This document shows positions 1 through 61,945 of a stretch of 61,945 nucleotides of DNA, one piece after another. The translations under genes were made by a program, and so were the position numbers. The DNA lies in NCBI GenBank assembly GCA_944381165.1, contig CALWKC010000014.1, positions 1-61,945 of the forward strand, written 5' to 3'. Under the pieces are notes generated by a model. It saw only the letters and a program-made list of their open reading frames with translations. It did no database searches and was not told where the DNA came from. Source of the stretch: an uncultured Lachnospira sp. (GTDB lineage Bacteria > Bacillota > Clostridia > Lachnospirales > Lachnospiraceae). The first letter of the stretch is position 1. The number at the start of each line of letters is the position of its first letter.

Positions 1-24
1 GAGCACGTCCGTATAATCCCCCAT
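1..24 (-). CDS. Possible 5' end of a divergent gene (partial)
   Basis: Reading leftwards from base 24, an ATG opens a frame that runs off the window edge after eight codons (MGDYTDVL). A GGGGGA stretch lies about eight bases upstream on the same strand and could serve as ribosome site. A TATAAT hexamer on the minus strand at 68-73 could be its -10 box. Only eight codons are visible, so no function can be assigned and the call may be chance. Confidence 0.2.
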
Positions 25-270
25 GTAAATCATCCCCCATAATGTTTTATAAGAATGATATTAAGGGATTATAGCCGGGTTTGAACATCTTTTTATCAAG
101 GGACAAAAATGTTATTGACTTTCGTTTTTGCCGTTATATTGTTTTGCAAAACGTGCCTGTTTGTTGTATTTAGACATGTATCGCTGTTTAAAGATATGTT
201 TGTCATCACCGGTATTTTAAATTTGAGGTCCCTCAGTATATTTGCAGGTCCCTTATTTTTTTGCATAAAT

Positions 271-313
271 TTGATTGAAAATGATTGACTTTGATTGAAA
301 ATGATGCTATTTT
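271..313 (+). promoter_or_regulatory. Promoter and candidate operator of the fructose operon
   Basis: A TTGACT -35 box (285-290), a 17-base spacer and a TATTTT -10 box (308-313) precede fruR. The 15-mer TTGATTGAAAATGAT occurs twice, at 271-285 and 291-305, as direct repeats with a 20-bp period; the second fills the spacer. DeoR-family repressors often bind direct repeats, so these are good candidates for autoregulation by FruR with fructose-1-phosphate as inducer. The operator role is inferred. I see no other gene between 25 and 352. Confidence 0.6.
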
Positions 314-352
314 ATCGTTAGAGATACAAGAAGCAAGGAGATGAAGTGAGAT

Positions 353-1108
353 ATGCTTACGCAGGAGCGGTATCGTTTGATTACTGAATTAGTGGAGAAT
401 AATATCACTGTAACGGTTGCTCAGCTTGTCAAGGAACTTGGCGTGTCTGAGGCGACAATCAGACGCGACCTGAGCGCGTTGGATGAGCTCGGAAAAATTA
501 AGCGTGTTCACGGAGGCGCTACAATAGTTGAGGAAGAATTTTTGACACATGAGGATGATGTCTTTACAAAACATACTAAATGTGTCGAGCAGAAAAAAGC
601 TATTGCAAGATATGCGGCTTCAACTATTCAGGATAAGGATTTTGTGTATATAGATGCCGGAACTACTACAGAATATTTAGTTGACAGCATCAGTAAAGAT
701 GTTGCGGCTGTCTATGTCACAAACGGTATCGTGCATGCAAAGAAGCTTATCTCAAAGGGACTTAAAACCTACATGGTAGGAGGGCTTGTAAAGCCTCTCA
801 CTGAGGCGGTTGTCGGCTCTGATGCGGCGCTTTTTATCAGAAAATTTAATTTTACGAAGGCTTTTATCGGAACTAATGGTATTCATACGGAATACGGATA
901 TACAACTGTTGACGCCGAGGAGGCTCTGATAAAAAGCGAGGCGATGAAGCACAGCTATATGAGTTTTGTTCTTGCGGATTATACGAAGTTCGGCAAAGTT
1001 AATGCTGTTACATTCGCGCCTATTGAAAAAGCATGTATTGTTACGGACAGCCGTGTCAAGGATAAGTATAGGGAGGCTACATTAATAAAGGAGGTGTTGC
1101 AGAAATGA
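353..1108 (+). CDS. fruR: DeoR-family transcriptional regulator of the fructose operon
   Basis: A 251-residue DeoR-type repressor. The N-terminal winged helix-turn-helix (residues about 5-57) carries the hallmark ELGVSEATIRRDLSALDELG and the VHGGA turn that ends this domain. The C-terminal sugar-phosphate sensor domain has the DAGTTTEYLV and GSDAALFIRKF segments typical of the family. It overlaps fruK by four bases (ATGA), so the two are translationally coupled. The neighbours indicate that it represses the fru genes and responds to fructose-1-phosphate; the effector is inferred from family and context. Confidence 0.9.
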   Translation: MLTQERYRLITELVENNITVTVAQLVKELGVSEATIRRDLSALDELGKIKRVHGGATIVEEEFLTHEDDVFTKHTKCVEQKKAIARYAASTIQDKDFVYIDAGTTTEYLVDSISKDVAAVYVTNGIVHAKKLISKGLKTYMVGGLVKPLTEAVVGSDAALFIRKFNFTKAFIGTNGIHTEYGYTTVDAEEALIKSEAMKHSYMSFVLADYTKFGKVNAVTFAPIEKACIVTDSRVKDKYREATLIKEVLQK

Positions 1109-2007
1109 TTTATACGGTCACGTTAAATCCGGCTCTGGATTATGTGATGAATCTGGATGAAATGCAGCCGGGGCAGGTAAATCGCAGTACAGGCGAGTAT
1201 ATGCTTTATGGAGGCAAGGGAATTAATGTATCGACAGTGCTTCACAATCTTGGGGTAGAGAATGTCGCGTTGGGATTTATTGCCGGATTTACAGGCGAGG
1301 AAATTGAGAAGGGCGTAAATTCACTTGGCGTAGCAACTGATTTTGTTCGTCTGGAAAGCGGAATGAGCCGAATAAATGTCAAAATAAAAGCTTCGCAGGA
1401 GACAGATATTAACGCCAAGGGACCCGATATTCCAAAAGCTGCAATGGATGAATTTTACAGGAAGCTGGACTCAATATCCGACGGAGATATGCTGATTTTG
1501 GCAGGAGCCATACCGGGAAGTCTTCCTTCAAATGTATATGAGAAGTTTATTGAGCGGATTTGTGGCAAGAATGTAAATGTTGTCGTGGATGCTACGAAGG
1601 AACTTCTTCTTAATGTCCTGAAATATCATCCGTTTTTGGTAAAGCCGAACAACCATGAGCTGGGAGAAATGTTTAATACGGAGTGCAACACGCAGGAGGA
1701 AATTACATTTTATGCCCGAAAGCTTCAGGATATGGGGGCAAGAAATGTGCTGGTTTCTCTTGCTGGAGAAGGAGCTCTGCTTTTATCGGAGACAAAGCAG
1801 GTATATAGAATAGGCGTTCCAAAGGGAAAGGTGGTCAACTCAGTTGGAGCTGGTGATTCCATGGTTGCGGGATTTGTCGCAAGCTATATAAAGGATATGG
1901 ATTACGAAAAGGCGTTAAAGTACGGTACAGCAGCCGGAAGCGCGACGGCATTTTCAGAGGGACTTGCCGGCAAAGAGCTGGTTGAGAAATTATTAAGACA
2001 GCTATAA
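1105..2007 (+). CDS. fruK: 1-phosphofructokinase
   Basis: A 300-residue PfkB-family sugar kinase that phosphorylates fructose-1-phosphate to fructose-1,6-bisphosphate with ATP. Visible landmarks are the substrate-binding GGKGINVS near residue 37 and the C-terminal VNSVGAGDSMVAGF signature, whose aspartate (about residue 251) is the catalytic base. Length is normal. Its start overlaps the fruR stop and fruA follows, the classic fruRKA order that separates it from tagatose-6-phosphate kinases of the same family. Confidence 0.92.
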   Translation: MIYTVTLNPALDYVMNLDEMQPGQVNRSTGEYMLYGGKGINVSTVLHNLGVENVALGFIAGFTGEEIEKGVNSLGVATDFVRLESGMSRINVKIKASQETDINAKGPDIPKAAMDEFYRKLDSISDGDMLILAGAIPGSLPSNVYEKFIERICGKNVNVVVDATKELLLNVLKYHPFLVKPNNHELGEMFNTECNTQEEITFYARKLQDMGARNVLVSLAGEGALLLSETKQVYRIGVPKGKVVNSVGAGDSMVAGFVASYIKDMDYEKALKYGTAAGSATAFSEGLAGKELVEKLLRQL

Positions 2008-2121
2008 TCAAAAATTTATACAGCCTGATAATAATTTATGAGACATGTAATTATATTTTGACGCAGGATACGTTATTTTGAGATATTTTGTATATTATAC
2101 GAAGAAAGGACGTGGGCAAAT

Positions 2122-4125
2122 ATGAAAATAACGGAATTATTAAACGAAAAGGGAATTGAGCTTGGAGTGTCTGTTCCGGATAAGGAGGCAGCGATTGATT
2201 TTCTTGTAGAGCTTCAGGACAGAGCGGGAAATCTTAAAGATAAGGCGGAGTACAAGAAAGGAATTGAGGCAAGAGAGGCGCAGGGCTCAACGGCGATAGG
2301 CGATGGAATTGCTATACCGCATGCCAAGAGCGCGGCTGTGAGAAGACCGGGACTTGCGGCTATGACTGTTCCGGCAGGTGTTGATTATGAGGCTCTCGAT
2401 GAGCAGCCGTCAAATGTGTTTTTTATGATTGCGGCGCCTGAGGGCGGCTCTGACGTTCATCTTGAGGTATTGTCCAGACTTATGGTGCTTCTCATGGATG
2501 AGGAATTTAAAAATAAGCTGCTGGAAGCTAAGAATAAATCCGAATTTCTGGCTGTTGTAGACGCAAAGGAGGAAGAGAAGTTCGGCGCGCAGGAGAGCGG
2601 CAGCGAGCAGGAGAATTCAGGAGCTGAAGCGGCGTCAGGCGGCAGAAATTCAGACGCAGAGAGTGACGGCAGCGGATTAAAAACGGAAAACAAAGGCTAT
2701 AAGATTTTGGCAGTAACAGCTTGTCCTACAGGTATCGCCCATACATACATGGCGGCGGAAGCACTGGAACAGGCTGGACAGAAGATGGGGTATGCGCTCA
2801 AGGCTGAAACTAACGGCTCAGGAGGCGTTAAGAACAGACTGACAGATGAGGAAATAAAGGCATGTGACGGTATAATTATAGCTGCGGACAAAAATGTTGA
2901 AACGGCAAGGTTTGACGGAAAACCTGTTCTTTTTGCAAAGGTTTCTGATGGAATTCACAAGCCTGAAGAGCTGATTTCAAAGATAGTAAATAAAGAAGTT
3001 CCCGTGTATCACGATGAGCGTGGAATAGATGAGGCACACACGCGAAAGGAAGGAAAAGAGGGCTTTGGACATGTGATATACAAGCATTTGATGAACGGTG
3101 TATCTCATATGCTTCCGTTTGTAATAGGCGGAGGAATTATGATTGCCCTTGCATTCCTTTTGGATGACTATGCTGTAAATCCGGAAAATTTCGGTATGAA
3201 CACTCCGGTTGCGGCATTTTTTAAGACTGTCGGAAATGCTGCTTTTGGGTTTATGCTTCCTATTCTTGCGGCGTTTATAGCGTCATCCATAGCGGACCGT
3301 CCTGGTCTTGCCGTTGGTTTTGCAGGCGGTGTTCTTGCGATGAACGGAACTAATTTTGTGGAACTGGCGCAGGGAAAGACAGACGGAATATCGGGAGGCT
3401 TTTTAGCTGCGCTGCTTGCGGGCTTTGTTGCCGGATATGTTGTTCTTCTGCTTGAAAAGCTTACTGAAAAGCTTCCGAAGAGTATGGACGGAATAAGACC
3501 TATGCTTATTTATCCTCTCGGAGGAATTATCATTATCGGTTTGGTTATGTGCGCTGTAAATCCTGTAATGGGCTGGATTAATACAGGAATAACAAACTGG
3601 CTTAACAGCATGGGTAATACTTCAAAGGTTCTTCTTGGAATTATAGTTGCAGGAATGATGAGCGTCGATATGGGCGGTCCTGTAAATAAGGCTGCTTATG
3701 TGTTCGGAACTGCATCGCTTGCGACAGGGAATTTTGATGTTATGGCAGCGGTAATGATAGGAGGAATGGTACCGCCTATAGCGATAGCTCTCTCTACGAC
3801 TATATTTAAGAATAAATGGTCGGCAGAGGACAGAAGAAACGGTGTTGTAAATTATATTATGGGCTTGTGCTTTATCTCAGAGGGGGCAATCCCTTATGCG
3901 GCAAAGGACCCTCTTCGCGTGATACCGAGCTGCGTAATAGGCTCGGCGGTATCAGGAGGTCTCTCTATGTTATTCGGCTGTACGCTGAGAGCTCCTCACG
4001 GAGGAATATTCGTATTTCCGGTAGTAGGAAACTGGCCTCTGTATTTGCTTGCGCTGGCTGTGGGAAGTGTAGTGGGAGCCGTTGTACTTTCTCTTTTAAA
4101 GAATCCTGTAAGAGCTAATGGCTAA
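2122..4125 (+). CDS. fruA: PTS fructose transporter, EIIABC
   Basis: A 667-residue fusion of all three fructose-specific PTS domains. IIA (about 1-150) has its phosphorylatable histidine in GIAIPHAKS (His67). A Ser/Glu/Gly-rich linker (about 151-193) leads to IIB (about 194-290), whose active cysteine lies in TACPTGIAHTYMAAEA (Cys201). The IIC membrane domain (about 310-660) is strongly hydrophobic. It imports fructose as fructose-1-phosphate for FruK, using phosphate from HPr encoded just downstream. The 114-bp gap from fruK could hold a secondary promoter, but I see no clear one. A good Shine-Dalgarno (GAAAGGA) precedes the ATG. Confidence 0.95.
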   Translation: MKITELLNEKGIELGVSVPDKEAAIDFLVELQDRAGNLKDKAEYKKGIEAREAQGSTAIGDGIAIPHAKSAAVRRPGLAAMTVPAGVDYEALDEQPSNVFFMIAAPEGGSDVHLEVLSRLMVLLMDEEFKNKLLEAKNKSEFLAVVDAKEEEKFGAQESGSEQENSGAEAASGGRNSDAESDGSGLKTENKGYKILAVTACPTGIAHTYMAAEALEQAGQKMGYALKAETNGSGGVKNRLTDEEIKACDGIIIAADKNVETARFDGKPVLFAKVSDGIHKPEELISKIVNKEVPVYHDERGIDEAHTRKEGKEGFGHVIYKHLMNGVSHMLPFVIGGGIMIALAFLLDDYAVNPENFGMNTPVAAFFKTVGNAAFGFMLPILAAFIASSIADRPGLAVGFAGGVLAMNGTNFVELAQGKTDGISGGFLAALLAGFVAGYVVLLLEKLTEKLPKSMDGIRPMLIYPLGGIIIIGLVMCAVNPVMGWINTGITNWLNSMGNTSKVLLGIIVAGMMSVDMGGPVNKAAYVFGTASLATGNFDVMAAVMIGGMVPPIAIALSTTIFKNKWSAEDRRNGVVNYIMGLCFISEGAIPYAAKDPLRVIPSCVIGSAVSGGLSMLFGCTLRAPHGGIFVFPVVGNWPLYLLALAVGSVVGAVVLSLLKNPVRANG

Positions 4126-4184
4126 AAAATAACAGTTATCTGTAATATAAATTTTTGTTTGGATTAGAATGGAGGATAAAATAT

Positions 4185-4448
4185 ATGGTTTCAAAGTCGG
4201 TTGTAATTAAAAATGAGCAGGGGCTTCACATGCGTCCTGCAGGCTTGCTCGCAAAGGAGCTGAAGTCTTTTGACAGTGATATTAATCTTATATTTAACGG
4301 AAAGAAAATAAACGCAAAAAGTGTCATGAATATTATTGCGGGGTGTATGAAATGCGGCTCGGAAATTGTGATTGAATGTGAGGGCGACGATGAACAGGCT
4401 GCGCTCGATAAGGCAGTAGAGCTTATCGAATCAGGACTTGGTGAATGA
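4185..4448 (+). CDS. ptsH: Phosphocarrier protein HPr
   Basis: An 87-residue HPr. His15 in GLHMRPAG accepts phosphate from enzyme I, and Ser46 in NAKSVMN is the HPr kinase site used in Gram-positive catabolite repression. The start at 4185 is chosen because GGAGG lies eight bases upstream and it places His and Ser at exactly 15 and 46; an upstream in-frame ATG at 4155 lacks a ribosome site. It lies between fruA and ptsI, so the general PTS proteins appear coupled to the fructose operon. A second HPr-like gene in the window (35395) lacks the histidine. Confidence 0.95.
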   Translation: MVSKSVVIKNEQGLHMRPAGLLAKELKSFDSDINLIFNGKKINAKSVMNIIAGCMKCGSEIVIECEGDDEQAALDKAVELIESGLGE

Positions 4449-4461
4449 AAGGAATGGTAAT

Positions 4462-6165
4462 ATGTATTATGGAATAGGGGGCTCTGCAGGGTACGGTGTG
4501 GGCAGAGCTGTTGTAATCAGTGATGAGCTTCCTGTTTATGAAAAGATAAAACCTTCGGACGCTGCTGCCGAGGCGGAACGATTTCAGTCTGCGGTGGATG
4601 TGTTTACGGAAAAGACAATGCAGATGGCAGACAGTATGCGCTTGTCGGCAGGACAGAAAAATGCTGAAATACTCGAGGGGCATGTTGTGATGATATCCGA
4701 CCCGTTTATACAGGACGAGATAAAGGAAAAGATCATGCAGGGAATGTGTGCTGAGCAGGCTGTTGACGAGGTGTGCGCTCAGTTTATCGAGATGTTTAAT
4801 ATGACGGAAGATGAGCTTACAATGCAGCGTGCTACAGATATTCGCGATATACGCACACGTCTTTTGAGAATTCTTACAGGGACACAGGAAAAAGATATAA
4901 GAGAAGTTCCCGCTGGAACGGTTATTGTGGCTAAAGACCTCACTCCGTCTATGACGGCCGGGATTGTAAAGGAAAATGTTGCTGGAATTATAACCGAGAC
5001 AGGAGGAGTTACCTCACATTCTGCTATTCTTGCCAGGGCGCTTGAGATTCCGGGCGTGTTCAGCGTTGAAGGTATTATATCAAAAGTTAAGGACGGCATG
5101 GAGATCGCTCTTGACGGAAGCGAGGGAACTGTCATTCTTGAGCCTGACGAAGCACAGGCTCAAGAATACCGCAAAAAAAGAGATGAGTTTCTTGAGGCGA
5201 GAGCCGGACTGGAAAAATACCGCGGAAAAGAGACGAGGACGGCTGACGGAATTTCAAAAGTTCTGTACGGCAACATAGGAAAGCCTGATGACGCTGCAAA
5301 GGTAATTGAAAATGACGGGGAGGGCATAGGCTTGTTCAGAACAGAATTTTTGTTTATGAACAGCAAAGAGCTCCCGACAGAAGAGGAGCAGTTTGAGGCT
5401 TACAAAAAGACTGCTGAGCTTATGAAGGACAGGGAGGTTATTATAAGAACTCTTGATATAGGAGGAGACAAGGACATTCCATATCTGGGACTTGAGAAAG
5501 AAGACAATCCTTTTCTTGGCTACCGCGCCATAAGATTTTGCCTTAACAGGGAAGACATATATAAAACGCAGCTTCGGGCAATTCTTCGCGCAAGCGCTTT
5601 CGGAAAAGTCAGTATTATGGTACCGCTTGTCACATGTGTGAAAGAGGTGAGAGACGTCAAGGCTCTGGTTGAAAAAATAAAGGCAGAGCTCGACATAGAG
5701 GGTGTTTCTTACGACAAAAATATAAAGGTCGGAATAATGGTTGAGACTCCGGCTGCCAGTGAGATAGCAGATTTGCTTGCAAAAGAGGCGGATTTCTTCA
5801 GCATAGGCACAAATGACTTAACTCAGTATACAATGGCTGTTGACCGCGGAAATTCAAAAGTTGCATATCTGTATTCTGTATTTAATCCGGCAGTTTTGCG
5901 CTCGCTGAAAAGAATTATAGGAGCCGCAAAACAGGAAAACATAATGGTTGGAATGTGCGGAGAGGCTGCGGCAGACCAGCTTCTAACACCGGTGCTTATC
6001 TCCTTTGGGCTTGAGGAGTTCAGCGTCAGCGCAGGCTCGGTTCTGGCGACGAGAGCGGCAATTTGTAAGTGGAGCAAGGCTGATGCCGACGCCGTTACGC
6101 AGAAGGTAATGGAGTGTGCGACTCAGGAGGAAGTCATAGAAATTTTGAAGGCAAATAAAAGGTAA
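4462..6165 (+). CDS. ptsI: PTS enzyme I (phosphoenolpyruvate-protein phosphotransferase)
   Basis: A 567-residue enzyme I that moves phosphate from PEP to HPr. The active histidine lies in GGVTSHSAILAR (His186 from this start), and the C-terminal PEP-binding barrel shows GIGLFRTEFLF, TLDIGGDKD and GMCGEAA. The ATG at 4462 follows AAAGGAA at good spacing and begins with the usual enzyme I opening (MYYGIGGSAGYGVG); an in-frame ATG at 4438 lies inside ptsH and has no ribosome site. It is the last gene of the fru-pts cluster and is followed by a strong terminator. Confidence 0.95.
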   Translation: MYYGIGGSAGYGVGRAVVISDELPVYEKIKPSDAAAEAERFQSAVDVFTEKTMQMADSMRLSAGQKNAEILEGHVVMISDPFIQDEIKEKIMQGMCAEQAVDEVCAQFIEMFNMTEDELTMQRATDIRDIRTRLLRILTGTQEKDIREVPAGTVIVAKDLTPSMTAGIVKENVAGIITETGGVTSHSAILARALEIPGVFSVEGIISKVKDGMEIALDGSEGTVILEPDEAQAQEYRKKRDEFLEARAGLEKYRGKETRTADGISKVLYGNIGKPDDAAKVIENDGEGIGLFRTEFLFMNSKELPTEEEQFEAYKKTAELMKDREVIIRTLDIGGDKDIPYLGLEKEDNPFLGYRAIRFCLNREDIYKTQLRAILRASAFGKVSIMVPLVTCVKEVRDVKALVEKIKAELDIEGVSYDKNIKVGIMVETPAASEIADLLAKEADFFSIGTNDLTQYTMAVDRGNSKVAYLYSVFNPAVLRSLKRIIGAAKQENIMVGMCGEAAADQLLTPVLISFGLEEFSVSAGSVLATRAAICKWSKADADAVTQKVMECATQEEVIEILKANKR

Positions 6166-6183
6166 ATAGGACGAATTTATGTT

Positions 6184-6225
6184 AAAAACGGGAGGACAAT
6201 TTAAAATCATGGTCCTCCCGTTTTT
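6184..6225. terminator. Bidirectional intrinsic terminator
   Basis: Arms AAAACGGGAGGAC and GTCCTCCCGTTTTT enclose a short loop, with A and T tracts on both sides. It ends the fru-pts operon and can also end the convergent DUF1540 gene. Confidence 0.85.
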
Positions 6226-6277
6226 ATGAATTTTTAATTTTTTTTTTAGTACTGAAATGAAGCTTTAAGTCTTATGC

Positions 6278-6592
6278 TTATTTGCACTTAAATGTAGCAC
6301 AGACTGTCTCGCAGGCTTCTGATGCACAGATACCGGAAATGTCAATATGGTCGGCATTACATTTCTGGTTATCGTTATAGACGCAGTTTGATGCGTCACA
6401 TGCGATGTTTAATGTTATTTTTGGAGATTCAGAAGCATTTTTTGCAGTCTCGCTGTCAGCCTCATAGAAACTGCCGCAGCAGGTTTCATCACATTTACAT
6501 GCCGAGGACCCCTCAACCTTAATTGACGAAAGACAGCAGCAGTTATCCTTGTTGTGTGTACAAGAGTTTACGTTACATCCCAATGCAGTCAT
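6278..6592 (-). CDS. DUF1540 domain protein, two cysteine-rich repeats
   Basis: A 104-residue protein with about 18 cysteines in two DUF1540-like units. The first (residues about 5-40) reads CNVNSCTHNKDNCC and the second (about 63-102) reads CDASNCVYNDNQKCNADHI, with a cysteine-rich tail to each. The spacing suggests metal binding, but no function is established for this family. No signal peptide is visible, so it should be cytoplasmic. It is convergent with ptsI and probably monocistronic. Confidence 0.8.
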   Translation of the reverse strand: MTALGCNVNSCTHNKDNCCCLSSIKVEGSSACKCDETCCGSFYEADSETAKNASESPKITLNIACDASNCVYNDNQKCNADHIDISGICASEACETVCATFKCK

Positions 6593-6671
6593 AGTTTCCT
6601 CCGTTCCGGTACGTTTAAAAGTACCATTAACATAGATTTAGTTTTTTATAGGAAACGCAGTTTTCTGGAAC

Positions 6672-6802
6672 AAAGAGTTCGCAAGCGAACTCTTTCGCGA
6701 GGCGCGGATTCGTAAGAATAATTACCTTTCCGCGCCTCTGCGATACTGCGAAGCATTTTTATTCTATAGGAAAGTTCAAAGAACTTTCCTATAGAATAAA
6801 AA
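6672..6802 (-). repeat. Three-hairpin palindromic element, copy A
   Basis: Minus-strand copy of the dispersed element also found near 29175, 38997 and 45433. Read on the minus strand it has hairpin 1 (TTCTATAGGAAAGTTC and its complement, perfect in this copy), hairpin 2 (GAGGCGCGG and CCGCGCCTC arms) and hairpin 3 (AAAGAGTTCGC and GCGAACTCTTT arms). It starts directly after the T-tract of the lepB terminator, in the direction of lepB transcription. Boundaries are those of the shared core; the outer end towards 6640 is less certain. Confidence 0.85.
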
Positions 6803-6808
6803 ATAAAA

Positions 6809-6832
6809 ACATGCCCGGCAATCCGGACATGT
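6809..6832 (-). terminator. Intrinsic terminator of lepB
   Basis: On the minus strand, ACATGTCCGG pairs with CCGGGCATGT, followed by a T-rich tract that merges into repeat copy A. It lies about 30 bases after the lepB stop codon. Confidence 0.8.
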
Positions 6833-6864
6833 TTATTATCTGCATCTTATCTGTTTATTATTCA

Positions 6865-7647
6865 TCAGAACAATTTAAAATCAATTTTATGTGCTGTCTC
6901 GTTGTAATATCGGAAAATAACCTTTGCCAAAATTTTCTTTTCAGAAACATAGGTGCTCGTTTTCCAATATCTGGAATCAAGCGAATCGTTTCTGTTGTCG
7001 CCCATTACGAAATAATGACCCTCGGGAACGACATACGTTTCTTCTGTTTCGTTATCGTCCATAGGCTCTTTTAAATATGGCTCATCAAGCTCCTCGCCGT
7101 TTACGTAAACCGTACCGTGTATAATCTGCACTACGTCACCGGGAACACCGATTACTCTTTTTACAAAGTTTTGTGTCTCGTCATCGGGATATTTAAAAAT
7201 TATAATATCTCCGCGTTCCGGTTTGCTGAAAATGTATGAGAGCCGAAAACCGATAAGCCTGTCGCCCTCCATGATTGTATTTTTCATTGAGCCGGTAGGG
7301 ACCTGAGCGTTGACAATAATATACTGCGTAAAAATAAAGGCAATGATAAAAGCAGCTATAATTATTTTCACATAGCTTAAAATCTCTGACAGAAAAGGAT
7401 TTTTGGAAGCTTTCTTTCTTGATTGTTTTTTGCCTGTCGAATAGTATGTATCGTTTTGTATTCCTAAATTATTGAAACTGTCGAGGTCTTCGTCAAGAAG
7501 ATAATCGTCAATGTAGTCGTCAATATCATCGTCGTCGGCATCTTCATAGATGATATAGTCATCATCAAATTCTCCGCTAAGCTTGTCATTGGTATCTTCG
7601 TCATCTGAAAGTCTGTATCTGCTGTATTTATCGTTGTAATTTGACAT
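6865..7647 (-). CDS. lepB: Signal peptidase I with an acidic N-terminal extension
   Basis: A 260-residue type I signal peptidase that cleaves Sec/Tat signal peptides on the outer membrane face. The catalytic serine is in PTGSMKNT (Ser120) and the lysine base in FVKRVIGVPGD (Lys163); box E is GDNRNDSLDSR. One membrane span lies at about 93-113. Unlike the common Gram-positive form (about 180 residues), it has an extra cytoplasmic head of about 85 residues, with a run of Asp/Glu/Tyr (residues 15-57) followed by a lysine/arginine patch (73-82). The head's role is unknown. Monocistronic, with its own terminator. Confidence 0.92.
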   Translation of the reverse strand: MSNYNDKYSRYRLSDDEDTNDKLSGEFDDDYIIYEDADDDDIDDYIDDYLLDEDLDSFNNLGIQNDTYYSTGKKQSRKKASKNPFLSEILSYVKIIIAAFIIAFIFTQYIIVNAQVPTGSMKNTIMEGDRLIGFRLSYIFSKPERGDIIIFKYPDDETQNFVKRVIGVPGDVVQIIHGTVYVNGEELDEPYLKEPMDDNETEETYVVPEGHYFVMGDNRNDSLDSRYWKTSTYVSEKKILAKVIFRYYNETAHKIDFKLF

Positions 7648-7697
7648 AATAACCTCTAATCTGAATCATTTCATGAAATAAAATCATTTAAAAAGAA

Positions 7698-7723
7698 GCA
7701 CTGAGGCAATAATGTCTCAGTGC
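7698..7723 (-). terminator. Intrinsic terminator of htpG
   Basis: The minus-strand hairpin GCACTGAG/CTCAGTGC is followed by TTCTTTTT. It is positioned just after the htpG stop. Confidence 0.75.
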
Positions 7724-7754
7724 CATTCCCCTTAATATAATACGTTAAAATGAC

Positions 7755-9749
7755 TTATTTAGCAAGCAGTTCCATAATTTTATTGCTTCTGGCAATAAAG
7801 TTTGTCATCTGCTCAGGTGTGAGCGGCGCATGGCTGAGCAGCGCAAGGTCATAGAGCTGTTCGCAGAAAAGAGCTGTGTTTTCTCCGTCGCTGTGTTCGG
7901 AAATATATTTTACAAGTTCATTGTTTGCGTTCAGCACAAGTGTCTGTCCGTTCTGTCCGAACATAGAAGGGTCCATGCCATACATGTTGTACATCTTCAT
8001 CATATCCTGCATACGTCTGTCCTGTTCAGACAATGTAATCATTGCAGAAATAGAGGCGTTTTTAAGCTTCTCAACTTTGACATTGAGGTTATCCTTCTTT
8101 AAGGCTGACTTAAAGGTTTCGGTGAGCTTTTCGGATATTTCCTTGAGTTCATCCTCATTTGTCTCCTCCTTGAAGCTGTCGGACAAATCAGCGTCAATTC
8201 TAGCAAATTTAACATTTTCATTCTTTGATTCGAGGTGAGTGATGAAAGGCTGGTCAATATTGTGTGTGAGGATAACCGCATCTATGCCGGCTTCCTTAAA
8301 CATATTGATATACTGACTCTGCTCGGTCTCGTCCGTAACGTAAAATACAGTGTTCTCATGATGCTCCTTGTTTTCTTCAAGGCATTCCTTGAGAGTGAGA
8401 TATTTGCCGTGAATATTTTTAAATATAATGTAGTCATTCATTTTTTCGGCAAACTTTTCATCCTTTAAGCATCCGAATTTTATAAATGGATTGATGTCAT
8501 CCCAATATTTTTCGTAAGATTCCTTATCTGTCTTGCACATACCTGAGAGCTTATCGCCGACCTTTTTGGTGATATACTCGGAAATTTTCTTTACAAATCC
8601 GTCATTCTGAAGAGCACTTCTTGAGACATTGAGCGGAAGGTCAGGGCAGTCGATTACACCCTTGAGAAGCAGGAGAAATTCAGGGATAACTTCTTTTATA
8701 TTGTCTGCCACGAATACCTGGTTGTTGTAAAGCTTTATAGTGCCCTCTATTGATTCGTACTCTGTATTAATCTTAGGGAAATATAAAATGCCCTTAAGGT
8801 TAAAAGGATAATCCATGTTGAGGTGAATCCAGAATAAAGGCTCCTTAAAGTCGTGGAATACATTGCGGTAAAATTCCTTGTATTCCTCATCGGTACATTC
8901 ATTTGGATGCTTTGTCCAGAGCGGGTGAATATCGTTCAGCGCAACAGGACGCTTTACAATCTTAGCCATTTTAACGGCAGGAGTTTTTTCTACTGTCTCC
9001 TTTGTGCCGTCCTCTTTTTCAACTTCCTCTGTCTCAGCCTCTTTGATAAAGGTATCTAAGACGGTATCTTTTTCTGTGACTTCATCCTCCGGGATTTCCT
9101 CGGTTTTCGGCTCTTCGTCCTCATTGCTTAAATAGATAGGAACCGGCATGAAAGAGCAGTACTTTCCGATAACCTCCCTTGCCTTATACTCGTTTGCGAA
9201 TTCATAGCTGTCCTCGTTGAGATAGAGTGTTATTACAGTTCCGACATCTGTCTTGTCAGAGTCGCTCATGTCGTACTGAGTGCCGCCGTCACATTCCCAG
9301 TGGACAGATTTGGCGTCCTTCTGGAAAGACAGCGTATCGATAGTTACCTTATCTGCAACCATAAACGCAGAGTAGAAGCCGAGTCCGAAATGGCCGATAA
9401 TCTGGTCCTCGTTAGCCTTATCCTTATATTTTTCAAGGAAAGCTTCAGCGCCTGAGAAAGCAATCTGGTTAATGTACTCATTAACCTCGTCGCGTGTCAT
9501 ACCCATACCGTTGTCAATAATCTTAATGGTTTTGTTCTTAGGACTTACCTTTATTTCAATCTTATAGTCAATATCGTCAGGCGATTCATATTCGCCTATC
9601 ATAGAAAGCTTTTTCAGCTTGGTAATCGCATCGCATCCGTTTGAAATTAATTCTCTGTAAAAAATATCATGGTCGGAATACATCCATTTTTTTATAATAG
9701 GGAAAATATTCTGACTGTTAATAGATAAGTTTCCGTGTTCATTTGCCAT
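7755..9749 (-). CDS. htpG: Hsp90-family chaperone HtpG
   Basis: A 664-residue Hsp90 homologue. The N-terminal ATPase carries FYRELISNGCDAITKL, DNGMGMT and GHFGLGFYSAF; the middle domain has the conserved RSALQNDGFVKKI stretch. A charged insertion (about residues 215-265, rich in Glu/Thr/Lys) replaces the shorter linker of E. coli HtpG. The start at 9749 is chosen because GGAGG lies upstream at correct spacing, while the in-frame ATG four codons earlier overlaps that site. A sigma-A-like promoter and a perfect CIRCE element lie upstream, so HrcA control is expected. Confidence 0.93.
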   Translation of the reverse strand: MANEHGNLSINSQNIFPIIKKWMYSDHDIFYRELISNGCDAITKLKKLSMIGEYESPDDIDYKIEIKVSPKNKTIKIIDNGMGMTRDEVNEYINQIAFSGAEAFLEKYKDKANEDQIIGHFGLGFYSAFMVADKVTIDTLSFQKDAKSVHWECDGGTQYDMSDSDKTDVGTVITLYLNEDSYEFANEYKAREVIGKYCSFMPVPIYLSNEDEEPKTEEIPEDEVTEKDTVLDTFIKEAETEEVEKEDGTKETVEKTPAVKMAKIVKRPVALNDIHPLWTKHPNECTDEEYKEFYRNVFHDFKEPLFWIHLNMDYPFNLKGILYFPKINTEYESIEGTIKLYNNQVFVADNIKEVIPEFLLLLKGVIDCPDLPLNVSRSALQNDGFVKKISEYITKKVGDKLSGMCKTDKESYEKYWDDINPFIKFGCLKDEKFAEKMNDYIIFKNIHGKYLTLKECLEENKEHHENTVFYVTDETEQSQYINMFKEAGIDAVILTHNIDQPFITHLESKNENVKFARIDADLSDSFKEETNEDELKEISEKLTETFKSALKKDNLNVKVEKLKNASISAMITLSEQDRRMQDMMKMYNMYGMDPSMFGQNGQTLVLNANNELVKYISEHSDGENTALFCEQLYDLALLSHAPLTPEQMTNFIARSNKIMELLAK

Positions 9750-9814
9750 AATAAAAGTCATCCTCCAATCATATATTCATAGTAAATTGATGTTCTTAAA
9801 TAAATCTAAGATGT

Positions 9815-9843
9815 AATTTAATACAGCAAAAGATGAAAGTCAA
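9815..9843 (-). promoter_or_regulatory. htpG promoter
   Basis: On the minus strand, TTGACT (9838-9843) and TAAATT (9815-9820) are separated by 17 bases. The CIRCE operator lies seven bases upstream of the -35 box. Confidence 0.65.
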
Positions 9844-9850
9844 GAGAAAA

Positions 9851-9877
9851 TTAGCACTCATTTATAATGAGTGCTAA
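9851..9877. promoter_or_regulatory. CIRCE operator (HrcA binding site)
   Basis: TTAGCACTC, nine spacer bases and GAGTGCTAA form a perfect match to the CIRCE consensus. HrcA binds this operator to repress class I heat-shock genes. It lies upstream of htpG on the minus strand; no groE or dnaK gene is in the window. Confidence 0.95.
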
Positions 9878-9941
9878 TAAAATGCGCGGAAACGTGCATA
9901 AAAAGGCGGTTGGCGTATTTCTAAAAATTCTATGAAATCTG

Positions 9942-10439
9942 TTACTGCTCTTCAAAAGCTATGCCCGACTGTTCAAAAAAGAGGCGGACGTATTTGTCAA
10001 AAGCATGTTCAACCGACTTGTCGAGAGAAAACGAACTGAGTGAAGTTCCGGTGACGACAGTGACATTGCCGTCCGAATAACGTATGTTCAGAAACAGACC
10101 GTTAATGTCGCTTTCGGTTAAAATTGTGTCTGCGCCGGCGAGAACATCGCTCACATATGTATCCGGAAGGAGAAAAATTATCTTCATGCCTGTGGGCACC
10201 TTGTTTCCCCTGATAATGCTGTAGCAGAAGGGCCTGACAGACAGCCACTCTGCATATGAAGTGCTGGAAAGCTGTGAGAGCTCCTCCTCAGAAAAAAAAC
10301 TTTTATTTATCTCGCCGTTAATTGTATATGTATGTGCTGTTGAAATTACAGCCTCAGATAAAAGCAGGCGGTCAAATGTGTCTTTTATCAGCAGGTTTGA
10401 CATAAAAGTACGCGTGTCCTTTAGTATCAGTGAAATCAT
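9942..10439 (-). CDS. DUF5721 family protein
   Basis: A 165-residue cytoplasmic protein that resembles DUF5721, a small Lachnospiraceae family of unknown function. The opening (LKDTRTFMSNLLIKDTFDRL), the SEAVISTAHTYTINGEINKSF stretch region and YAEWLSVRPFCYSIIRG near the middle match my recollection of that family. No signal peptide, membrane span or catalytic motif is evident. It is monocistronic between htpG and the ABC genes. An AT-rich stretch upstream (10440-10560) probably holds its promoter. Confidence 0.7.
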   Translation of the reverse strand: MISLILKDTRTFMSNLLIKDTFDRLLLSEAVISTAHTYTINGEINKSFFSEEELSQLSSTSYAEWLSVRPFCYSIIRGNKVPTGMKIIFLLPDTYVSDVLAGADTILTESDINGLFLNIRYSDGNVTVVTGTSLSSFSLDKSVEHAFDKYVRLFFEQSGIAFEEQ

Positions 10440-10568
10440 AAAATAACCGTTCCTCTATTAAAAGTAATAAATAAAATATAACAGACATTTATTTATTTGA
10501 GTAGTATAGCACTATAATAATATTTATAATATATAAAGTCAAGAAAAAATTTAGAATATTTATAAAAT

Positions 10569-10600
10569 GCCGGATAATCCCGATGTGAGAATTATCCGGC
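10569..10600 (-). terminator. Intrinsic terminator of the ABC permease gene
   Basis: A hairpin with perfect ten-base arms, GCCGGATAAT and ATTATCCGGC, is followed on the minus strand by a T-rich stretch. It lies 40 bases after the permease stop. Confidence 0.8.
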
Positions 10601-10640
10601 TGATATATAGCGCAGATATGATTGATTTTGTTATTAAAAG

Positions 10641-11429
10641 TCATGAGAGTTTTTTTGCAATCTTTTGGAGAAGGTCAATAATTTTAAACAGAATTATTGA
10701 TATGATGCAAAGTATAATAATGGACATCGCGATTGGGTCCATGGAGAATATCTGGCTGTTATAAATAATAAGATAACCGAGGCCGGCTCTTGCGGCAAGA
10801 AATTCACCGATAATTACTCCGACAAGGCACAGTCCGATGTTTACCTTCATGTTGCTTATTATAGTGTTAAGCGACGCCGGGAGGACGAGCTTAGTGAGGA
10901 TTTGAAAACGGTTTCCGCCGAAGGTTTTCATAAGTTTTATTTTATCAGGGTCGGTGTCGGCAAAACTGGTATAAATATTTAAGACAGTTCCGAATATAGC
11001 TACCGAAACTGCCGTTACAATAATAGCCTTTGCGTTGTTTCCGAGCCAGACGATGAGCATTGGTGCGAGCGCTGATTTCGGAAGGCTGTTGAGCACAACC
11101 AGATAGGGCTCAAGTACGTCTGACAGAGGGGTGTACAGCCACAGCAGGAGCGCGGCACCTATACCGAATACAATAATAATTCCGAAGCTTAAAAAGGTCT
11201 CGCCCAGCGTTATGGCGGTGTGTTTAAATATACTTCCGTCCATGACCATTTTATAAAAGCATTTTGCAATTCTTGTAGGAGAGCTGAAGATAAACGCTTC
11301 AATCCAACCCAGTCTGGCAGCGGCTTCCCACAGAATAAGAAAGCCTGCAAACAGCAGAAATCTTAAAAGAGTAATTGTGGTTTTATAGCGTTTCTGTTTT
11401 TTCAGGTAAATTTTTTGCTGCTCGCTCAT
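10641..11429 (-). CDS. ABC transporter permease, SsuC/TauC/ThiX type
   Basis: A 262-residue inner-membrane permease of the BPD_transp_1 fold with about six membrane spans. The EAA loop appears around LMKTFGGNRFQILTKLVLPAS. It resembles permeases for alkanesulfonates, taurine, nitrate or pyrimidine precursors. The start at 11429 is preferred because AAGGAG lies seven bases upstream and its ATGA overlaps the ATPase stop; a start six codons earlier would overlap further without a better site. The substrate cannot be told because no binding-protein gene is adjacent. Confidence 0.82.
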   Translation of the reverse strand: MSEQQKIYLKKQKRYKTTITLLRFLLFAGFLILWEAAARLGWIEAFIFSSPTRIAKCFYKMVMDGSIFKHTAITLGETFLSFGIIIVFGIGAALLLWLYTPLSDVLEPYLVVLNSLPKSALAPMLIVWLGNNAKAIIVTAVSVAIFGTVLNIYTSFADTDPDKIKLMKTFGGNRFQILTKLVLPASLNTIISNMKVNIGLCLVGVIIGEFLAARAGLGYLIIYNSQIFSMDPIAMSIIILCIISIILFKIIDLLQKIAKKLS

Positions 11430-12193
11430 TGTACCAGCTCCTTCCATATCATGTTGAAATAATCGGGAAATTCAGGTGAACTCCTTGCGCTGAAAGGTGT
11501 ACGATCTTCTTTCAGAGAGTCAAAATTAATGTCAATAATTTTATTTATATGTCCGGGGCGGGCACTCAATACTATAACGCGGTCTCCCATAGCTATGGCC
11601 TCAGAAATATCATGTGTGACAAGGATTGCGGTTTTATCCTGTTCCTTGAGAATACGATAGATGTCGTCGCTGACCTCAAGGCGGGTCTGATAGTCAAGCG
11701 CCGAGAACGGCTCATCGAGCAGAAGAATATCAGGCTCAAGCGCCAGAGTTCTTATAATGGCGGCGCGCTGTCTCATTCCTCCGGATAACTGCGAGGGTTT
11801 TACGTTTTTAAAATTTCCCAGTCCGTAGGTGTCAAGCATCTGGTTTACAAGTTCCTTTTTCTCAGGCGTACATGACTTGCGTGTCTCAAGGCCAAGAAGA
11901 ACATTTTTATAGACGGAACGCCACTCAAAAAGACTGTCCTTTTGAAGCATATAACCTATATGCATTGCCGAATCCGCAGCGGGAGAGCCTTTTATATATA
12001 TTTCGCCTTCGTCCGGTGCCAAAAGCCCTGAAATCAGGGAAAGCAGTGTAGATTTTCCGCATCCAGACGGACCTACGATACAGGTGAAGCTGCCGGGCAT
12101 AATATCAAAGCTGATATTGCTGAGAGCAGGAGTTTCACCGTCCTGTGTATGATAAGAATAATTTACATTTTTTACAGAAAGAATTGGATTCAT
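11426..12193 (-). CDS. ABC transporter ATP-binding protein, SsuB/TauB type
   Basis: A 255-residue ATPase with Walker A GPSGCGKST (near residue 38), the signature LSGGMRQRAAI, Walker B ILLLDEPFSALD and the switch histidine in LVTHDISEAI. It powers the permease encoded directly downstream. The pair forms a two-gene operon with no substrate-binding lipoprotein on either side, which is unusual for this importer class. I saw no TPP or other known riboswitch in the 176-base region upstream. Substrate unknown. Confidence 0.85.
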   Translation of the reverse strand: MNPILSVKNVNYSYHTQDGETPALSNISFDIMPGSFTCIVGPSGCGKSTLLSLISGLLAPDEGEIYIKGSPAADSAMHIGYMLQKDSLFEWRSVYKNVLLGLETRKSCTPEKKELVNQMLDTYGLGNFKNVKPSQLSGGMRQRAAIIRTLALEPDILLLDEPFSALDYQTRLEVSDDIYRILKEQDKTAILVTHDISEAIAMGDRVIVLSARPGHINKIIDINFDSLKEDRTPFSARSSPEFPDYFNMIWKELVQ

Positions 12194-12369
12194 AACAGGG
12201 CTCCTATCAAGTTATATTTTATATTATGCAGACAGATAACCTTTGTCAGCAAAAAACGAAAAATGACGCCGCGTACCGCAGATAAAAGCATATTATTGCA
12301 AAGTATATTTTTATATAGTAGAATGTGTGCATATAGACATTTGATTTTAAGATAAAAGAGGGGATTTTA

Positions 12370-13371
12370 ATGATTGATTTTGACGAGATGATCAGTAAAC
12401 TTAATCACAGGCATATTTATGTGCAGACTCACAATTTTCCGGATCCCGATGCGATTGCAAGCGCATATGGTCTGCAGTATCTTCTTCGCAGCAAGGGATT
12501 GGAATCTACGATTGTTTATAAGGGAAAGGTTGAACACGGCAGCTCAAACGCCATGGTAAAAAAGCTGGGGATAGAGATTGTTGAATACTGCGACATGGCG
12601 GAAATGGCCAAGGATGCCGAGATTATACTTGTAGATTCGCAGAAGGGAAACGCAAATATTGAGGATATGCCGGGGGATGAAGTGGTGTGCATTGACCATC
12701 ACCCTGTTTTCGGAACAGCCCGGTATGCTTTTTCGGATATAAGACCTGAGGTGGGAGCGTGTGCGTCGATGATAGCGCAGTATATTTTTGAGGACGGCAT
12801 TAGGATAACGAGTGACGTCGCAACCGCTCTGCTTTATGGTATCAAAATTGATACGGCGAACCTGACCAGAGGCGTTTCAAATCTTGATTTGGATATGTTT
12901 TACAGACTGTATAATCTTGCTGACAGAAAAAAACTTACTGAGCTTGACAGGAACGTAATGAGGCAGTCGGATTTAAAGGCATATGCGTCCGCAATCAACA
13001 GTATTAAAATGTATGGGAAAACTGCGTTTGCGAATGCGGGTTATAACTGTCAGGATCCGCTTATAGCGGCGATTTCCGATTTTATAATGATGCTTGACAC
13101 CACCGACAATACAGTGGTGTATTCTGTTAAGGACGACGGAATTAAAATCTCAGTGAGAAGCAGCGGCTCCATTAACGCCGGAAAGGCTGCCAATACCGCG
13201 CTTGAAGGCATCGGCGGCGGAGGCGGACACGAGAATATGGCAGGCGGGTTTGTCGCATATGACAAACGTATACCTGACCCGGTACACAATGAAAAGTACA
13301 TTTCCGAGCTGACTAATGAAATAGAGCAGAGGTTTGCAAACGCCATTTCGGAAAAATGCCGGCGAAGATAA
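12370..13371 (+). CDS. DHH/DHHA1 phosphoesterase, NrnA-like
   Basis: A 333-residue DHH-superfamily hydrolase. Metal-binding motifs are NFPDPDAIAS (motif I), LVDSQ (motif II) and CIDHHPVF (motif III, the DHH signature); the DHHA1 domain ends with GGGGHENMAGG. Family members degrade nanoRNA, pAp or cyclic dinucleotide products; the size and the DPDAIAS form of motif I fit an NrnA-like enzyme, but substrate is not decided by sequence. No membrane or GGDEF part is present, which argues against a GdpP-type protein. It runs towards the LytTR gene but is probably unrelated to it. Confidence 0.8.
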   Translation: MIDFDEMISKLNHRHIYVQTHNFPDPDAIASAYGLQYLLRSKGLESTIVYKGKVEHGSSNAMVKKLGIEIVEYCDMAEMAKDAEIILVDSQKGNANIEDMPGDEVVCIDHHPVFGTARYAFSDIRPEVGACASMIAQYIFEDGIRITSDVATALLYGIKIDTANLTRGVSNLDLDMFYRLYNLADRKKLTELDRNVMRQSDLKAYASAINSIKMYGKTAFANAGYNCQDPLIAAISDFIMMLDTTDNTVVYSVKDDGIKISVRSSGSINAGKAANTALEGIGGGGGHENMAGGFVAYDKRIPDPVHNEKYISELTNEIEQRFANAISEKCRRR

Positions 13372-13414
13372 GGGATAAACAGTAAGACAGATATATTAAA
13401 CAGGGGGGATTAAT

Positions 13415-14170
13415 ATGAATATAGTTATCTGTGACAGTGATAAGGAGTATATATATTATTTAAAAAATTTAATATTAAAATCAGAAACAGTTTTAAAAAA
13501 TCCTAATAGAACTCTGTTTGTTGAATTTGCTTCAGGCAGAGCTTTGTTGAGTTATATTAAAAAGGCAAAATCTCAATGTGACGTTCTTATTATGGATATG
13601 GAGCTGTCTGATGTTGACATTGAAGAAACCGCCCGAGTATTCAGACAAAAATATACGCAGGCGGTTTTTGTGTGCTGCACAAATATCTGTAAACCGGTGG
13701 ATAATATAATAAAGTATCGTCCTTTCAGGTACTGGTATAAAGATTACGATGACAATAGGATGCAGCTTGAAGTTTCTGAACTGCTTGGAGAAGCGGAAAG
13801 AGTTGGCAGTGAGCCGGTGATTTTGGGACATAACTATAACAGACATATAAAACTTTTGCCGGAGGAAATATTGTTTATAGAGTGTTCAAAGAGGGGATGT
13901 AAAATAAATATATGTCCGCTGTACGTGGAAAATATAAAATATAAAATATGGAACACTGAAAAAAAACTTCATGAATTATACAGTGTTTTGTCTCAATATG
14001 GTTTTGAATATGCTCATAACAGCTATATTGTAAATTTGAGGTATGTTAAGAAGCTGTCGTCAGTCGAATTGGAATTCGTTAGGTTCGGACAGAATGCACC
14101 GGTGATGCTCTCTGTATCGAGGGCAAGAAAAGATGAACTCAGAAAAAAATTTGAAGAATTTAATATATAA
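13415..14170 (+). CDS. LytTR-family response regulator (orphan)
   Basis: A 251-residue regulator of the AgrA/ComE type. The receiver domain (1-125) keeps the acidic pair D7/D9 and the phosphoacceptor in LIMDMEL (Asp61), but the usual K-P motif is degenerate (RYWYKD). The LytTR DNA-binding domain (about 138-250) carries EILFIECSKRGCKI, FEYAHNSYIVNLRYVKKL and SRARKDELRKKF. A GGGGGG site precedes the start. No histidine kinase is nearby. Its stop codon touches the duplicated promoter/leader module, and it most likely controls the secreted protein, lipoproteins and ABC genes downstream. Base composition is more AT-rich than the flanks, consistent with an accessory locus. Confidence 0.85.
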   Translation: MNIVICDSDKEYIYYLKNLILKSETVLKNPNRTLFVEFASGRALLSYIKKAKSQCDVLIMDMELSDVDIEETARVFRQKYTQAVFVCCTNICKPVDNIIKYRPFRYWYKDYDDNRMQLEVSELLGEAERVGSEPVILGHNYNRHIKLLPEEILFIECSKRGCKINICPLYVENIKYKIWNTEKKLHELYSVLSQYGFEYAHNSYIVNLRYVKKLSSVELEFVRFGQNAPVMLSVSRARKDELRKKFEEFNI

Positions 14171-14337
14171 ATTTTATTACAAAAACGTCTCAAAATAATG
14201 CAAAAAGCTCCCACCTTATTGTGAAAATAAAAATATATGATATTGTGTTATAAAAGGGTTTAGTTCGGTAAAATTCAGATATGTTAAATGAGAGGTTATT
14301 ACGTATATATTTACAGCAGGAGGGGAGGTAAAAGTAT

Positions 14338-14358
14338 ATGTCATATTACATAGTGTAA
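14338..14358 (+). CDS. Possible six-codon leader peptide
   Basis: A very strong Shine-Dalgarno (AGGAGGGGAGG, 14318-14328) lies nine bases before an ATG that opens a six-codon frame, MSYYIV, then TAA. Most of the frame also lies inside an imperfect inverted repeat (TGTCATATTACA/TGTAATGACA, 14339-14363). No longer gene uses this ribosome site; the secreted protein has its own further down. A leader peptide or translation-dependent control is an inference. Confidence 0.35.
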   Translation: MSYYIV

Positions 14359-14418
14359 TGACACAGCGCAGTACATATGTATACGTTTAACATTATAAAA
14401 TCTAAGGAGGACTTTATT

Positions 14419-14850
14419 ATGGTGAATAAGGTTAAGAGGGTGTTAAAAAATACAGCTGTATTTGCGGCTGTAATGCTGCTTATCTCAGGCGGAGGAGTTT
14501 TGTCTGTAAAGGCTGCAAGAGGAGTGTCGTATGATTTTAGTTTTTCGCTTCAGTCACAGGGAGACAGGGACTGGACTTCGACAGAGGCAAAGGATACCAC
14601 GGACTGGTGCTCTATGCAGTGTACATGGTCGGAATTTCCCGGTGCGTCATACTACGCATACGCATGTGATAACTTGGAAAGATATGCAAGCAAACAGATG
14701 GTGTACTTTGAGCAGGGAACATGGGCGCTTATAGGAAACTCGATTAAGGAGAACGGCTCTGATTGGTGTAAAATTGTTGCCATAGGCGACTATATTCCTT
14801 CTGACGGCTGCGTATTTACGGGGTACTGGTATGCGGACAGCGGATTTTAG
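14419..14850 (+). CDS. Secreted cysteine/aromatic-rich protein, copy 1
   Basis: A 143-residue exported protein. The signal peptide (1 to about 32) has a basic head, a hydrophobic core and a VKA cleavage motif. The mature part (about 111 residues) begins DFSFSLQ, contains five cysteines and many Trp/Tyr, and ends GYWYADSGF. The DFSF start and GYW end recall DUF2712-type secreted proteins found beside ABC-2 transporters in Firmicutes; this is recollection, not a search. The start at 14419 follows AAGGAGG at eight bases; an in-frame ATG at 14377 lacks one and would bury the signal peptide. The last 20 bases overlap the next gene. Toxin, bacteriocin or signal roles are all possible. Confidence 0.75.
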   Translation: MVNKVKRVLKNTAVFAAVMLLISGGGVLSVKAARGVSYDFSFSLQSQGDRDWTSTEAKDTTDWCSMQCTWSEFPGASYYAYACDNLERYASKQMVYFEQGTWALIGNSIKENGSDWCKIVAIGDYIPSDGCVFTGYWYADSGF

Positions 14851-15757
14851 GAAGGGATTTCCGCTTCTGTCGTTAAGAGTAGCTGTTGTTTTTATGCTGC
14901 TGCTGTCAGCCAGCCTGCTTGCAGGCTGCGCTGAGTACGGCAGCGGTAAGGCGGAGGCGGAGTCCATTGCGGAGAATGCAATAAACGAGAATATAAAGTC
15001 GCTTGCGGAAAAAAAGATAAGCGAGACGCAGGCACAGACACAGGAGATGTCAGAGGAAGAGACAAATCGTTTCGGAGCAAAGGCAGACCCTCTTATTGGT
15101 GGATATTTCTATACGATGAATATAGAGAAAGCAGAGATTATCGAGGATAGAAACTGGTTTGAGTATGGTGATATAAGGGTTGAGGTTGTAGAGATGACGG
15201 TGGCTCAGAACATAAAGGGGATATATGAGCTGTGCGATGACAGCTACGTACATCAGAAAGTTGAAGAGCTTATAGAGTATGAGCAGACCAAGGATATAAG
15301 ACACATCGAAGCAGACGGAAGCTATCATTCAAATCCGGATAATGACAAGGATATACTTTTTATAAAATTTAAGTATAAAAACAGCGGAAAAATCCGGCAG
15401 GTGATTGACAGAAACCCCGCGTTTGTTCTTAAAAGACCAAATGGTGAGTGGAGAGGATATTCTTGTGCCTGTCTGTTAAACACATCAAGGAATGCAGGGA
15501 TTATTGGCTTAAGCGGGAGCATAGACACGTCAAAGATATGGATTGATGCGGGGGAGGAAATGGAAGTGGTATGCGCCATAGCAATCGGAAAGATAAGGGT
15601 TATGGACTCGTCGTTTGGAATGTATGACGGAGAAGACTACTATGATTTGTATCTCAGTTCCGAATATCTTAAGGGAAATGGTGCGACATCAGTTTCAGAT
15701 TTGCCATATGGAACGTATCTGCTGCCGCTTATAAAGGACGGAGAGAGGCTGTACTGA
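14831..15757 (+). CDS. Lipoprotein paralogue 1 of 4
   Basis: A 308-residue lipoprotein with a type II signal and lipobox LLAGC (Cys32), followed by a charged, probably helical linker (AESIAENAINENIKSL) and a beta-rich domain ending LYGE-like in KDGERLY. Motifs shared by all four copies are WFEYGDIR, VAQNIKGIYELCDDS, DGSYHSNPDNDKDILFIK and DSSFGMYDGEDYYDLYL. It may belong to the DUF5027 group (uncertain). The ATG lies inside the 3' end of the secreted-protein gene, in another frame, so translation is probably coupled. It is the most divergent copy in its last third. An immunity or binding role towards the secreted protein is inferred from context only. Confidence 0.8.
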   Translation: MRTADFRKGFPLLSLRVAVVFMLLLSASLLAGCAEYGSGKAEAESIAENAINENIKSLAEKKISETQAQTQEMSEEETNRFGAKADPLIGGYFYTMNIEKAEIIEDRNWFEYGDIRVEVVEMTVAQNIKGIYELCDDSYVHQKVEELIEYEQTKDIRHIEADGSYHSNPDNDKDILFIKFKYKNSGKIRQVIDRNPAFVLKRPNGEWRGYSCACLLNTSRNAGIIGLSGSIDTSKIWIDAGEEMEVVCAIAIGKIRVMDSSFGMYDGEDYYDLYLSSEYLKGNGATSVSDLPYGTYLLPLIKDGERLY

Positions 15758-15792
15758 TTAGCTGTTGGTTTACTAAGAGAGGTATCTTTACT

Positions 15793-16731
15793 ATGGAGAA
15801 TAAAAATATGCGGACAGCGGATTTTAGAAAAGGATTTCCGATTCTGTCCTTAAGAGTAGCTGTTGTTTTTATGCTGCTGCTGACAGCCGGCCTGCTTGCA
15901 GGCTGTGCTGAGTACGGCAGCGGTAAGGCGGAGGCGGAGTCCATTGCGGAGAATGCAATAAACGAGAATATAAAGTCGCTTGCGGAAAAAAAGATAAGCG
16001 AGACCCAAGAAGAGACACAGGAGATGTCAGAGGGAGAGACAAACCAATTCGGAGCAATGTATGATTCTCTTGTTAACGGATATTTCTATAACATGAATGT
16101 TGAGAAAGCAGAGATTGTCGAGGATAGAAACTGGTTTGAGTACGGAGATATAAGGGCTGAGGTTGTAGAGATGACGGTGGCTCAGAACATAAAGGGGATA
16201 TATGAGCTGTGCGACGACAGCTACGTACATCAGAAAGTTGAAGAGCTGATAGAGTATGAACAGACCAAGGATATAAGACACTTTGAAGCAGACGGAAGCT
16301 ACCATTCAAATCCCGATAATGACAAGGATATATTGTTTATAAAGGTGAGGTATAAAAACAGCGGAAATAGCCAGCAGGTGATGGATGGTTCTCCGTCGTT
16401 TGTCCTTAGAAGACCAAACGGGGAGTGGAGAGATTATGGGCGTGGCTGCTTGATGAATACAGCAAGAAACACCGGGGTTGTAAGAAATGGAAGACTTGAT
16501 GCAACAAAGGTGAAGCTTGAGGCTGGGGAGGAGGTTGAAATAGTGTATGCCATAGCAATCGGAAAGATATGGCTCATGGACTCTTCCTTTGGCAAGTATG
16601 ACGGAGAAGACTACTATGATTTGTATCTTACATCTGAATACCTTAGGGGAATGGGTTCTGTATCAGTGTCGGATTTACCATATGGTGTATATCTTTTGCC
16701 GCTTATAAAGGACGGAGAGAGGATGTACTGA
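15793..16731 (+). CDS. Lipoprotein paralogue 2 of 4
   Basis: A 312-residue lipoprotein, LLAGC lipobox, same architecture as paralogue 1. It starts MENKNMRTADF: the MRTADF segment is the same DNA that in paralogues 1 and 4 overlaps the secreted-protein stop, but here a short leader with its own GAGAGG ribosome site has replaced the upstream gene. It is followed by a 35-base spacer identical to the one before it. Its last third is nearly identical to paralogue 3 (SQQVMDGSPSFVLRRPNGEW, LMDSSFGKYDGEDYYDLYL). Confidence 0.8.
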   Translation: MENKNMRTADFRKGFPILSLRVAVVFMLLLTAGLLAGCAEYGSGKAEAESIAENAINENIKSLAEKKISETQEETQEMSEGETNQFGAMYDSLVNGYFYNMNVEKAEIVEDRNWFEYGDIRAEVVEMTVAQNIKGIYELCDDSYVHQKVEELIEYEQTKDIRHFEADGSYHSNPDNDKDILFIKVRYKNSGNSQQVMDGSPSFVLRRPNGEWRDYGRGCLMNTARNTGVVRNGRLDATKVKLEAGEEVEIVYAIAIGKIWLMDSSFGKYDGEDYYDLYLTSEYLRGMGSVSVSDLPYGVYLLPLIKDGERMY

Positions 16732-16766
16732 TTAGCTGTTGGTTTACTAAGAGAGGTATCTTTACT

Positions 16767-17705
16767 ATGGGAAATAAAAATATGCGGACAGCGGATTTTA
16801 GAAAAGGATTTCCGCTTCTGTCCTTAAGAGTAGCTGTTGTTTTTATGCTGCTGCTGACAGCCGGTCTGCTTGCAGGCTGCGCTGAGTACGGCAGCGGTAA
16901 GGCGGAGGCGGAGTCCATTGCGGAGAATGCAATAAACGAGAATATAAAGTCGCTTGCGGAAAAAAAGATAAGCGAGACGCAGGCAGAGACACAGGAGCTT
17001 TCAGAGGAAGAGACAAACCGTTTCGGAGCAAAGGCGGACCCTCTTATTGGTGGATATTTCTATACGATGAATATAGAGAAAGCGGAGATTGTCGAGGAAA
17101 GAAACTGGTTTGATTATGGAGATATAAGAGCTGAGGTTGTAGAGATGACGGTGGCTCAGAATATAAAGGGAATATATGAGCTGTGCGACGACAGTGATAT
17201 ACAGCAGAAGGTTGAAGAATTGATAGAGGAAGAACAGAGTAAAGATATTAAATTTTATGAATCTGATGGAAGCTATCATTCAAGCCCTGATAATGATAAA
17301 GACATACTGTTTATAAAGATAAAATATAAAAACAGCGGAAATAGCCAGCAGGTGATGGATGGTTCTCCGTCGTTTGTCCTTAGAAGACCAAACGGGGAAT
17401 GGAGAGCTTATTCATGTTATTGTTTGTTTAACACAGCAAGAAACACCGGGGTTGTGAGAAATGGGAGGCTTGATGCAACAAAAGTGAAGCTTGAGGCAGG
17501 GGAGGAGGTTGAAATAGTATATGCCATAGCAATCGGAAAGATATGGCTCATGGACTCTTCCTTTGGCAAGTATGACGGAGAAGACTACTATGATTTGTAT
17601 CTTACATCTGAATACCTTAGGGGAATGGGTTCTGTATCAGTGTCGGATTTACCATATGGTGTATATCTTTTGCCGCTTATAAAGGACGGAGAGAGGATGT
17701 ACTGA
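16767..17705 (+). CDS. Lipoprotein paralogue 3 of 4
   Basis: A 312-residue lipoprotein lying exactly 974 bp after paralogue 2 at both its start and stop, the mark of a gap-free tandem duplication. Its sequence is a mosaic: the first part resembles paralogue 1 (GAKADPLIGGYFYTMNIEKA), the last third is nearly identical to paralogue 2, and a short central block (DSDIQQKVEELIEEEQSKDI) is unique. This suggests gene conversion plus local diversification. It is followed directly by the second copy of the promoter module. Confidence 0.8.
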   Translation: MGNKNMRTADFRKGFPLLSLRVAVVFMLLLTAGLLAGCAEYGSGKAEAESIAENAINENIKSLAEKKISETQAETQELSEEETNRFGAKADPLIGGYFYTMNIEKAEIVEERNWFDYGDIRAEVVEMTVAQNIKGIYELCDDSDIQQKVEELIEEEQSKDIKFYESDGSYHSSPDNDKDILFIKIKYKNSGNSQQVMDGSPSFVLRRPNGEWRAYSCYCLFNTARNTGVVRNGRLDATKVKLEAGEEVEIVYAIAIGKIWLMDSSFGKYDGEDYYDLYLTSEYLRGMGSVSVSDLPYGVYLLPLIKDGERMY

Positions 17706-17902
17706 TTAGCTGTTGGTTTACTAAGATAGGTATAAATTTTATTGCAAAAACGTCTCAAAATAATGCAAAAAGCTCCCACCTTATTGTGAAAATAAAAATA
17801 TATGATATTGTGTTATAAAAGGGTTTAGTTCGGTAAAATTCAGATATGTTAAATGAGAGGTTATTACGTATATATTTACAGCAGGAGGGGAGGTAAAAGT
17901 AT

Positions 17903-17923
17903 ATGTCATATTACATAGTGTAA
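17903..17923 (+). CDS. Possible six-codon leader peptide, second copy
   Basis: Same MSYYIV frame, same AGGAGGGGAGG site and same inverted repeat as at 14338. Its identity may simply reflect recent duplication. Confidence 0.3.
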   Translation: MSYYIV

Positions 17924-17983
17924 TGACACAGCGCAGTACATATGTATACGTTTAACATTATAAAATCTAAGGAGGACTTTATT

Positions 17984-18415
17984 ATGATGAATAAGGTTAA
18001 GATGGTGTTAAAAAATACAGCTGTATTTGCAGCTGTAATGCTGCTTGTATCAGGTGGAGGAGCTTTGTCTGTAAAGGCTGCAAGAGGAGTGTCAAATGAT
18101 TTTAGTTTTGCATTGCAGTATCAGGGACATAGAGATGAGACGCCCTTAGTAGCAAAGGATACAACAGACTGGTGCTCTATGCAGTGTACATGGTCGGAAT
18201 TTCCCGGTGCGTCATACTACGCTTACGCATGTGATAATTTGGAAAGATATGCAAGTGAGAAGATGGTGTACTTTGAGCAGGGAACATGGGCGCTTATAGG
18301 AAACTCAATAGGAGAAAATGGTTCAAAATTATGTAAAATTGTTGCCATAGGCGACTATATACCTTCTGACGGCTGCGTATTTACGGGGTACTGGTATGCG
18401 GACAGCGGATTTTAG
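17984..18415 (+). CDS. Secreted cysteine/aromatic-rich protein, copy 2
   Basis: A 143-residue paralogue of the protein at 14419 with the same signal peptide, the same five cysteines and an identical tail (CVFTGYWYADSGF). Differences cluster in two short windows of the mature part: the segment after DFSF (ALQYQGHRDETPLVAKD against SLQSQGDRDWTSTEAKD) and the segment before the fourth cysteine (GENGSKLC against KENGSDWC). The flanking DNA hardly differs. Start chosen by AAGGAGG at 17969. It overlaps lipoprotein 4 by 20 bases. Confidence 0.75.
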   Translation: MMNKVKMVLKNTAVFAAVMLLVSGGGALSVKAARGVSNDFSFALQYQGHRDETPLVAKDTTDWCSMQCTWSEFPGASYYAYACDNLERYASEKMVYFEQGTWALIGNSIGENGSKLCKIVAIGDYIPSDGCVFTGYWYADSGF

Positions 18416-19316
18416 GAAGGGATTTCCGTTTCTGTCCTTAAGAATAGCTGTTGTTTTTATGCTGCTGTCAGCCGGCCTGCTTGCAGGCTGCGCTGAGTAC
18501 GGCAGCGGTAAGGCGGAGGCGGAGTCCATTGCGGAGAATGTCATAAACGAGAATATAAAGTCGCTTGCGGAAAAAAAGATAAGCGAGACCCAGGCAGAGA
18601 CTCAGGAGATGTCAGAGGGAGAGACAAACCAATTCGGAGCAATGTATGATCCTCTTGTTAACGGATATTTTTACACGCTGAACATAGAGAAAGCAGAAAT
18701 TGTCGAGGATAGAAACTGGTTTGAGTATGGAGATATAAGAGCTGAGGTTGTAGAGATGACGGTTGCTCAGAACATAAAAGGGATATATGAGCTGTGCGAC
18801 GACAGCTACGTACATCAGAAGGTTGAAGAACTGATAGAGTATGAGCAGACCAAGGATATAAGACGCATCGAAGCAGACGGAAGCTACCATTCAAATCCCG
18901 ATAATGACAAGGATATATTGTTTATAAAGGTGAGGTATAAAAACAGCGGAAATAGCCAGCAGGTGATGGATGGTTCGCCGTCGTTTGTCCTTAGAAGACC
19001 AAACGGGGAATGGAGAGAATATGGGCGTTATTGTTTGTTTAATACAGCAAGAAATACCGGTGTTGTGAGAAATGGAAGGCTTGATGCAACAAAGGTGAAA
19101 CTTGAGGCTGGCGAAGAGGTTGAAATAGTGTATGCCATAGCAATCGGAAAGATATGGCTCATGGACTCGTCGTTTGGAAAGTATGACGGAGAAGACTACT
19201 ATGATTTATATCTCAGCTCCGAATATCTTAAGGGATGGGGGAGCACATCTGCTTCAGATTTACCTTACGGAACGTATTTGCTGCCGCTTATAAAGGACGG
19301 AGAGAGGCTGTACTGA
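18396..19316 (+). CDS. Lipoprotein paralogue 4 of 4
   Basis: A 306-residue lipoprotein, LLAGC lipobox, starting inside the end of the second secreted-protein gene exactly as paralogue 1 does. The first half resembles paralogue 2 (GAMYDPLVNGYFYTLNIEKA) and the end resembles paralogue 1 (YLSSEYLKG, GTYLLPLIKDGERLY). Only 42 bases separate it from the first ABC permease gene, so the two are probably co-transcribed. Confidence 0.8.
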   Translation: MRTADFRKGFPFLSLRIAVVFMLLSAGLLAGCAEYGSGKAEAESIAENVINENIKSLAEKKISETQAETQEMSEGETNQFGAMYDPLVNGYFYTLNIEKAEIVEDRNWFEYGDIRAEVVEMTVAQNIKGIYELCDDSYVHQKVEELIEYEQTKDIRRIEADGSYHSNPDNDKDILFIKVRYKNSGNSQQVMDGSPSFVLRRPNGEWREYGRYCLFNTARNTGVVRNGRLDATKVKLEAGEEVEIVYAIAIGKIWLMDSSFGKYDGEDYYDLYLSSEYLKGWGSTSASDLPYGTYLLPLIKDGERLY

Positions 19317-19358
19317 CTGCGGCTTTGATGATTTTTAAAAGTATAAACAAGGAGAAGT

Positions 19359-20174
19359 ATGAGCAGAATTATTAAAATTGAGTTGGAGAGGGCTTTCAGA
19401 AGCAAAGGTTTGCTGCTGTCGCTGCTCGTTGGATTTTGTATTGCGATAGTACATTTTATTTTAAGGGTAATTCCGGCGCGAAATGCGGGAATATTATCCG
19501 GATTTACAGCCGGAATAACATCATACCCTACGTCTGTGTTCAATTATTTTATGATGGCAGACTCACTGTCTCCTTATGGAACGCTGTTTTTAAATATTTT
19601 TCCTATATTGGCGACTATACCTTTTGCTGTGTCATATCATGAAGACAGAAAGGGATTTGTAAAATCGCTGTACATAAGATGTGAAAAGTGGAAATATTTG
19701 ACGGCAAAGTACATAGCTGTATTTTTGTCCGGAGGCACTGCTGTTGTTCTGCCGATATTGCTGAATCTGATACTGACTGCATGTATGCTGCCGTCGCTTG
19801 TACCGGTGCCAAACAGCCGTTTTATCGGAGGCGGAGACGCGTTTATGAAAGATATATTTTATTCTCAGCCATATTTATATATGCTGATATATCTGATTAT
19901 TTGTTTTATTTACGGAGGTATTTTTGCATCTCTTGGATTAGCATGCACAACATTTTTTGATTATGCATTTTTTATTATAATATTTCCGTTTGGAATATAT
20001 TACGGCTTGAAATTATTTTCACAGGCTTTGAAAATACAGATTGCGCCTGCTGATTTGTTGTATATGTGCAGAAGCGGAGTGACGGGAACGATTATTTTGG
20101 CGGAAGCGCTTATTATAGGCGTAACTGCGGCAGCATTTTTTATGTGGAGAGGGATAAAAAATGATATTTTCTAA
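19359..20174 (+). CDS. ABC-2 type membrane protein
   Basis: A 271-residue polytopic protein with about six membrane spans and an ABC-2 permease look: a basic N-terminal amphipathic segment (RIIKIELERAFRSKG), a first span, a large loop and paired spans. AAGGAG precedes the start. It sits at the head of a five-gene cluster ending in an ATPase. It probably exports or extracts a peptide or lipid-linked substrate related to the secreted proteins; this is inferred from position. The next gene overlaps its last 14 bases. Confidence 0.75.
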   Translation: MSRIIKIELERAFRSKGLLLSLLVGFCIAIVHFILRVIPARNAGILSGFTAGITSYPTSVFNYFMMADSLSPYGTLFLNIFPILATIPFAVSYHEDRKGFVKSLYIRCEKWKYLTAKYIAVFLSGGTAVVLPILLNLILTACMLPSLVPVPNSRFIGGGDAFMKDIFYSQPYLYMLIYLIICFIYGGIFASLGLACTTFFDYAFFIIIFPFGIYYGLKLFSQALKIQIAPADLLYMCRSGVTGTIILAEALIIGVTAAAFFMWRGIKNDIF

Positions 20175-20748
20175 GAAAGTTAATATAATTGTGTATTCAC
20201 TTGTTTTTATTGGAGCAGTTGTTGCAGCAGTTATGATTTACAGGATTAATATGATATATCCTGCTGCTGATGTAGTCACCAATGAAGAGAATGGATACGT
20301 TGAGTGGTATGGCTGTGAGATTAGGGCACTTGAATATGATGTTTACAGCTATGATGAATTTAAAGAGGCATATCCTGACAATAAGACCTTCAGTTATATT
20401 GAGGAGGAGGGCAGATATATTCAGGATTACATTGATAGTGTCGGAATTGTTGTTATGAAAGTTAATGTGAAAAATGTTACGGATTCGAGCGTGTATTTTG
20501 TTTTGCCGCAGCATGCCGAGGTTGTTACGGAGCCTCTGGTTTGGTTTAACGGTGCTTCTCCGATGAGTACTGATAATCCTCAGGAAAGTGTCGCGGCTCT
20601 TGCTCCGGGAGAGGACAAAGATTTGGTATGTCTCGGTTTTTTTGCGGATGGATTAGTATATCCGACGAAGCTTGATAAAATGAAAAGCTATGAATATAAG
20701 CTTGTTTTTTCTTTTTATCCTAAAAGAATTGAACTTATATTTAACTGA
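20161..20748 (+). CDS. Membrane-anchored relative of the lipoproteins
   Basis: A 195-residue protein with one N-terminal membrane span (about 9-28) and an outside domain. The domain follows the lipoproteins' pattern: WYGCEIRALEYDV corresponds to EYGDIRVEVVEMT, VVMKVNVKNVTDSSV to ILFIKFKYKNSG, and LAPGEDKDLVCLGF to DAGEEMEVVCAIA. So it is likely a fifth paralogue held by a span rather than a lipid. It overlaps the previous permease gene by 14 bases, suggesting it works with the transporter. Confidence 0.65.
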   Translation: MIFSKKVNIIVYSLVFIGAVVAAVMIYRINMIYPAADVVTNEENGYVEWYGCEIRALEYDVYSYDEFKEAYPDNKTFSYIEEEGRYIQDYIDSVGIVVMKVNVKNVTDSSVYFVLPQHAEVVTEPLVWFNGASPMSTDNPQESVAALAPGEDKDLVCLGFFADGLVYPTKLDKMKSYEYKLVFSFYPKRIELIFN

Positions 20749-20789
20749 ATATAATAAAAACATGTTTTTGTGTTTTCTGGAGGCTGGCA

Positions 20790-21557
20790 ATGAGGGATAA
20801 AATCGGAAAGCTGATGAGCAGGATCAATATAAGCGGTTGTTTGATAGTATATATTATTTATACTGCAGTTGTTATATGTGTTGTGACAAAAATTTGCTGC
20901 AGGAGAATCGGCACGGTTGATTATTGTATACATGATATTTTCCTTTTTGATGAATATAACTGTAAGCTTCCATTGTTGTTGGGGCAGATGATGATTTTAG
21001 TAATTATCATAAGAAATGAATTCAGGACAATGGTTATTATGAGAGTAAAGCGTGCATGGAAAATATTTATAAGAGTATTTTCTAAAATCGCAGCGACAGC
21101 ATTTGCCGTAAGTATTTTACAGGCTTGTACAGTTGCGGCAAGTTCTGTGCTTGTACCTGTGAGTATGGATTGTCAGTGGGAAAGCTATGAGGGGTATCCG
21201 TTCTATCTGGTGAGTGGAATTGTAGAAAAAACAGACTTGTCAGAGATTATTGTTTTTTATGTGTTGATTACATTTTTTACGGTAACTGTGTCAGGTACGC
21301 TTATGTCTTTATTATGGTGGCTTACGGAAACACCTGCTGTTGGATATGTTATTCTGATAATAATTTATTTCGCGGAAACGGGAGGAGCTTTTAGTAAAAA
21401 TATATTTTTTGAGAGAATTACTCTAAAGCCTGCTAATGTTTTTATGAATGGAATAAATATAAGTGATTTTATAATTTATACGATAGTTGTTATACTCGTT
21501 TTGACAGCAGTGTCAATTATAATTATTAAAAAGAAAAATTATCTCAAGCTGCATTAG
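20790..21557 (+). CDS. Membrane protein of the ABC cluster
   Basis: A 255-residue very hydrophobic protein with about six predicted spans and a short extracytoplasmic loop (VSMDCQWESYEGYPFY). GGAGG precedes the start at 20790. No named family is recognised, but the topology and operon position fit an ABC-2 permease-like subunit. Confidence 0.65.
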   Translation: MRDKIGKLMSRINISGCLIVYIIYTAVVICVVTKICCRRIGTVDYCIHDIFLFDEYNCKLPLLLGQMMILVIIIRNEFRTMVIMRVKRAWKIFIRVFSKIAATAFAVSILQACTVAASSVLVPVSMDCQWESYEGYPFYLVSGIVEKTDLSEIIVFYVLITFFTVTVSGTLMSLLWWLTETPAVGYVILIIIYFAETGGAFSKNIFFERITLKPANVFMNGINISDFIIYTIVVILVLTAVSIIIIKKKNYLKLH

Positions 21558-21593
21558 TTTTGTTTCAGGGAAAATGAAGACAATGAGATATAT

Positions 21594-22460
21594 ATGGGGG
21601 AGTTGAGTAAGTTGCATGTAATGTTTAACCAGTTAAAGCTGCATATAAGGGAGGGAATAATTGTAAAATGGTATCTTTTTCTGACTGTTATGCTTGTGAG
21701 TTTTTCTTTAAGTATGGTGTATATATTTATAGGAAACAGCGCGATAGAAAGATATTCTGACACACAGCAGCTTACATTTTTAAATGTCGTGGCATATATT
21801 TTCAGGGGAATGCAGGAGTATAATCCGGCAGAAGGAAAGGAATTTATAATTGAAGATAATTATCTGATCTGGAATGTCATGCTTGCAATAATAGTCGGAA
21901 TGTACCCTCTAAGAAATTTAAAAAAAATGGGTAAAATATCATTGTTACAGGTAAAAAACAGGTTGTGGTGGTGGCTGTCTATCTGCCTCTGGTCTGTTGT
22001 AACAGTATTTTTATACTATGTCATGGTATATATTGGAGCGTTTGTCGCTGTATTTTTAATGACATTTATAATGGAAAATGTAAATGTTTTTTCTTCGGGA
22101 TTTGATATTTTTCTTTTAAAAAGGGTTTTCGGAATTACGTATGACACAGTACCTGTTATTTTTTGGATTAAGATATTTGTATTGCCGATTTGTGCTTCGC
22201 TTGCGATTTCAGGTATGCAGGTTGCTTTATCTTTTCTTGCAGGGGAAGCGGTCGGGTATATTTCCGTGATAGCAGTGTGCATAATATCAGCGTTCAGTAT
22301 GAAGCCAATATGGATCGGAAATTGTATGATGGCAAAAAGATATATTGAGATTAATCCAAACGGCATTGGAATGGCAATACCCATTATAATATGTCTTGCC
22401 GTATGGATTGTAAGTGTCTCTGCAGGGTATATATATTTTAATAATAAAGATATTTTGTGA
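21594..22460 (+). CDS. Membrane protein of the ABC cluster
   Basis: A 288-residue polytopic protein with about six spans and a C-terminal tail ending in a basic-acid stop region (YFNNKDIL). The opening SKLHVMFNQLKLHIREG is an amphipathic basic segment like that of ABC-2 permeases. The start is uncertain: the 21594 ATG has only a weak ribosome site, and TTG 21612 or ATG 21621 are possible. It is separated from the ATPase gene by 29 bases. Confidence 0.65.
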   Translation: MGELSKLHVMFNQLKLHIREGIIVKWYLFLTVMLVSFSLSMVYIFIGNSAIERYSDTQQLTFLNVVAYIFRGMQEYNPAEGKEFIIEDNYLIWNVMLAIIVGMYPLRNLKKMGKISLLQVKNRLWWWLSICLWSVVTVFLYYVMVYIGAFVAVFLMTFIMENVNVFSSGFDIFLLKRVFGITYDTVPVIFWIKIFVLPICASLAISGMQVALSFLAGEAVGYISVIAVCIISAFSMKPIWIGNCMMAKRYIEINPNGIGMAIPIIICLAVWIVSVSAGYIYFNNKDIL

Positions 22461-22489
22461 TTATATGACTGATTTGCATGGAGGGTAAA

Positions 22490-23125
22490 ATGTATATTGA
22501 TCTGAAAAATGTAACAAAAAAATTAAAGGGAAGCGTTGTGCTTGATGACATTAATCTGCATTTTGAGGGCGGAAAGGTGTATGGGCTTAAAGGAAAAAAC
22601 GGAAGCGGAAAAACTATGCTTATGCGTGCAATATGCGGACTTATTAAGACTAAAGGGACAATAGATATTAATGGGAAAATTCTCGGTAAGGACATGTCGT
22701 TTCCGGAAAGTATAGGAGCTTTGATTGAAAATCCGGCATTTATTGCCTCGTATACCGGCAAAAAAAATCTCTCGGTACTTGCTTCCATACAGAAAAAAAT
22801 CGGCGAGGAGCAGATATGTGAGGCGATAAGAGATGTGGGGCTTGAGCCGGATGACAAGAGAACTTATCGCAAATATTCGTTGGGAATGAAACAGAGACTT
22901 GGCATTGCTGCCGCTATAATGGAAAATCCCGATATAATTATACTTGATGAGCCGATTAATGCGCTTGACGAGTCGGGTGCTCTTCAGGTGAGAGAAATTT
23001 TAAAAAAGCATAAAGAGCGCGGCGCTATAATAATCCTTGCGTGTCATGATACGGAGGAGCTTGAGTATCTGTCTGATGAGATAATTAATATTTATGAGGG
23101 GAAAATTACATCAAAGGTTTCATAG
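22490..23125 (+). CDS. ABC transporter ATP-binding protein
   Basis: A 211-residue ATPase with Walker A KGKNGSGKTM, the signature YSLGMKQRLGIAAAI, Walker B IIILDEPINALDE and switch histidine LACHDTEE. It is the short type found with peptide-export or lantibiotic-immunity permeases. The start at 22490 follows GGAGGG; the ATG four codons earlier overlaps that site. It is the last gene of the cluster and powers the three membrane proteins upstream. Confidence 0.85.
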   Translation: MYIDLKNVTKKLKGSVVLDDINLHFEGGKVYGLKGKNGSGKTMLMRAICGLIKTKGTIDINGKILGKDMSFPESIGALIENPAFIASYTGKKNLSVLASIQKKIGEEQICEAIRDVGLEPDDKRTYRKYSLGMKQRLGIAAAIMENPDIIILDEPINALDESGALQVREILKKHKERGAIIILACHDTEELEYLSDEIINIYEGKITSKVS

Positions 23126-23153
23126 CTGACAGGGGCGGAAGAGAGATATTTAT

Positions 23154-23197
23154 AAAACCGCTGAAAAGCCGAATACATACGGCTTTTCAGCGGTTTT
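23154..23197. terminator. Strong bidirectional terminator
   Basis: Arms AAAACCGCTGAAAAGCCG and CGGCTTTTCAGCGGTTTT give an 18-bp stem. It ends the ABC operon and, on the other strand, the tRNA transcript. Confidence 0.9.
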
Positions 23198-23205
23198 AAC
23201 ATAAG

Positions 23206-23278
23206 AGCTACCAGCCGGAATCGAACCGGCGACCTTCTCATTACGAGTGAGACGCTCTACCGACTGAGCCATGGTAGC
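23206..23278 (-). tRNA. tRNA-Thr (anticodon CGU)
   Basis: A full cloverleaf on the minus strand: acceptor GCTACCA/TGGTAGC, D-arm GCTCAGTCGGTAGAGC, anticodon stem TCTCA/TGAGA around loop CTCGTAA (anticodon CGU, codon ACG), and T-arm GCCGGTTCGATTCCGGC. The CCA end is not encoded. Such tRNAs often act as integration sites, but no attachment repeat or integrase is seen here. Confidence 0.95.
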
Positions 23279-23323
23279 ACACATATGATTAAATGTGTCA
23301 AAAGTAATCATGACACGAGAAAT

Positions 23324-23352
23324 ATAATATCACTATAATTAAAAAAAGTAAA
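23324..23352 (-). promoter_or_regulatory. tRNA-Thr promoter
   Basis: On the minus strand TTTACT (23347-23352) and TATTAT (23324-23329) are 17 bases apart, about 45 bases before the tRNA. Confidence 0.5.
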
Positions 23353-23485
23353 GACATATTATTAACTTTTTTTGCCCCGTAAAAATGAATATCCTGAATT
23401 TTTTACGCTGAATAAATATGCTTTCTTTGTTGCAAAATATAAGAGAATACAAATTTAATTATTTATGAAAGCGGGGAGACGAAAG

Positions 23486-24217
23486 TTGGCAGAGCAGGAA
23501 AACAGCGCGGAAATGAACGCAAAAAAGGGCAAGGGAAACGGTGATTCTTCCCAGCGCGACGAGCGAAAGGATAATAAAATCCAGGATTACGGGCAGGTAG
23601 TGCTTGAGAATAACAAAAAACATGGTAAAATACATTTAATGACTATTATAGGCGAGATAGAGGGGCATGATGTGCTTCCGGCGACGAGCAAATCGACAAA
23701 GTACGAGCATATACTGCCGCAGCTTGCGTCCATAGAAGATGACGATGAAATCTGCGGCGTGTTATTTCTTATAAATACAGTCGGAGGAGATGTGAGTGCA
23801 GGTCTTGCGCTTGCTGAGATGATTGCTTCAATGTCAAAGCCTACGGTCTCGCTTGTGCTCGGAGATTCTCACAGTATAGGAGTGCCGCTTGCGGTGAGCA
23901 CCGATTATAGCTTTATAGCTCCTACGGCGACAATGATTATTCATCCTGTGAGAATGAACGGCACAATAATCGGCGCGCCTAAGACCTTTGACTATTTTAA
24001 GATGATACAGGACAGAATTGTCCATTTCATATCAACGCATTCACATGTTTCGGCTGATGAGCTGGAGAGAATGATGATGAATACGGGAATACTGACAAAG
24101 GATTTGGGAACTATTCTTGTAGGACAGGAGGCAGTTGAGAAAGGACTTGTCAACGAGGTAGGAGGAATAAAAGAGGCATTTGCGAAGCTTGAAAAGATGA
24201 TGAAGGCCGATAAATAA
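23486..24217 (+). CDS. ClpP-class serine protease, TepA/YmfB-like
   Basis: A 243-residue cytoplasmic member of the ClpP/crotonase fold. The oxyanion segment INTVGGDVSAGLALA and the candidate nucleophile serine in LGDSHSIGVPLA match TepA/YmfB, described in Bacillus as helping protein export or spore-protein degradation. A charged N-terminal tail of about 45 residues precedes the fold. The start is taken as TTG 23486, seven bases after GGGGAG; the in-frame ATG at 23465 has no ribosome site. It precedes the radical SAM gene by 23 bases. Confidence 0.78.
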   Translation: MAEQENSAEMNAKKGKGNGDSSQRDERKDNKIQDYGQVVLENNKKHGKIHLMTIIGEIEGHDVLPATSKSTKYEHILPQLASIEDDDEICGVLFLINTVGGDVSAGLALAEMIASMSKPTVSLVLGDSHSIGVPLAVSTDYSFIAPTATMIIHPVRMNGTIIGAPKTFDYFKMIQDRIVHFISTHSHVSADELERMMMNTGILTKDLGTILVGQEAVEKGLVNEVGGIKEAFAKLEKMMKADK

Positions 24218-24240
24218 AAATCGCAGAACGGAGGATAAAA

Positions 24241-25128
24241 ATGTCCGGATGTACGTTATGTCCCAGAAGCTGCGGGGCAGACAGAGAAAACGGCGAAAAA
24301 GGATACTGCCGTATGACAGCAAAGATACGCGCGGCAAGGGCGGCGCTGCACATGTGGGAGGAGCCCTGCATATGCGGAGCCGGCGGCTCGGGCACAGTGT
24401 TCTTTTCGGGCTGCACGCTCAGGTGTGTTTTCTGTCAGAACAGTGAAATAGCAGCAGGAAATACCGGGAAGATAATTTCTGAGGAGAGGCTCTCGGAGAT
24501 ATTTCTTGAGCTTCAGGATAAAGGGGCTGACAATATAAATCTTGTGACTCCTTCGCATTACGTGCCGCAGATAATAACGGCGGTGAAGAGGGCAAGGGAG
24601 CGCGGGCTGTTACTTCCTGTCGTATATAATACAGGGGGCTATGAGTCGGTTGAAACGCTAAAAATGCTTGAGGGCATTGTGGATATTTATCTTCCGGATA
24701 TGAAATATGTCAGCAGGGAGGCATCGTTTAAGTATTCTAACGCCTCCAATTATTTTGACGCTGCATCAAAAGCGCTGGAGGAGATGTTCAGACAGGTGGG
24801 AAGTCCGGTATTTGACGAAAAGGGGCTTATGACGCGAGGAATGATAGTGCGTCATCTTATACTGCCCGGTCTTGCAAAGGATTCAAAGGCGGTTATAAAA
24901 TATCTGTACGAGACGTTTGGAGACAATATATATATAAGTATTATGAATCAGTACACACCGCTTCCACAGGTTGAAAAATATCCCGAACTAAACAGAAAAG
25001 TCACACGGCGGGAGTATGATGAGGTTGTTGACTACGCGATAGGGCTTGGAGTTGTAAACGGATATATCCAGGAGGGAGATACGGCTACAGAGAGCTTTAT
25101 TCCGTCGTTTGACTGTGAAGGGATTTGA
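24241..25128 (+). CDS. Radical SAM protein, PflX-like
   Basis: A 295-residue protein with the radical SAM motif CTLRCVFCQN (three cysteines near residues 60-67) and an N-terminal pair of cysteines (CTLCPRSCGAD) seen in the PflX group (COG1313), relatives of pyruvate formate-lyase activase. Its partner glycyl-radical enzyme is not in the window and the substrate is unknown. A GGAGG site lies before the ATG. It is probably co-transcribed with the TepA-like gene and ends at a long terminator. Confidence 0.82.
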   Translation: MSGCTLCPRSCGADRENGEKGYCRMTAKIRAARAALHMWEEPCICGAGGSGTVFFSGCTLRCVFCQNSEIAAGNTGKIISEERLSEIFLELQDKGADNINLVTPSHYVPQIITAVKRARERGLLLPVVYNTGGYESVETLKMLEGIVDIYLPDMKYVSREASFKYSNASNYFDAASKALEEMFRQVGSPVFDEKGLMTRGMIVRHLILPGLAKDSKAVIKYLYETFGDNIYISIMNQYTPLPQVEKYPELNRKVTRREYDEVVDYAIGLGVVNGYIQEGDTATESFIPSFDCEGI

Positions 25129-25140
25129 TAAAAATTGTGC

Positions 25141-25205
25141 AAAGCCTGAAAATAAGCAAAATTCCAAAACTGTGATTTGAGATTTTGCTTATTTTCGGGC
25201 TTTTT
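25141..25205 (+). terminator. Long-stem intrinsic terminator
   Basis: AAAGCCTGAAAATAAGCAAAAT pairs, with a G-T wobble, with the complementary ATTTTGC...GGGCTTTTT about 20 bases later. It ends the radical SAM transcript. Confidence 0.8.
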
Positions 25206-25371
25206 GAGCGTTTTTTAAAATCAAAAATGAAATTTGCAACAAAATTGTGCAAAAAAAGCTATGAAAATGTACCGGAAAATTATATAATGTTGGCAGATGT
25301 TTGGCGGGAATAGGACAAACTTGATAAATCTGCGATGGCGGGTTTATACAGCACGAAGGGTGGAAGAGAAA

Positions 25372-27255
25372 ATGATAACAATAAGTAAGGGAAATCCTTT
25401 AAAACCAGGCGCTGATAAAATTGCAAGAACTACCTATAATTTTTCTTTTGCCTGCGGCCTTGACACGGCGGCTCTGCTTATATATGACAGCGGCAAAAAT
25501 TTAAAGCGCCGCTTTGAGCTTGATAAATCATATAAAACAGGAAATGTTTTTTCGTGTGTGCTTTCGGGAGAAAATCTTGACAAGGCGATGTACTGCTATG
25601 AGCTGGACGGAAAAACAGTTGTTGACCCATATGCAAAGACAGTGACATGCTGTACAGGCTTTGGAATAGAGGATGAAGATAAGCTTTTTTTAAGCCGCAT
25701 TGTTCTCGATAATTTTGACTGGGAGGGAGACGCTCCGCTTGAGCTTCCGTACGAGGACAGTATCTTCTATAAGATACATGTGAGGGGATTTACCAAAAGC
25801 CGTACCTCCGGTGTAAAGCACAAGGGAACCTTTGCGGGAATAACGGAAAAGGTCGATTATCTGAAAAAGCTTGGAATAACAACGCTTGAGCTTATGCCGG
25901 CATACGAGTATGATGAGATGTACCGTTTTCCGCAGTTTTATACTGACATACAGGGCAGATATGACGCGCCGTTCACCAAAATCCCGGTGAATTACTGGGG
26001 GTATTGCCCGGCGTTTCACTTTGCGCCTAAAGCATCCTTTTCCTCGATTTCTTCGGCAAAATCAGATTATACGACAGAATTTAAGAAAATGGTAAAGCTT
26101 CTTCACAAAAACGGCATAGAGGTTATAATGGAAATGTATTTTGACAGGGAAACTCCGGAGCTTGTGCTTGACTGCATACGCTACTGGGTGACGCAGTATC
26201 ACATTGACGGAGTGCATCTGTATGCGGGGGCGTCTGCGCTTGATATTGCTGCCAATGACCCTGTGCTTTCGCGCACGAAGATTATCACGGTTTTCTGGGA
26301 TGGAAACCGGGGAAGCATGCGTCACATGGCAAGCTATAATGACGGATTTTCGGGAACTGTGAGACGTTTTCTTAAAGGTGATGAAAACCAGCTCGGGGAT
26401 TTTATAAATGTCACAAGAAATAACCCTCATAATGCGGCAGTTATCAATTATGTTACAAATCACAACGGATTTACGTTAAATGACCTTGTCAGCTTCGAGA
26501 GAAAGCATAATGAGGCAAACGGTGAAAATAACCGTGACGGTGAAAATTTTAATTACAGCTGGAACTGCGGCGTCGAGGGCAAGTCGAGAAAGAAAAGAAT
26601 CGTTCAGCTCAGACAGAAACAGATGAAAAACGCTCTTATGATGCTGATGTTTTCTGCGGGAACGCCGCTTATTTTAGGCGGAGATGAATTTGAAAACAGC
26701 CAGGGCGGCAACAATAATCCCTACTGTATTGACAGCGAGACTTCATGGCTTAACTGGAAAAGAGCCGATGAGGCTTGTGATATGACTGCGTTTGTGGAAA
26801 AATTAATTGAATTCAGAAGGTCGCACAGAATTCTTCATATGAGGGAACAGCTTTTGTCCTCCGACCCGGTATCCTGCGGCTATCCGGATGTATCTTATCA
26901 CGGCAGCGGGGCATGGTATCAGGTTACGGAAAATTTTAACCGGCATATAGGAATAATGTACTGCGGCAGATATGCGGGCAGTTCTGACTCGTATGAGCTT
27001 ATATATATTGCATACAATATGCACTGGGAGGAGCATGAGCTTGCGCTTCCTAAAATTCCGGCAGATTCGTCATGGGAGACAGTAATATGTTCAGGTGATA
27101 TTGAGGATGTGCATGTTCTTGAAAACAGAACAGTCCGTGTTGCTCCGAGAACATCGGCTGTTATGCTGGCTGTAATCAGAGGGGCATCGTCATGTTCTGA
27201 AAAAAGAGGACAGAGGTCAAAAAATAAAGTGACCGGGAGCCGGAAAAGAGGATAA
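25372..27255 (+). CDS. GH13 debranching-enzyme homologue lacking catalytic acids
   Basis: A 627-residue protein aligned over its length with isoamylase/GlgX-type glycoside hydrolases: an N-terminal CBM48-like domain (YNFSFACGLDTAALLIYD), a TIM barrel, and the diagnostic NEANGENNRDGENFNYSWNC stretch. The catalytic residues are replaced: the nucleophile Asp (motif GFRFD) is Tyr284 in GVHLYA, the acid/base Glu (AEPWD) is Val307 in TVFWD, and the transition-state Asp (HDGFT) is Asn365 in HNGFT. Flanking motif residues are kept, so this looks like a pseudoenzyme, perhaps glucan-binding or regulatory, rather than decay. Start 25372 is chosen because family similarity begins there; an in-frame start 25 codons earlier is possible. 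Confidence 0.85.
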   Translation: MITISKGNPLKPGADKIARTTYNFSFACGLDTAALLIYDSGKNLKRRFELDKSYKTGNVFSCVLSGENLDKAMYCYELDGKTVVDPYAKTVTCCTGFGIEDEDKLFLSRIVLDNFDWEGDAPLELPYEDSIFYKIHVRGFTKSRTSGVKHKGTFAGITEKVDYLKKLGITTLELMPAYEYDEMYRFPQFYTDIQGRYDAPFTKIPVNYWGYCPAFHFAPKASFSSISSAKSDYTTEFKKMVKLLHKNGIEVIMEMYFDRETPELVLDCIRYWVTQYHIDGVHLYAGASALDIAANDPVLSRTKIITVFWDGNRGSMRHMASYNDGFSGTVRRFLKGDENQLGDFINVTRNNPHNAAVINYVTNHNGFTLNDLVSFERKHNEANGENNRDGENFNYSWNCGVEGKSRKKRIVQLRQKQMKNALMMLMFSAGTPLILGGDEFENSQGGNNNPYCIDSETSWLNWKRADEACDMTAFVEKLIEFRRSHRILHMREQLLSSDPVSCGYPDVSYHGSGAWYQVTENFNRHIGIMYCGRYAGSSDSYELIYIAYNMHWEEHELALPKIPADSSWETVICSGDIEDVHVLENRTVRVAPRTSAVMLAVIRGASSCSEKRGQRSKNKVTGSRKRG

Positions 27256-27256
27256 A

Positions 27257-28141
27257 TTGGATATTACAAATCTCGAAGAGTTAAAAAATAAATTTTCCGA
27301 ATATAAGGAAATGATTTTGCGCGGGCAGTCAGACAAGACCGCACTGCTCGGCGAACTGCTTGACTCCATTGGCGAGCAGGTTAAAGAAAGAAGAGCGGGA
27401 GAGGTTGACGCTCGGGGAAATATTAGCATCAGCAAACCGCAGGACAGCCGGGGAGCGGAGAATAAAATTTATATAAGTCTCAATCACGTTATGGAGTATT
27501 ATTTATATGCCTATTACTATAAGCCCGATTGTGAGGTGCTGTGCAGCGAGCTTCCGTACGGTGAGTATTACAGGACATACGGTGATTTGTGTGTGAAGGG
27601 CGCAAAATATAAGGCGGGAGCCGATGCCTACAAAAATGCAATCTGCTGGAATCCTGTTGATTTAGACGCGGTTTTGGGGCTTGCCGAGTGCTATAAGTAT
27701 CTCAATATGCTGGAGAGATACCTTATCGTGACTAAGGAGGCGTACAGGCTTTGCTGTACGAGGGCTACAATGGCGAGATATTACAGAAATATGGGTTTTT
27801 ATTTTCTGTCAAAATATAAGCCTGAGACGGCGAGGGCATGCTATATTTACAGCAATATATATTATCACACGGAAAATGCCGACAGCGAGCTTGCCTATAT
27901 TGAGTCGGCGCTAAAGCAGAAAACTCCGCAGCTTGCGATTGCTGAAATGCAGAAAATATTTGACGGAGAGGGAATTGAGCCGGGGCCTTCTCCCGACACG
28001 ATTGGTGTTATTTACCGTGTCGGTGAAATTATGATGGAGAGCTCAGACTACAGATTGGCAAGGGACTGTTTTTCGATAGTATACGATATTACCGGTGAAG
28101 AACAGCTTGGTAAGCTTTTGGAGGAATTGGAAAATGTTTGA
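27257..28141 (+). CDS. TPR-like helical repeat protein
   Basis: A 294-residue cytoplasmic protein starting at TTG after AGAGGA. The central part (about 65-275) is a run of tetratricopeptide-like helices (YYRTYGDLCVKGAKYKAGAD, DAVLGLAECYKYLNML, YRNMGFYFLSKYKPETARAC). The N-terminal 55 residues are charged. No enzyme motif is visible, so it is probably a protein-binding scaffold. It lies one base after the GH13 stop and overlaps the HAD gene by eight bases, so the three genes form an operon. Confidence 0.7.
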   Translation: MDITNLEELKNKFSEYKEMILRGQSDKTALLGELLDSIGEQVKERRAGEVDARGNISISKPQDSRGAENKIYISLNHVMEYYLYAYYYKPDCEVLCSELPYGEYYRTYGDLCVKGAKYKAGADAYKNAICWNPVDLDAVLGLAECYKYLNMLERYLIVTKEAYRLCCTRATMARYYRNMGFYFLSKYKPETARACYIYSNIYYHTENADSELAYIESALKQKTPQLAIAEMQKIFDGEGIEPGPSPDTIGVIYRVGEIMMESSDYRLARDCFSIVYDITGEEQLGKLLEELENV

Positions 28142-28763
28142 CAGTATTATTTTTGATTTGGACGGTACGCTTTGGGATTCCACTGACGGTGTATGTACAT
28201 CATGGAATGATGTGCTGAAAAGACATCCTGAGATACACAGGGAGCCTATAACGGCTGAAGATTTGAGCGTCTGCATGGGGCTTCCGATGTATGAAATTTC
28301 AGCAAGGCTGTTTCCGGATGAGAGCAGCGAGACACAGAAAAATTTTATGGACGAGCTGTGCGTGTATGAGAATGAATATCTGAAAATTCACGGCGGAAAG
28401 CTTTTTGACGGGCTTGTAAAGACACTCGATTATTTGTCGGAAAAATACCGGCTGTTTATCGTGAGCAACTGTCAGGACGGATATATTGAGGCTTTTCTGA
28501 AGGCTCACGGTCTTTCCGGGTATTTTGAGGATACTGAGTGCTGGGGAAGAACACGCCTAAGCAAGGGAGATAGCAATAAAATTCTTATCAAAAGAAACGG
28601 ACTTAAAAACCCCGTATATGTTGGAGATACGGCGGGAGATGCAAAATCGGCAGAGGACGCGGGTATTCCTTTTATATTTGCCTCTTACGGCTTCGGAAAT
28701 GTCGAGGAGGGGAGATATATACACAGGATTGACAGCATAGAGGAGCTAAGCGCCCAATTATGA
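28134..28763 (+). CDS. HAD-superfamily phosphatase
   Basis: A 209-residue HAD hydrolase. Motif I is FDLDGTLWDS, motif II serine is in IVSNCQDGY, and motif IV is VYVGDTAGDAKSAEDAG. The alpha-helical cap between motifs I and II fits subfamily IA (phosphoglycolate or pyrophosphate phosphatases). The start at 28134 follows GGAGG and overlaps the TPR stop; an in-frame ATG 13 codons earlier lies inside the TPR gene. Substrate unknown. Confidence 0.8.
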   Translation: MFDSIIFDLDGTLWDSTDGVCTSWNDVLKRHPEIHREPITAEDLSVCMGLPMYEISARLFPDESSETQKNFMDELCVYENEYLKIHGGKLFDGLVKTLDYLSEKYRLFIVSNCQDGYIEAFLKAHGLSGYFEDTECWGRTRLSKGDSNKILIKRNGLKNPVYVGDTAGDAKSAEDAGIPFIFASYGFGNVEEGRYIHRIDSIEELSAQL

Positions 28764-28885
28764 GCAAAGTTAGCTGCAAAGCAGCGGGAAAGCGCCGTAG
28801 ACGCGGCTTTGTGAATGCGCGGGCTGAACTGTTACGGGTTTTCATGTGTTTCATGTGTTTGTTCATGTGTTTTGTGAAAAAATTG

Positions 28886-28914
28886 TTGACACGGTTTCCG
28901 TAAAATGATAATAT
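28886..28914 (+). promoter_or_regulatory. trp operon promoter
   Basis: TTGACA (28886-28891), 17 bases, TAATAT (28909-28914). It lies just upstream of the T-box leader. Three TTCATGTGTTT-like repeats immediately precede it (28837-28875). Confidence 0.75.
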
Positions 28915-28944
28915 CTGATAAAGATTTGAATAATATTTTAAAGT

Positions 28945-29440
28945 CGATGAACAAAAGAGTACTTCTGGCACGTACATCACAGAGAGTCAGCAGCGGTGGA
29001 AGCTGATATGGAAGGCCTTAAGGAATGGGTTTGGGAGATGCGTTGGCGAAAAGCGATGAGTAGCCGGCGACGTGACCTCACGTTACAGGGGTATGATATT
29101 AACGCATATGCGTAAGTATCGGAATGAGGCGGAATTATTGAACAAACGGTGGCATATCCAGTTTTGGATATGCCTTTTTTATTCTATAGGAAAGTTCTCT
29201 GAACTTCCTATAGAATAAAAATGCTCCGCAGGATCGCAGAGGCGCGGAAAGGTAATTATTCTTACAAATCCGCGCCTCGCGAAAGAGTTCGCTTGCGAAC
29301 TCTTTGTTCTTCTTACGAATCCGCGCCACGCGAAAGAGTTCGCAGGCGGTCTTTTTGTTCTTTTTTCCGCAAAATAAGGGTGGCACCACGGTTAATCGTC
29401 CCTGACGGCATATAATATGCTGTCGGGGATTATTTTTTTT
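28945..29440 (+). promoter_or_regulatory. Tryptophan T-box leader, interrupted by a repeat element
   Basis: The leader starts with the GAACAAAAGAGTA landmark, then AGAGAGTCAGC and the GGTGGAAGCTGATATGG segment of stem I. The specifier GAATGG gives codon UGG (29026-29028), Trp. A first antiterminator-like sequence (ACGGTGGCA, 29146-29154) is followed by a terminator (GGCATATCC/GGATATGCC plus six T, 29151-29180). About 195 bases of palindromic repeat follow, then a consensus T-box (AAGGGTGGCACCACGG, 29376-29391) with a second terminator ending at 29440. Both T-boxes have C after UGG, fitting the G73 of tRNA-Trp. Only one stem I is present. Confidence 0.88.
29175..29360 (+). repeat. Three-hairpin palindromic element, copy B with partial second unit
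   Basis: The core (29175-29305) has hairpin 1 (TTCTATAGGAAAGTTC...GAACTTCCTATAGAA), hairpin 2 (GAGGCGCGG/CCGCGCCTC) and hairpin 3 (AGAGTTCGC/GCGAACTCT). It starts at the T-tract of the first trp-leader terminator. A degraded second copy of the 3' half (TTCTTACGAATCCGCGCCAC to about 29360) follows directly. The whole unit separates the first terminator from the consensus T-box. Confidence 0.85.
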
Positions 29441-29466
29441 GCCGGAAATGGAGAATTGCATTAAAA

Positions 29467-30891
29467 ATGATGAAAAGAATTTTAAGGGCATACAAAAAAA
29501 CGGTCAGTATAGTAAACGAGACTGCCGTGTGTATGTATGAAAATCTTGGAAGCGAAAAAATAGGTTTTTTAATGGAAAGCAATGAAAAGGAAAGCGGAAA
29601 ATATACATTTATGGGAATTGACCCGGAGGCGCTTGTCCAGTCAAAAGGAGAGTCTTTAGTGATAACGGAAAGAGACGGGAGCGTCACGCAGCTCAAAGGA
29701 AATCCGCTTGAGCTTTTAAAGGAATATTTCAGCTCGTTTGAGGTGCATTCAGACGATACAGAAGACGAGTTCAACGGAGGACTTGTCGGGAGTTTGGGCT
29801 ATGATTTTATAAGATATACCGAGAAGCTGCCCGACGAAAACGAGGATGAAACAGGCATTGAGACAATACAGCTTATGCTTGCTCTTAAATTTATAGCTGT
29901 CGACCATATGGCTGAGACCTTTACGGCGGTTGTGCTTGACGAGGATACGCCGGAGGGGCGAAAGAGGGCTCTTGCGGAGGCGCAGGCACTTATAGACAAA
30001 GCGAGAACGCCGAATAAAGAAATAAGCCCTGAGCCGGAAACAAAGAAGCACCATGACGGAATAATTTTAAAGAAATCAGATACGCTTGAACAATATTCAG
30101 AAAAGGTTGAGAGGATAAAAGAGTATATACGCGAGGGGCATATTTTCCAGACGGTGCTGTCTCAGCGCTGGACTATTCAGACAAAACAGAGCGGTTTTGA
30201 ACTGTATAAGCAGTTAAGAATTTTAAATCCTTCGCCGTATCTTTACTATTATAATTTCGGGGATTTTGAGATTATAGGAAGCTCGCCTGAGATGATTGTG
30301 AAGCAGACCGGCTCAAAGGTATATACCTGTCCTATCGCGGGAACAAGAAAGAGAGGGAAAACTGCCGAGGAGGATAAGAGGCTTGAGGAGGAGCTGCTTT
30401 CCGATGAAAAAGAAAAGGCTGAGCACGTTATGCTTGTTGATTTGGCAAGAAACGATATGGGAAGGGTATCGCAGATTGGAAGCGTAAAGGTTTCCAAGTT
30501 TATGAGAGTTCAGAGATATTCTCATGTAATGCACATTGTCTCTTTAGTTGAGGGAAAGAAGAACGGAGCGTATCATCCGTTTGACATGGTTTCGTCGTTT
30601 CTTCCTGCGGGGACATTGAGCGGCGCTCCCAAAATAAGAGCAATGGAGATTATAGATGAGCTTGAGACAGTCAGGCGCGGGCTGTACGGCGGAGCGACGG
30701 GGTATCTTGCCTTTGACGGAAATATGAATTTCTGTATTACCATCAGGACAATGATCAAAAAGGGCGACAGGGTATATCTTCAGGCAGGCGCCGGAATTGT
30801 GGCTGACTCTGTGCCTGAAAACGAATATCAGGAGTGCTGCAATAAGGTAATGGCACTGGCAAAAACGCTGGTTGAGGAGGAAAATTTATGA
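29467..30891 (+). CDS. trpE: Anthranilate synthase component I
   Basis: A 474-residue chorismate-using enzyme that makes anthranilate with TrpG. The C-terminal catalytic domain carries [27 protein letters not shown] and the [24 protein letters not shown] block. The N-terminal region includes the [10 protein letters not shown] tryptophan-binding area (LLES-type), suggesting feedback inhibition. It overlaps trpG by four bases. Transcription should depend on the upstream T-box sensing uncharged tRNA-Trp. Confidence 0.93.
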
Positions 30892-31457
30892 TTTTACTAA
30901 TCGACAATTATGATTCATTCACATATAATCTGTATCAGTATATCGGGACATTTAACAGCGACATAAAAGTTGTGAGAAACGACTGTGTTACGGCGGACGA
31001 AATAAAGGCTATGGAGCCTGAGCGCATTGTGATTTCTCCGGGACCGAAAAGCCCGAAGGAGGCAGGGATATGTCTTGAGGTTATAAAGCGGTTTGCCCCG
31101 AGCACGCCGATACTCGGAATTTGTCTCGGTCATCAGTGCATAGGAGAGGCATTCGGGGCGACAGTCGCACACGCAAAAAAGATATTTCACGGAAAACAGT
31201 CTCTTATCGAACATACGGGAACGGGGATTTTTGACGGAATAACTTCTCCTGTGAAGGTGGCGAGATACCATTCGCTTGCAATTCTTCCGCAGACAGTTCC
31301 CGACTGCCTTGAGGTGACTGCAAAGACTGACGACGGTGAGATTATGGCTGTAAGACACAGGGAATACAGGACGGCAGGGCTTCAGTTCCACCCTGAATCG
31401 ATTTATACGGAGCACGGAAAGAGAATGATTGAGAATTTTGTCAATGACAGGATTTGA
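30888..31457 (+). CDS. trpG: Anthranilate synthase component II (glutamine amidotransferase)
   Basis: A 189-residue class I glutaminase supplying ammonia to TrpE. The nucleophile is Cys79 in GICLGHQCIG, and the His-Glu pair is in FHPESIYTEHG. The PGPKSPKEAG motif is typical of TrpG/PabA. It is not fused to TrpD, and no trpD gene follows: trpC starts 15 bases downstream. A dual role in folate synthesis (PabA) cannot be excluded, but position favours tryptophan. Confidence 0.93.
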   Translation: MILLIDNYDSFTYNLYQYIGTFNSDIKVVRNDCVTADEIKAMEPERIVISPGPKSPKEAGICLEVIKRFAPSTPILGICLGHQCIGEAFGATVAHAKKIFHGKQSLIEHTGTGIFDGITSPVKVARYHSLAILPQTVPDCLEVTAKTDDGEIMAVRHREYRTAGLQFHPESIYTEHGKRMIENFVNDRI

Positions 31458-31472
31458 GAACGGAGGACAAAT

Positions 31473-32258
31473 ATGATTCTTGATGATATTGTTGCAGCTA
31501 AGAAAAAAAGACTTCCCGTTCAGAAGGAGACAGTCGGCGAGGAGGAAATGAGACGGCTTGCGCTTGAGTCAGACCGGGCAGCCGTCAGCTTTTATGACGC
31601 TTTAAGCAAGCCCGGGCTTTCAATTATAGGCGAATTTAAAAAGGCTTCGCCGAGCCACGGGAAAATGAATAATAAAATTGAGCTCACCGACAGGATAAGC
31701 CAGTACAATGAGGCGGTCGATGCGATTTCCTGTCTTACTGAGGAGGATTATTTTCTGGGAAGCCCGGATTATCTGAGGCAGATAAGAAAAATGACCCGGC
31801 TTCCCATTATAAGAAAGGATTTTATTATTGAAGATTATCAGGTGTATGAGGCAAAGGTAATAGGCGCGGACGCAGTGCTTCTGATTGCGGCGATACTTCC
31901 CGACGGGCTGTTTAAGCACTTATATGATTTGGCGTACAGTCTCGGTCTTGACGTTCTGTGCGAGGTGCACGACGAGGAAGAAATGCGGCGGATGATTAAT
32001 ATGGGCGTTAAAATTATAGGGATAAACAACCGCAATTTAAAGACGTTTGAGGTGACGCTTGACACCACCAGACGGCTTGCGGCTATGGCTCCGGAGGGTA
32101 CGGTGCTGGTTTCGGAGAGCGGAGTGCTTTGCGCAGATGACATAACGGCGTTGAAGGAAAGCGGTGCGGACGCGCTTCTAATCGGAACGGCATTTATGGA
32201 AAATGAAAATCCCAAAAAGCTGGCATTGGAATGGAAGGGTATTTATGACGGAAATTAA
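31473..32258 (+). CDS. trpC: Indole-3-glycerol phosphate synthase
   Basis: A 261-residue TIM barrel that closes the ring of CdRP to indole-3-glycerol phosphate. Key segments are IGEFKKASPSHGKM (the KxSPS catalytic lysine loop), LTEEDYFLGS, IRKDFIIEDYQVYEA, GINNRNLKTF and VSESGV. GGAGG precedes the ATG. It overlaps trpF by 14 bases. Confidence 0.95.
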   Translation: MILDDIVAAKKKRLPVQKETVGEEEMRRLALESDRAAVSFYDALSKPGLSIIGEFKKASPSHGKMNNKIELTDRISQYNEAVDAISCLTEEDYFLGSPDYLRQIRKMTRLPIIRKDFIIEDYQVYEAKVIGADAVLLIAAILPDGLFKHLYDLAYSLGLDVLCEVHDEEEMRRMINMGVKIIGINNRNLKTFEVTLDTTRRLAAMAPEGTVLVSESGVLCADDITALKESGADALLIGTAFMENENPKKLALEWKGIYDGN

Positions 32259-32892
32259 AATATGCGGTCTTGTATCGGAAGCGGACGCTTTGGTTGTGAA
32301 CGAGTGCGCGCCCGAGTATGCCGGAATGGTGTTATTTTATGAAAAAAGCAGAAGAAATGTCTCTTCCGCGCAGGCGGAAAAAATTATCGCCCTGCTGGAT
32401 AAAAAAATAAAAAAGACTGCAGTTGTCGTCTCACCAGATATAAAGCAGATAGAAAAAATTGAGACTGCCGGGTTTGATTATATTCAGGTGCATGGAAATT
32501 TGGGCGATGAAATTTTAGAGCGCACTAAAGTTCCTGTGATAAGGGCGTTAAACATACCTGAGTACGGAATTTCCGGAGATATTTTAAAAGAGCTTGATAA
32601 AATGCTTGGAAATGATAAAATTTACGGAGTGCTTTTTGACGCGGGTACGCCGGGAAGCGGAAAGACGTTCCGCTGGCAGCTTATAAAGGAGCTGGGGGAA
32701 AATATAAGAAAAGCCGGAAAAAAGTTTTTTCTTGCAGGAGGATTAAATTCTTTAAATGTCGCTGCGGCTGTGTCAGAAGTTTTTCCCGATGTAGTCGATG
32801 TGAGCTCCGGAGTTGAGAATGCGTCGGGCCCGGGAAAAGACTTTAAAAAGGTTGATGATTTTATACGGCGGGTGAGAAACATGCGTGCGTAA
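32245..32892 (+). CDS. trpF: Phosphoribosylanthranilate isomerase
   Basis: A 215-residue small TIM barrel. The opening [14 protein letters not shown] contains the catalytic cysteine and [14 protein letters not shown] the aspartate loop; [14 protein letters not shown] is the phosphate site. The start at 32245 is inside the end of trpC, with GGAAGGG upstream; an in-frame start 14 codons earlier would lack a ribosome site and extend beyond the family N-terminus. Confidence 0.93.
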
Positions 32893-32924
32893 AAAATTAT
32901 TTTTATTCGGAATGGAGGAATACT

Positions 32925-34121
32925 ATGAGAAAAGAAAATGATAACAGATATTATGGAGAATTTGGAGGACAGTTCGTGTCAGAGTCGCTTATGAACACGC
33001 TTGACGAGCTGGAAAGGGCTTTTGAGGAGGCGATAAAAGACCCTGAATTTATTGAACAGTATCACTATTATCTCAGGGAGTATGTGGGAAGAGAGACGCC
33101 TCTTTATTATGCGAAGCGTCTGAGTGAGAAATACGGTCCCAAAATATATTTAAAGAGAGAGGATTTAAACCACACGGGAGCTCATAAAATCAACAATGTT
33201 ATAGGTCAGATACTTTTGGCGAAGCGAATGGGCAAGACTAAGGTTATAGCGGAGACGGGAGCGGGGCAGCACGGAGTAGCTACGGCTACGGGAGCAGCGC
33301 TTTTTAATATGGAGTGCACAGTGTACATGGGCGCCGAGGATATAGAGCGCCAGAAATTAAATGTTTTCAGAATGGAGATGTTAGGCGCTAAGGTGCAGCC
33401 GGTAACAAGCGGAAGCTCAACCTTAAAAGACGCTACAAACGAGGCAATTAGAACATGGGCTGAGCGCGCCGAGGATACGTTTTATATTATCGGCTCGGCT
33501 GTCGGACCTCACCCGTATCCTAAAATGGTTAAGGAATTTCAGCGCATTATTTCAACGGAGAGCAAGAGACAGATACTGGAAAAAGAGGGAAGACTTCCTG
33601 ATGTGGTTGCTGCATGTGTCGGCGGAGGCTCTAATTCAATAGGCATGTTTGCTGATTTTATAGATGAGCCTTCAGTGAGACTTGTCGGCGTTGAGGCCGG
33701 AGGCCTGGGAATTGAGACGGGAAAGCATGCAAGCGCTATGGCTCTGGGAGAGGTAGGAGTTCTTCACGGGATGAAAACCTATCTTTTGCAGGACAAAAAC
33801 GGAAATATCGAGCTTGCACATTCTATTTCTGCCGGACTTGATTATCCGGGAGTAGGCCCTGAGCATGCGTATCTTCGTGACAGCGGACGGGCGGAGTATG
33901 TTTCGGTTACGGACGACGAGGCTATGAATGCGCTTTTGGAGCTGTGCAGGACGGAGGGAATTATTCCTGCGATAGAGAGTTCACACGCGCTTGCGCATGT
34001 ATTTAAGATGGCTGAGGAAATGGACAGGGATAAAATTATAGTAGTTTGTCTGTCGGGACGCGGCGACAAGGACGTCAATACCGTACAGAGATATTTGAAC
34101 GGAGAGGAGACGAATAAATAA
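32925..34121 (+). CDS. trpB: Tryptophan synthase beta subunit
   Basis: A 398-residue PLP enzyme joining indole and serine. The PLP lysine is in [11 protein letters not shown], the loop [12 protein letters not shown] binds the substrate carboxylate, and [10 protein letters not shown] holds the phosphate. Length is normal and it is the canonical TrpB1 type that partners TrpA. GGAGG precedes the ATG; its stop overlaps the trpA ATG by one base. Confidence 0.96.
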
Positions 34122-34912
34122 TGAACAGAATTGAAAACAGAATGGCGGAATTAAAAAAATTAAATAAAAAAGCCTTTATTACATATACGACTGCCGGATT
34201 TCCGGATATAAAAAAGACAAAGGAAATTATTCTTGCGCAGGAGGAAGCGGGAATTGACGTGATTGAGCTCGGAGTTCCGTTTTCGGATCCGGTTGCGGAC
34301 GGTCCCGTCATACAGAACGCATCGGTTGAGGCTATAAAAAACGGCGTTACGCTTGAAAAAATTTTTGATTTGATGAAAGAATTAAGAGACGAGGGCTGCG
34401 AGGTCCCGATATTATTTATGATGTATTACAACACCGCTTATCACTACGGGCTGGAGGCGTTTGTAAAAAAATGCGCAGAATGCGGTGTCGACGGATTAAT
34501 TATTCCCGACCTTCCGTACGAGGAGCAGGATGAAATTATGGAGCAGCTTGAAAACACACCGGGCGCGCCTGTGTTTATCGAGCTTGTCTCGCCTGTGTCA
34601 AAGCAGAGAATTTCTAAAATCGTAAAACGCTCGAGAGGCTTCGTCTACTGCGTGTCTCAGATGGGAGTTACAGGCGGTGACGTAAAGGATTTTCATAAAA
34701 ATCTGAGAGATTATTTATCCGAGGTTAAAAATACGAGCAGCGTTCCCGTTATGATGGGTTTTGGAATTAAGACGGCTGAGGACGTTAAGCCGTTTGAGGA
34801 CATTATAGACGGAGCTATTGTGGGAACACATTTTATAAAGCTGCTTGAGGAGAGTAATTTTTCTGCGGACGCAGTAAAGGAATATATTAAAAAATTTAAG
34901 GCAGAGCTGTAA
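34121..34912 (+). CDS. trpA: Tryptophan synthase alpha subunit
   Basis: A 263-residue TIM barrel that cleaves indole-3-glycerol phosphate and channels indole to TrpB. The catalytic glutamate is in VIELGVPFSDPVADGPVIQ and the aspartate in CGVDGLIIPDLPYEE. GFGIKTAEDV binds phosphate. It is the last biosynthetic gene of the operon. Confidence 0.95.
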   Translation: MNRIENRMAELKKLNKKAFITYTTAGFPDIKKTKEIILAQEEAGIDVIELGVPFSDPVADGPVIQNASVEAIKNGVTLEKIFDLMKELRDEGCEVPILFMMYYNTAYHYGLEAFVKKCAECGVDGLIIPDLPYEEQDEIMEQLENTPGAPVFIELVSPVSKQRISKIVKRSRGFVYCVSQMGVTGGDVKDFHKNLRDYLSEVKNTSSVPVMMGFGIKTAEDVKPFEDIIDGAIVGTHFIKLLEESNFSADAVKEYIKKFKAEL

Positions 34913-34935
34913 AACTCTCAGAAATGGAGATTATT

Positions 34936-35247
34936 ATGGTACCATTGCTGGCAAAGCAGGCTGTTCAGATAAAATGTAATTTTGAAAATGCCGTTATGAC
35001 GGGAAATTATGAATGCGCATATGCTCTCGGAATTGTGAGCGCTCTGACGGGTCAGAATAAAGCGGAAAAATATGAGAGTATTTTAGAATTAAAAAATAAT
35101 GTTTTGGACAATATGGGACAATATTCGACAGACGATGAAAAAATAAACAGATTATTGGATATGCTGAAAAGTTACGAGCCGTCCGGCGTTATTGATGAAC
35201 AGATGAGAGAATTGTATTCTATGGGCTTTGATGACAAAACGATTTAA
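34936..35247 (+). CDS. Small protein of unknown function after trpA
   Basis: A 103-residue mostly helical cytoplasmic protein (VPLLAKQAVQIKCNFENAVM, KYESILELKNNVLDNMG). I do not recognise a family. A GGAG site precedes the ATG at 34936; an earlier in-frame ATG overlaps that site. It lies 23 bases after trpA and may be the last gene of the trp transcript. No cysteine cluster, signal peptide or span is seen. Confidence 0.55.
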   Translation: MVPLLAKQAVQIKCNFENAVMTGNYECAYALGIVSALTGQNKAEKYESILELKNNVLDNMGQYSTDDEKINRLLDMLKSYEPSGVIDEQMRELYSMGFDDKTI

Positions 35248-35394
35248 AGTGTAAAAATAATAATAAAAATTTTTATAAAAAAAATTAATACTGTTGACTT
35301 TGGATTTTGGATAGAGTATATTTTCTAAGTAGTTGCAGATAAAATAAATTTTTTCTGTAAAATTATTTAGAAAGTAAAAGGTGTATGTTAGAGT

Positions 35395-35646
35395 ATGATA
35401 CAAATGGTAGAGGTAGCAGACATTGAAAATGCATACGGTAATCCGGTAGCAGAGCTTGTTCAGACAGCCTGCAAATTTGAGAGTCACATTACAGTTCAGT
35501 GCGACGGCAAATATATTAACGCAAAAAGCCTTATGGGAATGATGGCGTTCGGATTAAGAAAGGGCATGCAGGTGGAAATATCGGCTGACGGAGCTGATGC
35601 AGCTGAGGCAGTCGATACAATAAAAAATTTTTTGGCATGTAATTAA
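35395..35646 (+). CDS. Crh-like HPr paralogue without the active histidine
   Basis: An 83-residue HPr-fold protein. It aligns without gaps to Crh/HPr: VEVADIENAYGNPVAELVQTA matches the His15 region, but the histidine position holds Tyr14. The regulatory serine is kept in NAKSLMGMMAFG (Ser45, equivalent to Ser46). So it cannot carry PTS phosphate but could be phosphorylated by HPr kinase and act as a CcpA cofactor like Bacillus Crh. The ribosome site is weak (AAAGGTG), and the ATG three codons later is an alternative start. The real HPr is encoded at 4185. Confidence 0.8.
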   Translation: MIQMVEVADIENAYGNPVAELVQTACKFESHITVQCDGKYINAKSLMGMMAFGLRKGMQVEISADGADAAEAVDTIKNFLACN

Positions 35647-35669
35647 TGCCTGATGAGGAGGTAATCATA

Positions 35670-36167
35670 ATGAAGGAAAATGAGATGATTGGAAAGGCTG
35701 CAAAGCAGCAGGTATCGTCAAAGGCAGAAGATGTTAATTCAGAAAAGACCAAAAGTGAAACTGTAAAGGCAGCAGCAGTTAAGACTGAGGCTGTAAAGAA
35801 GGAAGAGCCAAAGGCAGAGAAGGCACAGGCGGCAGACGAGGCTGTTAAGCCGGCAGTTAAGAGAGGAAGGCCAAAGAAAGATTCAACAGACAATAAGACG
35901 ACTGCAAAGAAGAGCACAGCTGCAAAGAAGACAGCAGATAAAAAGACAGCAGGACGCCCTAAGAAGAGTTCTGAATATAAGAAAGAGCTGTTTGTTCAGT
36001 TTAACGGAAATCAGATAGATGAGGCTGAGATTATCAAGCGTGTCGAGGCGGATCTCAAAGAGCAGAATGTCTCAATCAGTGATTTGAAGCTTTACCTCAA
36101 GCCTGAAGATAACGCATGCTATTATGTTGCAAACGGAAAGGTTGCAGGAAAGGTTGACCTTTATTAA
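35670..36167 (+). CDS. DUF6465 family protein with a Lys/Ala-rich tail-like head
   Basis: A 165-residue protein in two parts. Residues 1-105 are low-complexity Lys/Ala/Glu/Thr with two AT-hook-like cores (KRGRPKKD and AGRPKKSS), suggesting DNA binding. Residues about 108-165 form a compact domain (ELFVQFNGNQIDEAEIIKRV...YYVANGKVAGKVDLY) resembling DUF6465 of Lachnospiraceae. The start at 35670 follows GGAGG; an in-frame ATG eight codons earlier has none. A nucleoid-associated role is an inference. Confidence 0.7.
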   Translation: MKENEMIGKAAKQQVSSKAEDVNSEKTKSETVKAAAVKTEAVKKEEPKAEKAQAADEAVKPAVKRGRPKKDSTDNKTTAKKSTAAKKTADKKTAGRPKKSSEYKKELFVQFNGNQIDEAEIIKRVEADLKEQNVSISDLKLYLKPEDNACYYVANGKVAGKVDLY

Positions 36168-36237
36168 TTACATACGGCATTTTTAATTATATTTTTTAAC
36201 AGCAGAATATTGAGCCGATAAAATATAATTAATTTAT

Positions 36238-36325
36238 GAAAGCTGTCTTTATTTTGTATGTATCCTCCTTACCGGTTTTGTCCGGTAAAGAGGTACATAT
36301 CAATTTAAGACGGCTTTCTTTTTTT
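36238..36325 (+). terminator. Nested-stem terminator or small structured RNA
   Basis: An outer stem (GAAAGCTGTCTT with AAGACGGCTTTC, then seven T) encloses a middle stem (TATGTATCCTC/GAGGTACATA) and a perfect inner hairpin (TTACCGG/CCGGTAA). It lies 70 bases after the DUF6465 gene. The three nested stems are more than a terminator needs, so a stable 3' RNA is possible. Nothing else is seen between 36168 and 36464. Confidence 0.65.
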
Positions 36326-36464
36326 GTACAAAAAAAATTTCCGGGAAATCTGCAATACATTTTTTCTTTGAAAAATCAAAAAAAATAATGTATAATAACA
36401 AAAGAGGTTTGTTACGTTTTAGGATTAAGATTTTAGTGTACGTTTAGCGAATGGAGGATTTAGA

Positions 36465-36962
36465 ATGTTTGAAGTAAATGATAAGGTTGTGTATGGTCTG
36501 GTTGGTGTTTGTGAAATTACAGATATTTCAGCCCCGCCGATTAAAGGAATTGAGGGTGACTATTATTTCCTGCAGCCGGTTTATGATGACAAGGGAATAA
36601 TTTATTCTCCGGTAAACAGCGCTAAGGTGCAGATAAGAAATATAATTACAAAAAAAGAAGCCGAGAAAATTATAAATATAGCAAAGAACTGCCGGGCAGA
36701 CAGCAGGCTCAATGAAAATATTCCGCCTGCGCAGTATGACGAGATGATAAAATCACAGGAGCCTATGAAGCTGCTTCATCTTATACGCGTTCTGTACAAT
36801 ATTAAAAATGAGCGCGCAAAGGATTTGCGGAAGATGAAATCAGCCGACAGCAGGATGCTTGCCACAGCGAGAAAACTTCTGTACGGCGAGATTGCCGCTT
36901 CACTTGAGACAGAGCTTTCCGAGCTCACAGACGAGCTTGATTCATATCTTGGACAGAGCTGA
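36465..36962 (+). CDS. CarD/CdnL-family transcription regulator
   Basis: A 165-residue protein. The N-terminal Tudor-like RNA-polymerase-interaction domain (FEVNDKVVYGLVGVCEITDI...YYFLQPVYDDKGIIYSPV) is followed by a helical domain (KMLH-like LLHLIRVLYNIKNERAKDLR, SADSRMLATARKLLYGEI) typical of CarD/CdnL. It would act on RNA polymerase at promoters. GGAGG precedes the start. Probably monocistronic. Confidence 0.88.
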   Translation: MFEVNDKVVYGLVGVCEITDISAPPIKGIEGDYYFLQPVYDDKGIIYSPVNSAKVQIRNIITKKEAEKIINIAKNCRADSRLNENIPPAQYDEMIKSQEPMKLLHLIRVLYNIKNERAKDLRKMKSADSRMLATARKLLYGEIAASLETELSELTDELDSYLGQS

Positions 36963-37035
36963 TATTTTGTATTAAGGAATACAAAAATAAATCATACATA
37001 TATTATAGATAAGACATTATGCATTGGTATTATTT

Positions 37036-37836
37036 ATGATAAATAAGGGTGCTCTTAATTTTCTGAAAAAAAGAATTGTCTGTCGATTATGTATGGTTTT
37101 TATTTTTTTGTTTGTAATTATATTATTTTTTCTTATGTCAGGTCAGAGAGAAGCCGGTGATAACGGAGATAATAATTCGCAAAATTATGGTATGTCGGAC
37201 GAAGTTCTGTCTTCGGATCTGGGAGCTTCGGATATTGTGTCGGAAGATTACGGAGATGCTGACGCCATTGACCGGATGTATGACAGAATGGTTGCAATTA
37301 CGTTTGACGACGGTCCCAATTCACAGACGACGGAAAAGCTGCTGGACGGTCTCAAGGAGCGGGGCGTGAGGGCAACTTTTTTTTTAATAGGCAAGAGCAT
37401 AGAGGGAAATGAAGAGCTTATAAAGAGAATGCACGATGAGGGGCATCTTATCGGCAACCACACCTATTCTCATATTAAGCTTGACGCGTCGAATATGAGC
37501 GCGGCGATTAAGGAAATTACCGACACTAATGAGCTTATTACATCAATTACCGGAGAGGAGGTAAAGTATATACGTCCTCCCTTTGGTGCGTATACTGACG
37601 CGCTTTTAAGCAGTGTGAATATGACGCCCGTGCTTTGGAGCGTGGACCCTGACGACTGGGCGACGGAGAATACTTCAAAGATAGTGCAGAGCGTTGTAAA
37701 AAATGCTAAGAACGGGGATATAATTCTTCTGCATGATATTTATGATTCCTCGGTTGCGGCTGCACTGGAGATTGTAGACCAGCTCAGGGCGAAGGGATTT
37801 ATTTTTGTTACTGTAGACCAGCTTCTGCTGGATTAA
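37036..37836 (+). CDS. Membrane-anchored polysaccharide deacetylase
   Basis: A 266-residue exported protein with one N-terminal span (about 17-40) and a NodB domain from about residue 88. Catalytic motifs are TFDDGPN (motif 1), HTYSH (motif 2, metal histidines), RPPFGAY (motif 3), DPDDWA (motif 4) and ILLHD (motif 5), so it should be active, probably on peptidoglycan or another N-acetylated cell-wall glycan. The ATG at 37036 is preferred over an upstream TTG, although neither has a strong ribosome site. Confidence 0.88.
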
Positions 37837-37858
37837 TTGGAGCGGAGAGGAAGAATTG

Positions 37859-38614
37859 ATGAAATTAATTTCGTGGAATGTAAACGGTTTGAGGGCGTGC
37901 GTCCAGAAGGGCTTTGTTGAATATTTTAAGGAGGCGGACGCCGATATTTTCTGCATACAGGAGAGCAAAATGCAGGCAGGACAGCTTGACTTGGAATTGC
38001 CGGGATATTTTCAGTACTGGAATTATGCCGAAAGAAAGGGATATTCGGGCACGGCGGTATTTGCTAAGAAAGAGCCTGTCTCGGTTTCATACGGCATAGG
38101 GATAGAGGAGCACGACCATGAAGGGCGCGTGATTACTCTCGAGTATGAGGATTTTTATATGGTGACGGTATATACGCCTAATTCTCAGAACGAGCTTGCA
38201 AGGCTGGATTACAGAATGCTTTGGGAGGACGCTTTTCACGCGTATTTAAAGGGGCTTGAAAAGACCAAGCCTGTTATTGTGTGCGGCGATATGAACGTGG
38301 CTCACAGAGAAATAGATTTAAAAAATCCTAAGACAAACAGAAGGAACGCAGGGTTTACCGACGAGGAGCGCGGAAAGCTGACGGAGCTTCTCGACGATGG
38401 TTTTATTGATACATTCAGGTATTTTTATCCTGATAAAACCGATATTTATTCGTGGTGGTCGTACCGCTTTTCGGCGCGCGCAAAAAATGCAGGGTGGCGT
38501 ATTGACTATTTTCTTGTATCGGAGGCTTTAAAGGACAGGCTTAAAGACGCTGCTATCCATACCGGGGTTATGGGCTCCGACCATTGTCCGGTTGAGCTTG
38601 ATATAGAACTGTAA
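37859..38614 (+). CDS. xth: Exodeoxyribonuclease III
   Basis: A 251-residue EEP-fold AP endonuclease/3'-5' exonuclease for base-excision repair. Motifs are [44 protein letters not shown] and the terminal [13 protein letters not shown]. The ATG at 37859 follows GAGAGGAAG; a TTG one codon earlier is an alternative. It is 22 bases after the deacetylase gene. Confidence 0.94.
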
Positions 38615-38627
38615 ATATATTTTCTGC

Positions 38628-38656
38628 TTGCATTTTTTTTTGTATTCTATTATTAT
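38628..38656 (+). promoter_or_regulatory. valS promoter
   Basis: TTGCAT (38628-38633), 17 bases, TATTAT (38651-38656), upstream of the T-box leader. Confidence 0.6.
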
Positions 38657-38689
38657 TAGTACAATTAATGCAAATAACTGAAATGCTGT

Positions 38690-39002
38690 GAAAAAGAGGA
38701 GTAGCTCAAAAACACCGCAAGAGAGAGCTGTCCGCCGGCTGTAAGACGGCTTCGGAAGGTTTTGTGGCGAAGGTAGCTTTGGAGCAGTACGGCTGAAAGC
38801 GCATATGCCTGAAATCCAGGCTTTTAAAGAGCGGAGCGGGTTTGATTAAAAGCTTGCGTGTTGGCGCCGTGTAGGCCGTAACGGAGTCATTCTCGTTATC
38901 GAATGTTAGAGGATTACCGGTATTTTCCGGTGATTAAACAAAGGTGGTACCGCGTTTATACGCCCTTTGCAGTGCAATAAAAGCTCTGCAGAGGGCTTTT
39001 TT
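38690..39002 (+). promoter_or_regulatory. Valine T-box leader
   Basis: Landmarks are AGAGGAGTAGC near the start, AAGAGAGAGCTG with CCGGCTGTAAGACGG of stem I, the probable specifier GUA (38773-38775) after GCGAAG, the consensus T-box AACAAAGGTGGTACCGCG (38937-38954) and the competing terminator GCCCTTTGCAG/CTCTGCAGAGGGC plus six T (ending 39002). It should read through to valS when tRNA-Val is uncharged. The specifier assignment is tentative; the gene identity supports it. Confidence 0.9.
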
Positions 39003-39130
39003 ATTCTATAGGAAAGTTCTCTGAACTTCCTATAGAATAAAAATGCTCCGCAGGATCGCAGAGGCGCGGAAAGGTAATTATTCTTATGAATCCGCGCCTC
39101 GCGAAAGAGTTCGCAAGCGAACTCTTTTTT
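38997..39130 (+). repeat. Three-hairpin palindromic element, copy C
   Basis: Almost identical to copy B over the core, starting in the T-tract of the valS T-box terminator. Hairpin 3 has AA at its centre (GTTCGCAAGCGAAC). The tail continues into another inverted repeat (TTTTTTATCACAGG...CCTGAGATAAAAAA, to 39161), which may be part of the element. Confidence 0.88.
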
Positions 39131-39209
39131 ATCACAGGAACAAAGTCACCTGAGATAAAAAAGCTGTAAGGATGCGCACCAGCTTAACCATGAACAGGAG
39201 GAAAATTTA

Positions 39210-41861
39210 ATGAGCAGGGAACTGGAAAAAACTTACAATCCGTCTGAGATTGAGGACAGATTGTATCAGAAATGGCTGGACAGGAAGTATTTCCACGCCG
39301 AGGTTGACAGGAGCAAGAAACCGTTTACTATTGTTATGCCGCCGCCTAATATTACGGGTAAGCTGCATATGGGTCATGCGCTTGACAACACAATGCAGGA
39401 CATTATTATAAGATTTAAGCGTATGCAGGGCTATGAGGCATTGTGGGTGCCGGGAACTGACCACGCAAGTATTTCAACAGAGGTAAAGGTCACAAACGCG
39501 CTTAAGGAGGAAGGCATCGACAAGCACGAGCTCGGAAGAGAAGGCTTTTTAAAGAGAACATGGGAGTGGAAAAGAGAGTACGGCGGAACGATAACAAGCC
39601 AGCTCAAAAAAATCGGCTCTTCATGCGACTGGGACAGAGAGCGTTTCACAATGGACGAGGGCTGCTCTAAGGCGGTTCAGACCGTATTTATAAATCTTTA
39701 CAATAAGGGGCTTATCTATAAGGGCTCAAGGATTGTAAACTGGTGTCCTGTGTGCAATACCTCTATTTCGGATGCAGAGGTTGAGCACGAGGAGCAGGCA
39801 GGACATTTCTGGCATATCAATTATCCTGTCGCAGGAGAGGAAGGGCGTTTTGTGGAAATAGCGACTACAAGACCCGAGACGCTTCTTGGAGACACGGCTC
39901 TCGCTGTAAATCCTAAGGATGAGAGATATAAGGATTTAGTCGGAAAAATGGTGAAGCTGCCGCTTACCGACAGGGAAATTCCGATTATTGCGGACGAATA
40001 TGTAGATATGGAATTCGGTACGGGCGTAGTTAAGATTACGCCGGCTCACGACCCTAACGATTTTGAGGTGGGAAAGAGACATAATCTTCCAGAAATAAAT
40101 ATTTTAAACGACGACGCGACAATTAATAATCTCGGCGGAAAATATGCGGGAATGGACCGCTATGAGGCGAGAAAAACTATGGTCGAGGATTTGAAGGAGC
40201 AGGGACTTCTTGTCCGCGTTGAGGACCATGTGCATAACGTAGGTACTCATGACCGATGCAAGACAACTGTTGAGCCTATGGTTAAGCAGCAGTGGTTTGT
40301 AAAGATGGACGAGCTTATCAAGCCTGCCGTTGAGGGAGTTAAGAACGGAGACATCGAGCTTATGCCTGCGTCTATGGATAAGACATATTACAACTGGACC
40401 GATAATATCCGCGACTGGTGTATTTCCAGACAGCTCTGGTGGGGACACAGAATTCCTGCATATTACTGTAAGGACTGCGGCGAGATGACTGTTTCTGCCG
40501 ATGAGGTGAAAAAATGTCCTAAGTGCGGAGGTACTCACATAGAGCAGGACCCTGACACGCTCGACACATGGTTTTCATCGGCGCTCTGGCCGTTCTCAAC
40601 ACTAGGCTGGCCTGAGAAAACGCCTGAGCTTGAATATTTCTATCCTACTGATGTGCTTGTCACAGGCTATGATATTATTTTCTTCTGGGTTATCAGAATG
40701 ATTTTCTCGGGCTATGAGCATATGGGAGAGAAACCGTTCGGCAAGGTGCTCTTTCACGGTCTTGTGAGAGATTCGCAGGGACGCAAGATGAGCAAGTCGC
40801 TCGGAAACGGTATTGATCCTCTTGAAGTCATTGAGAAATACGGAGCTGACGCGCTGCGCTACACGCTTATTACCGGAAATGCTCCGGGAAACGATATGCG
40901 TTTTTACTGGGAAAGAGTAGAGGCGAGCAGAAATTTTGCAAACAAGGTCTGGAACGCATCAAGATTTATCATGATGAACGACCCTGACAACAAGATTAAG
41001 ACGACAGACGCACAGCCTGATAATCTCACAGAGGCAGATAAGTGGATTCTCTCAAAAATGAATAAGCTTATCACCGAGGTTACCGAAAATATGGAAAAAT
41101 ACGAGCTGGGTATAGCTGTCGCGAAGCTCAATGATTTTATATGGGAGGAATTCTGCGACTGGTATATAGAAATGGTTAAGCCTCGCCTCTATAACGATGA
41201 GGATACGACTAAGAACGCAGCTATATGGACATTAAAGACAGTGCTTATAGACGCGTTAAAGCTTCTGCACCCTTATATGCCGTTTATCACCGAGGAAATT
41301 TTCTGCAATATTCAGGATGAGGAAGAGTCAATTATGATTTCAAGCTGGCCCGTACACAGAGATAAATTTGATTTTCCTCAGCAGGAGAAGGCAATCGAGA
41401 CTATTAAGGAGGCTGTCAGAAATATAAGGAATATCCGCGCTCAGATGAACGTCGCGCCGAGCAGAAAAGCTAAGGTGTTTGTGGTATCTGAGGACGAAAG
41501 CATAAGGAAAATTTTTGAGAACGGAAGCGTATTCTTTGCGACGCTTGCATATGCGGGCGAGGTTTCCGTTCAGAGCGATAAGTCCGGTATTCCGGAGGAC
41601 GCCGTATCTGCGGTAATTCCGGAGGCTGTGCTCTACATTCCTTTTGCAGAGCTTGTCGATATTGATAAGGAGATAGAGCGCCTTAAGAAAGAAGAGGCAA
41701 GATTAAACGGAGAGATTAAGCGCTGCGAGGGAATGCTTGGAAATGAAAAATTTATTTCTAAGGCTCCTCAGGCAAAGATTGACGAGGAGAAGGCAAAGCT
41801 TGCAAAGTATCAGCAGATGCTTTCACAGGTAACGGAGCGTCTTGAAAGTCTTTCAAAGTAA
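39210..41861 (+). CDS. valS: Valyl-tRNA synthetase
   Basis: An 883-residue class Ia synthetase. Class signatures are [15 protein letters not shown] (HIGH motif) and [11 protein letters not shown] (KMSKS). The editing domain includes [12 protein letters not shown], a zinc-ribbon-like CKDC...CPKCGG occurs near residue 420-440, and the coiled-coil arm ([19 protein letters not shown]) forms the C-terminus as in other ValRS. AGGAGG precedes the ATG. Expression is set by the T-box, with repeat copy C between its terminator and this gene. Confidence 0.97.
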
Positions 41862-41997
41862 TTGCCAAACTTAAAGCTGCAACAGTTCAGTCCGAGTCAT
41901 TTGTAAAGCCGGGTTGATTTTAGCGCGGAAATATTGTTTAATAGAGTTAGTAAATATTGTTTTATTGAGTTAAATATTTCAGAAATGGAGGAGCATT

Positions 41998-42369
41998 ATG
42001 TCAGATGTGAGAAAAATGCATTCGATACCTAACGGACGCTATTCTATGGAGATGAGAAGCGGTAAGATTTTAAATATCGATGAAGGCTTCACAAGTCTTC
42101 TGGGGTATACGGATGAAGATGTAAAGGCTGGTCTTGTTTTTAAGCAGCTCATGCCTGATGTGGAGTATAACGAGATTATAGCGGACTTGAGGGAAAAGTT
42201 TATCGAGAGCCGTTTTGCCTGCTATCAGCATGAAATGGTTACAAAGGAAGGCAAAGTTCTTGAAGTTGTCTCATTTGTAAATATACAGAACAGGCTGCTT
42301 GAGGGACACCGCGTGCTCGAAGTCGGAATGGCGGATATTACGCGTTATACAAAGCCGCAGAATAATTAA
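41998..42369 (+). CDS. Single PAS-domain protein
   Basis: A 123-residue cytoplasmic protein consisting of little more than one PAS fold (ILNIDEGFTSLLGYTDEDVKAG, FACYQHEMVTKEGKVLEVVS, LEVGMADITRY). No kinase, GGDEF or HTH part is attached, so it would act as a lone sensor or binding partner. GGAGG precedes the start. A hairpin terminator follows. Confidence 0.75.
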   Translation: MSDVRKMHSIPNGRYSMEMRSGKILNIDEGFTSLLGYTDEDVKAGLVFKQLMPDVEYNEIIADLREKFIESRFACYQHEMVTKEGKVLEVVSFVNIQNRLLEGHRVLEVGMADITRYTKPQNN

Positions 42370-42409
42370 AAACAGTGCAGATAAGGTGAAATCTGCCGTA
42401 TTGTGAGGA

Positions 42410-42430
42410 TGTGCGCCCATTGGGCGCACA
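42410..42430 (+). terminator. Hairpin terminator after the PAS gene
   Basis: Perfect ten-base arms TGTGCGCCCA and TGGGCGCACA, followed by a short T-rich ATTCTT. The T-tract is weak. Its presence argues that the aminotransferase gene begins after it. Confidence 0.6.
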
Positions 42431-42455
42431 TTCTTATGGAACAGCATGTGCAGGA

Positions 42456-43649
42456 ATGGTGATTAATGTGGAAATACAATATTCAGAAAAAGCAAAGTTT
42501 TTTAAGCCTAATATTTTTAATATATTAAACGAGCGAAAGGCAGAGATTGAAAAAAAGGGAGTTAAGGTATACGACCTCTTTGTTGGAACGCCTGATTTCA
42601 GTCCGGCTCCTCATGTTATGGAGGCGGTTGTGGAAGCTGCAAAAAATCCCGAAAATTATAAGTATTCGCTTGTCGATACGGATGAGCTCAAGGAGGCGGT
42701 AATCGGCTGGTATAAGCGCCGTTATGACGTGGAGCTTAACCGCGAAGAGATAATGTCAATCAACGGCTCACAGGAAGGATTTGCACATGTGGCGATGACG
42801 GTCTGCAATCCGGGTGATCTGGTGCTTGTGCCTAATCCGGGCTATCCTATTTTTGAGGTCGGGCCGTATCTCAATGATGCGGTTGTTGATTATTATGAGC
42901 TTGACCCGGATAATCATTATATGCCTGTGCTCGATAAAATCGATGAGGAGAAGGCGAAGAGGGCAAAGATGATTGTCGTTTCATATCCTCTCAATCCTAC
43001 ATGTACATGTGCGGACAGAGAATTTTATGAGAAACTTGTGACGTTTGCCAGAAAGTATAATATATTGGTAGTGCATGATAACGCCTACTCGGAGATTGAG
43101 TATGACGGAAGGAGAGGCTTTTCCTTTCTGTCTGTTCCCGGGGCAAAAGAAGTCGGCATAGAGTTTAATTCGCTCTCAAAAACATATAATCTTACGGGGC
43201 TTAGAATTTCGTTTGCGCTCGGAAATGCGGAGGTTATCAGACATTTTAAGACAATTCGTTCCCAGTTCGACTACGGAACCAGTTACATAGTTCAGAAGGC
43301 TGCTGTGGCGGCGCTGAACGGACCGCAGGAGGGAGTGGCTCTTCAGCAGCAGGCATATCAGAGGCGAAGAGACGCGCTCTGCAACGGTCTTAACAGTATC
43401 GGATGGAGGGTGCCGTACTCTGAGGGAACTATGTTTGTGTGGGCTCCGGTTCCTGAGCATTTTAAAAATTCTGATGAATTCTGTATACAGATGCTTGAAA
43501 ATACAGGCGTTTTGTGTACGCCGGGCAGCGCTTTCGGAAGCCTCGGTGAAAATCATGTGCGCTTTGCACTTGTGCTTGACGAGGCAGCGATCGCTGAGGC
43601 GGTTGAAAAAATAGCAGGTTGGTTTGAGAGGGAACATATAGAGCTTTGA
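42456..43649 (+). CDS. PLP-dependent aminotransferase, class I/II
   Basis: A 397-residue fold-type I aminotransferase. The PLP lysine is in FNSLSKTYNLTGLRIS; the pyrophosphate-binding arginine region is the GLRI that follows; NPGYPIFE and SYPLNPTCT are conserved substrate-side loops. It resembles LL-diaminopimelate or alanine-type aminotransferases but the substrate cannot be fixed. The start is ambiguous: ATG 42456 or GTG 42468. An in-frame start at 42411 would lie inside the preceding terminator hairpin. Confidence 0.82.
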   Translation: MVINVEIQYSEKAKFFKPNIFNILNERKAEIEKKGVKVYDLFVGTPDFSPAPHVMEAVVEAAKNPENYKYSLVDTDELKEAVIGWYKRRYDVELNREEIMSINGSQEGFAHVAMTVCNPGDLVLVPNPGYPIFEVGPYLNDAVVDYYELDPDNHYMPVLDKIDEEKAKRAKMIVVSYPLNPTCTCADREFYEKLVTFARKYNILVVHDNAYSEIEYDGRRGFSFLSVPGAKEVGIEFNSLSKTYNLTGLRISFALGNAEVIRHFKTIRSQFDYGTSYIVQKAAVAALNGPQEGVALQQQAYQRRRDALCNGLNSIGWRVPYSEGTMFVWAPVPEHFKNSDEFCIQMLENTGVLCTPGSAFGSLGENHVRFALVLDEAAIAEAVEKIAGWFEREHIEL

Positions 43650-43693
43650 GAATGGCGCGGGCTGAACTGATACATTTGATTTGAGATTTTATA

Positions 43694-43722
43694 TTGACAA
43701 GACTGCGTCGCAGTGATATAGT
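43694..43722 (+). promoter_or_regulatory. ribU promoter
   Basis: TTGACA (43694-43699), 17 bases, TATAGT (43717-43722). A near-consensus promoter about 140 bases before the FMN aptamer. Confidence 0.75.
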
Positions 43723-43862
43723 GTGACGCAGCCGGAAGATTTATATCTGTCAGCAGTACCGGCTTTTTATAAGCGTGAAATTCCCGAGGAATTTCCGCAG
43801 GAAAACGTGCCGCTTGCGGCACATTTTACAACTGAATACGAAGAGTGAGTTTTGTACTCCAA

Positions 43863-44007
43863 CCTTCAGGGCAAAGTGAGACAGCAATGTCAATTCTTGA
43901 CCGGCGGTGATGTGTCTGGACAGCCAGATAATAAGTCCGCGAGCCTGATTGGCCGATTAAGTGAGAATCTTAAACCGACAGTATAGTCTGGATGAAAGAA
44001 GAAGGAG
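43863..44007 (+). promoter_or_regulatory. FMN riboswitch
   Basis: All RFN landmarks are present: CTTCAGGGCAAAGTGAGA at the 5' side, GACCGGCGGTGATG, AGTCCGCGAGCC, GTGAGAATCTTAAACCGACAG and TATAGTCTGGATGAAAGAAGAAGG at the 3' end. The P1 helix (CCTTC 43863-43867 with GAAGG 44001-44005) contains the Shine-Dalgarno of ribU, so FMN binding should block translation directly without a separate expression platform. Confidence 0.95.
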
Positions 44008-44016
44008 CGTGTAAAA

Positions 44017-44772
44017 ATGGCAAATTTAGCGAAATTATTTGATTCGTTGCAGAAAAACATTGTATTTGTACTTGTATCACTTGTTTTAATGGCAGTGGTA
44101 TATTTTGTGGCTTTTGGATTTGAAAAGCTAATCGAAAAAAAGAACGGTATTAAGTTCTCTTCTGAAAAGACCAAAATCAACAAGCTGGTCATCATGGCAA
44201 TGCTTGCCGCAATTTCCGTAGTTTTAATGTATTTTGAATTTCCTCTGACGTTTATAGCCCCGTCCTTTTATGAGCTTGATTTGAGCGAGGTACCTGTGCT
44301 TATAGGCTCGTTTATGCTCGGACCGTGCGCCGGAGTTCTTATCGAGGCGGTAAAGGTTATTCTTAAAGTGTTTATAAAGGGCACTTCAACGGCGTTTGTA
44401 GGGGATTTCGCCAATTTTATACTGGGATGCTTTTTTATGATACCGGCTTCGGTTATATATCATTATCACAAGACAAAGAAGAGAGCCGTTATAGGGCTTA
44501 TCGCAGGAGGTCTGTCTCTGATTGTGTCAGGCGTGTTCCTAAACGCATTTTATCTTTTGCCGAAATATTCGGAGCTCTACGGCATGCCGATAGAATCGTT
44601 TATTTCAATGGGGCAGGCGATAAATGCGAATATACATAACATTTTCACCTTTGTGGTGCTTGCGGTTGCACCGTTTAACTTTGTGAAAGCGGTAATTTCC
44701 GGAGTGCTGACGATGATTTTGTATAAGTATCTGAGCCGTCATTTAAAAATAAATAATTTGAATGCGATGTGA
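44017..44772 (+). CDS. ribU: Riboflavin ECF transporter S component
   Basis: A 251-residue membrane protein. The RibU core (about residues 52-240) has five to six spans with conserved FEFPLTFIAPSFYELDLSEV and IEAVKVILKVFIKGT. An extra N-terminal span with a basic loop (1-50, KLIEKKNGIKFSSEKTKIN) is longer than usual. It needs an ECF module (EcfA/A'/T) encoded elsewhere. The FMN riboswitch directly upstream confirms riboflavin as substrate. Confidence 0.93.
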   Translation: MANLAKLFDSLQKNIVFVLVSLVLMAVVYFVAFGFEKLIEKKNGIKFSSEKTKINKLVIMAMLAAISVVLMYFEFPLTFIAPSFYELDLSEVPVLIGSFMLGPCAGVLIEAVKVILKVFIKGTSTAFVGDFANFILGCFFMIPASVIYHYHKTKKRAVIGLIAGGLSLIVSGVFLNAFYLLPKYSELYGMPIESFISMGQAINANIHNIFTFVVLAVAPFNFVKAVISGVLTMILYKYLSRHLKINNLNAM

Positions 44773-44921
44773 AAATAAAAATTTTTTAATTATTCATGGT
44801 TTAATTTGAAAATTAAATATACAGCGCGTCACTGACTAATGTCGAATATAATAGAGAAAAACGCCCATACTAAAAATGAAAAAGAGAATAGTCATTTAAT
44901 ATCAGTATGGAGGTTTAAATT

Positions 44922-45347
44922 ATGAAAAAATGCAAAATAGTTGTTCTTGCGGTGATTGCAGTTCTTGCGGCGGCAGCTCTTACAGGCTGCGGCAATAAGG
45001 AAAACGAAGAGACCGGGAGTAATCCTGATTCAGATAACGGGGTTATAGAGGAGCTTGTCACTGATGCCGCAACGGGAGTTGAGGAAATTGTCACCGATGC
45101 AGCAACCGGAGCCAAGGAAGTTATTACAGATGCGGCAACCGGAGTAGGCGATATTATAAATGATGCGGTTGATAACATGAATGATGAAATGACGGACCCG
45201 GCAGATCCGTTAAAACAGCCGGAGACAGATGTGGAGCCGAGAGGCGTCGACATTTACAGACATACTGACGATGAATTCAGTACAAACAACAGTATACACT
45301 ATACCTTAAATCCCGATGAAGAGGATTTGGAAAATGCTGACAGATAG
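44922..45347 (+). CDS. Lipoprotein with 11-residue repeats
   Basis: A 141-residue lipoprotein (lipobox LTGC, Cys23). Residues about 42-90 contain about four copies of an 11-residue unit of the form VTDAATGVEEI, the pattern of amphipathic hendecad helices that lie on membranes or form coiled coils. The acidic C-terminal 50 residues have no recognised motif. GGAGG precedes the start; a terminator and repeat copy D follow. Function unknown. Confidence 0.7.
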   Translation: MKKCKIVVLAVIAVLAAAALTGCGNKENEETGSNPDSDNGVIEELVTDAATGVEEIVTDAATGAKEVITDAATGVGDIINDAVDNMNDEMTDPADPLKQPETDVEPRGVDIYRHTDDEFSTNNSIHYTLNPDEEDLENADR

Positions 45348-45406
45348 AATAATACTCCTGTGCATGGAGGGAGGCTGCCGGATGTTCGGCGGCGGCTATG
45401 TGACAC

Positions 45407-45438
45407 AACCGGAAGGCAAAGCTTTCCGGTTATTTTTT
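45407..45438 (+). terminator. Intrinsic terminator of the repeat lipoprotein gene
   Basis: AACCGGAAGGC pairs with GCTTTCCGGTT, then a T-tract (45433-45438) that is also the first base run of repeat copy D. Confidence 0.85.
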
Positions 45439-45567
45439 ATTCTATAGGAAAGTTCTTTGAACTTCCTATAGAATAAAAATGCTCCGCAGGCTCGCAGAGG
45501 CGCGGAAATGTAATTATTCTTACGAATCCGCGCCTAGCGAAAGAGTTCGCATGCGAACTCTTTTTTC
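45433..45567 (+). repeat. Three-hairpin palindromic element, copy D
   Basis: Same core as copies A-C, starting in the T-tract of the preceding terminator. Hairpin 3 has AT at its centre (GTTCGCATGCGAAC). Hairpin 2 has a C-to-A change at its base (CGCGCCTAGCG). The tail contains CCATAGGCAAGTTCTCTGAA, which resembles the element's own 5' end, as if a second decayed copy followed. The rest of 45568-45733 holds no gene. Confidence 0.88.
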
Positions 45568-45733
45568 CATAGGCAAGTTCTCTGAAAAAATGCCTGAACA
45601 GTATAATGAAAAATAGAAAGCAGGCATTAGACATAATATCGCATGAGGCTTACAATTATTTCAGATAAAGTGTATTAGTATGGAGTTTGTGTGAAGAAAC
45701 GACAGCGGTGAATTCTGCAGAATGGAGGTAGAA

Positions 45734-46768
45734 ATGAGAAGAATAATTTCGGCAATGCTTTGTTTTTTGTTAATGTGCACAATGACTGCCTGCGGAGGCA
45801 AGAATACAGTTCAATCGGAAACTCCTGCAGGCGGAAACAGTTTAAGCGCTGATGAGCATGAAAATAACGAAAGCGTTATTGGAGACAATGCTGATACCTC
45901 GAAAGACGTGCCTTCTGAGGTTTATATGACCTCTGAAGTTACGCCTGAGGGATTGATTGCGGTGTATGAGGCGCTGAATGCCTCGCCGACAGGAAAGATA
46001 GCGGTTAAATTATCCACCGGAGAGCCGGGAAGCAATTATCTGAGGACTGATTTAATAGGAGACTTTGTTCAGTCCTTTCAAAATCCTACCATTGTTGAGT
46101 GCAATACAGCTTACGGAGGCTCGCGCGCAAATACAGCCATGCACTATCAGGTTGCGAGAGACCACGGTTATACTGATATAGCTGAGGTTGACATAATGGA
46201 TGAGGACGGCTCTATGGTCCTGCCTGTCAGCGGCGGGGACAATCTGACTGAAAATTATGTCGGCTCTCATTTTGCGGATTACGATTATTACATTATTCTG
46301 TCGCATTTTAAGGGACATGCGATGGCAGGTTACGGAGGAGCCATTAAAAATATTTCAATCGGTATCGCATCAAGCGAAGGAAAGGCGCATATTCACAGCG
46401 GAGGCACGGGCGGAAGCATGTGGGGCGGAGAGCAGGATGCCTTTCTTGAATCTATGGCGGAGGCGGGAAAGTCAGTGGCGGACTATCTTGACGGAAATAT
46501 TCTTTATATAAATGTTATGAACAGGCTTTCAGTTGACTGCGACTGCGACAGCAATCCGGCAGAGCCTGATATGCACGATATAGGCATTCTGGCTTCCTTC
46601 GACCCGGTGGCTCTCGACCAGGCCTGCGTCGACCTTGTATATAAAGCAGAGGACGGCCGTTCGCTTATTGAACGCATAGAGTCACGCAACGGGCTTCACA
46701 CACTGGAGCAAGCGGAAAAAATAGGGCTTGGAAGCCGCACCTACGAGCTTGTGAATATTGATAACTAA
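45734..46768 (+). CDS. DUF362-domain lipoprotein
   Basis: A 344-residue lipoprotein (signal with MTACGG lipobox) carrying a DUF362 domain (IAVKLSTGEPGSNYLRTDLI, ILSHFKGHAMAGYGGAIKNI, SFDPVALDQACVDLVYKA). Most DUF362 proteins are cytoplasmic and carry iron-sulfur clusters; here no ferredoxin motif is present, though CDCDSNP occurs late. The start at 45734 follows GGAGG. It is followed closely by the aldo/keto reductase remnant, and such pairs recur in Clostridia. Role unknown. Confidence 0.8.
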   Translation: MRRIISAMLCFLLMCTMTACGGKNTVQSETPAGGNSLSADEHENNESVIGDNADTSKDVPSEVYMTSEVTPEGLIAVYEALNASPTGKIAVKLSTGEPGSNYLRTDLIGDFVQSFQNPTIVECNTAYGGSRANTAMHYQVARDHGYTDIAEVDIMDEDGSMVLPVSGGDNLTENYVGSHFADYDYYIILSHFKGHAMAGYGGAIKNISIGIASSEGKAHIHSGGTGGSMWGGEQDAFLESMAEAGKSVADYLDGNILYINVMNRLSVDCDCDSNPAEPDMHDIGILASFDPVALDQACVDLVYKAEDGRSLIERIESRNGLHTLEQAEKIGLGSRTYELVNIDN

Positions 46769-46792
46769 AAGGAATTGAACATTAAGATAGAA

Positions 46793-47380
46793 ATGGAATA
46801 TCGAAAACTGCCGAGAGGAAATGAAAAGATTAGTATTATAGGTATCGGAACAAGCGGTATATGCGAGTCGGGCGAAAAGGAAATAGAGGCGGAAGGAGTG
46901 GGAATTTCGGTTATGAAGGCCTTTGCGGGAGGACAACTCCTGAGTGCGGAGACTTCGCCGTTTCATCGCGCTTTGACGGAATTTCAGTGCATTCAGTATG
47001 CGCTTGATAAGCCGGGAGTAATCACTGTTCTTCCGGGTGTGAGAAACAGAAGAGACTTACAGCGGCTTCTTAAATTTACGGAGGCACAGGCAGAGGAGAG
47101 AGACTATTCGGTTTTGGGGAGCTTTACTCCTCAGGATGCAGAGGGCGTATGTGTTTACTGCAACCACTGCCAGCCGTGTCCGGCGGGACTTGATGTCGGT
47201 CTTATCAACAAATACTATGACTTGGCTTTGGCAGGGGATGAATTGGCTGCAAACCACTACGCAAATCTGGAAAAAAAGGCGTCAGACTGTATTTCCTGCG
47301 GACACTGTGATATGCGCTGTCCTTTTAAGGTTGCGCAGATGCAGAGAATGAAAAAAATTGCTGAATATTTCGGAAAATAG
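46793..47380 (+). pseudogene. Aldo/keto reductase with ferredoxin domain, internally deleted
   Basis: A 195-residue frame made of two ends of a normally about 370-residue protein. The first 30 residues (MEYRKLPRGNEKISIIGIGT) match the aldo/keto reductase N-terminus. After GEKEIEAEGVGISVMKAF the sequence jumps to the late barrel (GGQLLSAETSPF, VLPGVRNRRDL) and then a double-cluster ferredoxin tail (CVYCNHCQPCP, CISCGHCDMRCP). The missing part (junction near 46880-46886) holds the catalytic Asp/Tyr/Lys/His. The frame is kept, so either an in-frame deletion pseudogene or a reduced iron-sulfur protein. The start is uncertain. Confidence 0.7.
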
Positions 47381-47414
47381 AAGAACTGCGCAGACAGGAG
47401 AGGAGAAATAAGAA

Positions 47415-48317
47415 ATGTATGAAATTCTTAGAAGGGAGTTTATATATCTCTGGTATTATTTCAGCGTACAGCTTGAGCAGATTTTTATATACTGGGTAAT
47501 CGGTATGCTCATCGGCTCCGCCGTATCTGTTTTTCTTAAGGACAGGATACATAATACCTTCCGCTCTCTCGGGGAGAAAAAACTGGGTGTTCTTGGTATT
47601 GCTGCCGCGAGTGTTCTCGGCATAGCATCACCTTTGTGCATGTACGGCACAATACCGATTGCGGCTTCGTTTTCAAAAAGCGGGATTAAAGACGACTGGC
47701 TGGCTGCGTTTATGATGTCGTCAATTCTGTTAAATCCGCAGCTTATTATATACAGCGCGGCACTGGGCAGAACAGCCCTCCTCGTGAGAATTATCTGCTG
47801 CTTTCTGTGCGGTCTTGCAGCAGGAATACTCATTCGTATTTTTTACGGAAAAAAATCTTTTTTTAACTTTAAGGGCTTTGATGAGCCAAAAAGCCGGGAT
47901 ACAGACCCCAATATTGCGTTCAGGTTTATCAAAAATCTGTGGCGGAATATCAAGGCGACAGGACCGTATTTTTTGGCAGGTATTATGCTGTCTGCCTTGT
48001 TTCAGCGCTATGTTCCGTCTGACATCATGGTGCATATCTTCGGCGGAAATGAGGCTTTCGGCGTGCTTATGGCTGCAACTGTCGGTGTGCCGCTTTACGC
48101 GTGCGGGGGCGGAACAATACCGCTTTTGCAGGGGTGGCTTGTGGACGGCATGAGTATGGGAAGCGCGGCTGCGTTTATGATAACCGGTCCGGCAACAAAA
48201 ATAACTAATTTAGGAGCTTTAAAAATAGTTTTGGGTGTAAAGCGTTTTGTGCTTTATATTGCCTATGTGATTATTTTTTCTCTTGTATCAGGAATTATAA
48301 TAAATTTTATTGTGTAG
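47415..48317 (+). CDS. Permease of the ArsP/DUF318 family
   Basis: A 300-residue membrane protein with about eight spans. The conserved block LGIASPLCMYGTIPIAASFS followed by LLNPQLIIYS, and its repeat VGVPLYACGGGTIPLLQG in the second half, identify the DUF318/ArsP_1 permeases, some of which export organoarsenicals or metals. The cysteine in SPLCMYG is conserved in the family. Substrate is not fixed. It follows the aldo/keto reductase remnant by 34 bases. Confidence 0.82.
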   Translation: MYEILRREFIYLWYYFSVQLEQIFIYWVIGMLIGSAVSVFLKDRIHNTFRSLGEKKLGVLGIAAASVLGIASPLCMYGTIPIAASFSKSGIKDDWLAAFMMSSILLNPQLIIYSAALGRTALLVRIICCFLCGLAAGILIRIFYGKKSFFNFKGFDEPKSRDTDPNIAFRFIKNLWRNIKATGPYFLAGIMLSALFQRYVPSDIMVHIFGGNEAFGVLMAATVGVPLYACGGGTIPLLQGWLVDGMSMGSAAAFMITGPATKITNLGALKIVLGVKRFVLYIAYVIIFSLVSGIIINFIV

Positions 48318-48338
48318 AAAGAGCAAAGGAGAGCGAAA

Positions 48339-48385
48339 AAATCCGCCGCCTTAATGATGATAAATCATTGGGCGGCGGATTTTTG
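48339..48385 (+). terminator. Intrinsic terminator after the permease
   Basis: AAATCCGCCGCC pairs with GGCGGCGGATTT, with a second small stem (AATGAT/ATCATT) in the loop and T after it. Confidence 0.88.
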
Positions 48386-48486
48386 TCCGTTTGGGTTTAT
48401 TAAACATGGCAAAAATAATATAAGATATTGATATGTAACTTTAATTTTAGTAAAATGTTATAAAAATATTTGAAATGGAGACAGCC

Positions 48487-50424
48487 ATGAAACACGGATT
48501 TATAAGAGCGGCGGCGATGACTCCGCTTATACGGGTGGCGGACTGCACCTATAATACAGAGCGTATAAAGGAACTTATGTTATCGGCGGCAGAGAGGAAT
48601 GTATCGCTTGCGGTATTTCCGGAGATGTGCATTACCGGATATACCTGCGGCGATTTGTTTTTGCAGGAGACGCTTATCCGGCAGGCTGAGGAAAGTCTTT
48701 TGGAGCTTGTGAGAGAGTCGGAAAAATACGAGGGAATGCTTGTTTTTGCAGGACTTCCGTTTGAGTATAACTGTAAGCTGTACAATGTGGCGGCGGCTTT
48801 TTGCGAAGGCAGGCTGCTGGGACTTGTCCCTAAGAAATGTCTCCCTAATTACGGAGAATTTTATGAGCGCAGGCAGTTCACGCCCGGCTTTGATGAGTGC
48901 GTGACAGTTCATGTGGGTGATTTTGAGGTGCCTATGGGTGCAAAGCTCTTGTTTGCGTGTGAGAATATGACGCAGTTTGTTGTTGGAGCCGAGATATGCG
49001 AGGATCTATGGACTGTACAGCCTCCGAGCATCGGACTTGCCGTGCACGGCGCCACGGTTATCGCAAATTGTTCGGCGAGCAACGAGACAATAGGAAAGCG
49101 CAGGTACAGGACCGAGCTGGTCAGCGGACAGTCGGCAAGACTTGTTGCGGGATATGTTTACGCAAGCTCCGGAGAGGGTGAGTCAACTCAGGATATTGTG
49201 TTCGGGGGACATAATATAATATGTGAGAACGGCTCTGTTCTGGGGCAGGCAGAGCTGTTTTCGGGGGAACAGATTTATGCGGATCTGGATCTGGACAGGC
49301 TTAAATCCGAACGCCGAAGAATGACGACATTTGTTTCCGCTGAAGAAAACGACGGATATACAACTGTTTATTTCAGGACAAAAATAAAAGAGCTGGATTT
49401 GCAGAGATATTATGACAGAACGCCTTTTGTGCCTCAGGATGAAAAGGAGAGAAATGAGCGCTGCGAGGAGATTTTGAATATACAGACGTTCGGTTTAAAA
49501 AAGAGACTTGTACACACAGGGTGTCGGAGCGCTGTTGCAGGTATTTCAGGCGGTTTGGATTCAACGCTTGCCCTGCTTGTGACGGTCAGGGCTTTTGACG
49601 CCTGCGGGCTTGACAGAAGTCTTATAACGTGCGTCACTATGCCGTGCTTCGGAACTACGGACAGAACTTATAATAATGCCGTTGAGCTGACGGCACAGCT
49701 TGGCTGTACTCTGAGGGAAATTCCCATAGAGAAGGCTGTAAGGCAGCATTTTAAGGATATATGCCACGATGAAAATGTGCACGACGTGACATATGAGAAC
49801 GGACAGGCGAGGGAGCGCACACAGATTTTAATGGATATTGCCAATCAGACAGGGGGAATGGTTATAGGAACAGGCGATATGTCGGAGCTGGCTCTTGGAT
49901 GGGCAACCTATAACGGCGATCATATGTCTATGTACGGGGTCAATTCCTCTGTGCCGAAAACGCTGGTAAGACATCTTGTAAGATATTATGCCGATACCTG
50001 CGGGGAGACTGAGCTTGCGGAGGTGCTGCTTGACATTCTCGACACTCCTGTAAGTCCTGAGCTTCTGCCGCCAGAGAAGGACGGCACGATAGCGCAGAGA
50101 ACGGAGGATCTTGTAGGACCTTATGAGCTTCACGATTTCTTCATGTATCATATGTTAAGATTCGGCGTCAGACCTGAAAAGCTTTACAGGCTTGCCAGAC
50201 ACGCGTTTGAGGGAGCGTATGAGGACGAGGTTATATATAAGTGGCTGAAAACATTTATAAGGCGTTTCTTTTCACAGCAGTTTAAGCGCTCATGTCTGCC
50301 GGACGGACCTAAGGTCGGCTCTGTTGCGGTCTCGCCGAGGGGCGATCTCAGAATGCCTAGCGATGCAAGCGCGGCGCTGTGGCTGGATGAGCTGGAGAAG
50401 ATAAAGAATAAAAATTTTAATTAA
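48487..50424 (+). CDS. nadE: Glutamine-dependent NAD synthetase
   Basis: A 645-residue two-domain enzyme. The N-terminal nitrilase-type glutaminase (1 to about 290) has the catalytic Glu in VFPEMCITGY, Lys in LVPKKCLPNYGEFYE and Cys in ANCSASNETIG. The C-terminal synthetase has the P-loop ISGGLDSTLALL and GTGDMSELALGWATYNGD. It converts NaAD to NAD with glutamine nitrogen. The start at 48487 follows GGAG; the ATG four codons earlier overlaps it. Confidence 0.95.
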   Translation: MKHGFIRAAAMTPLIRVADCTYNTERIKELMLSAAERNVSLAVFPEMCITGYTCGDLFLQETLIRQAEESLLELVRESEKYEGMLVFAGLPFEYNCKLYNVAAAFCEGRLLGLVPKKCLPNYGEFYERRQFTPGFDECVTVHVGDFEVPMGAKLLFACENMTQFVVGAEICEDLWTVQPPSIGLAVHGATVIANCSASNETIGKRRYRTELVSGQSARLVAGYVYASSGEGESTQDIVFGGHNIICENGSVLGQAELFSGEQIYADLDLDRLKSERRRMTTFVSAEENDGYTTVYFRTKIKELDLQRYYDRTPFVPQDEKERNERCEEILNIQTFGLKKRLVHTGCRSAVAGISGGLDSTLALLVTVRAFDACGLDRSLITCVTMPCFGTTDRTYNNAVELTAQLGCTLREIPIEKAVRQHFKDICHDENVHDVTYENGQARERTQILMDIANQTGGMVIGTGDMSELALGWATYNGDHMSMYGVNSSVPKTLVRHLVRYYADTCGETELAEVLLDILDTPVSPELLPPEKDGTIAQRTEDLVGPYELHDFFMYHMLRFGVRPEKLYRLARHAFEGAYEDEVIYKWLKTFIRRFFSQQFKRSCLPDGPKVGSVAVSPRGDLRMPSDASAALWLDELEKIKNKNFN

Positions 50425-50457
50425 AATTATTAATAATCTATGGAGGAATTTACGGTA

Positions 50458-51660
50458 ATGGCAAAAGTAAAGGGCAGCAATGCGTCATCAAACGGTACAC
50501 AGGAAAAAATTGTCACTAAATATGACAAAAAAGTACAAAAAAGAAAAGAACAGGCGAGAAAAGAGGCTTTAAGAAAAAAGATTTTTTCTGTTGCGGCAGC
50601 GGTTATCGCCGTGATAATAGTTGCGGCTGCCGGAACAGCAGCATGGCTTAATTATGATAAAGTTCATCATGAGTATATAGCTGTCGACGGAGATTCGATA
50701 AGCCAGATAGAATTTGATTTTTATTATTCCATGACTAAACAGAATATTTTAAATCAGGAATTGTACAGCGGTATGACATACGGAGATTATTTTACATCAT
50801 ATCTGGGATACGATTCTTCTAAAAGGGATTCTGCCCAGACATATGGGGGCGATGCTTCATACACATGGTATGACTATTTTGCAAATAATGCGCTCTCTAC
50901 GATTATGGAATATAAAGCGCTTTTGAAGGAGGCGGACTCGAGAGGGTATGAGTACAGCGCGGACGATGATTACAACAGTTTTGTTGATGATTTTAAGTCG
51001 GCGGCTGATTCTGCCGGAGTTTCGGTGAGCGAGTATTATAAAACAGTTTTCGGAAAGCACAGCAGTGAGGAAAATCTCAAAGGATTTATCTGCGAATATC
51101 TGAAGGCGGCTGCATTTCAGGAGGAGCTTCAGTTAGAGCTCGCTCCGGACACGGAAGAGGTGGCTGCATATTATCAGGAACACAAGGACGAATATGATAC
51201 AGTAAATTACAGGATTTTGGATATTGCAGCCGAGACTGAAAATGACGAGACGTCGCTTGCCGATGCGAAGGCTAAGGCTGAGGAGATGATGTCAAGGGTT
51301 ACGGACGAGGCTTCATTTAACGAGCTCTGTGCAGAGTATACTGCGGAGGATGCGGATACATATACTGACGACGCTGACGCGTCTCTTAAGACGTCTGTCT
51401 ATAAGTCATCAATAACAGGCGATGAGGGTGAGTGGCTGTTTGACAGCTCTCGTCAGGCAGGCGACATAACGGTTATTGAGAATGCCGATGAGAGCAAATG
51501 CAGTGTTGTGATGTTTGTTGAGAGAAGCTATGATAAGGATAATGACGAGGCAATTTCACAGACGATTCTCAATCAGAATTACAGTGACTTTATCACGTCA
51601 TACACCGACAGCATGAGTGTTAAAAATAAGAATAACAGAATTAAAATGTATGAAGGATAG
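50458..51660 (+). CDS. Membrane-anchored SurA/PrsA-like protein
   Basis: A 400-residue protein: a basic cytoplasmic head (about 1-40, rich in Lys), one span (about 42-64), then an extracytoplasmic part. The arrangement of a helical N-domain, a short PPIC-like stretch (YRILDIAAETENDETSLADAKAKAEEMMSR region) and a second helical part recalls SurA/PrsA foldases, but the parvulin domain is too divergent to call active. The start at 50458 follows GGAGG. It overlaps the next HAD gene by about 11 bases. Confidence 0.6.
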   Translation: MAKVKGSNASSNGTQEKIVTKYDKKVQKRKEQARKEALRKKIFSVAAAVIAVIIVAAAGTAAWLNYDKVHHEYIAVDGDSISQIEFDFYYSMTKQNILNQELYSGMTYGDYFTSYLGYDSSKRDSAQTYGGDASYTWYDYFANNALSTIMEYKALLKEADSRGYEYSADDDYNSFVDDFKSAADSAGVSVSEYYKTVFGKHSSEENLKGFICEYLKAAAFQEELQLELAPDTEEVAAYYQEHKDEYDTVNYRILDIAAETENDETSLADAKAKAEEMMSRVTDEASFNELCAEYTAEDADTYTDDADASLKTSVYKSSITGDEGEWLFDSSRQAGDITVIENADESKCSVVMFVERSYDKDNDEAISQTILNQNYSDFITSYTDSMSVKNKNNRIKMYEG

Positions 51661-52309
51661 ATTTGATTATGAAAGGTTTCAGTGTGCCATATTTGATTTG
51701 GACGGCACACTTATAAACTCTACCGGCGTGTGGGAGCAGGTGGATGTTGAATTTCTGGGAAAAAGAGGAATTGAAGTGCCTCCGGATTTTGTCAAGGCGA
51801 TAAAGACGCATAATTTTGTGACGGGCTCCGAGTATGTCGCAAAGCGTTTCGGATTATCCGAATCACCTGAGAAAATTGCCGCCGAATGGTTTGAGATGGC
51901 TGCTGACGCCTACGCGAATGATATAATTCTCAAAGACGGAGCGAGGGAATTTCTTTTAAAATTAAAACAAATGGGATACTCTCTTGCGGTTGCAACGGCA
52001 TCGGACAGAGCCCTGTACGAGCCGTGTCTTAAGCGAAACGGCATTTATGATTTGTTTGACAGTTTTACGCAGAGCGACGAGGTAAAGAGGGGCAAGGGAT
52101 TTCCCGATGTGTACGAGCTTGCTGCTGACAAATGCGGTTGCGGCACCGGGAGCTGTGCGGTTTTTGAGGATGTCGCCGAGGCTGTAAGAGGAGCCGTTAT
52201 GGGAGGCTTTTACACGGTTGCCGTGAGCGACGAGGCGTCGCGCGCCGACGAGCGGTATATCAGAGAGAATTGTAATCTGTTTATAAAGGATTATTATGAG
52301 TTGTTGTAG
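51650..52309 (+). CDS. HAD-superfamily hydrolase, beta-phosphoglucomutase-like
   Basis: A 219-residue HAD protein: motif I FDLDGTLINSTG, motif II in LAVATASDR, motif III lysine in KRGKGFPDVY, motif IV CAVFEDVAEAVRGA. The cap and the FEDV form of motif IV suit subfamily IA phosphatases or phosphomutases. Start uncertain: ATG 51650 lies at the end of the previous gene without a strong ribosome site. Substrate unknown. Confidence 0.78.
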   Translation: MKDRFDYERFQCAIFDLDGTLINSTGVWEQVDVEFLGKRGIEVPPDFVKAIKTHNFVTGSEYVAKRFGLSESPEKIAAEWFEMAADAYANDIILKDGAREFLLKLKQMGYSLAVATASDRALYEPCLKRNGIYDLFDSFTQSDEVKRGKGFPDVYELAADKCGCGTGSCAVFEDVAEAVRGAVMGGFYTVAVSDEASRADERYIRENCNLFIKDYYELL

Positions 52310-52327
52310 AGGAGTTTACTGATAGCA

Positions 52328-53017
52328 ATGGATAAGCAGTTTATTTTATTTGATTTGGACGGTACGCTTACCGACCCCAAAACAGGCATTACAAGATGCG
52401 TACAGTATGCGCTTAAAGATCAGGGGATTGAAGTAGAAAATCCTGACGAGCTCAAATGTTATATAGGACCGCCTCTGGATGAGAGCTTTCAGCGCTTTCA
52501 CAATATGACGCCTGAAAATGCATGGCGTGCAGTTGAGAAGTACAGAGAGCGTTTCAGAGACGTCGGCATATTTGAAAATAAAGTGATAGAAGGCATAAGA
52601 TTTTGTCTTGAGACGCTTAAAGCAGCAGGAAAGACGCTCGCGCTTGCAACATGTAAGCCGGAGGTTTTTGCCGTAAGAATTCTTGAGCATTTTGATTTGT
52701 CCGGATATTTTACCGTTGCAGTCGGAAGTGAGCTTGACGGAACGAGGAAGTATAAGAGCGAGGTTATAGAGGAGGTTTTTGCGAGGCTTAACCGCATTAA
52801 CGGCAGTGAAGATATAACGCAGGAAGTTTTGTATGAGATGAAGGCAGATGCAATTATGGTCGGGGACCGAAGAGAGGATATTAACGGCGCTCACGATGCG
52901 GGGATTGAGGCTGTCGGTGTGAGGTTCGGCTATGCCCGGGAAAATGAGCTTGAGGAAGCCGGGGCTGACTATATTGTTGACAGTGTGGAGCAGCTTACGG
53001 CTCTGCTTTTGTCATAG
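52328..53017 (+). CDS. HAD-superfamily phosphatase, phosphoglycolate-phosphatase-like
   Basis: A 229-residue HAD protein: motif I LFDLDGTLTDPKTGI, cap motif GPPLDESFQRF, motif II LALATCKPEVF, motif IV MVGDRREDINGAHDAG. The TDPKTGI opening is characteristic of the PGP/Gph-like group (COG0546), often annotated as phosphoglycolate or 5'-nucleotide phosphatases. It follows the previous HAD gene by 18 bases; the two are not close paralogues. Confidence 0.82.
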   Translation: MDKQFILFDLDGTLTDPKTGITRCVQYALKDQGIEVENPDELKCYIGPPLDESFQRFHNMTPENAWRAVEKYRERFRDVGIFENKVIEGIRFCLETLKAAGKTLALATCKPEVFAVRILEHFDLSGYFTVAVGSELDGTRKYKSEVIEEVFARLNRINGSEDITQEVLYEMKADAIMVGDRREDINGAHDAGIEAVGVRFGYARENELEEAGADYIVDSVEQLTALLLS

Positions 53018-53056
53018 AAACAGATAATATACTATTATGGAAAAGGGGTAGAGAAG

Positions 53057-54415
53057 ATGGTAGGACAAATTTTGGCGGTTGTGATTTTTGTGGCAATGTT
53101 TGTGCTCATTGTTATCGATAAGATTGAACGCCATTATGTGACATTGGGATGTGGTTTGTTGACGCTTCTGCTGGTATTCGGTTTATGTATGCACAGTACG
53201 CCGGCTATAGTGGAGACGCTTAATATTCAGAGTATTTTTACGGCTGATTTCTGGTATGCAGCGGGGACGTCCGAGGAGGTTTCAAGCGGTATCAACTGGG
53301 AGACAATTATTTTTGTCGCCGGAATGATGATTATGGTAGAAGGGATGGCGAGAGTCGGATTTTTCAGGTGGCTGTGCATGAGAATTGCAAAGCTCGTACA
53401 TTACAGGACAATTCCCATATTTATAACCTTTATGGTTGTGTCGGCAGTTCTTGCTATGTTTATTGACAGCATTACGGTTATACTGTTTCTTGCGGCGGTC
53501 ACTGTCGAGCTGTCGCAGCTTTTAAAGTTTAATCCTGTGCCTATGATTTTAGCGGAGGTATTCTGTGCCAACCTCGGCGGCTCTGCTACTATGTGCGGAG
53601 ATCCGCCCAATATTATTATAGGAACCTCGCTAGGCTTTTCATTTTTTGATTTTATTACAAATACCGGGCTCATAGCGGGAATAGCGCTGATAGCAGTAGT
53701 GATTTATTTTTACTTTGCGTTTCATTCTGAGCTCTCGGGCGGCATTGCTGGAAAAGGAGCTGACATTGCCTCGCTTCCCGACCCGAAGGAAGCCATAAAG
53801 GACAGAAAGGGCTTTGTCATAAGCTGTGTTATATTTGTATGCGCAGTTGTTCTGCTTGTAACCCATTCTGTGACAGGGCTTACGGTTTCGTCTATCGGGC
53901 TTTTTATTGCTGCGGTTACTGTTTTAACAGCTCCGAGACATATACGTGAGATTGTCGGCAAGGTTGATTATAAGACGCTTTTATTTTTTGTGGGATTGTT
54001 TATAGTTGTCGGAGGTCTTGAGCAGACAGGTATTCTTCAGATTGTTGCGGATTTTATCGGCAGAATAAGCGGGGGAAATGCAATGCTGATGGCTGCAATT
54101 ATTATATGGTTTTCAGCATTTGCAAGCGCGTTTGTGGATAATATTCCATTTGCAGCAACTATGATTCCTATAATAAAGTCGTTGGCGGCAGTCGAGGGGG
54201 CAAGCCTCGCAACGCTCTCATGGGCATTGTCTATGGGAACGGATATAGGCGGAAGCGCGACCCCAATAGGAGCGTCGGCTAATGTCGTCGGAACTGCCGT
54301 TGCGGCAAAGGCAGGATATCCTATAGGATGGGGCAGATACTGTAAAAAGGTTGTGCCTGCGACTCTGCTTGTTCTTATCATTGCCACAGTGTGTATTTTT
54401 GTCAGATATTTTTAG
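53057..54415 (+). CDS. ArsB/NhaD-family ion transporter
   Basis: A 452-residue membrane protein with about eleven to twelve spans of the ion-transporter superfamily. Conserved re-entrant motifs are FCANLGGSATMCGDPPNIII and GTDIGGSATPIGASANVVG, related by the internal repeat of the family; VDNIPFAATMIPI is another hallmark. Members move arsenite, sodium/proton or dicarboxylates; the substrate is not readable. AAGGGG precedes the start. Confidence 0.85.
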   Translation: MVGQILAVVIFVAMFVLIVIDKIERHYVTLGCGLLTLLLVFGLCMHSTPAIVETLNIQSIFTADFWYAAGTSEEVSSGINWETIIFVAGMMIMVEGMARVGFFRWLCMRIAKLVHYRTIPIFITFMVVSAVLAMFIDSITVILFLAAVTVELSQLLKFNPVPMILAEVFCANLGGSATMCGDPPNIIIGTSLGFSFFDFITNTGLIAGIALIAVVIYFYFAFHSELSGGIAGKGADIASLPDPKEAIKDRKGFVISCVIFVCAVVLLVTHSVTGLTVSSIGLFIAAVTVLTAPRHIREIVGKVDYKTLLFFVGLFIVVGGLEQTGILQIVADFIGRISGGNAMLMAAIIIWFSAFASAFVDNIPFAATMIPIIKSLAAVEGASLATLSWALSMGTDIGGSATPIGASANVVGTAVAAKAGYPIGWGRYCKKVVPATLLVLIIATVCIFVRYF

Positions 54416-54486
54416 GAATAAGGATATTGTAGAAAGAGTCTGTTGATTTGCGGCAGCATGGTTTAGGTTTTTTATGGAGGTGGATT

Positions 54487-55092
54487 ATGGCTAAGCAGTT
54501 GATTATATCGGTAAGCCGGGAGTTTGGAAGCGGCGGTCATGAGATAGCGGAAATATTGGCGAAAAGGTTTGATATTCCTATTTACGACAGTAATCTTCTC
54601 GAAGAGATTGCAAACAGTAAAAATCTTGATGCAGATACAATGGAAAAGTATGACGAGAAGCCAAAGAACGTGCTTTTATCGAGGAGAGTGCGCGGTTACA
54701 GCAATTCTCTGTCAGAGGTGCTTGCGCAGATGCAGTTCGATTATATAAGGGAGCTTGCCAATAAGGGAGAATCTTTTGTGATTGTCGGGCGCTGTGCGGA
54801 GACGGTGCTTAAAAATCATGAGGCGCTAGTCTCGATATTTGTTCTGGCAGACATGGAGAGCAAAATTGCGCGCGTTTCAAAGCATAACGAAATCTCAAGG
54901 TCTGAGGCAGAGGCGATGATAATCATGCAGAATAAAAAAAGAAAAATGTATCACAATCGCTACTGTGAAGGCAAATGGGGAGATTCAAGAAATTATGACG
55001 TCTGTATCAACAGTGCAGGACTTGGAGTGGAGCGCACGGCAAACGTGCTGGAGAGCTACATAAAGGAGCGGGTTTTGTTAAGAGAAGAGTAG
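54487..55092 (+). CDS. Cytidylate-kinase-like protein
   Basis: A 201-residue P-loop protein of the cytidylate-kinase-like family (PF13189): ISVSREFGSGGHEIAEILA is the P-loop, VIVGRCAETVL the strand of Walker B position, and HNRYCEGKWGDSRNYDVCIN a family-specific end. The true CMP kinase is longer and differs, so the substrate is uncertain. The start at 54487 follows GGAGGTGG; an in-frame ATG 13 codons earlier has no ribosome site. Confidence 0.82.
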   Translation: MAKQLIISVSREFGSGGHEIAEILAKRFDIPIYDSNLLEEIANSKNLDADTMEKYDEKPKNVLLSRRVRGYSNSLSEVLAQMQFDYIRELANKGESFVIVGRCAETVLKNHEALVSIFVLADMESKIARVSKHNEISRSEAEAMIIMQNKKRKMYHNRYCEGKWGDSRNYDVCINSAGLGVERTANVLESYIKERVLLREE

Positions 55093-55134
55093 CAGGATAC
55101 ATTAACCATATTTATTTTTAATTAATAGACTTAA

Positions 55135-55160
55135 ACGCCGCTGCAATTTTGCAGCGGCGT
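55135..55160. terminator. Bidirectional terminator between convergent genes
   Basis: ACGCCGCTGC and GCAGCGGCGT flank a short AATTTT loop, followed by T on the plus strand and A/T-rich sequence on the other. Confidence 0.85.
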
Positions 55161-55163
55161 GTT

Positions 55164-56354
55164 TTATCTGAAATTCACCTTTATGCTGCATATCTCGGGA
55201 ATTGTTCCGACACGCATAAACGGACCGTACAGACCGACCCCGGAGGTTACTATATTTGACATCTCTCCCTTTTTTAAATAACCGCAGGGGTTTTCCCAAA
55301 TAATATCGTTTATTATATTCAGAGGAAAAAGCTGTCCGTCATGTGTATGACCGCACAGGTCTATATCAACTCCTGCGGCAGACAGCTCACTAAGCTCTTT
55401 AGGCTCATGGTCTATTACTATAATGGGCTTTGATGTGTCAAGCCGGCTTACAATCTCTTCAGGCGTTTTTCGCACCGTTATGTCACGACCGGGGCGTTCG
55501 GCGTCAGGTCTTCCATAGAGATAGAAGCTGTCGTCAATCAGTACGTATTCATCCTTGAGAAGCTTAATTCCTGCCTTTTCGAGAAATTCATCCATTCTGA
55601 CGTCGCTCACAGGCTTTTCATTTTTGTTTTTAAATGTAAAACCTGCAAGTACCTTTTCCTTTATGTCGTGATTTCCATAGCAGGCATATACTCCATATTT
55701 GCTTTTAATTCCTGAAAGAATTTCAATAAGCTCATCGGGATTGTCGAGAGCGTCATAGTCGTTGTCAAATATGTCTCCGGCAATTACGACTAAATCCGGA
55801 TTGCAGGCGTTTATCTTATCAACCATCTGCCTTATGTGAGAGCAGCCGATATTATAGCCCATATGCAGGTCCGCAGCCAGTACAATATTGAACTGCCCGG
55901 AGGCGGAAGGCTTGTCCACGGTTATTTCATAGCTGGTTGTCCTTATTATTCTTGCGTTTATCACACCGTATAAGGATGCGGCTGCTATAATTATAAGGCA
56001 GACAGCTCCGCTTATCACAAAGGTTTTTCTTGAATGAAGCTTTTCCTTATTAATAAAACGGCAGCGCTTAAGAATATTTCTTATAATATCGGCAGTTATA
56101 ATTGTCAGAGCAGTATATAGAGTTACCCCGTACCAGTAATTTCCTATCCGTTTAAGCAGCCGCTCAATAAAGCAGTGCGGAAGCAGAAAGCCCGTGAGAA
56201 TTGAAGAGGCAAAAAATATATATATGCCGATTACAGGATATTTAATCCACGGGTGGGAGGTAACTGTGTTGCAGGCTTTGAGCCATCTGAGCAGCCAGCG
56301 CGCAAAATAAAAGTTTATTAAAATATAAACGGGAGATAGATATACAGCTAACAT
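55164..56354 (-). CDS. Membrane-bound metallophosphoesterase
   Basis: A 396-residue protein with four to five N-terminal spans (1 to about 140) and a calcineurin-type phosphoesterase domain outside the membrane: DLHMGY, AGDIFDND, GNHDIK, IVIDHEP and GHTHDGQLFPL give the complete metal-binding set. The fold and topology resemble YkoQ/YaeI-like enzymes. It overlaps the following DUF975 gene by seven bases at its start, so they form an operon. Substrate unknown. Confidence 0.85.
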   Translation of the reverse strand: MLAVYLSPVYILINFYFARWLLRWLKACNTVTSHPWIKYPVIGIYIFFASSILTGFLLPHCFIERLLKRIGNYWYGVTLYTALTIITADIIRNILKRCRFINKEKLHSRKTFVISGAVCLIIIAAASLYGVINARIIRTTSYEITVDKPSASGQFNIVLAADLHMGYNIGCSHIRQMVDKINACNPDLVVIAGDIFDNDYDALDNPDELIEILSGIKSKYGVYACYGNHDIKEKVLAGFTFKNKNEKPVSDVRMDEFLEKAGIKLLKDEYVLIDDSFYLYGRPDAERPGRDITVRKTPEEIVSRLDTSKPIIVIDHEPKELSELSAAGVDIDLCGHTHDGQLFPLNIINDIIWENPCGYLKKGEMSNIVTSGVGLYGPFMRVGTIPEICSIKVNFR

Positions 56355-58186
56355 TTATGCCTCCATGACTCAATGGAAATTATTTCCGTATTTGCTTTTG
56401 TTATACCTTCTCCTGTGTTGGGATATTTTGAAGAGTACACGGTATCGCAGAGGAAAATAATCAGCAGTGCCGCACAGAGTGGAATTAAAAGCTTAGTGCG
56501 GATTTTTCTTATAAGATTGTCAAGCAGAGGCGCTGCAAAATATACGATAATAAGTCCGCCCATCCCGAACACAAAAAGTCCCTCCGCGCATATTCTGCCG
56601 TTTATATTCAGGAAATATCCGCTGTAATCCCACCATTTCTGACCGTTGTTGGCATATTCAAGATAGACCGAGGTTGAGTACTCCACTATTCCGCATAATA
56701 CTACAGCAGAAACAAACTGCATTACAGGCTTTTTTCTGCATTTATTGAGCACTGTGAGTATAAGTATTCCGCCGCAGCCGTAAATCGGCAGCCACGGTCC
56801 ATGCAGTACTCCGCGGTTTACGAATTTTCCGCTTGTTATAAAGTGAAGCATTACCTCCCATATCCAGCCTGCAAACGCAAATATAAAAAACATTAAGACA
56901 AGCGATGTGACGGAATAGTGTCTCAGATAATGGACATATTCAAGGCGCTGTCTGCTTTCCTCAGGGTGAAAGGGGGACAGCCTTGACGGGTAGCTCAGTC
57001 CCTCGGAAACATTTTTAAAATGTTCGGCTTTTACGCTGCACTTAACGCTTTTCTCATACTCGGCGTCACGTTTTCCGTAAGCAAGTGTGATGCCGAAAAA
57101 GTCAAGTATTTTCCCTAATATGCCTTTCCTGTGTGAGAGGTCGGGGGTAGGCATGCTGCGCAGATGCCACACATCGCTGTACGTCTCTCTCAAAAGCTGC
57201 GAGTCAGGTATTTCATATAAAAATGTATCATTTAACAGGTCTATATTTTCTATATTGTTTTCTTTTGCAAGTGAGCGAACATATATAAAATATTCGCAGA
57301 AAGCTGTCTCCATATACGGGTTGGCAAAAAGCAGGTCGGACAAGCCGATTGTTAAGAAGCCGAGAAGCTTCCAGCCTGTAAATGAGAGCTGAAACACAAA
57401 ATATTCCCATTTGTGACCGCGCATCATTTTCCTTGACAGTGTGATTGCCTGGTTTGGAGAAATTCCCGGATTTTCAGCGACAATATAAGGAACGCAAAAG
57501 TAGGAGCATTCCTTGATGAAGCCCCCTATAATCGTAAGCGACCAGAGCGTTTTGTACACAGTGGTAAGAAGCATGGTGAGGGAGGCGTTTATCCATTTTT
57601 TTACTTTCATAAAAAACATAAATTTAGAGGCAGGAACCCTGCTGTATATACGTCCTTCAAGAAAAATACGCTTTGCCGCCGCCTTGTAGACGTTAAGTAT
57701 AAAAATCCATATAAACAAAACGGTAAAAAAACTTAACGCTATGAAAACTGCAGTTGTGACGCTTCTGGAAACCACAATAAACTGTATTGATGAGTATGCA
57801 GTTATAAGAATAGCTCCGGATGAGAGCTGATTAACGACGTGTGACAGCACTCCCTTGCTTCGTCCGAAGGTTTTATCCATAAAAGCGTACTTCTTCGGCT
57901 GGGTTTTGTTTTCAAGAAGCTGTTTTGATGCGTCCTGGCTTTTCTCAAACTCACCGCGTGCGAGAAGCGACCACACGTCTGATATGCCCGGTATCTCGGT
58001 GGTTGTGCCCGAATCTACCACATCGCTGTATGACCTTAAATTATTAAAGCCCATTTTAAATATGTCTATTGAGCTGACATACTGTATTCCCAATATTGCT
58101 GAAATTGAGCAGACAATCACGTATATAAGATAGTGTTTTTTCAGTGCCGTTTTGGCAAGTCTTTTAGTGTCTTTTCTTTTGAACAT
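56348..58186 (-). CDS. DUF975 / type IV permease-like fusion membrane protein
   Basis: A 612-residue polytopic protein. The N-terminal part (1 to about 340) looks like DUF975 (KRLAKTALKKHYLIYVIVCS, IVAENPGISPNQAITLSRKMMRGHKWEYFVF). The C-terminal part (about 420-590) matches the PF06541 putative permease family (FAGWIWEVMLHFITSGKFVNRGVLHGPWLPIYG, GIVEYSTSVYLEY). The two are usually separate, so this is a fusion. Lipid-related roles have been suggested for relatives, but none is certain. It leads the operon with the phosphoesterase. Confidence 0.78.
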   Translation of the reverse strand: MFKRKDTKRLAKTALKKHYLIYVIVCSISAILGIQYVSSIDIFKMGFNNLRSYSDVVDSGTTTEIPGISDVWSLLARGEFEKSQDASKQLLENKTQPKKYAFMDKTFGRSKGVLSHVVNQLSSGAILITAYSSIQFIVVSRSVTTAVFIALSFFTVLFIWIFILNVYKAAAKRIFLEGRIYSRVPASKFMFFMKVKKWINASLTMLLTTVYKTLWSLTIIGGFIKECSYFCVPYIVAENPGISPNQAITLSRKMMRGHKWEYFVFQLSFTGWKLLGFLTIGLSDLLFANPYMETAFCEYFIYVRSLAKENNIENIDLLNDTFLYEIPDSQLLRETYSDVWHLRSMPTPDLSHRKGILGKILDFFGITLAYGKRDAEYEKSVKCSVKAEHFKNVSEGLSYPSRLSPFHPEESRQRLEYVHYLRHYSVTSLVLMFFIFAFAGWIWEVMLHFITSGKFVNRGVLHGPWLPIYGCGGILILTVLNKCRKKPVMQFVSAVVLCGIVEYSTSVYLEYANNGQKWWDYSGYFLNINGRICAEGLFVFGMGGLIIVYFAAPLLDNLIRKIRTKLLIPLCAALLIIFLCDTVYSSKYPNTGEGITKANTEIISIESWRHKC

Positions 58187-58225
58187 ACAGATCTCCGTTC
58201 CGGGTGTAAATACAAGTCTTTAAAG

Positions 58226-58437
58226 CTGACGCCATTATACCATAGCTTTGGGCAGCTTTTTGCCCATAAACAAGTTTGCAAAGCAAACTTGCATGCGTCA
58301 GCTCGCTGACGCTATTATACCATGTCCGCAAGGCGGACATGGAGCCTCCGGCGGATTTTAAGCGCTCTAATTTTTGCGGTGAACGCATAAATTAATGCGC
58401 GAGTATAATAGCGTCAGCTACGCTGACGCTATTATAC
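58226..58437. repeat. Cluster of perfect palindromes in a divergent intergenic region
   Basis: A run of short-loop hairpins: CAAGTTTGC/GCAAACTTG (58271-58291), GCGTCAGC/GCTGACGC (58295-58312), CATGTCCGC/GCGGACATG (58321-58341) and a perfect 16-bp-arm palindrome with a TAC loop (58403-58437, arms GTATAATAGCGTCAGC). The motif CTGACGCTATTATAC appears twice and once with one change (58226). The family differs in sequence from the element at 29175 but shares its style. The remaining 58438-58671 holds no gene. Confidence 0.8.
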
Positions 58438-58671
58438 CACATGAAAAGGCTGTTCACAATAATTGTATGACTCAGGTTATTTAAACATAAGCGTATTGAT
58501 ACGATCGGAAAAAGATATTATACTTAAAAAAGAATTTAGCTGTACTAATGTGACAGTTTGGAAACCGAAAGACTAATTTAAAGAAATAAGAGTTTATATA
58601 CGGCTTAAAGAAAAGTATATTAATATTGCGGAAGGGACCCGAATTGCGTTTTCGGAAAGAGAGCATTATAA

Positions 58672-59433
58672 ATGGATAAAATTTTTATCGCTGTTATTAT
58701 CGTGTTTATATTGATTGCGGCTGCGGCGGCTGTGTATCTTGTAAAGGCTCTGTTTGCAAGTATTGACAGATATAAAGCGGCGGCAGAGACTATTGACAAT
58801 CTTGAAGGACTGAACATGAAACTGAGGAGCCAGCGCCATGATTATATCAATCAGCTTCAGGTTGTTTACGGACTGCTTGAAATAGGAGAATATGAGGAAG
58901 CGCGCAGTTATCTGAAACCTATTTTTAATGACATGATGAAGGTCGGAAAAGCGTTAAAGACAAGAATACCGGCGGTGAACGCCCTGCTCATGGCAAAGAT
59001 GCAGACTGCGGAGGCAAGAGGCATTGATATGTATGTTGAGGTTAAGTCTGACCTTAAAAATATATGCGTTGAGGGCTGGGAGCTGTGCAAGATTATGTCG
59101 AATATAATAGACAATGCAATGACGGCAGTGGAAGCCGGCGGGCGTGAAGGAGAGGACAAAAAGGTTTACATAGAGATTAATGAGACGCCGGATACCTATA
59201 TTATAAGAATTACAAATAACGGTCCTGTTATAACAGAGGAAGAGAAGAAAAATATTTTTAAGTCGGGATATACGACCAAGAAAGAGCCGGGACACGGAGA
59301 AGGGCTTGCTATCGTGACGAGGATATTAAAGGAGCACGGCGGTCGGATGAGGGTAGATTCATCAAAACATGAAACGGTATTTGAGGCTGAGTTTTTTAAA
59401 CAGTCGGAGAGGATGGGATTATGGGAACATTAG
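58672..59433 (+). CDS. Sensor histidine kinase, AgrC/DcuS-like
   Basis: A 253-residue kinase with a single N-terminal span (about 6-28) and almost no outside part. The phosphoacceptor is His56 in LRSQRHDYINQLQV, and the ATP-binding domain shows IIDNAMTAVEAG (N box) and GHGEGLAIVTRI (G box). With so small an input region it may sense the membrane or a partner. The gene overlaps nfeD-like by 13 bases. Partner: the LytTR response regulator two genes on. Confidence 0.85.
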   Translation: MDKIFIAVIIVFILIAAAAAVYLVKALFASIDRYKAAAETIDNLEGLNMKLRSQRHDYINQLQVVYGLLEIGEYEEARSYLKPIFNDMMKVGKALKTRIPAVNALLMAKMQTAEARGIDMYVEVKSDLKNICVEGWELCKIMSNIIDNAMTAVEAGGREGEDKKVYIEINETPDTYIIRITNNGPVITEEEKKNIFKSGYTTKKEPGHGEGLAIVTRILKEHGGRMRVDSSKHETVFEAEFFKQSERMGLWEH

Positions 59434-59939
59434 AAATTATAGGAATTATTTTAATAATAGCGGGAATTATTCTCGTATCGGTGGAAATGTATATCCCGGG
59501 TATCGGCGTTCCGGGAATAACTGGAGCTGTTTGTCTTATTGCCGGAGTATTTATGACTGCAAAGGATGTAACTCAGGGAATTCTCCTTGTGATAATAATT
59601 ATGTGCATACTGCTCGCGGTATTTTCGGTTATGTATATTTTTATCTTTAAAGCCAGAATGAATTCTCCGATTGTGCTGGACAGCACAATTTCGAGTAAAG
59701 CGGGATATTTAGGGGAGGATGACCTCAAATATCTTCTGGGAAAAGAGGGAGTTGCGGTTACGGATTTGAGACCTTCAGGCAAAGGAAATTTTGAGGGGAT
59801 AGAATTTGATGTGAGCTCTGCGGGAAATTACATACAAAAGGGAACAAAAATAGTTATTTGCAGTATAAGAGATTCGCGTCTTACGGTGAAAGCGATTTCC
59901 ATGGAGGCTGAAAATGAGAGTGATGATAGTGGAAGATGA
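59421..59939 (+). CDS. NfeD-family membrane protein
   Basis: A 172-residue protein with about two to three spans (IIGIILIIAGIILVSVEMYI, GAVCLIAGVFM, LLVIIIMCILLAVFSV) and a C-terminal OB-like domain (about 112-165, LGKEGVAVTDLRPSGKGNFEG). It matches the short NfeD type that normally accompanies the flotillin FloA. Here it sits inside a two-component operon, overlapping the kinase by 13 bases and the regulator by 26, so it is translated with them and may be part of the signalling unit. Confidence 0.82.
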   Translation: MGTLEIIGIILIIAGIILVSVEMYIPGIGVPGITGAVCLIAGVFMTAKDVTQGILLVIIIMCILLAVFSVMYIFIFKARMNSPIVLDSTISSKAGYLGEDDLKYLLGKEGVAVTDLRPSGKGNFEGIEFDVSSAGNYIQKGTKIVICSIRDSRLTVKAISMEAENESDDSGR

Positions 59940-60648
59940 GCCGGGCATAAGAAAGCTGCTCGAGAAAATAATTTCCGGAAATGAGGAATTTGAAGTTGTC
60001 GCGTCCTGCGGCAGTTTTCATGAGGCTGTTGAAAAATATTCACTGTTTAAGCCGGATATTGTGTTTATGGATATAGAGATAAAGGAGGACGAGGCTGACG
60101 AGACCGCAAGCTCACGGGTAAACGGCGCCCAGTGCGCGAGAATTCTTTCAAATCTCAATACAAAATTAAAAATAATATTTGTGACTGCCCACAGTGAATA
60201 TATGTCAAACGCATTTGATATTTACGCATATGATTATATTGTGAAGCCGTTTGATACCGGGCGGATAGAGCGCACCCTGAGAAGAATTCTCGAAAACGAA
60301 AGGACGGCTGCGCCTGAAATTCACGATAAGCTGATGATACGAGGCAGGGAGAGCACAAGTTTTATAGATATAGACGAGATTGTTATGGTTGAGCGCCAGG
60401 GAGGAACTACAAAAATACACGCGCTTCAGGGCTTGTTTACAACATCAATGGGCATTGGCGAAATAGAGGAAAAACTCAAGAAGCCGCAGTTTATGAGAAG
60501 TCATAAATCATTTATCATCAACATGGACTATGTCAGCAGAATAGAGCCTTACGGAAGGTGGACGTACATAGTAAAATTCAGAGGAAAAGATTACGATGCG
60601 CTTATAACAACTGCAAAATATGATGAAATTAAAAAAATATACGGCTGA
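59914..60648 (+). CDS. LytTR-family response regulator
   Basis: A 244-residue regulator. The receiver keeps E7/D8, phosphoacceptor Asp53 in IVFMDIEI and the switch lysine in DYIVKPF. The LytTR domain (about 135-243) has IDEIVMVERQGGTTKI, FMRSHKSFIINMDYVSRIEPYGRW and TTAKYDEIKKIYG. An unusual acidic insertion (KEDEADETASSRVNG) follows the phosphoacceptor strand. GGAGG precedes the ATG. It pairs with the kinase at 58672, unlike the orphan regulator at 13415. Confidence 0.88.
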   Translation: MRVMIVEDEPGIRKLLEKIISGNEEFEVVASCGSFHEAVEKYSLFKPDIVFMDIEIKEDEADETASSRVNGAQCARILSNLNTKLKIIFVTAHSEYMSNAFDIYAYDYIVKPFDTGRIERTLRRILENERTAAPEIHDKLMIRGRESTSFIDIDEIVMVERQGGTTKIHALQGLFTTSMGIGEIEEKLKKPQFMRSHKSFIINMDYVSRIEPYGRWTYIVKFRGKDYDALITTAKYDEIKKIYG

Positions 60649-60672
60649 GTGAAATGAAGGAGGTTGATGAAA

Positions 60673-61161
60673 ATGAATGATTTGTACACAAGAGACAGAA
60701 TGAACCGCAATAATGCGGATTTTGAGGGGAGCGGTATCGGAAGCGGGAGATATGACTCGCGGGAGGAACAGAAGGCTAAAATTTCGGATGCAAAGCTTCC
60801 TGTGGTAATTCTTTTTTTCATGGCGATAGGTCTTGCGGGTATTATTTATATGCATGTAAATGAATTAAAGCATATTATTAACGGAACTCCGGTGACTCTC
60901 GATTATGTATCGGGACAGAGAAGCGCTACATGGAAAGCGCCTGACGGAAATACATATTCGTATGAATGTGATTGGGCGAGAGTTAAGGACGGCAAAGTTA
61001 CAATTTATTATATGGGAACGGATTACCGCAATGCGGTTGTTGTCTCAAGCATACAGTCATGGTTGATGTTTTACGGATTCTTTGTTGCCGTAATCGGGGC
61101 AATCATTTTTTGGATATATAAGATATTCCATAAGAAGAAGCATGCAGTAAACAGGAATTGA
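60673..61161 (+). CDS. Small membrane protein of unknown function
   Basis: A 162-residue protein with a charged head, two spans (about 40-60 and 124-148) and a beta-rich outside loop of about 60 residues between them (VTLDYVSGQRSATWKAPDG, YMGTDYRNAVVV). The arrangement recalls DUF3592-type proteins. The start at 60673 sits nine bases after AAGGAGG; an ATG two codons earlier is too close. It follows the response regulator by 24 bases and may be in the same operon. Confidence 0.6.
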   Translation: MNDLYTRDRMNRNNADFEGSGIGSGRYDSREEQKAKISDAKLPVVILFFMAIGLAGIIYMHVNELKHIINGTPVTLDYVSGQRSATWKAPDGNTYSYECDWARVKDGKVTIYYMGTDYRNAVVVSSIQSWLMFYGFFVAVIGAIIFWIYKIFHKKKHAVNRN

Positions 61162-61168
61162 CAGGAAT

Positions 61169-61206
61169 AAAATGAGCTGCGCATATTTAATGCGGCAGCT
61201 CATTTT
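61169..61206. terminator. Bidirectional terminator between convergent genes
   Basis: AAAATGAGCTGC pairs with GCAGCTCATTTT (with GCAT/ATGC inside the loop), with A and T tracts on both sides. Confidence 0.85.
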
Positions 61207-61213
61207 ATTGCGG

Positions 61214-61915
61214 TTATTTAATTTCGGTACCGTATACTGTATGGTCCTTAAAATGTGTACTGTTTATTCCTCCCACTAAGGTGGAGTCTGAAAACCATGT
61301 GCTCTTGTTTAGGATGAATAATGAGTTCACAGCAGGACAAGTGTATGAATAGTCTGTCCATAAGCTGTAGTCGGTCACCTGTACTTCTATCAGATAGTCG
61401 CCGTAATCGTATAAAAGACCAATATTGCCTGTTTTTCCGTATTCAGTGTCATAATATTTTTCAAGAATACAATTCGGCTCCCCAAGAGTCTCCCTTATAA
61501 ACTCCAAATCATCATTGTTTTCAAAGGAAACCATGGAATAACGGAGCGCGGCAGCTTCTTTATCCAAATCGGAAGTGAGATAATATTTAAAATATGAGCT
61601 GTTGGTATACAGGGTTATTGAGCCGTTTTCTGAAGCAGCCAATAACTCCTCAACATTATAAGACGTTCCGTTCTTATCATATATTGTTCCTGTGAACTTA
61701 GACGCGTCAAACTTGGTTGTGTCAAAATATTTATGACAATAACCTATATCCTCTTCTTCCGCATCGTTAGTGTCGCTTTCCGTTTCTGCTTCGACAGACT
61801 GGCTTCCGCTCTGGTTATCAGAAACATCGTTATCATTGTCTGAGCTGCCGCCGCACCCTGTAAATACAGTAAGAATAAATACACACAGCAAAATAAATAT
61901 CAGTTTCTTTTTCAT
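61214..61915 (-). CDS. Lipoprotein of unknown function
   Basis: A 233-residue lipoprotein (lipobox FTGC, Cys21) with an acidic, low-complexity linker (about 24-55, Asp/Ser/Glu) and a C-terminal domain of about 175 residues with many aromatics (YFDTTKFDASKFTGTIYD, GLLYDYGDYLIEVQVTDY). I do not recognise a family. GGGGAC upstream is a weak ribosome site. It is monocistronic as seen here. Confidence 0.7.
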   Translation of the reverse strand: MKKKLIFILLCVFILTVFTGCGGSSDNDNDVSDNQSGSQSVEAETESDTNDAEEEDIGYCHKYFDTTKFDASKFTGTIYDKNGTSYNVEELLAASENGSITLYTNSSYFKYYLTSDLDKEAAALRYSMVSFENNDDLEFIRETLGEPNCILEKYYDTEYGKTGNIGLLYDYGDYLIEVQVTDYSLWTDYSYTCPAVNSLFILNKSTWFSDSTLVGGINSTHFKDHTVYGTEIK

Positions 61916-61945
61916 GTTTTGTCCCCGCTTTCATAAATTTATATT

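What the first reader, a model, noticed from the sequence alone, without database searches (positions are those of the whole stretch)
13415..23125. Candidate new LytTR-controlled secreted-protein/lipoprotein-array/ABC system
Seen: an orphan LytTR regulator, two copies of a secreted five-cysteine, Trp/Tyr-rich protein (about 111 mature residues), four lipoproteins of one family, a fifth relative on a membrane anchor, three membrane proteins and one ATPase, all on the same strand and ended by a strong terminator. Known: AgrA/ComE-type LytTR regulators, secreted small proteins and ABC-2 exporters together mark bacteriocin, peptide-signal or immunity loci. Inference: the secreted protein is a toxin, bacteriocin or signal, and the lipoproteins and ABC unit give immunity or export. 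The Sec signal peptide means the ABC unit is not needed to secrete it, which favours immunity or expulsion. The multi-copy lipoprotein array with a membrane-tethered relative matches no named system I know.
Basis: partly seen in the sequence, partly recalled or inferred. Interest (0 to 1): 0.82.

Follow-up and report, generated by a model that had tools for sequence, protein, structure and literature searches.

The report
Secreted protein with paired immunity-like genes
A bacterium carries a little-studied gene set in which a small secreted protein travels with surface lipoproteins and a membrane pump, most likely a weapon against other bacteria together with the producer's own protection, though no activity has been tested.

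Summary
The genes are present and correctly placed. The secreted protein S (two copies) is a divergent relative of DUF2712: a profile of 45 non-window relatives finds it at E 4e-10, and a same-genus locus has the order RR-HK-S-S-L-P1-T-P2-P3. The system is conserved: of 28 S loci in 23 of 299 family genomes, 26 have partner genes and two end at a contig edge beside S. The reverse fails: 13 of 40 judged lipoprotein/ABC loci lack S, as expected of toxin and immunity. LytTR, kinase or AgrB genes lie near 11 of 28. The ATPase resembles lantibiotic-immunity LanF. S and L vary fast; the ATPase and S's WSPDS-type tail do not. The repeats look mosaic, and one related genome shows the empty site. Best reading (inferred): a Sec-secreted, folded bacteriocin-like protein with LanI/LanFEG-like self-protection. 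No activity was tested; S has no solved relative by sequence; fold search was off; the window lipoproteins join the DUF5027 group only weakly. No paper in the library searched names these families.

The parts
13415..14170 (+). LytTR regulator (RR) with degenerate receiver domain, no adjacent kinase
   Evidence: PF04397 27.7 bits; Response_reg below cut-off. Same-genus locus L046 and the second own-genome locus L174 have RR plus kinase before S
14171..14418 (+). upstream region of S1, nearly all within a 253-base segment (14166-14418) that recurs before S2
   Evidence: 1 difference in 253; a LytTR-like direct repeat here is not significant (306 of 1000 shuffles as good)
14419..14850 (+). S1: Sec-type secreted DUF2712-like protein, 5 Cys, C-terminal WYADS tail (longer frame from 14377)
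   Evidence: E 4.1e-10 to a profile of 45 non-window S proteins; beta-strand model, mean pLDDT 79.9, block means 83-97 over residues 41-140
14831..15757 (+). lipoprotein A (L), start overlaps the S1 end by 20 nt
   Evidence: lipobox; model: helix 40-72 then a mostly beta domain, mean pLDDT 76.9
15808..16731 (+). lipoprotein B (L); longer frame from 15793
   Evidence: 81% identical to A
16782..17705 (+). lipoprotein C (L); longer frame from 16767; divergent patch at codons 130-190
   Evidence: patch dS 1.5-1.6 against B and D, saturated against A
17731..17983 (+). second copy of the upstream segment
17984..18415 (+). S2: second secreted DUF2712-like protein (longer frame from 17942)
   Evidence: 88% identical to S1; codons 35-60 dS 1.65 against 0.13-0.43 elsewhere; E 8.8e-10 to the 45-member profile
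18396..19316 (+). lipoprotein D (L), overlaps the S2 end by 20 nt
19359..20174 (+). P1: ABC permease-like membrane protein
   Evidence: E 3.2e-71 to a profile of 94 non-window P1 proteins
20161..20748 (+). T: small membrane-tethered protein, at family level related to the lipoproteins
   Evidence: E 1.3e-21 to a profile of 63 non-window T; T and L profiles match at 98.0%
20790..21557 (+). P2: membrane protein
   Evidence: E 1.2e-13 to the non-window P2 profile, 0.032 to the P3 profile
21594..22460 (+). P3: membrane protein
   Evidence: E 3.5e-45 to the non-window P2 profile, 9e-45 to the P3 profile; 2 of 16 aligned P2/P3 relatives hit DUF2705
22478..23125 (+). A: ABC ATPase, LanF-like, Glu at the Q-loop position
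   Evidence: best NCBIfam model TIGR03740, 168.8 bits, below cut-off 309.75; Glu in 98 of 110 aligned ATPases
23153..23198 (+). strong terminator-like hairpin
   Evidence: -31.7 kcal/mol, z -12.1

Best explanation
This is a bacteriocin-like secreted-protein system with its own protection. S is exported by Sec as a folded beta protein, able to form disulfides, that acts on the envelope of competing Gram-positive cells (inferred). The producer protects itself in two layers: L lipoproteins on the outer membrane face bind S (variable body to variable partner), and the P1/P2/P3/A pump, perhaps helped by tethered T, removes S that reaches the membrane, possibly by holding the conserved C-terminal WSPDS-type tail, as NisFEG recognises the nisin C-terminus. 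Transcription is set by LytTR/agr-type regulators. Duplication and recombination of S-L units make a mosaic array. Shown: gene content, families, conservation, the one-way association, uneven divergence of the copies, an empty site. Inferred: toxicity, immunity, binding, tail recognition, regulation.
For: S travels with partners: 26 of 28 loci have at least one of L/T/P1/P2/P3/A within 7.5 kb (in L173 the permeases and ATPase are in the locus; distance not measured), 22 of 28 have both P1 and A, 2 are cut at a contig edge. By the Pfam DUF2712 model alone, 11 loci followed, 10 with ABC genes, 1 cut. L/T+ABC without S: 13 of 40 judged ATPase-found loci. ATPase closest to the TIGR03740 lantibiotic-protection model, Glu at Q-loop. 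LytTR, kinase or AgrB near 11 of 28 S loci, AgrB in 5; for scale the own genome has 14 LytTR matches in 2.57 Mb, about 8% by chance for a 15 kb stretch. Identity to the window: A 45-65%, P1 25-36%, S relatives 11-23%, L relatives 9-22%. S tail 0.81 against body 0.22 mean pairwise identity. Uneven divergence of the copies. Empty site in G306. NisI/NisFEG roles: PMC8538875, PMC4234265 (passages).
Against: No killing or binding data. S has no relative among solved structures by sequence. P1 relatives hit no NCBIfam model (0 of 17); the ATPase is below the TIGR03740 cut-off. dN/dS of S1/S2 and of the L copies is 0.14-0.26 over whole genes: no sign of positive selection. The profile of 57 other L proteins does not find the window lipoproteins of this array, but does give two unrelated window lipoproteins at 6e-6 and 5e-5; the link is one locus, L047, at E 3.5e-5, and a weak profile match (34.6%, E 4e-4). 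A LytTR site before S is not significant in the window. Some non-window profiles were recruited with window seeds. How S was collected favours the tail. The ATPase scan kept the best 80 of at least 583 places.
Confidence: 0.6

Rival explanations
1. A self-standing envelope-defence module: L, T and the pump remove antimicrobial peptides of hosts or competitors, and S is a secreted decoy or sensor part that soaks up or reports the peptide, not a toxin.
For: 4 of the 13 S-less judged loci have both kinase and regulator beside them (L047, L069, L072, L088), like Cpr-type resistance operons described as LanFEG-like without biosynthesis genes (PMC5786555 passages). LanF-like ATPase.
Against: S is optional for the module but was not seen without it in 26 of 26 loci that could be judged; a sensor or decoy would more likely be kept. 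Fast variation of S and L, and S copied together with L, fit partner matching better.
Confidence: 0.22
2. S is a secreted signal or ligand, and L/T/pump form its receptor or uptake system under LytTR control.
For: Regulator, kinase or AgrB genes lie near S in 11 of 28 loci; S is small and secreted.
Against: In 5 of 28 loci AgrB is present, so another signal is at hand. The ATPase is nearest to an export-type (LanF) model. 4 of 13 S-less loci keep kinase and regulator.
Confidence: 0.08
3. A surface-assembly or adhesion system: S is a wall or surface protein and L/T/pump help place it.
For: Trp/Tyr-rich beta protein; lipoprotein with helix and beta domain.
Against: No anchoring domain over a cut-off in the Pfam and NCBIfam scans of S (the SclA adhesin match is 14 bits against 400); no separate motif search was made. 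L and pump occur without S.
Confidence: 0.1

Closest known systems
LanI + LanFEG lantibiotic immunity (for example NisI/NisFEG)
   Same: surface lipoprotein(s) plus an ABC pump with a short LanF-like ATPase, next to a secreted agent and a regulator
   Different: no lanthionine biosynthesis gene among the genes of the unit; the agent is a Sec-type secreted protein of about 110 residues; three membrane proteins plus a tethered protein; no LanE/LanG model hit; no lantibiotic-lipoprotein model among the hits of A and D
Lactococcin 972 system (features recalled)
   Same: unmodified Sec-secreted bacteriocin with an ABC partner
   Different: no Lactococcin_972 hit for S; ATPase below the L_ocin_972_ABC cut-off (109.9 against 254.85 bits); lipoproteins as partner
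Cpr-type stand-alone lantibiotic resistance operons (PMC5786555 passages)
   Same: LanFEG-like pump beside two-component genes and no agent, like some S-less loci found here
   Different: the window has the secreted protein and a lipoprotein array
DUF2712 (PF10916) and DUF5027 (PF16430) protein families
   Same: relatives of S and L in these loci hit them
   Different: Pfam gives them no function, and no paper in the library searched names them

Membership tests
DUF2712 (PF10916) | score over the Pfam cut-off | tested here: not met
   window S1 and S2: no DUF2712 hit at E 1; 13 of 36 aligned S or S-like proteins match at E 0.1
DUF2712 (PF10916) | homology to relatives that carry the domain, by profile | tested here: met
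   profile of 12 S proteins without window: 7.5e-6 (S2), 1.5e-4 (S1); of 45: 4.1e-10 (S1), 8.8e-10 (S2)
DUF5027 (PF16430) | match of the window lipoproteins | tested here: inconclusive
   12 of 39 aligned L match; the table for window A shows none; not found by the 57-member profile; linked through L047 at 3.5e-5 and a 34.6% profile match
LanFEG immunity transporter | ATPase over the TIGR03740 cut-off | tested here: not met
   168.8 bits against 309.75; still the best model listed
LanFEG immunity transporter | Glu in place of Gln in the Q-loop (recalled hallmark; no paper found) | tested here: met
   Glu in the window ATPase and in 98 of 110 aligned, Gln in 10 including the window's other ABC at 11426, Ser 1, Asp 1
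LanFEG immunity transporter | LanE/LanG permease models | tested here: not met
   0 of 17 aligned P1 hit any NCBIfam model at E 0.01; window P1, P2 and P3 none at E 1
LanI lipoprotein | match to NisI/SpaI-type models (that such models are held is recalled) | tested here: not met
   none among the NCBIfam hits of lipoproteins A and D
LanI/LanFEG | confers immunity to the agent made at the locus | not testable with these tools
   needs a bench test
Lactococcin 972 bacteriocin | Lactococcin_972 model match | tested here: not met
   no such hit for S1/S2 or for 36 aligned proteins
agr-type quorum control | AgrB, kinase and LytTR regulator beside the locus | tested here: inconclusive
   the window has only the regulator; AgrB beside 5 of 28 S loci

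The most novel reading that the evidence does not exclude
A new class of folded, Sec-secreted antibacterial proteins spread over Bacillota and Coriobacteriia, built as a fast-changing body on a nearly fixed C-terminal WSPDS-type tail. The tail is the common handle for a shared LanFEG-like pump, the body is matched by a private lipoprotein, and recombination of S-lipoprotein units in arrays makes new pairs.
Probability: 0.35. Interest if true: 0.82.

Novelty: new variant of a known kind. Interest (0 to 1): 0.62.

Why it matters
It gives a testable function to families of unknown function (DUF2712, DUF5027, perhaps DUF2705) and points to a protein weapon among Lachnospiraceae and relatives that the bacteriocin models scanned here miss. 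The contrast of fixed tail and variable body predicts which part each protection layer reads, which binding assays could test.

Tried and rejected
Lactococcin 972 family: not met. A survey with PF09683 found 0 of 246 genomes, but nothing rang in the 14 controls either, so it says nothing. PADLOC: only the ATPase matched, to general ATPase models. Phages and plasmids: two S proteins tried; no match for one in phages and for the other in plasmids; the latter had one 31% match in an unannotated 5.5 kb phage record, not followed further. LytTR direct repeats upstream of S: not above shuffles in the window (306 of 1000) or L046 (340 and 356 of 1000); significant only at the second own-genome locus (1 of 1000). 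Positive selection: not seen. TMcin bacteriocins (PMC12328743; abstract, outline and passages): not alike. Searches for YolA, for agr bacteriocins and for orphan immunity: listings only, not used. Two hits of the first S1 search (G213, G158) showed no such system and were dropped. Two weak DUF2712 matches inside long frames (G092, G195) and 22 of the 45 genomes, whose matches are weaker than E 1e-9, were not followed or counted.
Full report
What is there. In order: an orphan LytTR regulator, S1, lipoproteins A, B and C, S2, lipoprotein D, membrane protein P1, tethered T, P2, P3, ATPase A and a strong hairpin. From D to A the gaps are 17 to 42 bases, with one 14-base overlap (P1/T); each S overlaps the following lipoprotein by 20 nt.

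What S is. Neither S reaches a Pfam family alone. A search of 299 family genomes with S1 gave weak hits in three other genomes; two showed no such system and one (G292) has a similar layout, lipoprotein-S-lipoprotein-S-P1-T-permease-ATPase, whose S hits DUF2712 (22.6 bits against a cut-off of 22). A genome of the same genus (G304) supplied a bridging locus: regulator, kinase, S, S, lipoprotein, P1, T, P2, P3 up to the contig end. A profile of 12 S proteins without the window hits S2 at 7.5e-6 and S1 at 1.5e-4; one of 45 hits S1 at 4.1e-10 and S2 at 8.8e-10, over 6,729 frames. AlphaFold with 36 aligned rows gives a mostly beta protein with block means of 83-97 over residues 41-140; six of the 36 rows are S-like proteins that my profile does not confirm. 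No solved relative was found by sequence; fold search was off.

The system elsewhere. A scan with nine ATPases, the window's first, kept the best 80 of at least 583 confirmed places; record titles include Lachnospiraceae, Oscillospiraceae, Clostridium, Bacilli and Coriobacteriia. By my profiles 53 of 80 have P1, A and L or T: 27 of these have S, 13 have room but no S, 13 are cut too short to judge. The other 27 lack recognisable L/T; one has an S match (L121), and six more have a small secreted protein upstream of P1 that I aligned but that is not confirmed.

The reverse test. With the S alignment, 45 of 299 genomes match at E 1e-3; I kept the 31 matches below 1e-9, in 28 loci of 23 genomes. 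At least one partner lies beside 26 of 28, both P1 and ATPase in 22; L037 and L167 end at the contig edge within 180 bases of S, and L034, L166, L171 and L172 are also cut. L173 was matched by the alignment but not by my own S profile. The alignment came from ATPase-found loci and holds the window; L040, L162 and L173 have the contig lengths of its rows L056, L077 and L108. So the Pfam search matters: 13 of 299 genomes, 11 loci followed, 10 with ABC genes, 1 cut, 2 weak matches in long frames not followed. Across the phylum 1 of 398 genomes matched, with the full system.

Direction of dependence. S was not seen without the partners, but the partners do occur without S. That fits a toxin and its immunity better than a transporter subunit. 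One locus without an S gene (L099) keeps a short frame ending in GVWSPDSV plus a few residues, E 0.052. The two nearest ATPases of the scan (L047 and L048, 69%) are S-less; L047 has regulator, kinase, L, P1, T, two membrane proteins and A.

What varies and what does not. Identity to the window is 45-65% for the ATPase, 25-36% for P1, 11-23% for S relatives and 9-22% for L relatives. Within S, five tail columns average 0.81 pairwise identity and 98 body columns 0.22 in 59 proteins, some of them near-duplicates; a W-x-[PSA]-D-type tail is in 27 of 29 S frames of typed loci, strict WSPD in 23. How S was collected favours the tail. The S of the second own-genome locus lacks it. NisFEG recognises the nisin C-terminus (PMC4234265, passages), which suggests the tail-pump idea; it is untested.

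The array. The 253 bases before S1 and S2 differ once, while S codons 35-60 have dS 1.65 and other parts 0.13-0.43. Lipoprotein C has a patch (codons 130-190) with dS 1.5-1.6 against B and D and saturated against A, while its first 55 and last 117 codons are close to B (dS 0.05 and 0.16). Whole-gene dN/dS is 0.14-0.26. This suggests recombination between old, constrained segments; no formal recombination test was run. More than one S or L per locus is seen elsewhere too (L018, L034, L046, L070, L080, L085, L092, L122).

Genome context. A single-protein search finds S in 2 of 22 genus genomes, but it also misses the second own copy, so this is a lower bound. In G306 the flanking DHH-type gene, tRNA-Thr and protease-like gene are neighbours with no system between them; other genes lie between the flanks in G316, G311, G315, G299 and G304. 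The own genome has a second, different copy of the system on contig 9 with regulator and kinase. LytTR, kinase or AgrB genes lie near 11 of 28 S loci; the only yardstick is the own genome's 14 LytTR matches in 2.57 Mb.

The lipoproteins are the weak link. Other L proteins hit DUF5027 (12 of 39), but a profile of 57 of them does not find the array's copies, only two other window lipoproteins weakly. The window profile finds L047's lipoprotein at 3.5e-5, and profile-profile gives 34.6%, E 4e-4. T fits its family (1.3e-21), and the T and L families are related (98.0%). The lipoprotein model shows an anchor, a helix and a beta-rich domain; the profile's best matches among solved structures are weak, one being the lipoprotein YjhA at E 0.018.

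Mechanism and standing. The best reading is a Sec-secreted bacteriocin-like protein with LanI/LanFEG-like protection. By family test it is not a member of LanFEG or lactococcin 972. No held paper names DUF2712, DUF5027, DUF2705 or the numbers PF10916, PF16430, PF10920; papers outside that library were not searched.

Noticed in passing
L174 (own genome contig 9, 19000-37000): A second S/L/ABC system with regulator and kinase in the same genome; about 75 bases upstream of its S frame lies a direct repeat with 21-base spacing (14 of 16 bases, 1 of 1000 shuffles as good), a candidate LytTR site.
   Followed up: partly
window 23205-23278: tRNA-Thr(CGT) lies on the strand opposite to its flanking genes, as in G299, whereas in G306, G311, G315 and G316 it lies on the same strand; the genes between the flanks differ between species.
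   Followed up: partly
L018:15563-17085 (G292 contig 15): Two S genes without an intact signal sequence, one with an in-frame stop by the search, next to intact lipoproteins and pump; possible decay towards immunity only.
   Followed up: no
window 43858-44007 and 38679-38970: FMN riboswitch before a six-helix membrane protein gene, and a T-box leader before a long synthetase-like gene.
   Followed up: no
L171 (3.8 kb contig of G009): S next to a P2/P3-like gene and a transposase-like gene, a hint of mobility.
   Followed up: no
P2/P3 family, window 20790-22460: 2 of 16 aligned P2/P3 proteins hit DUF2705 (best E 8.4e-5), which may tie that family to this system.
   Followed up: no
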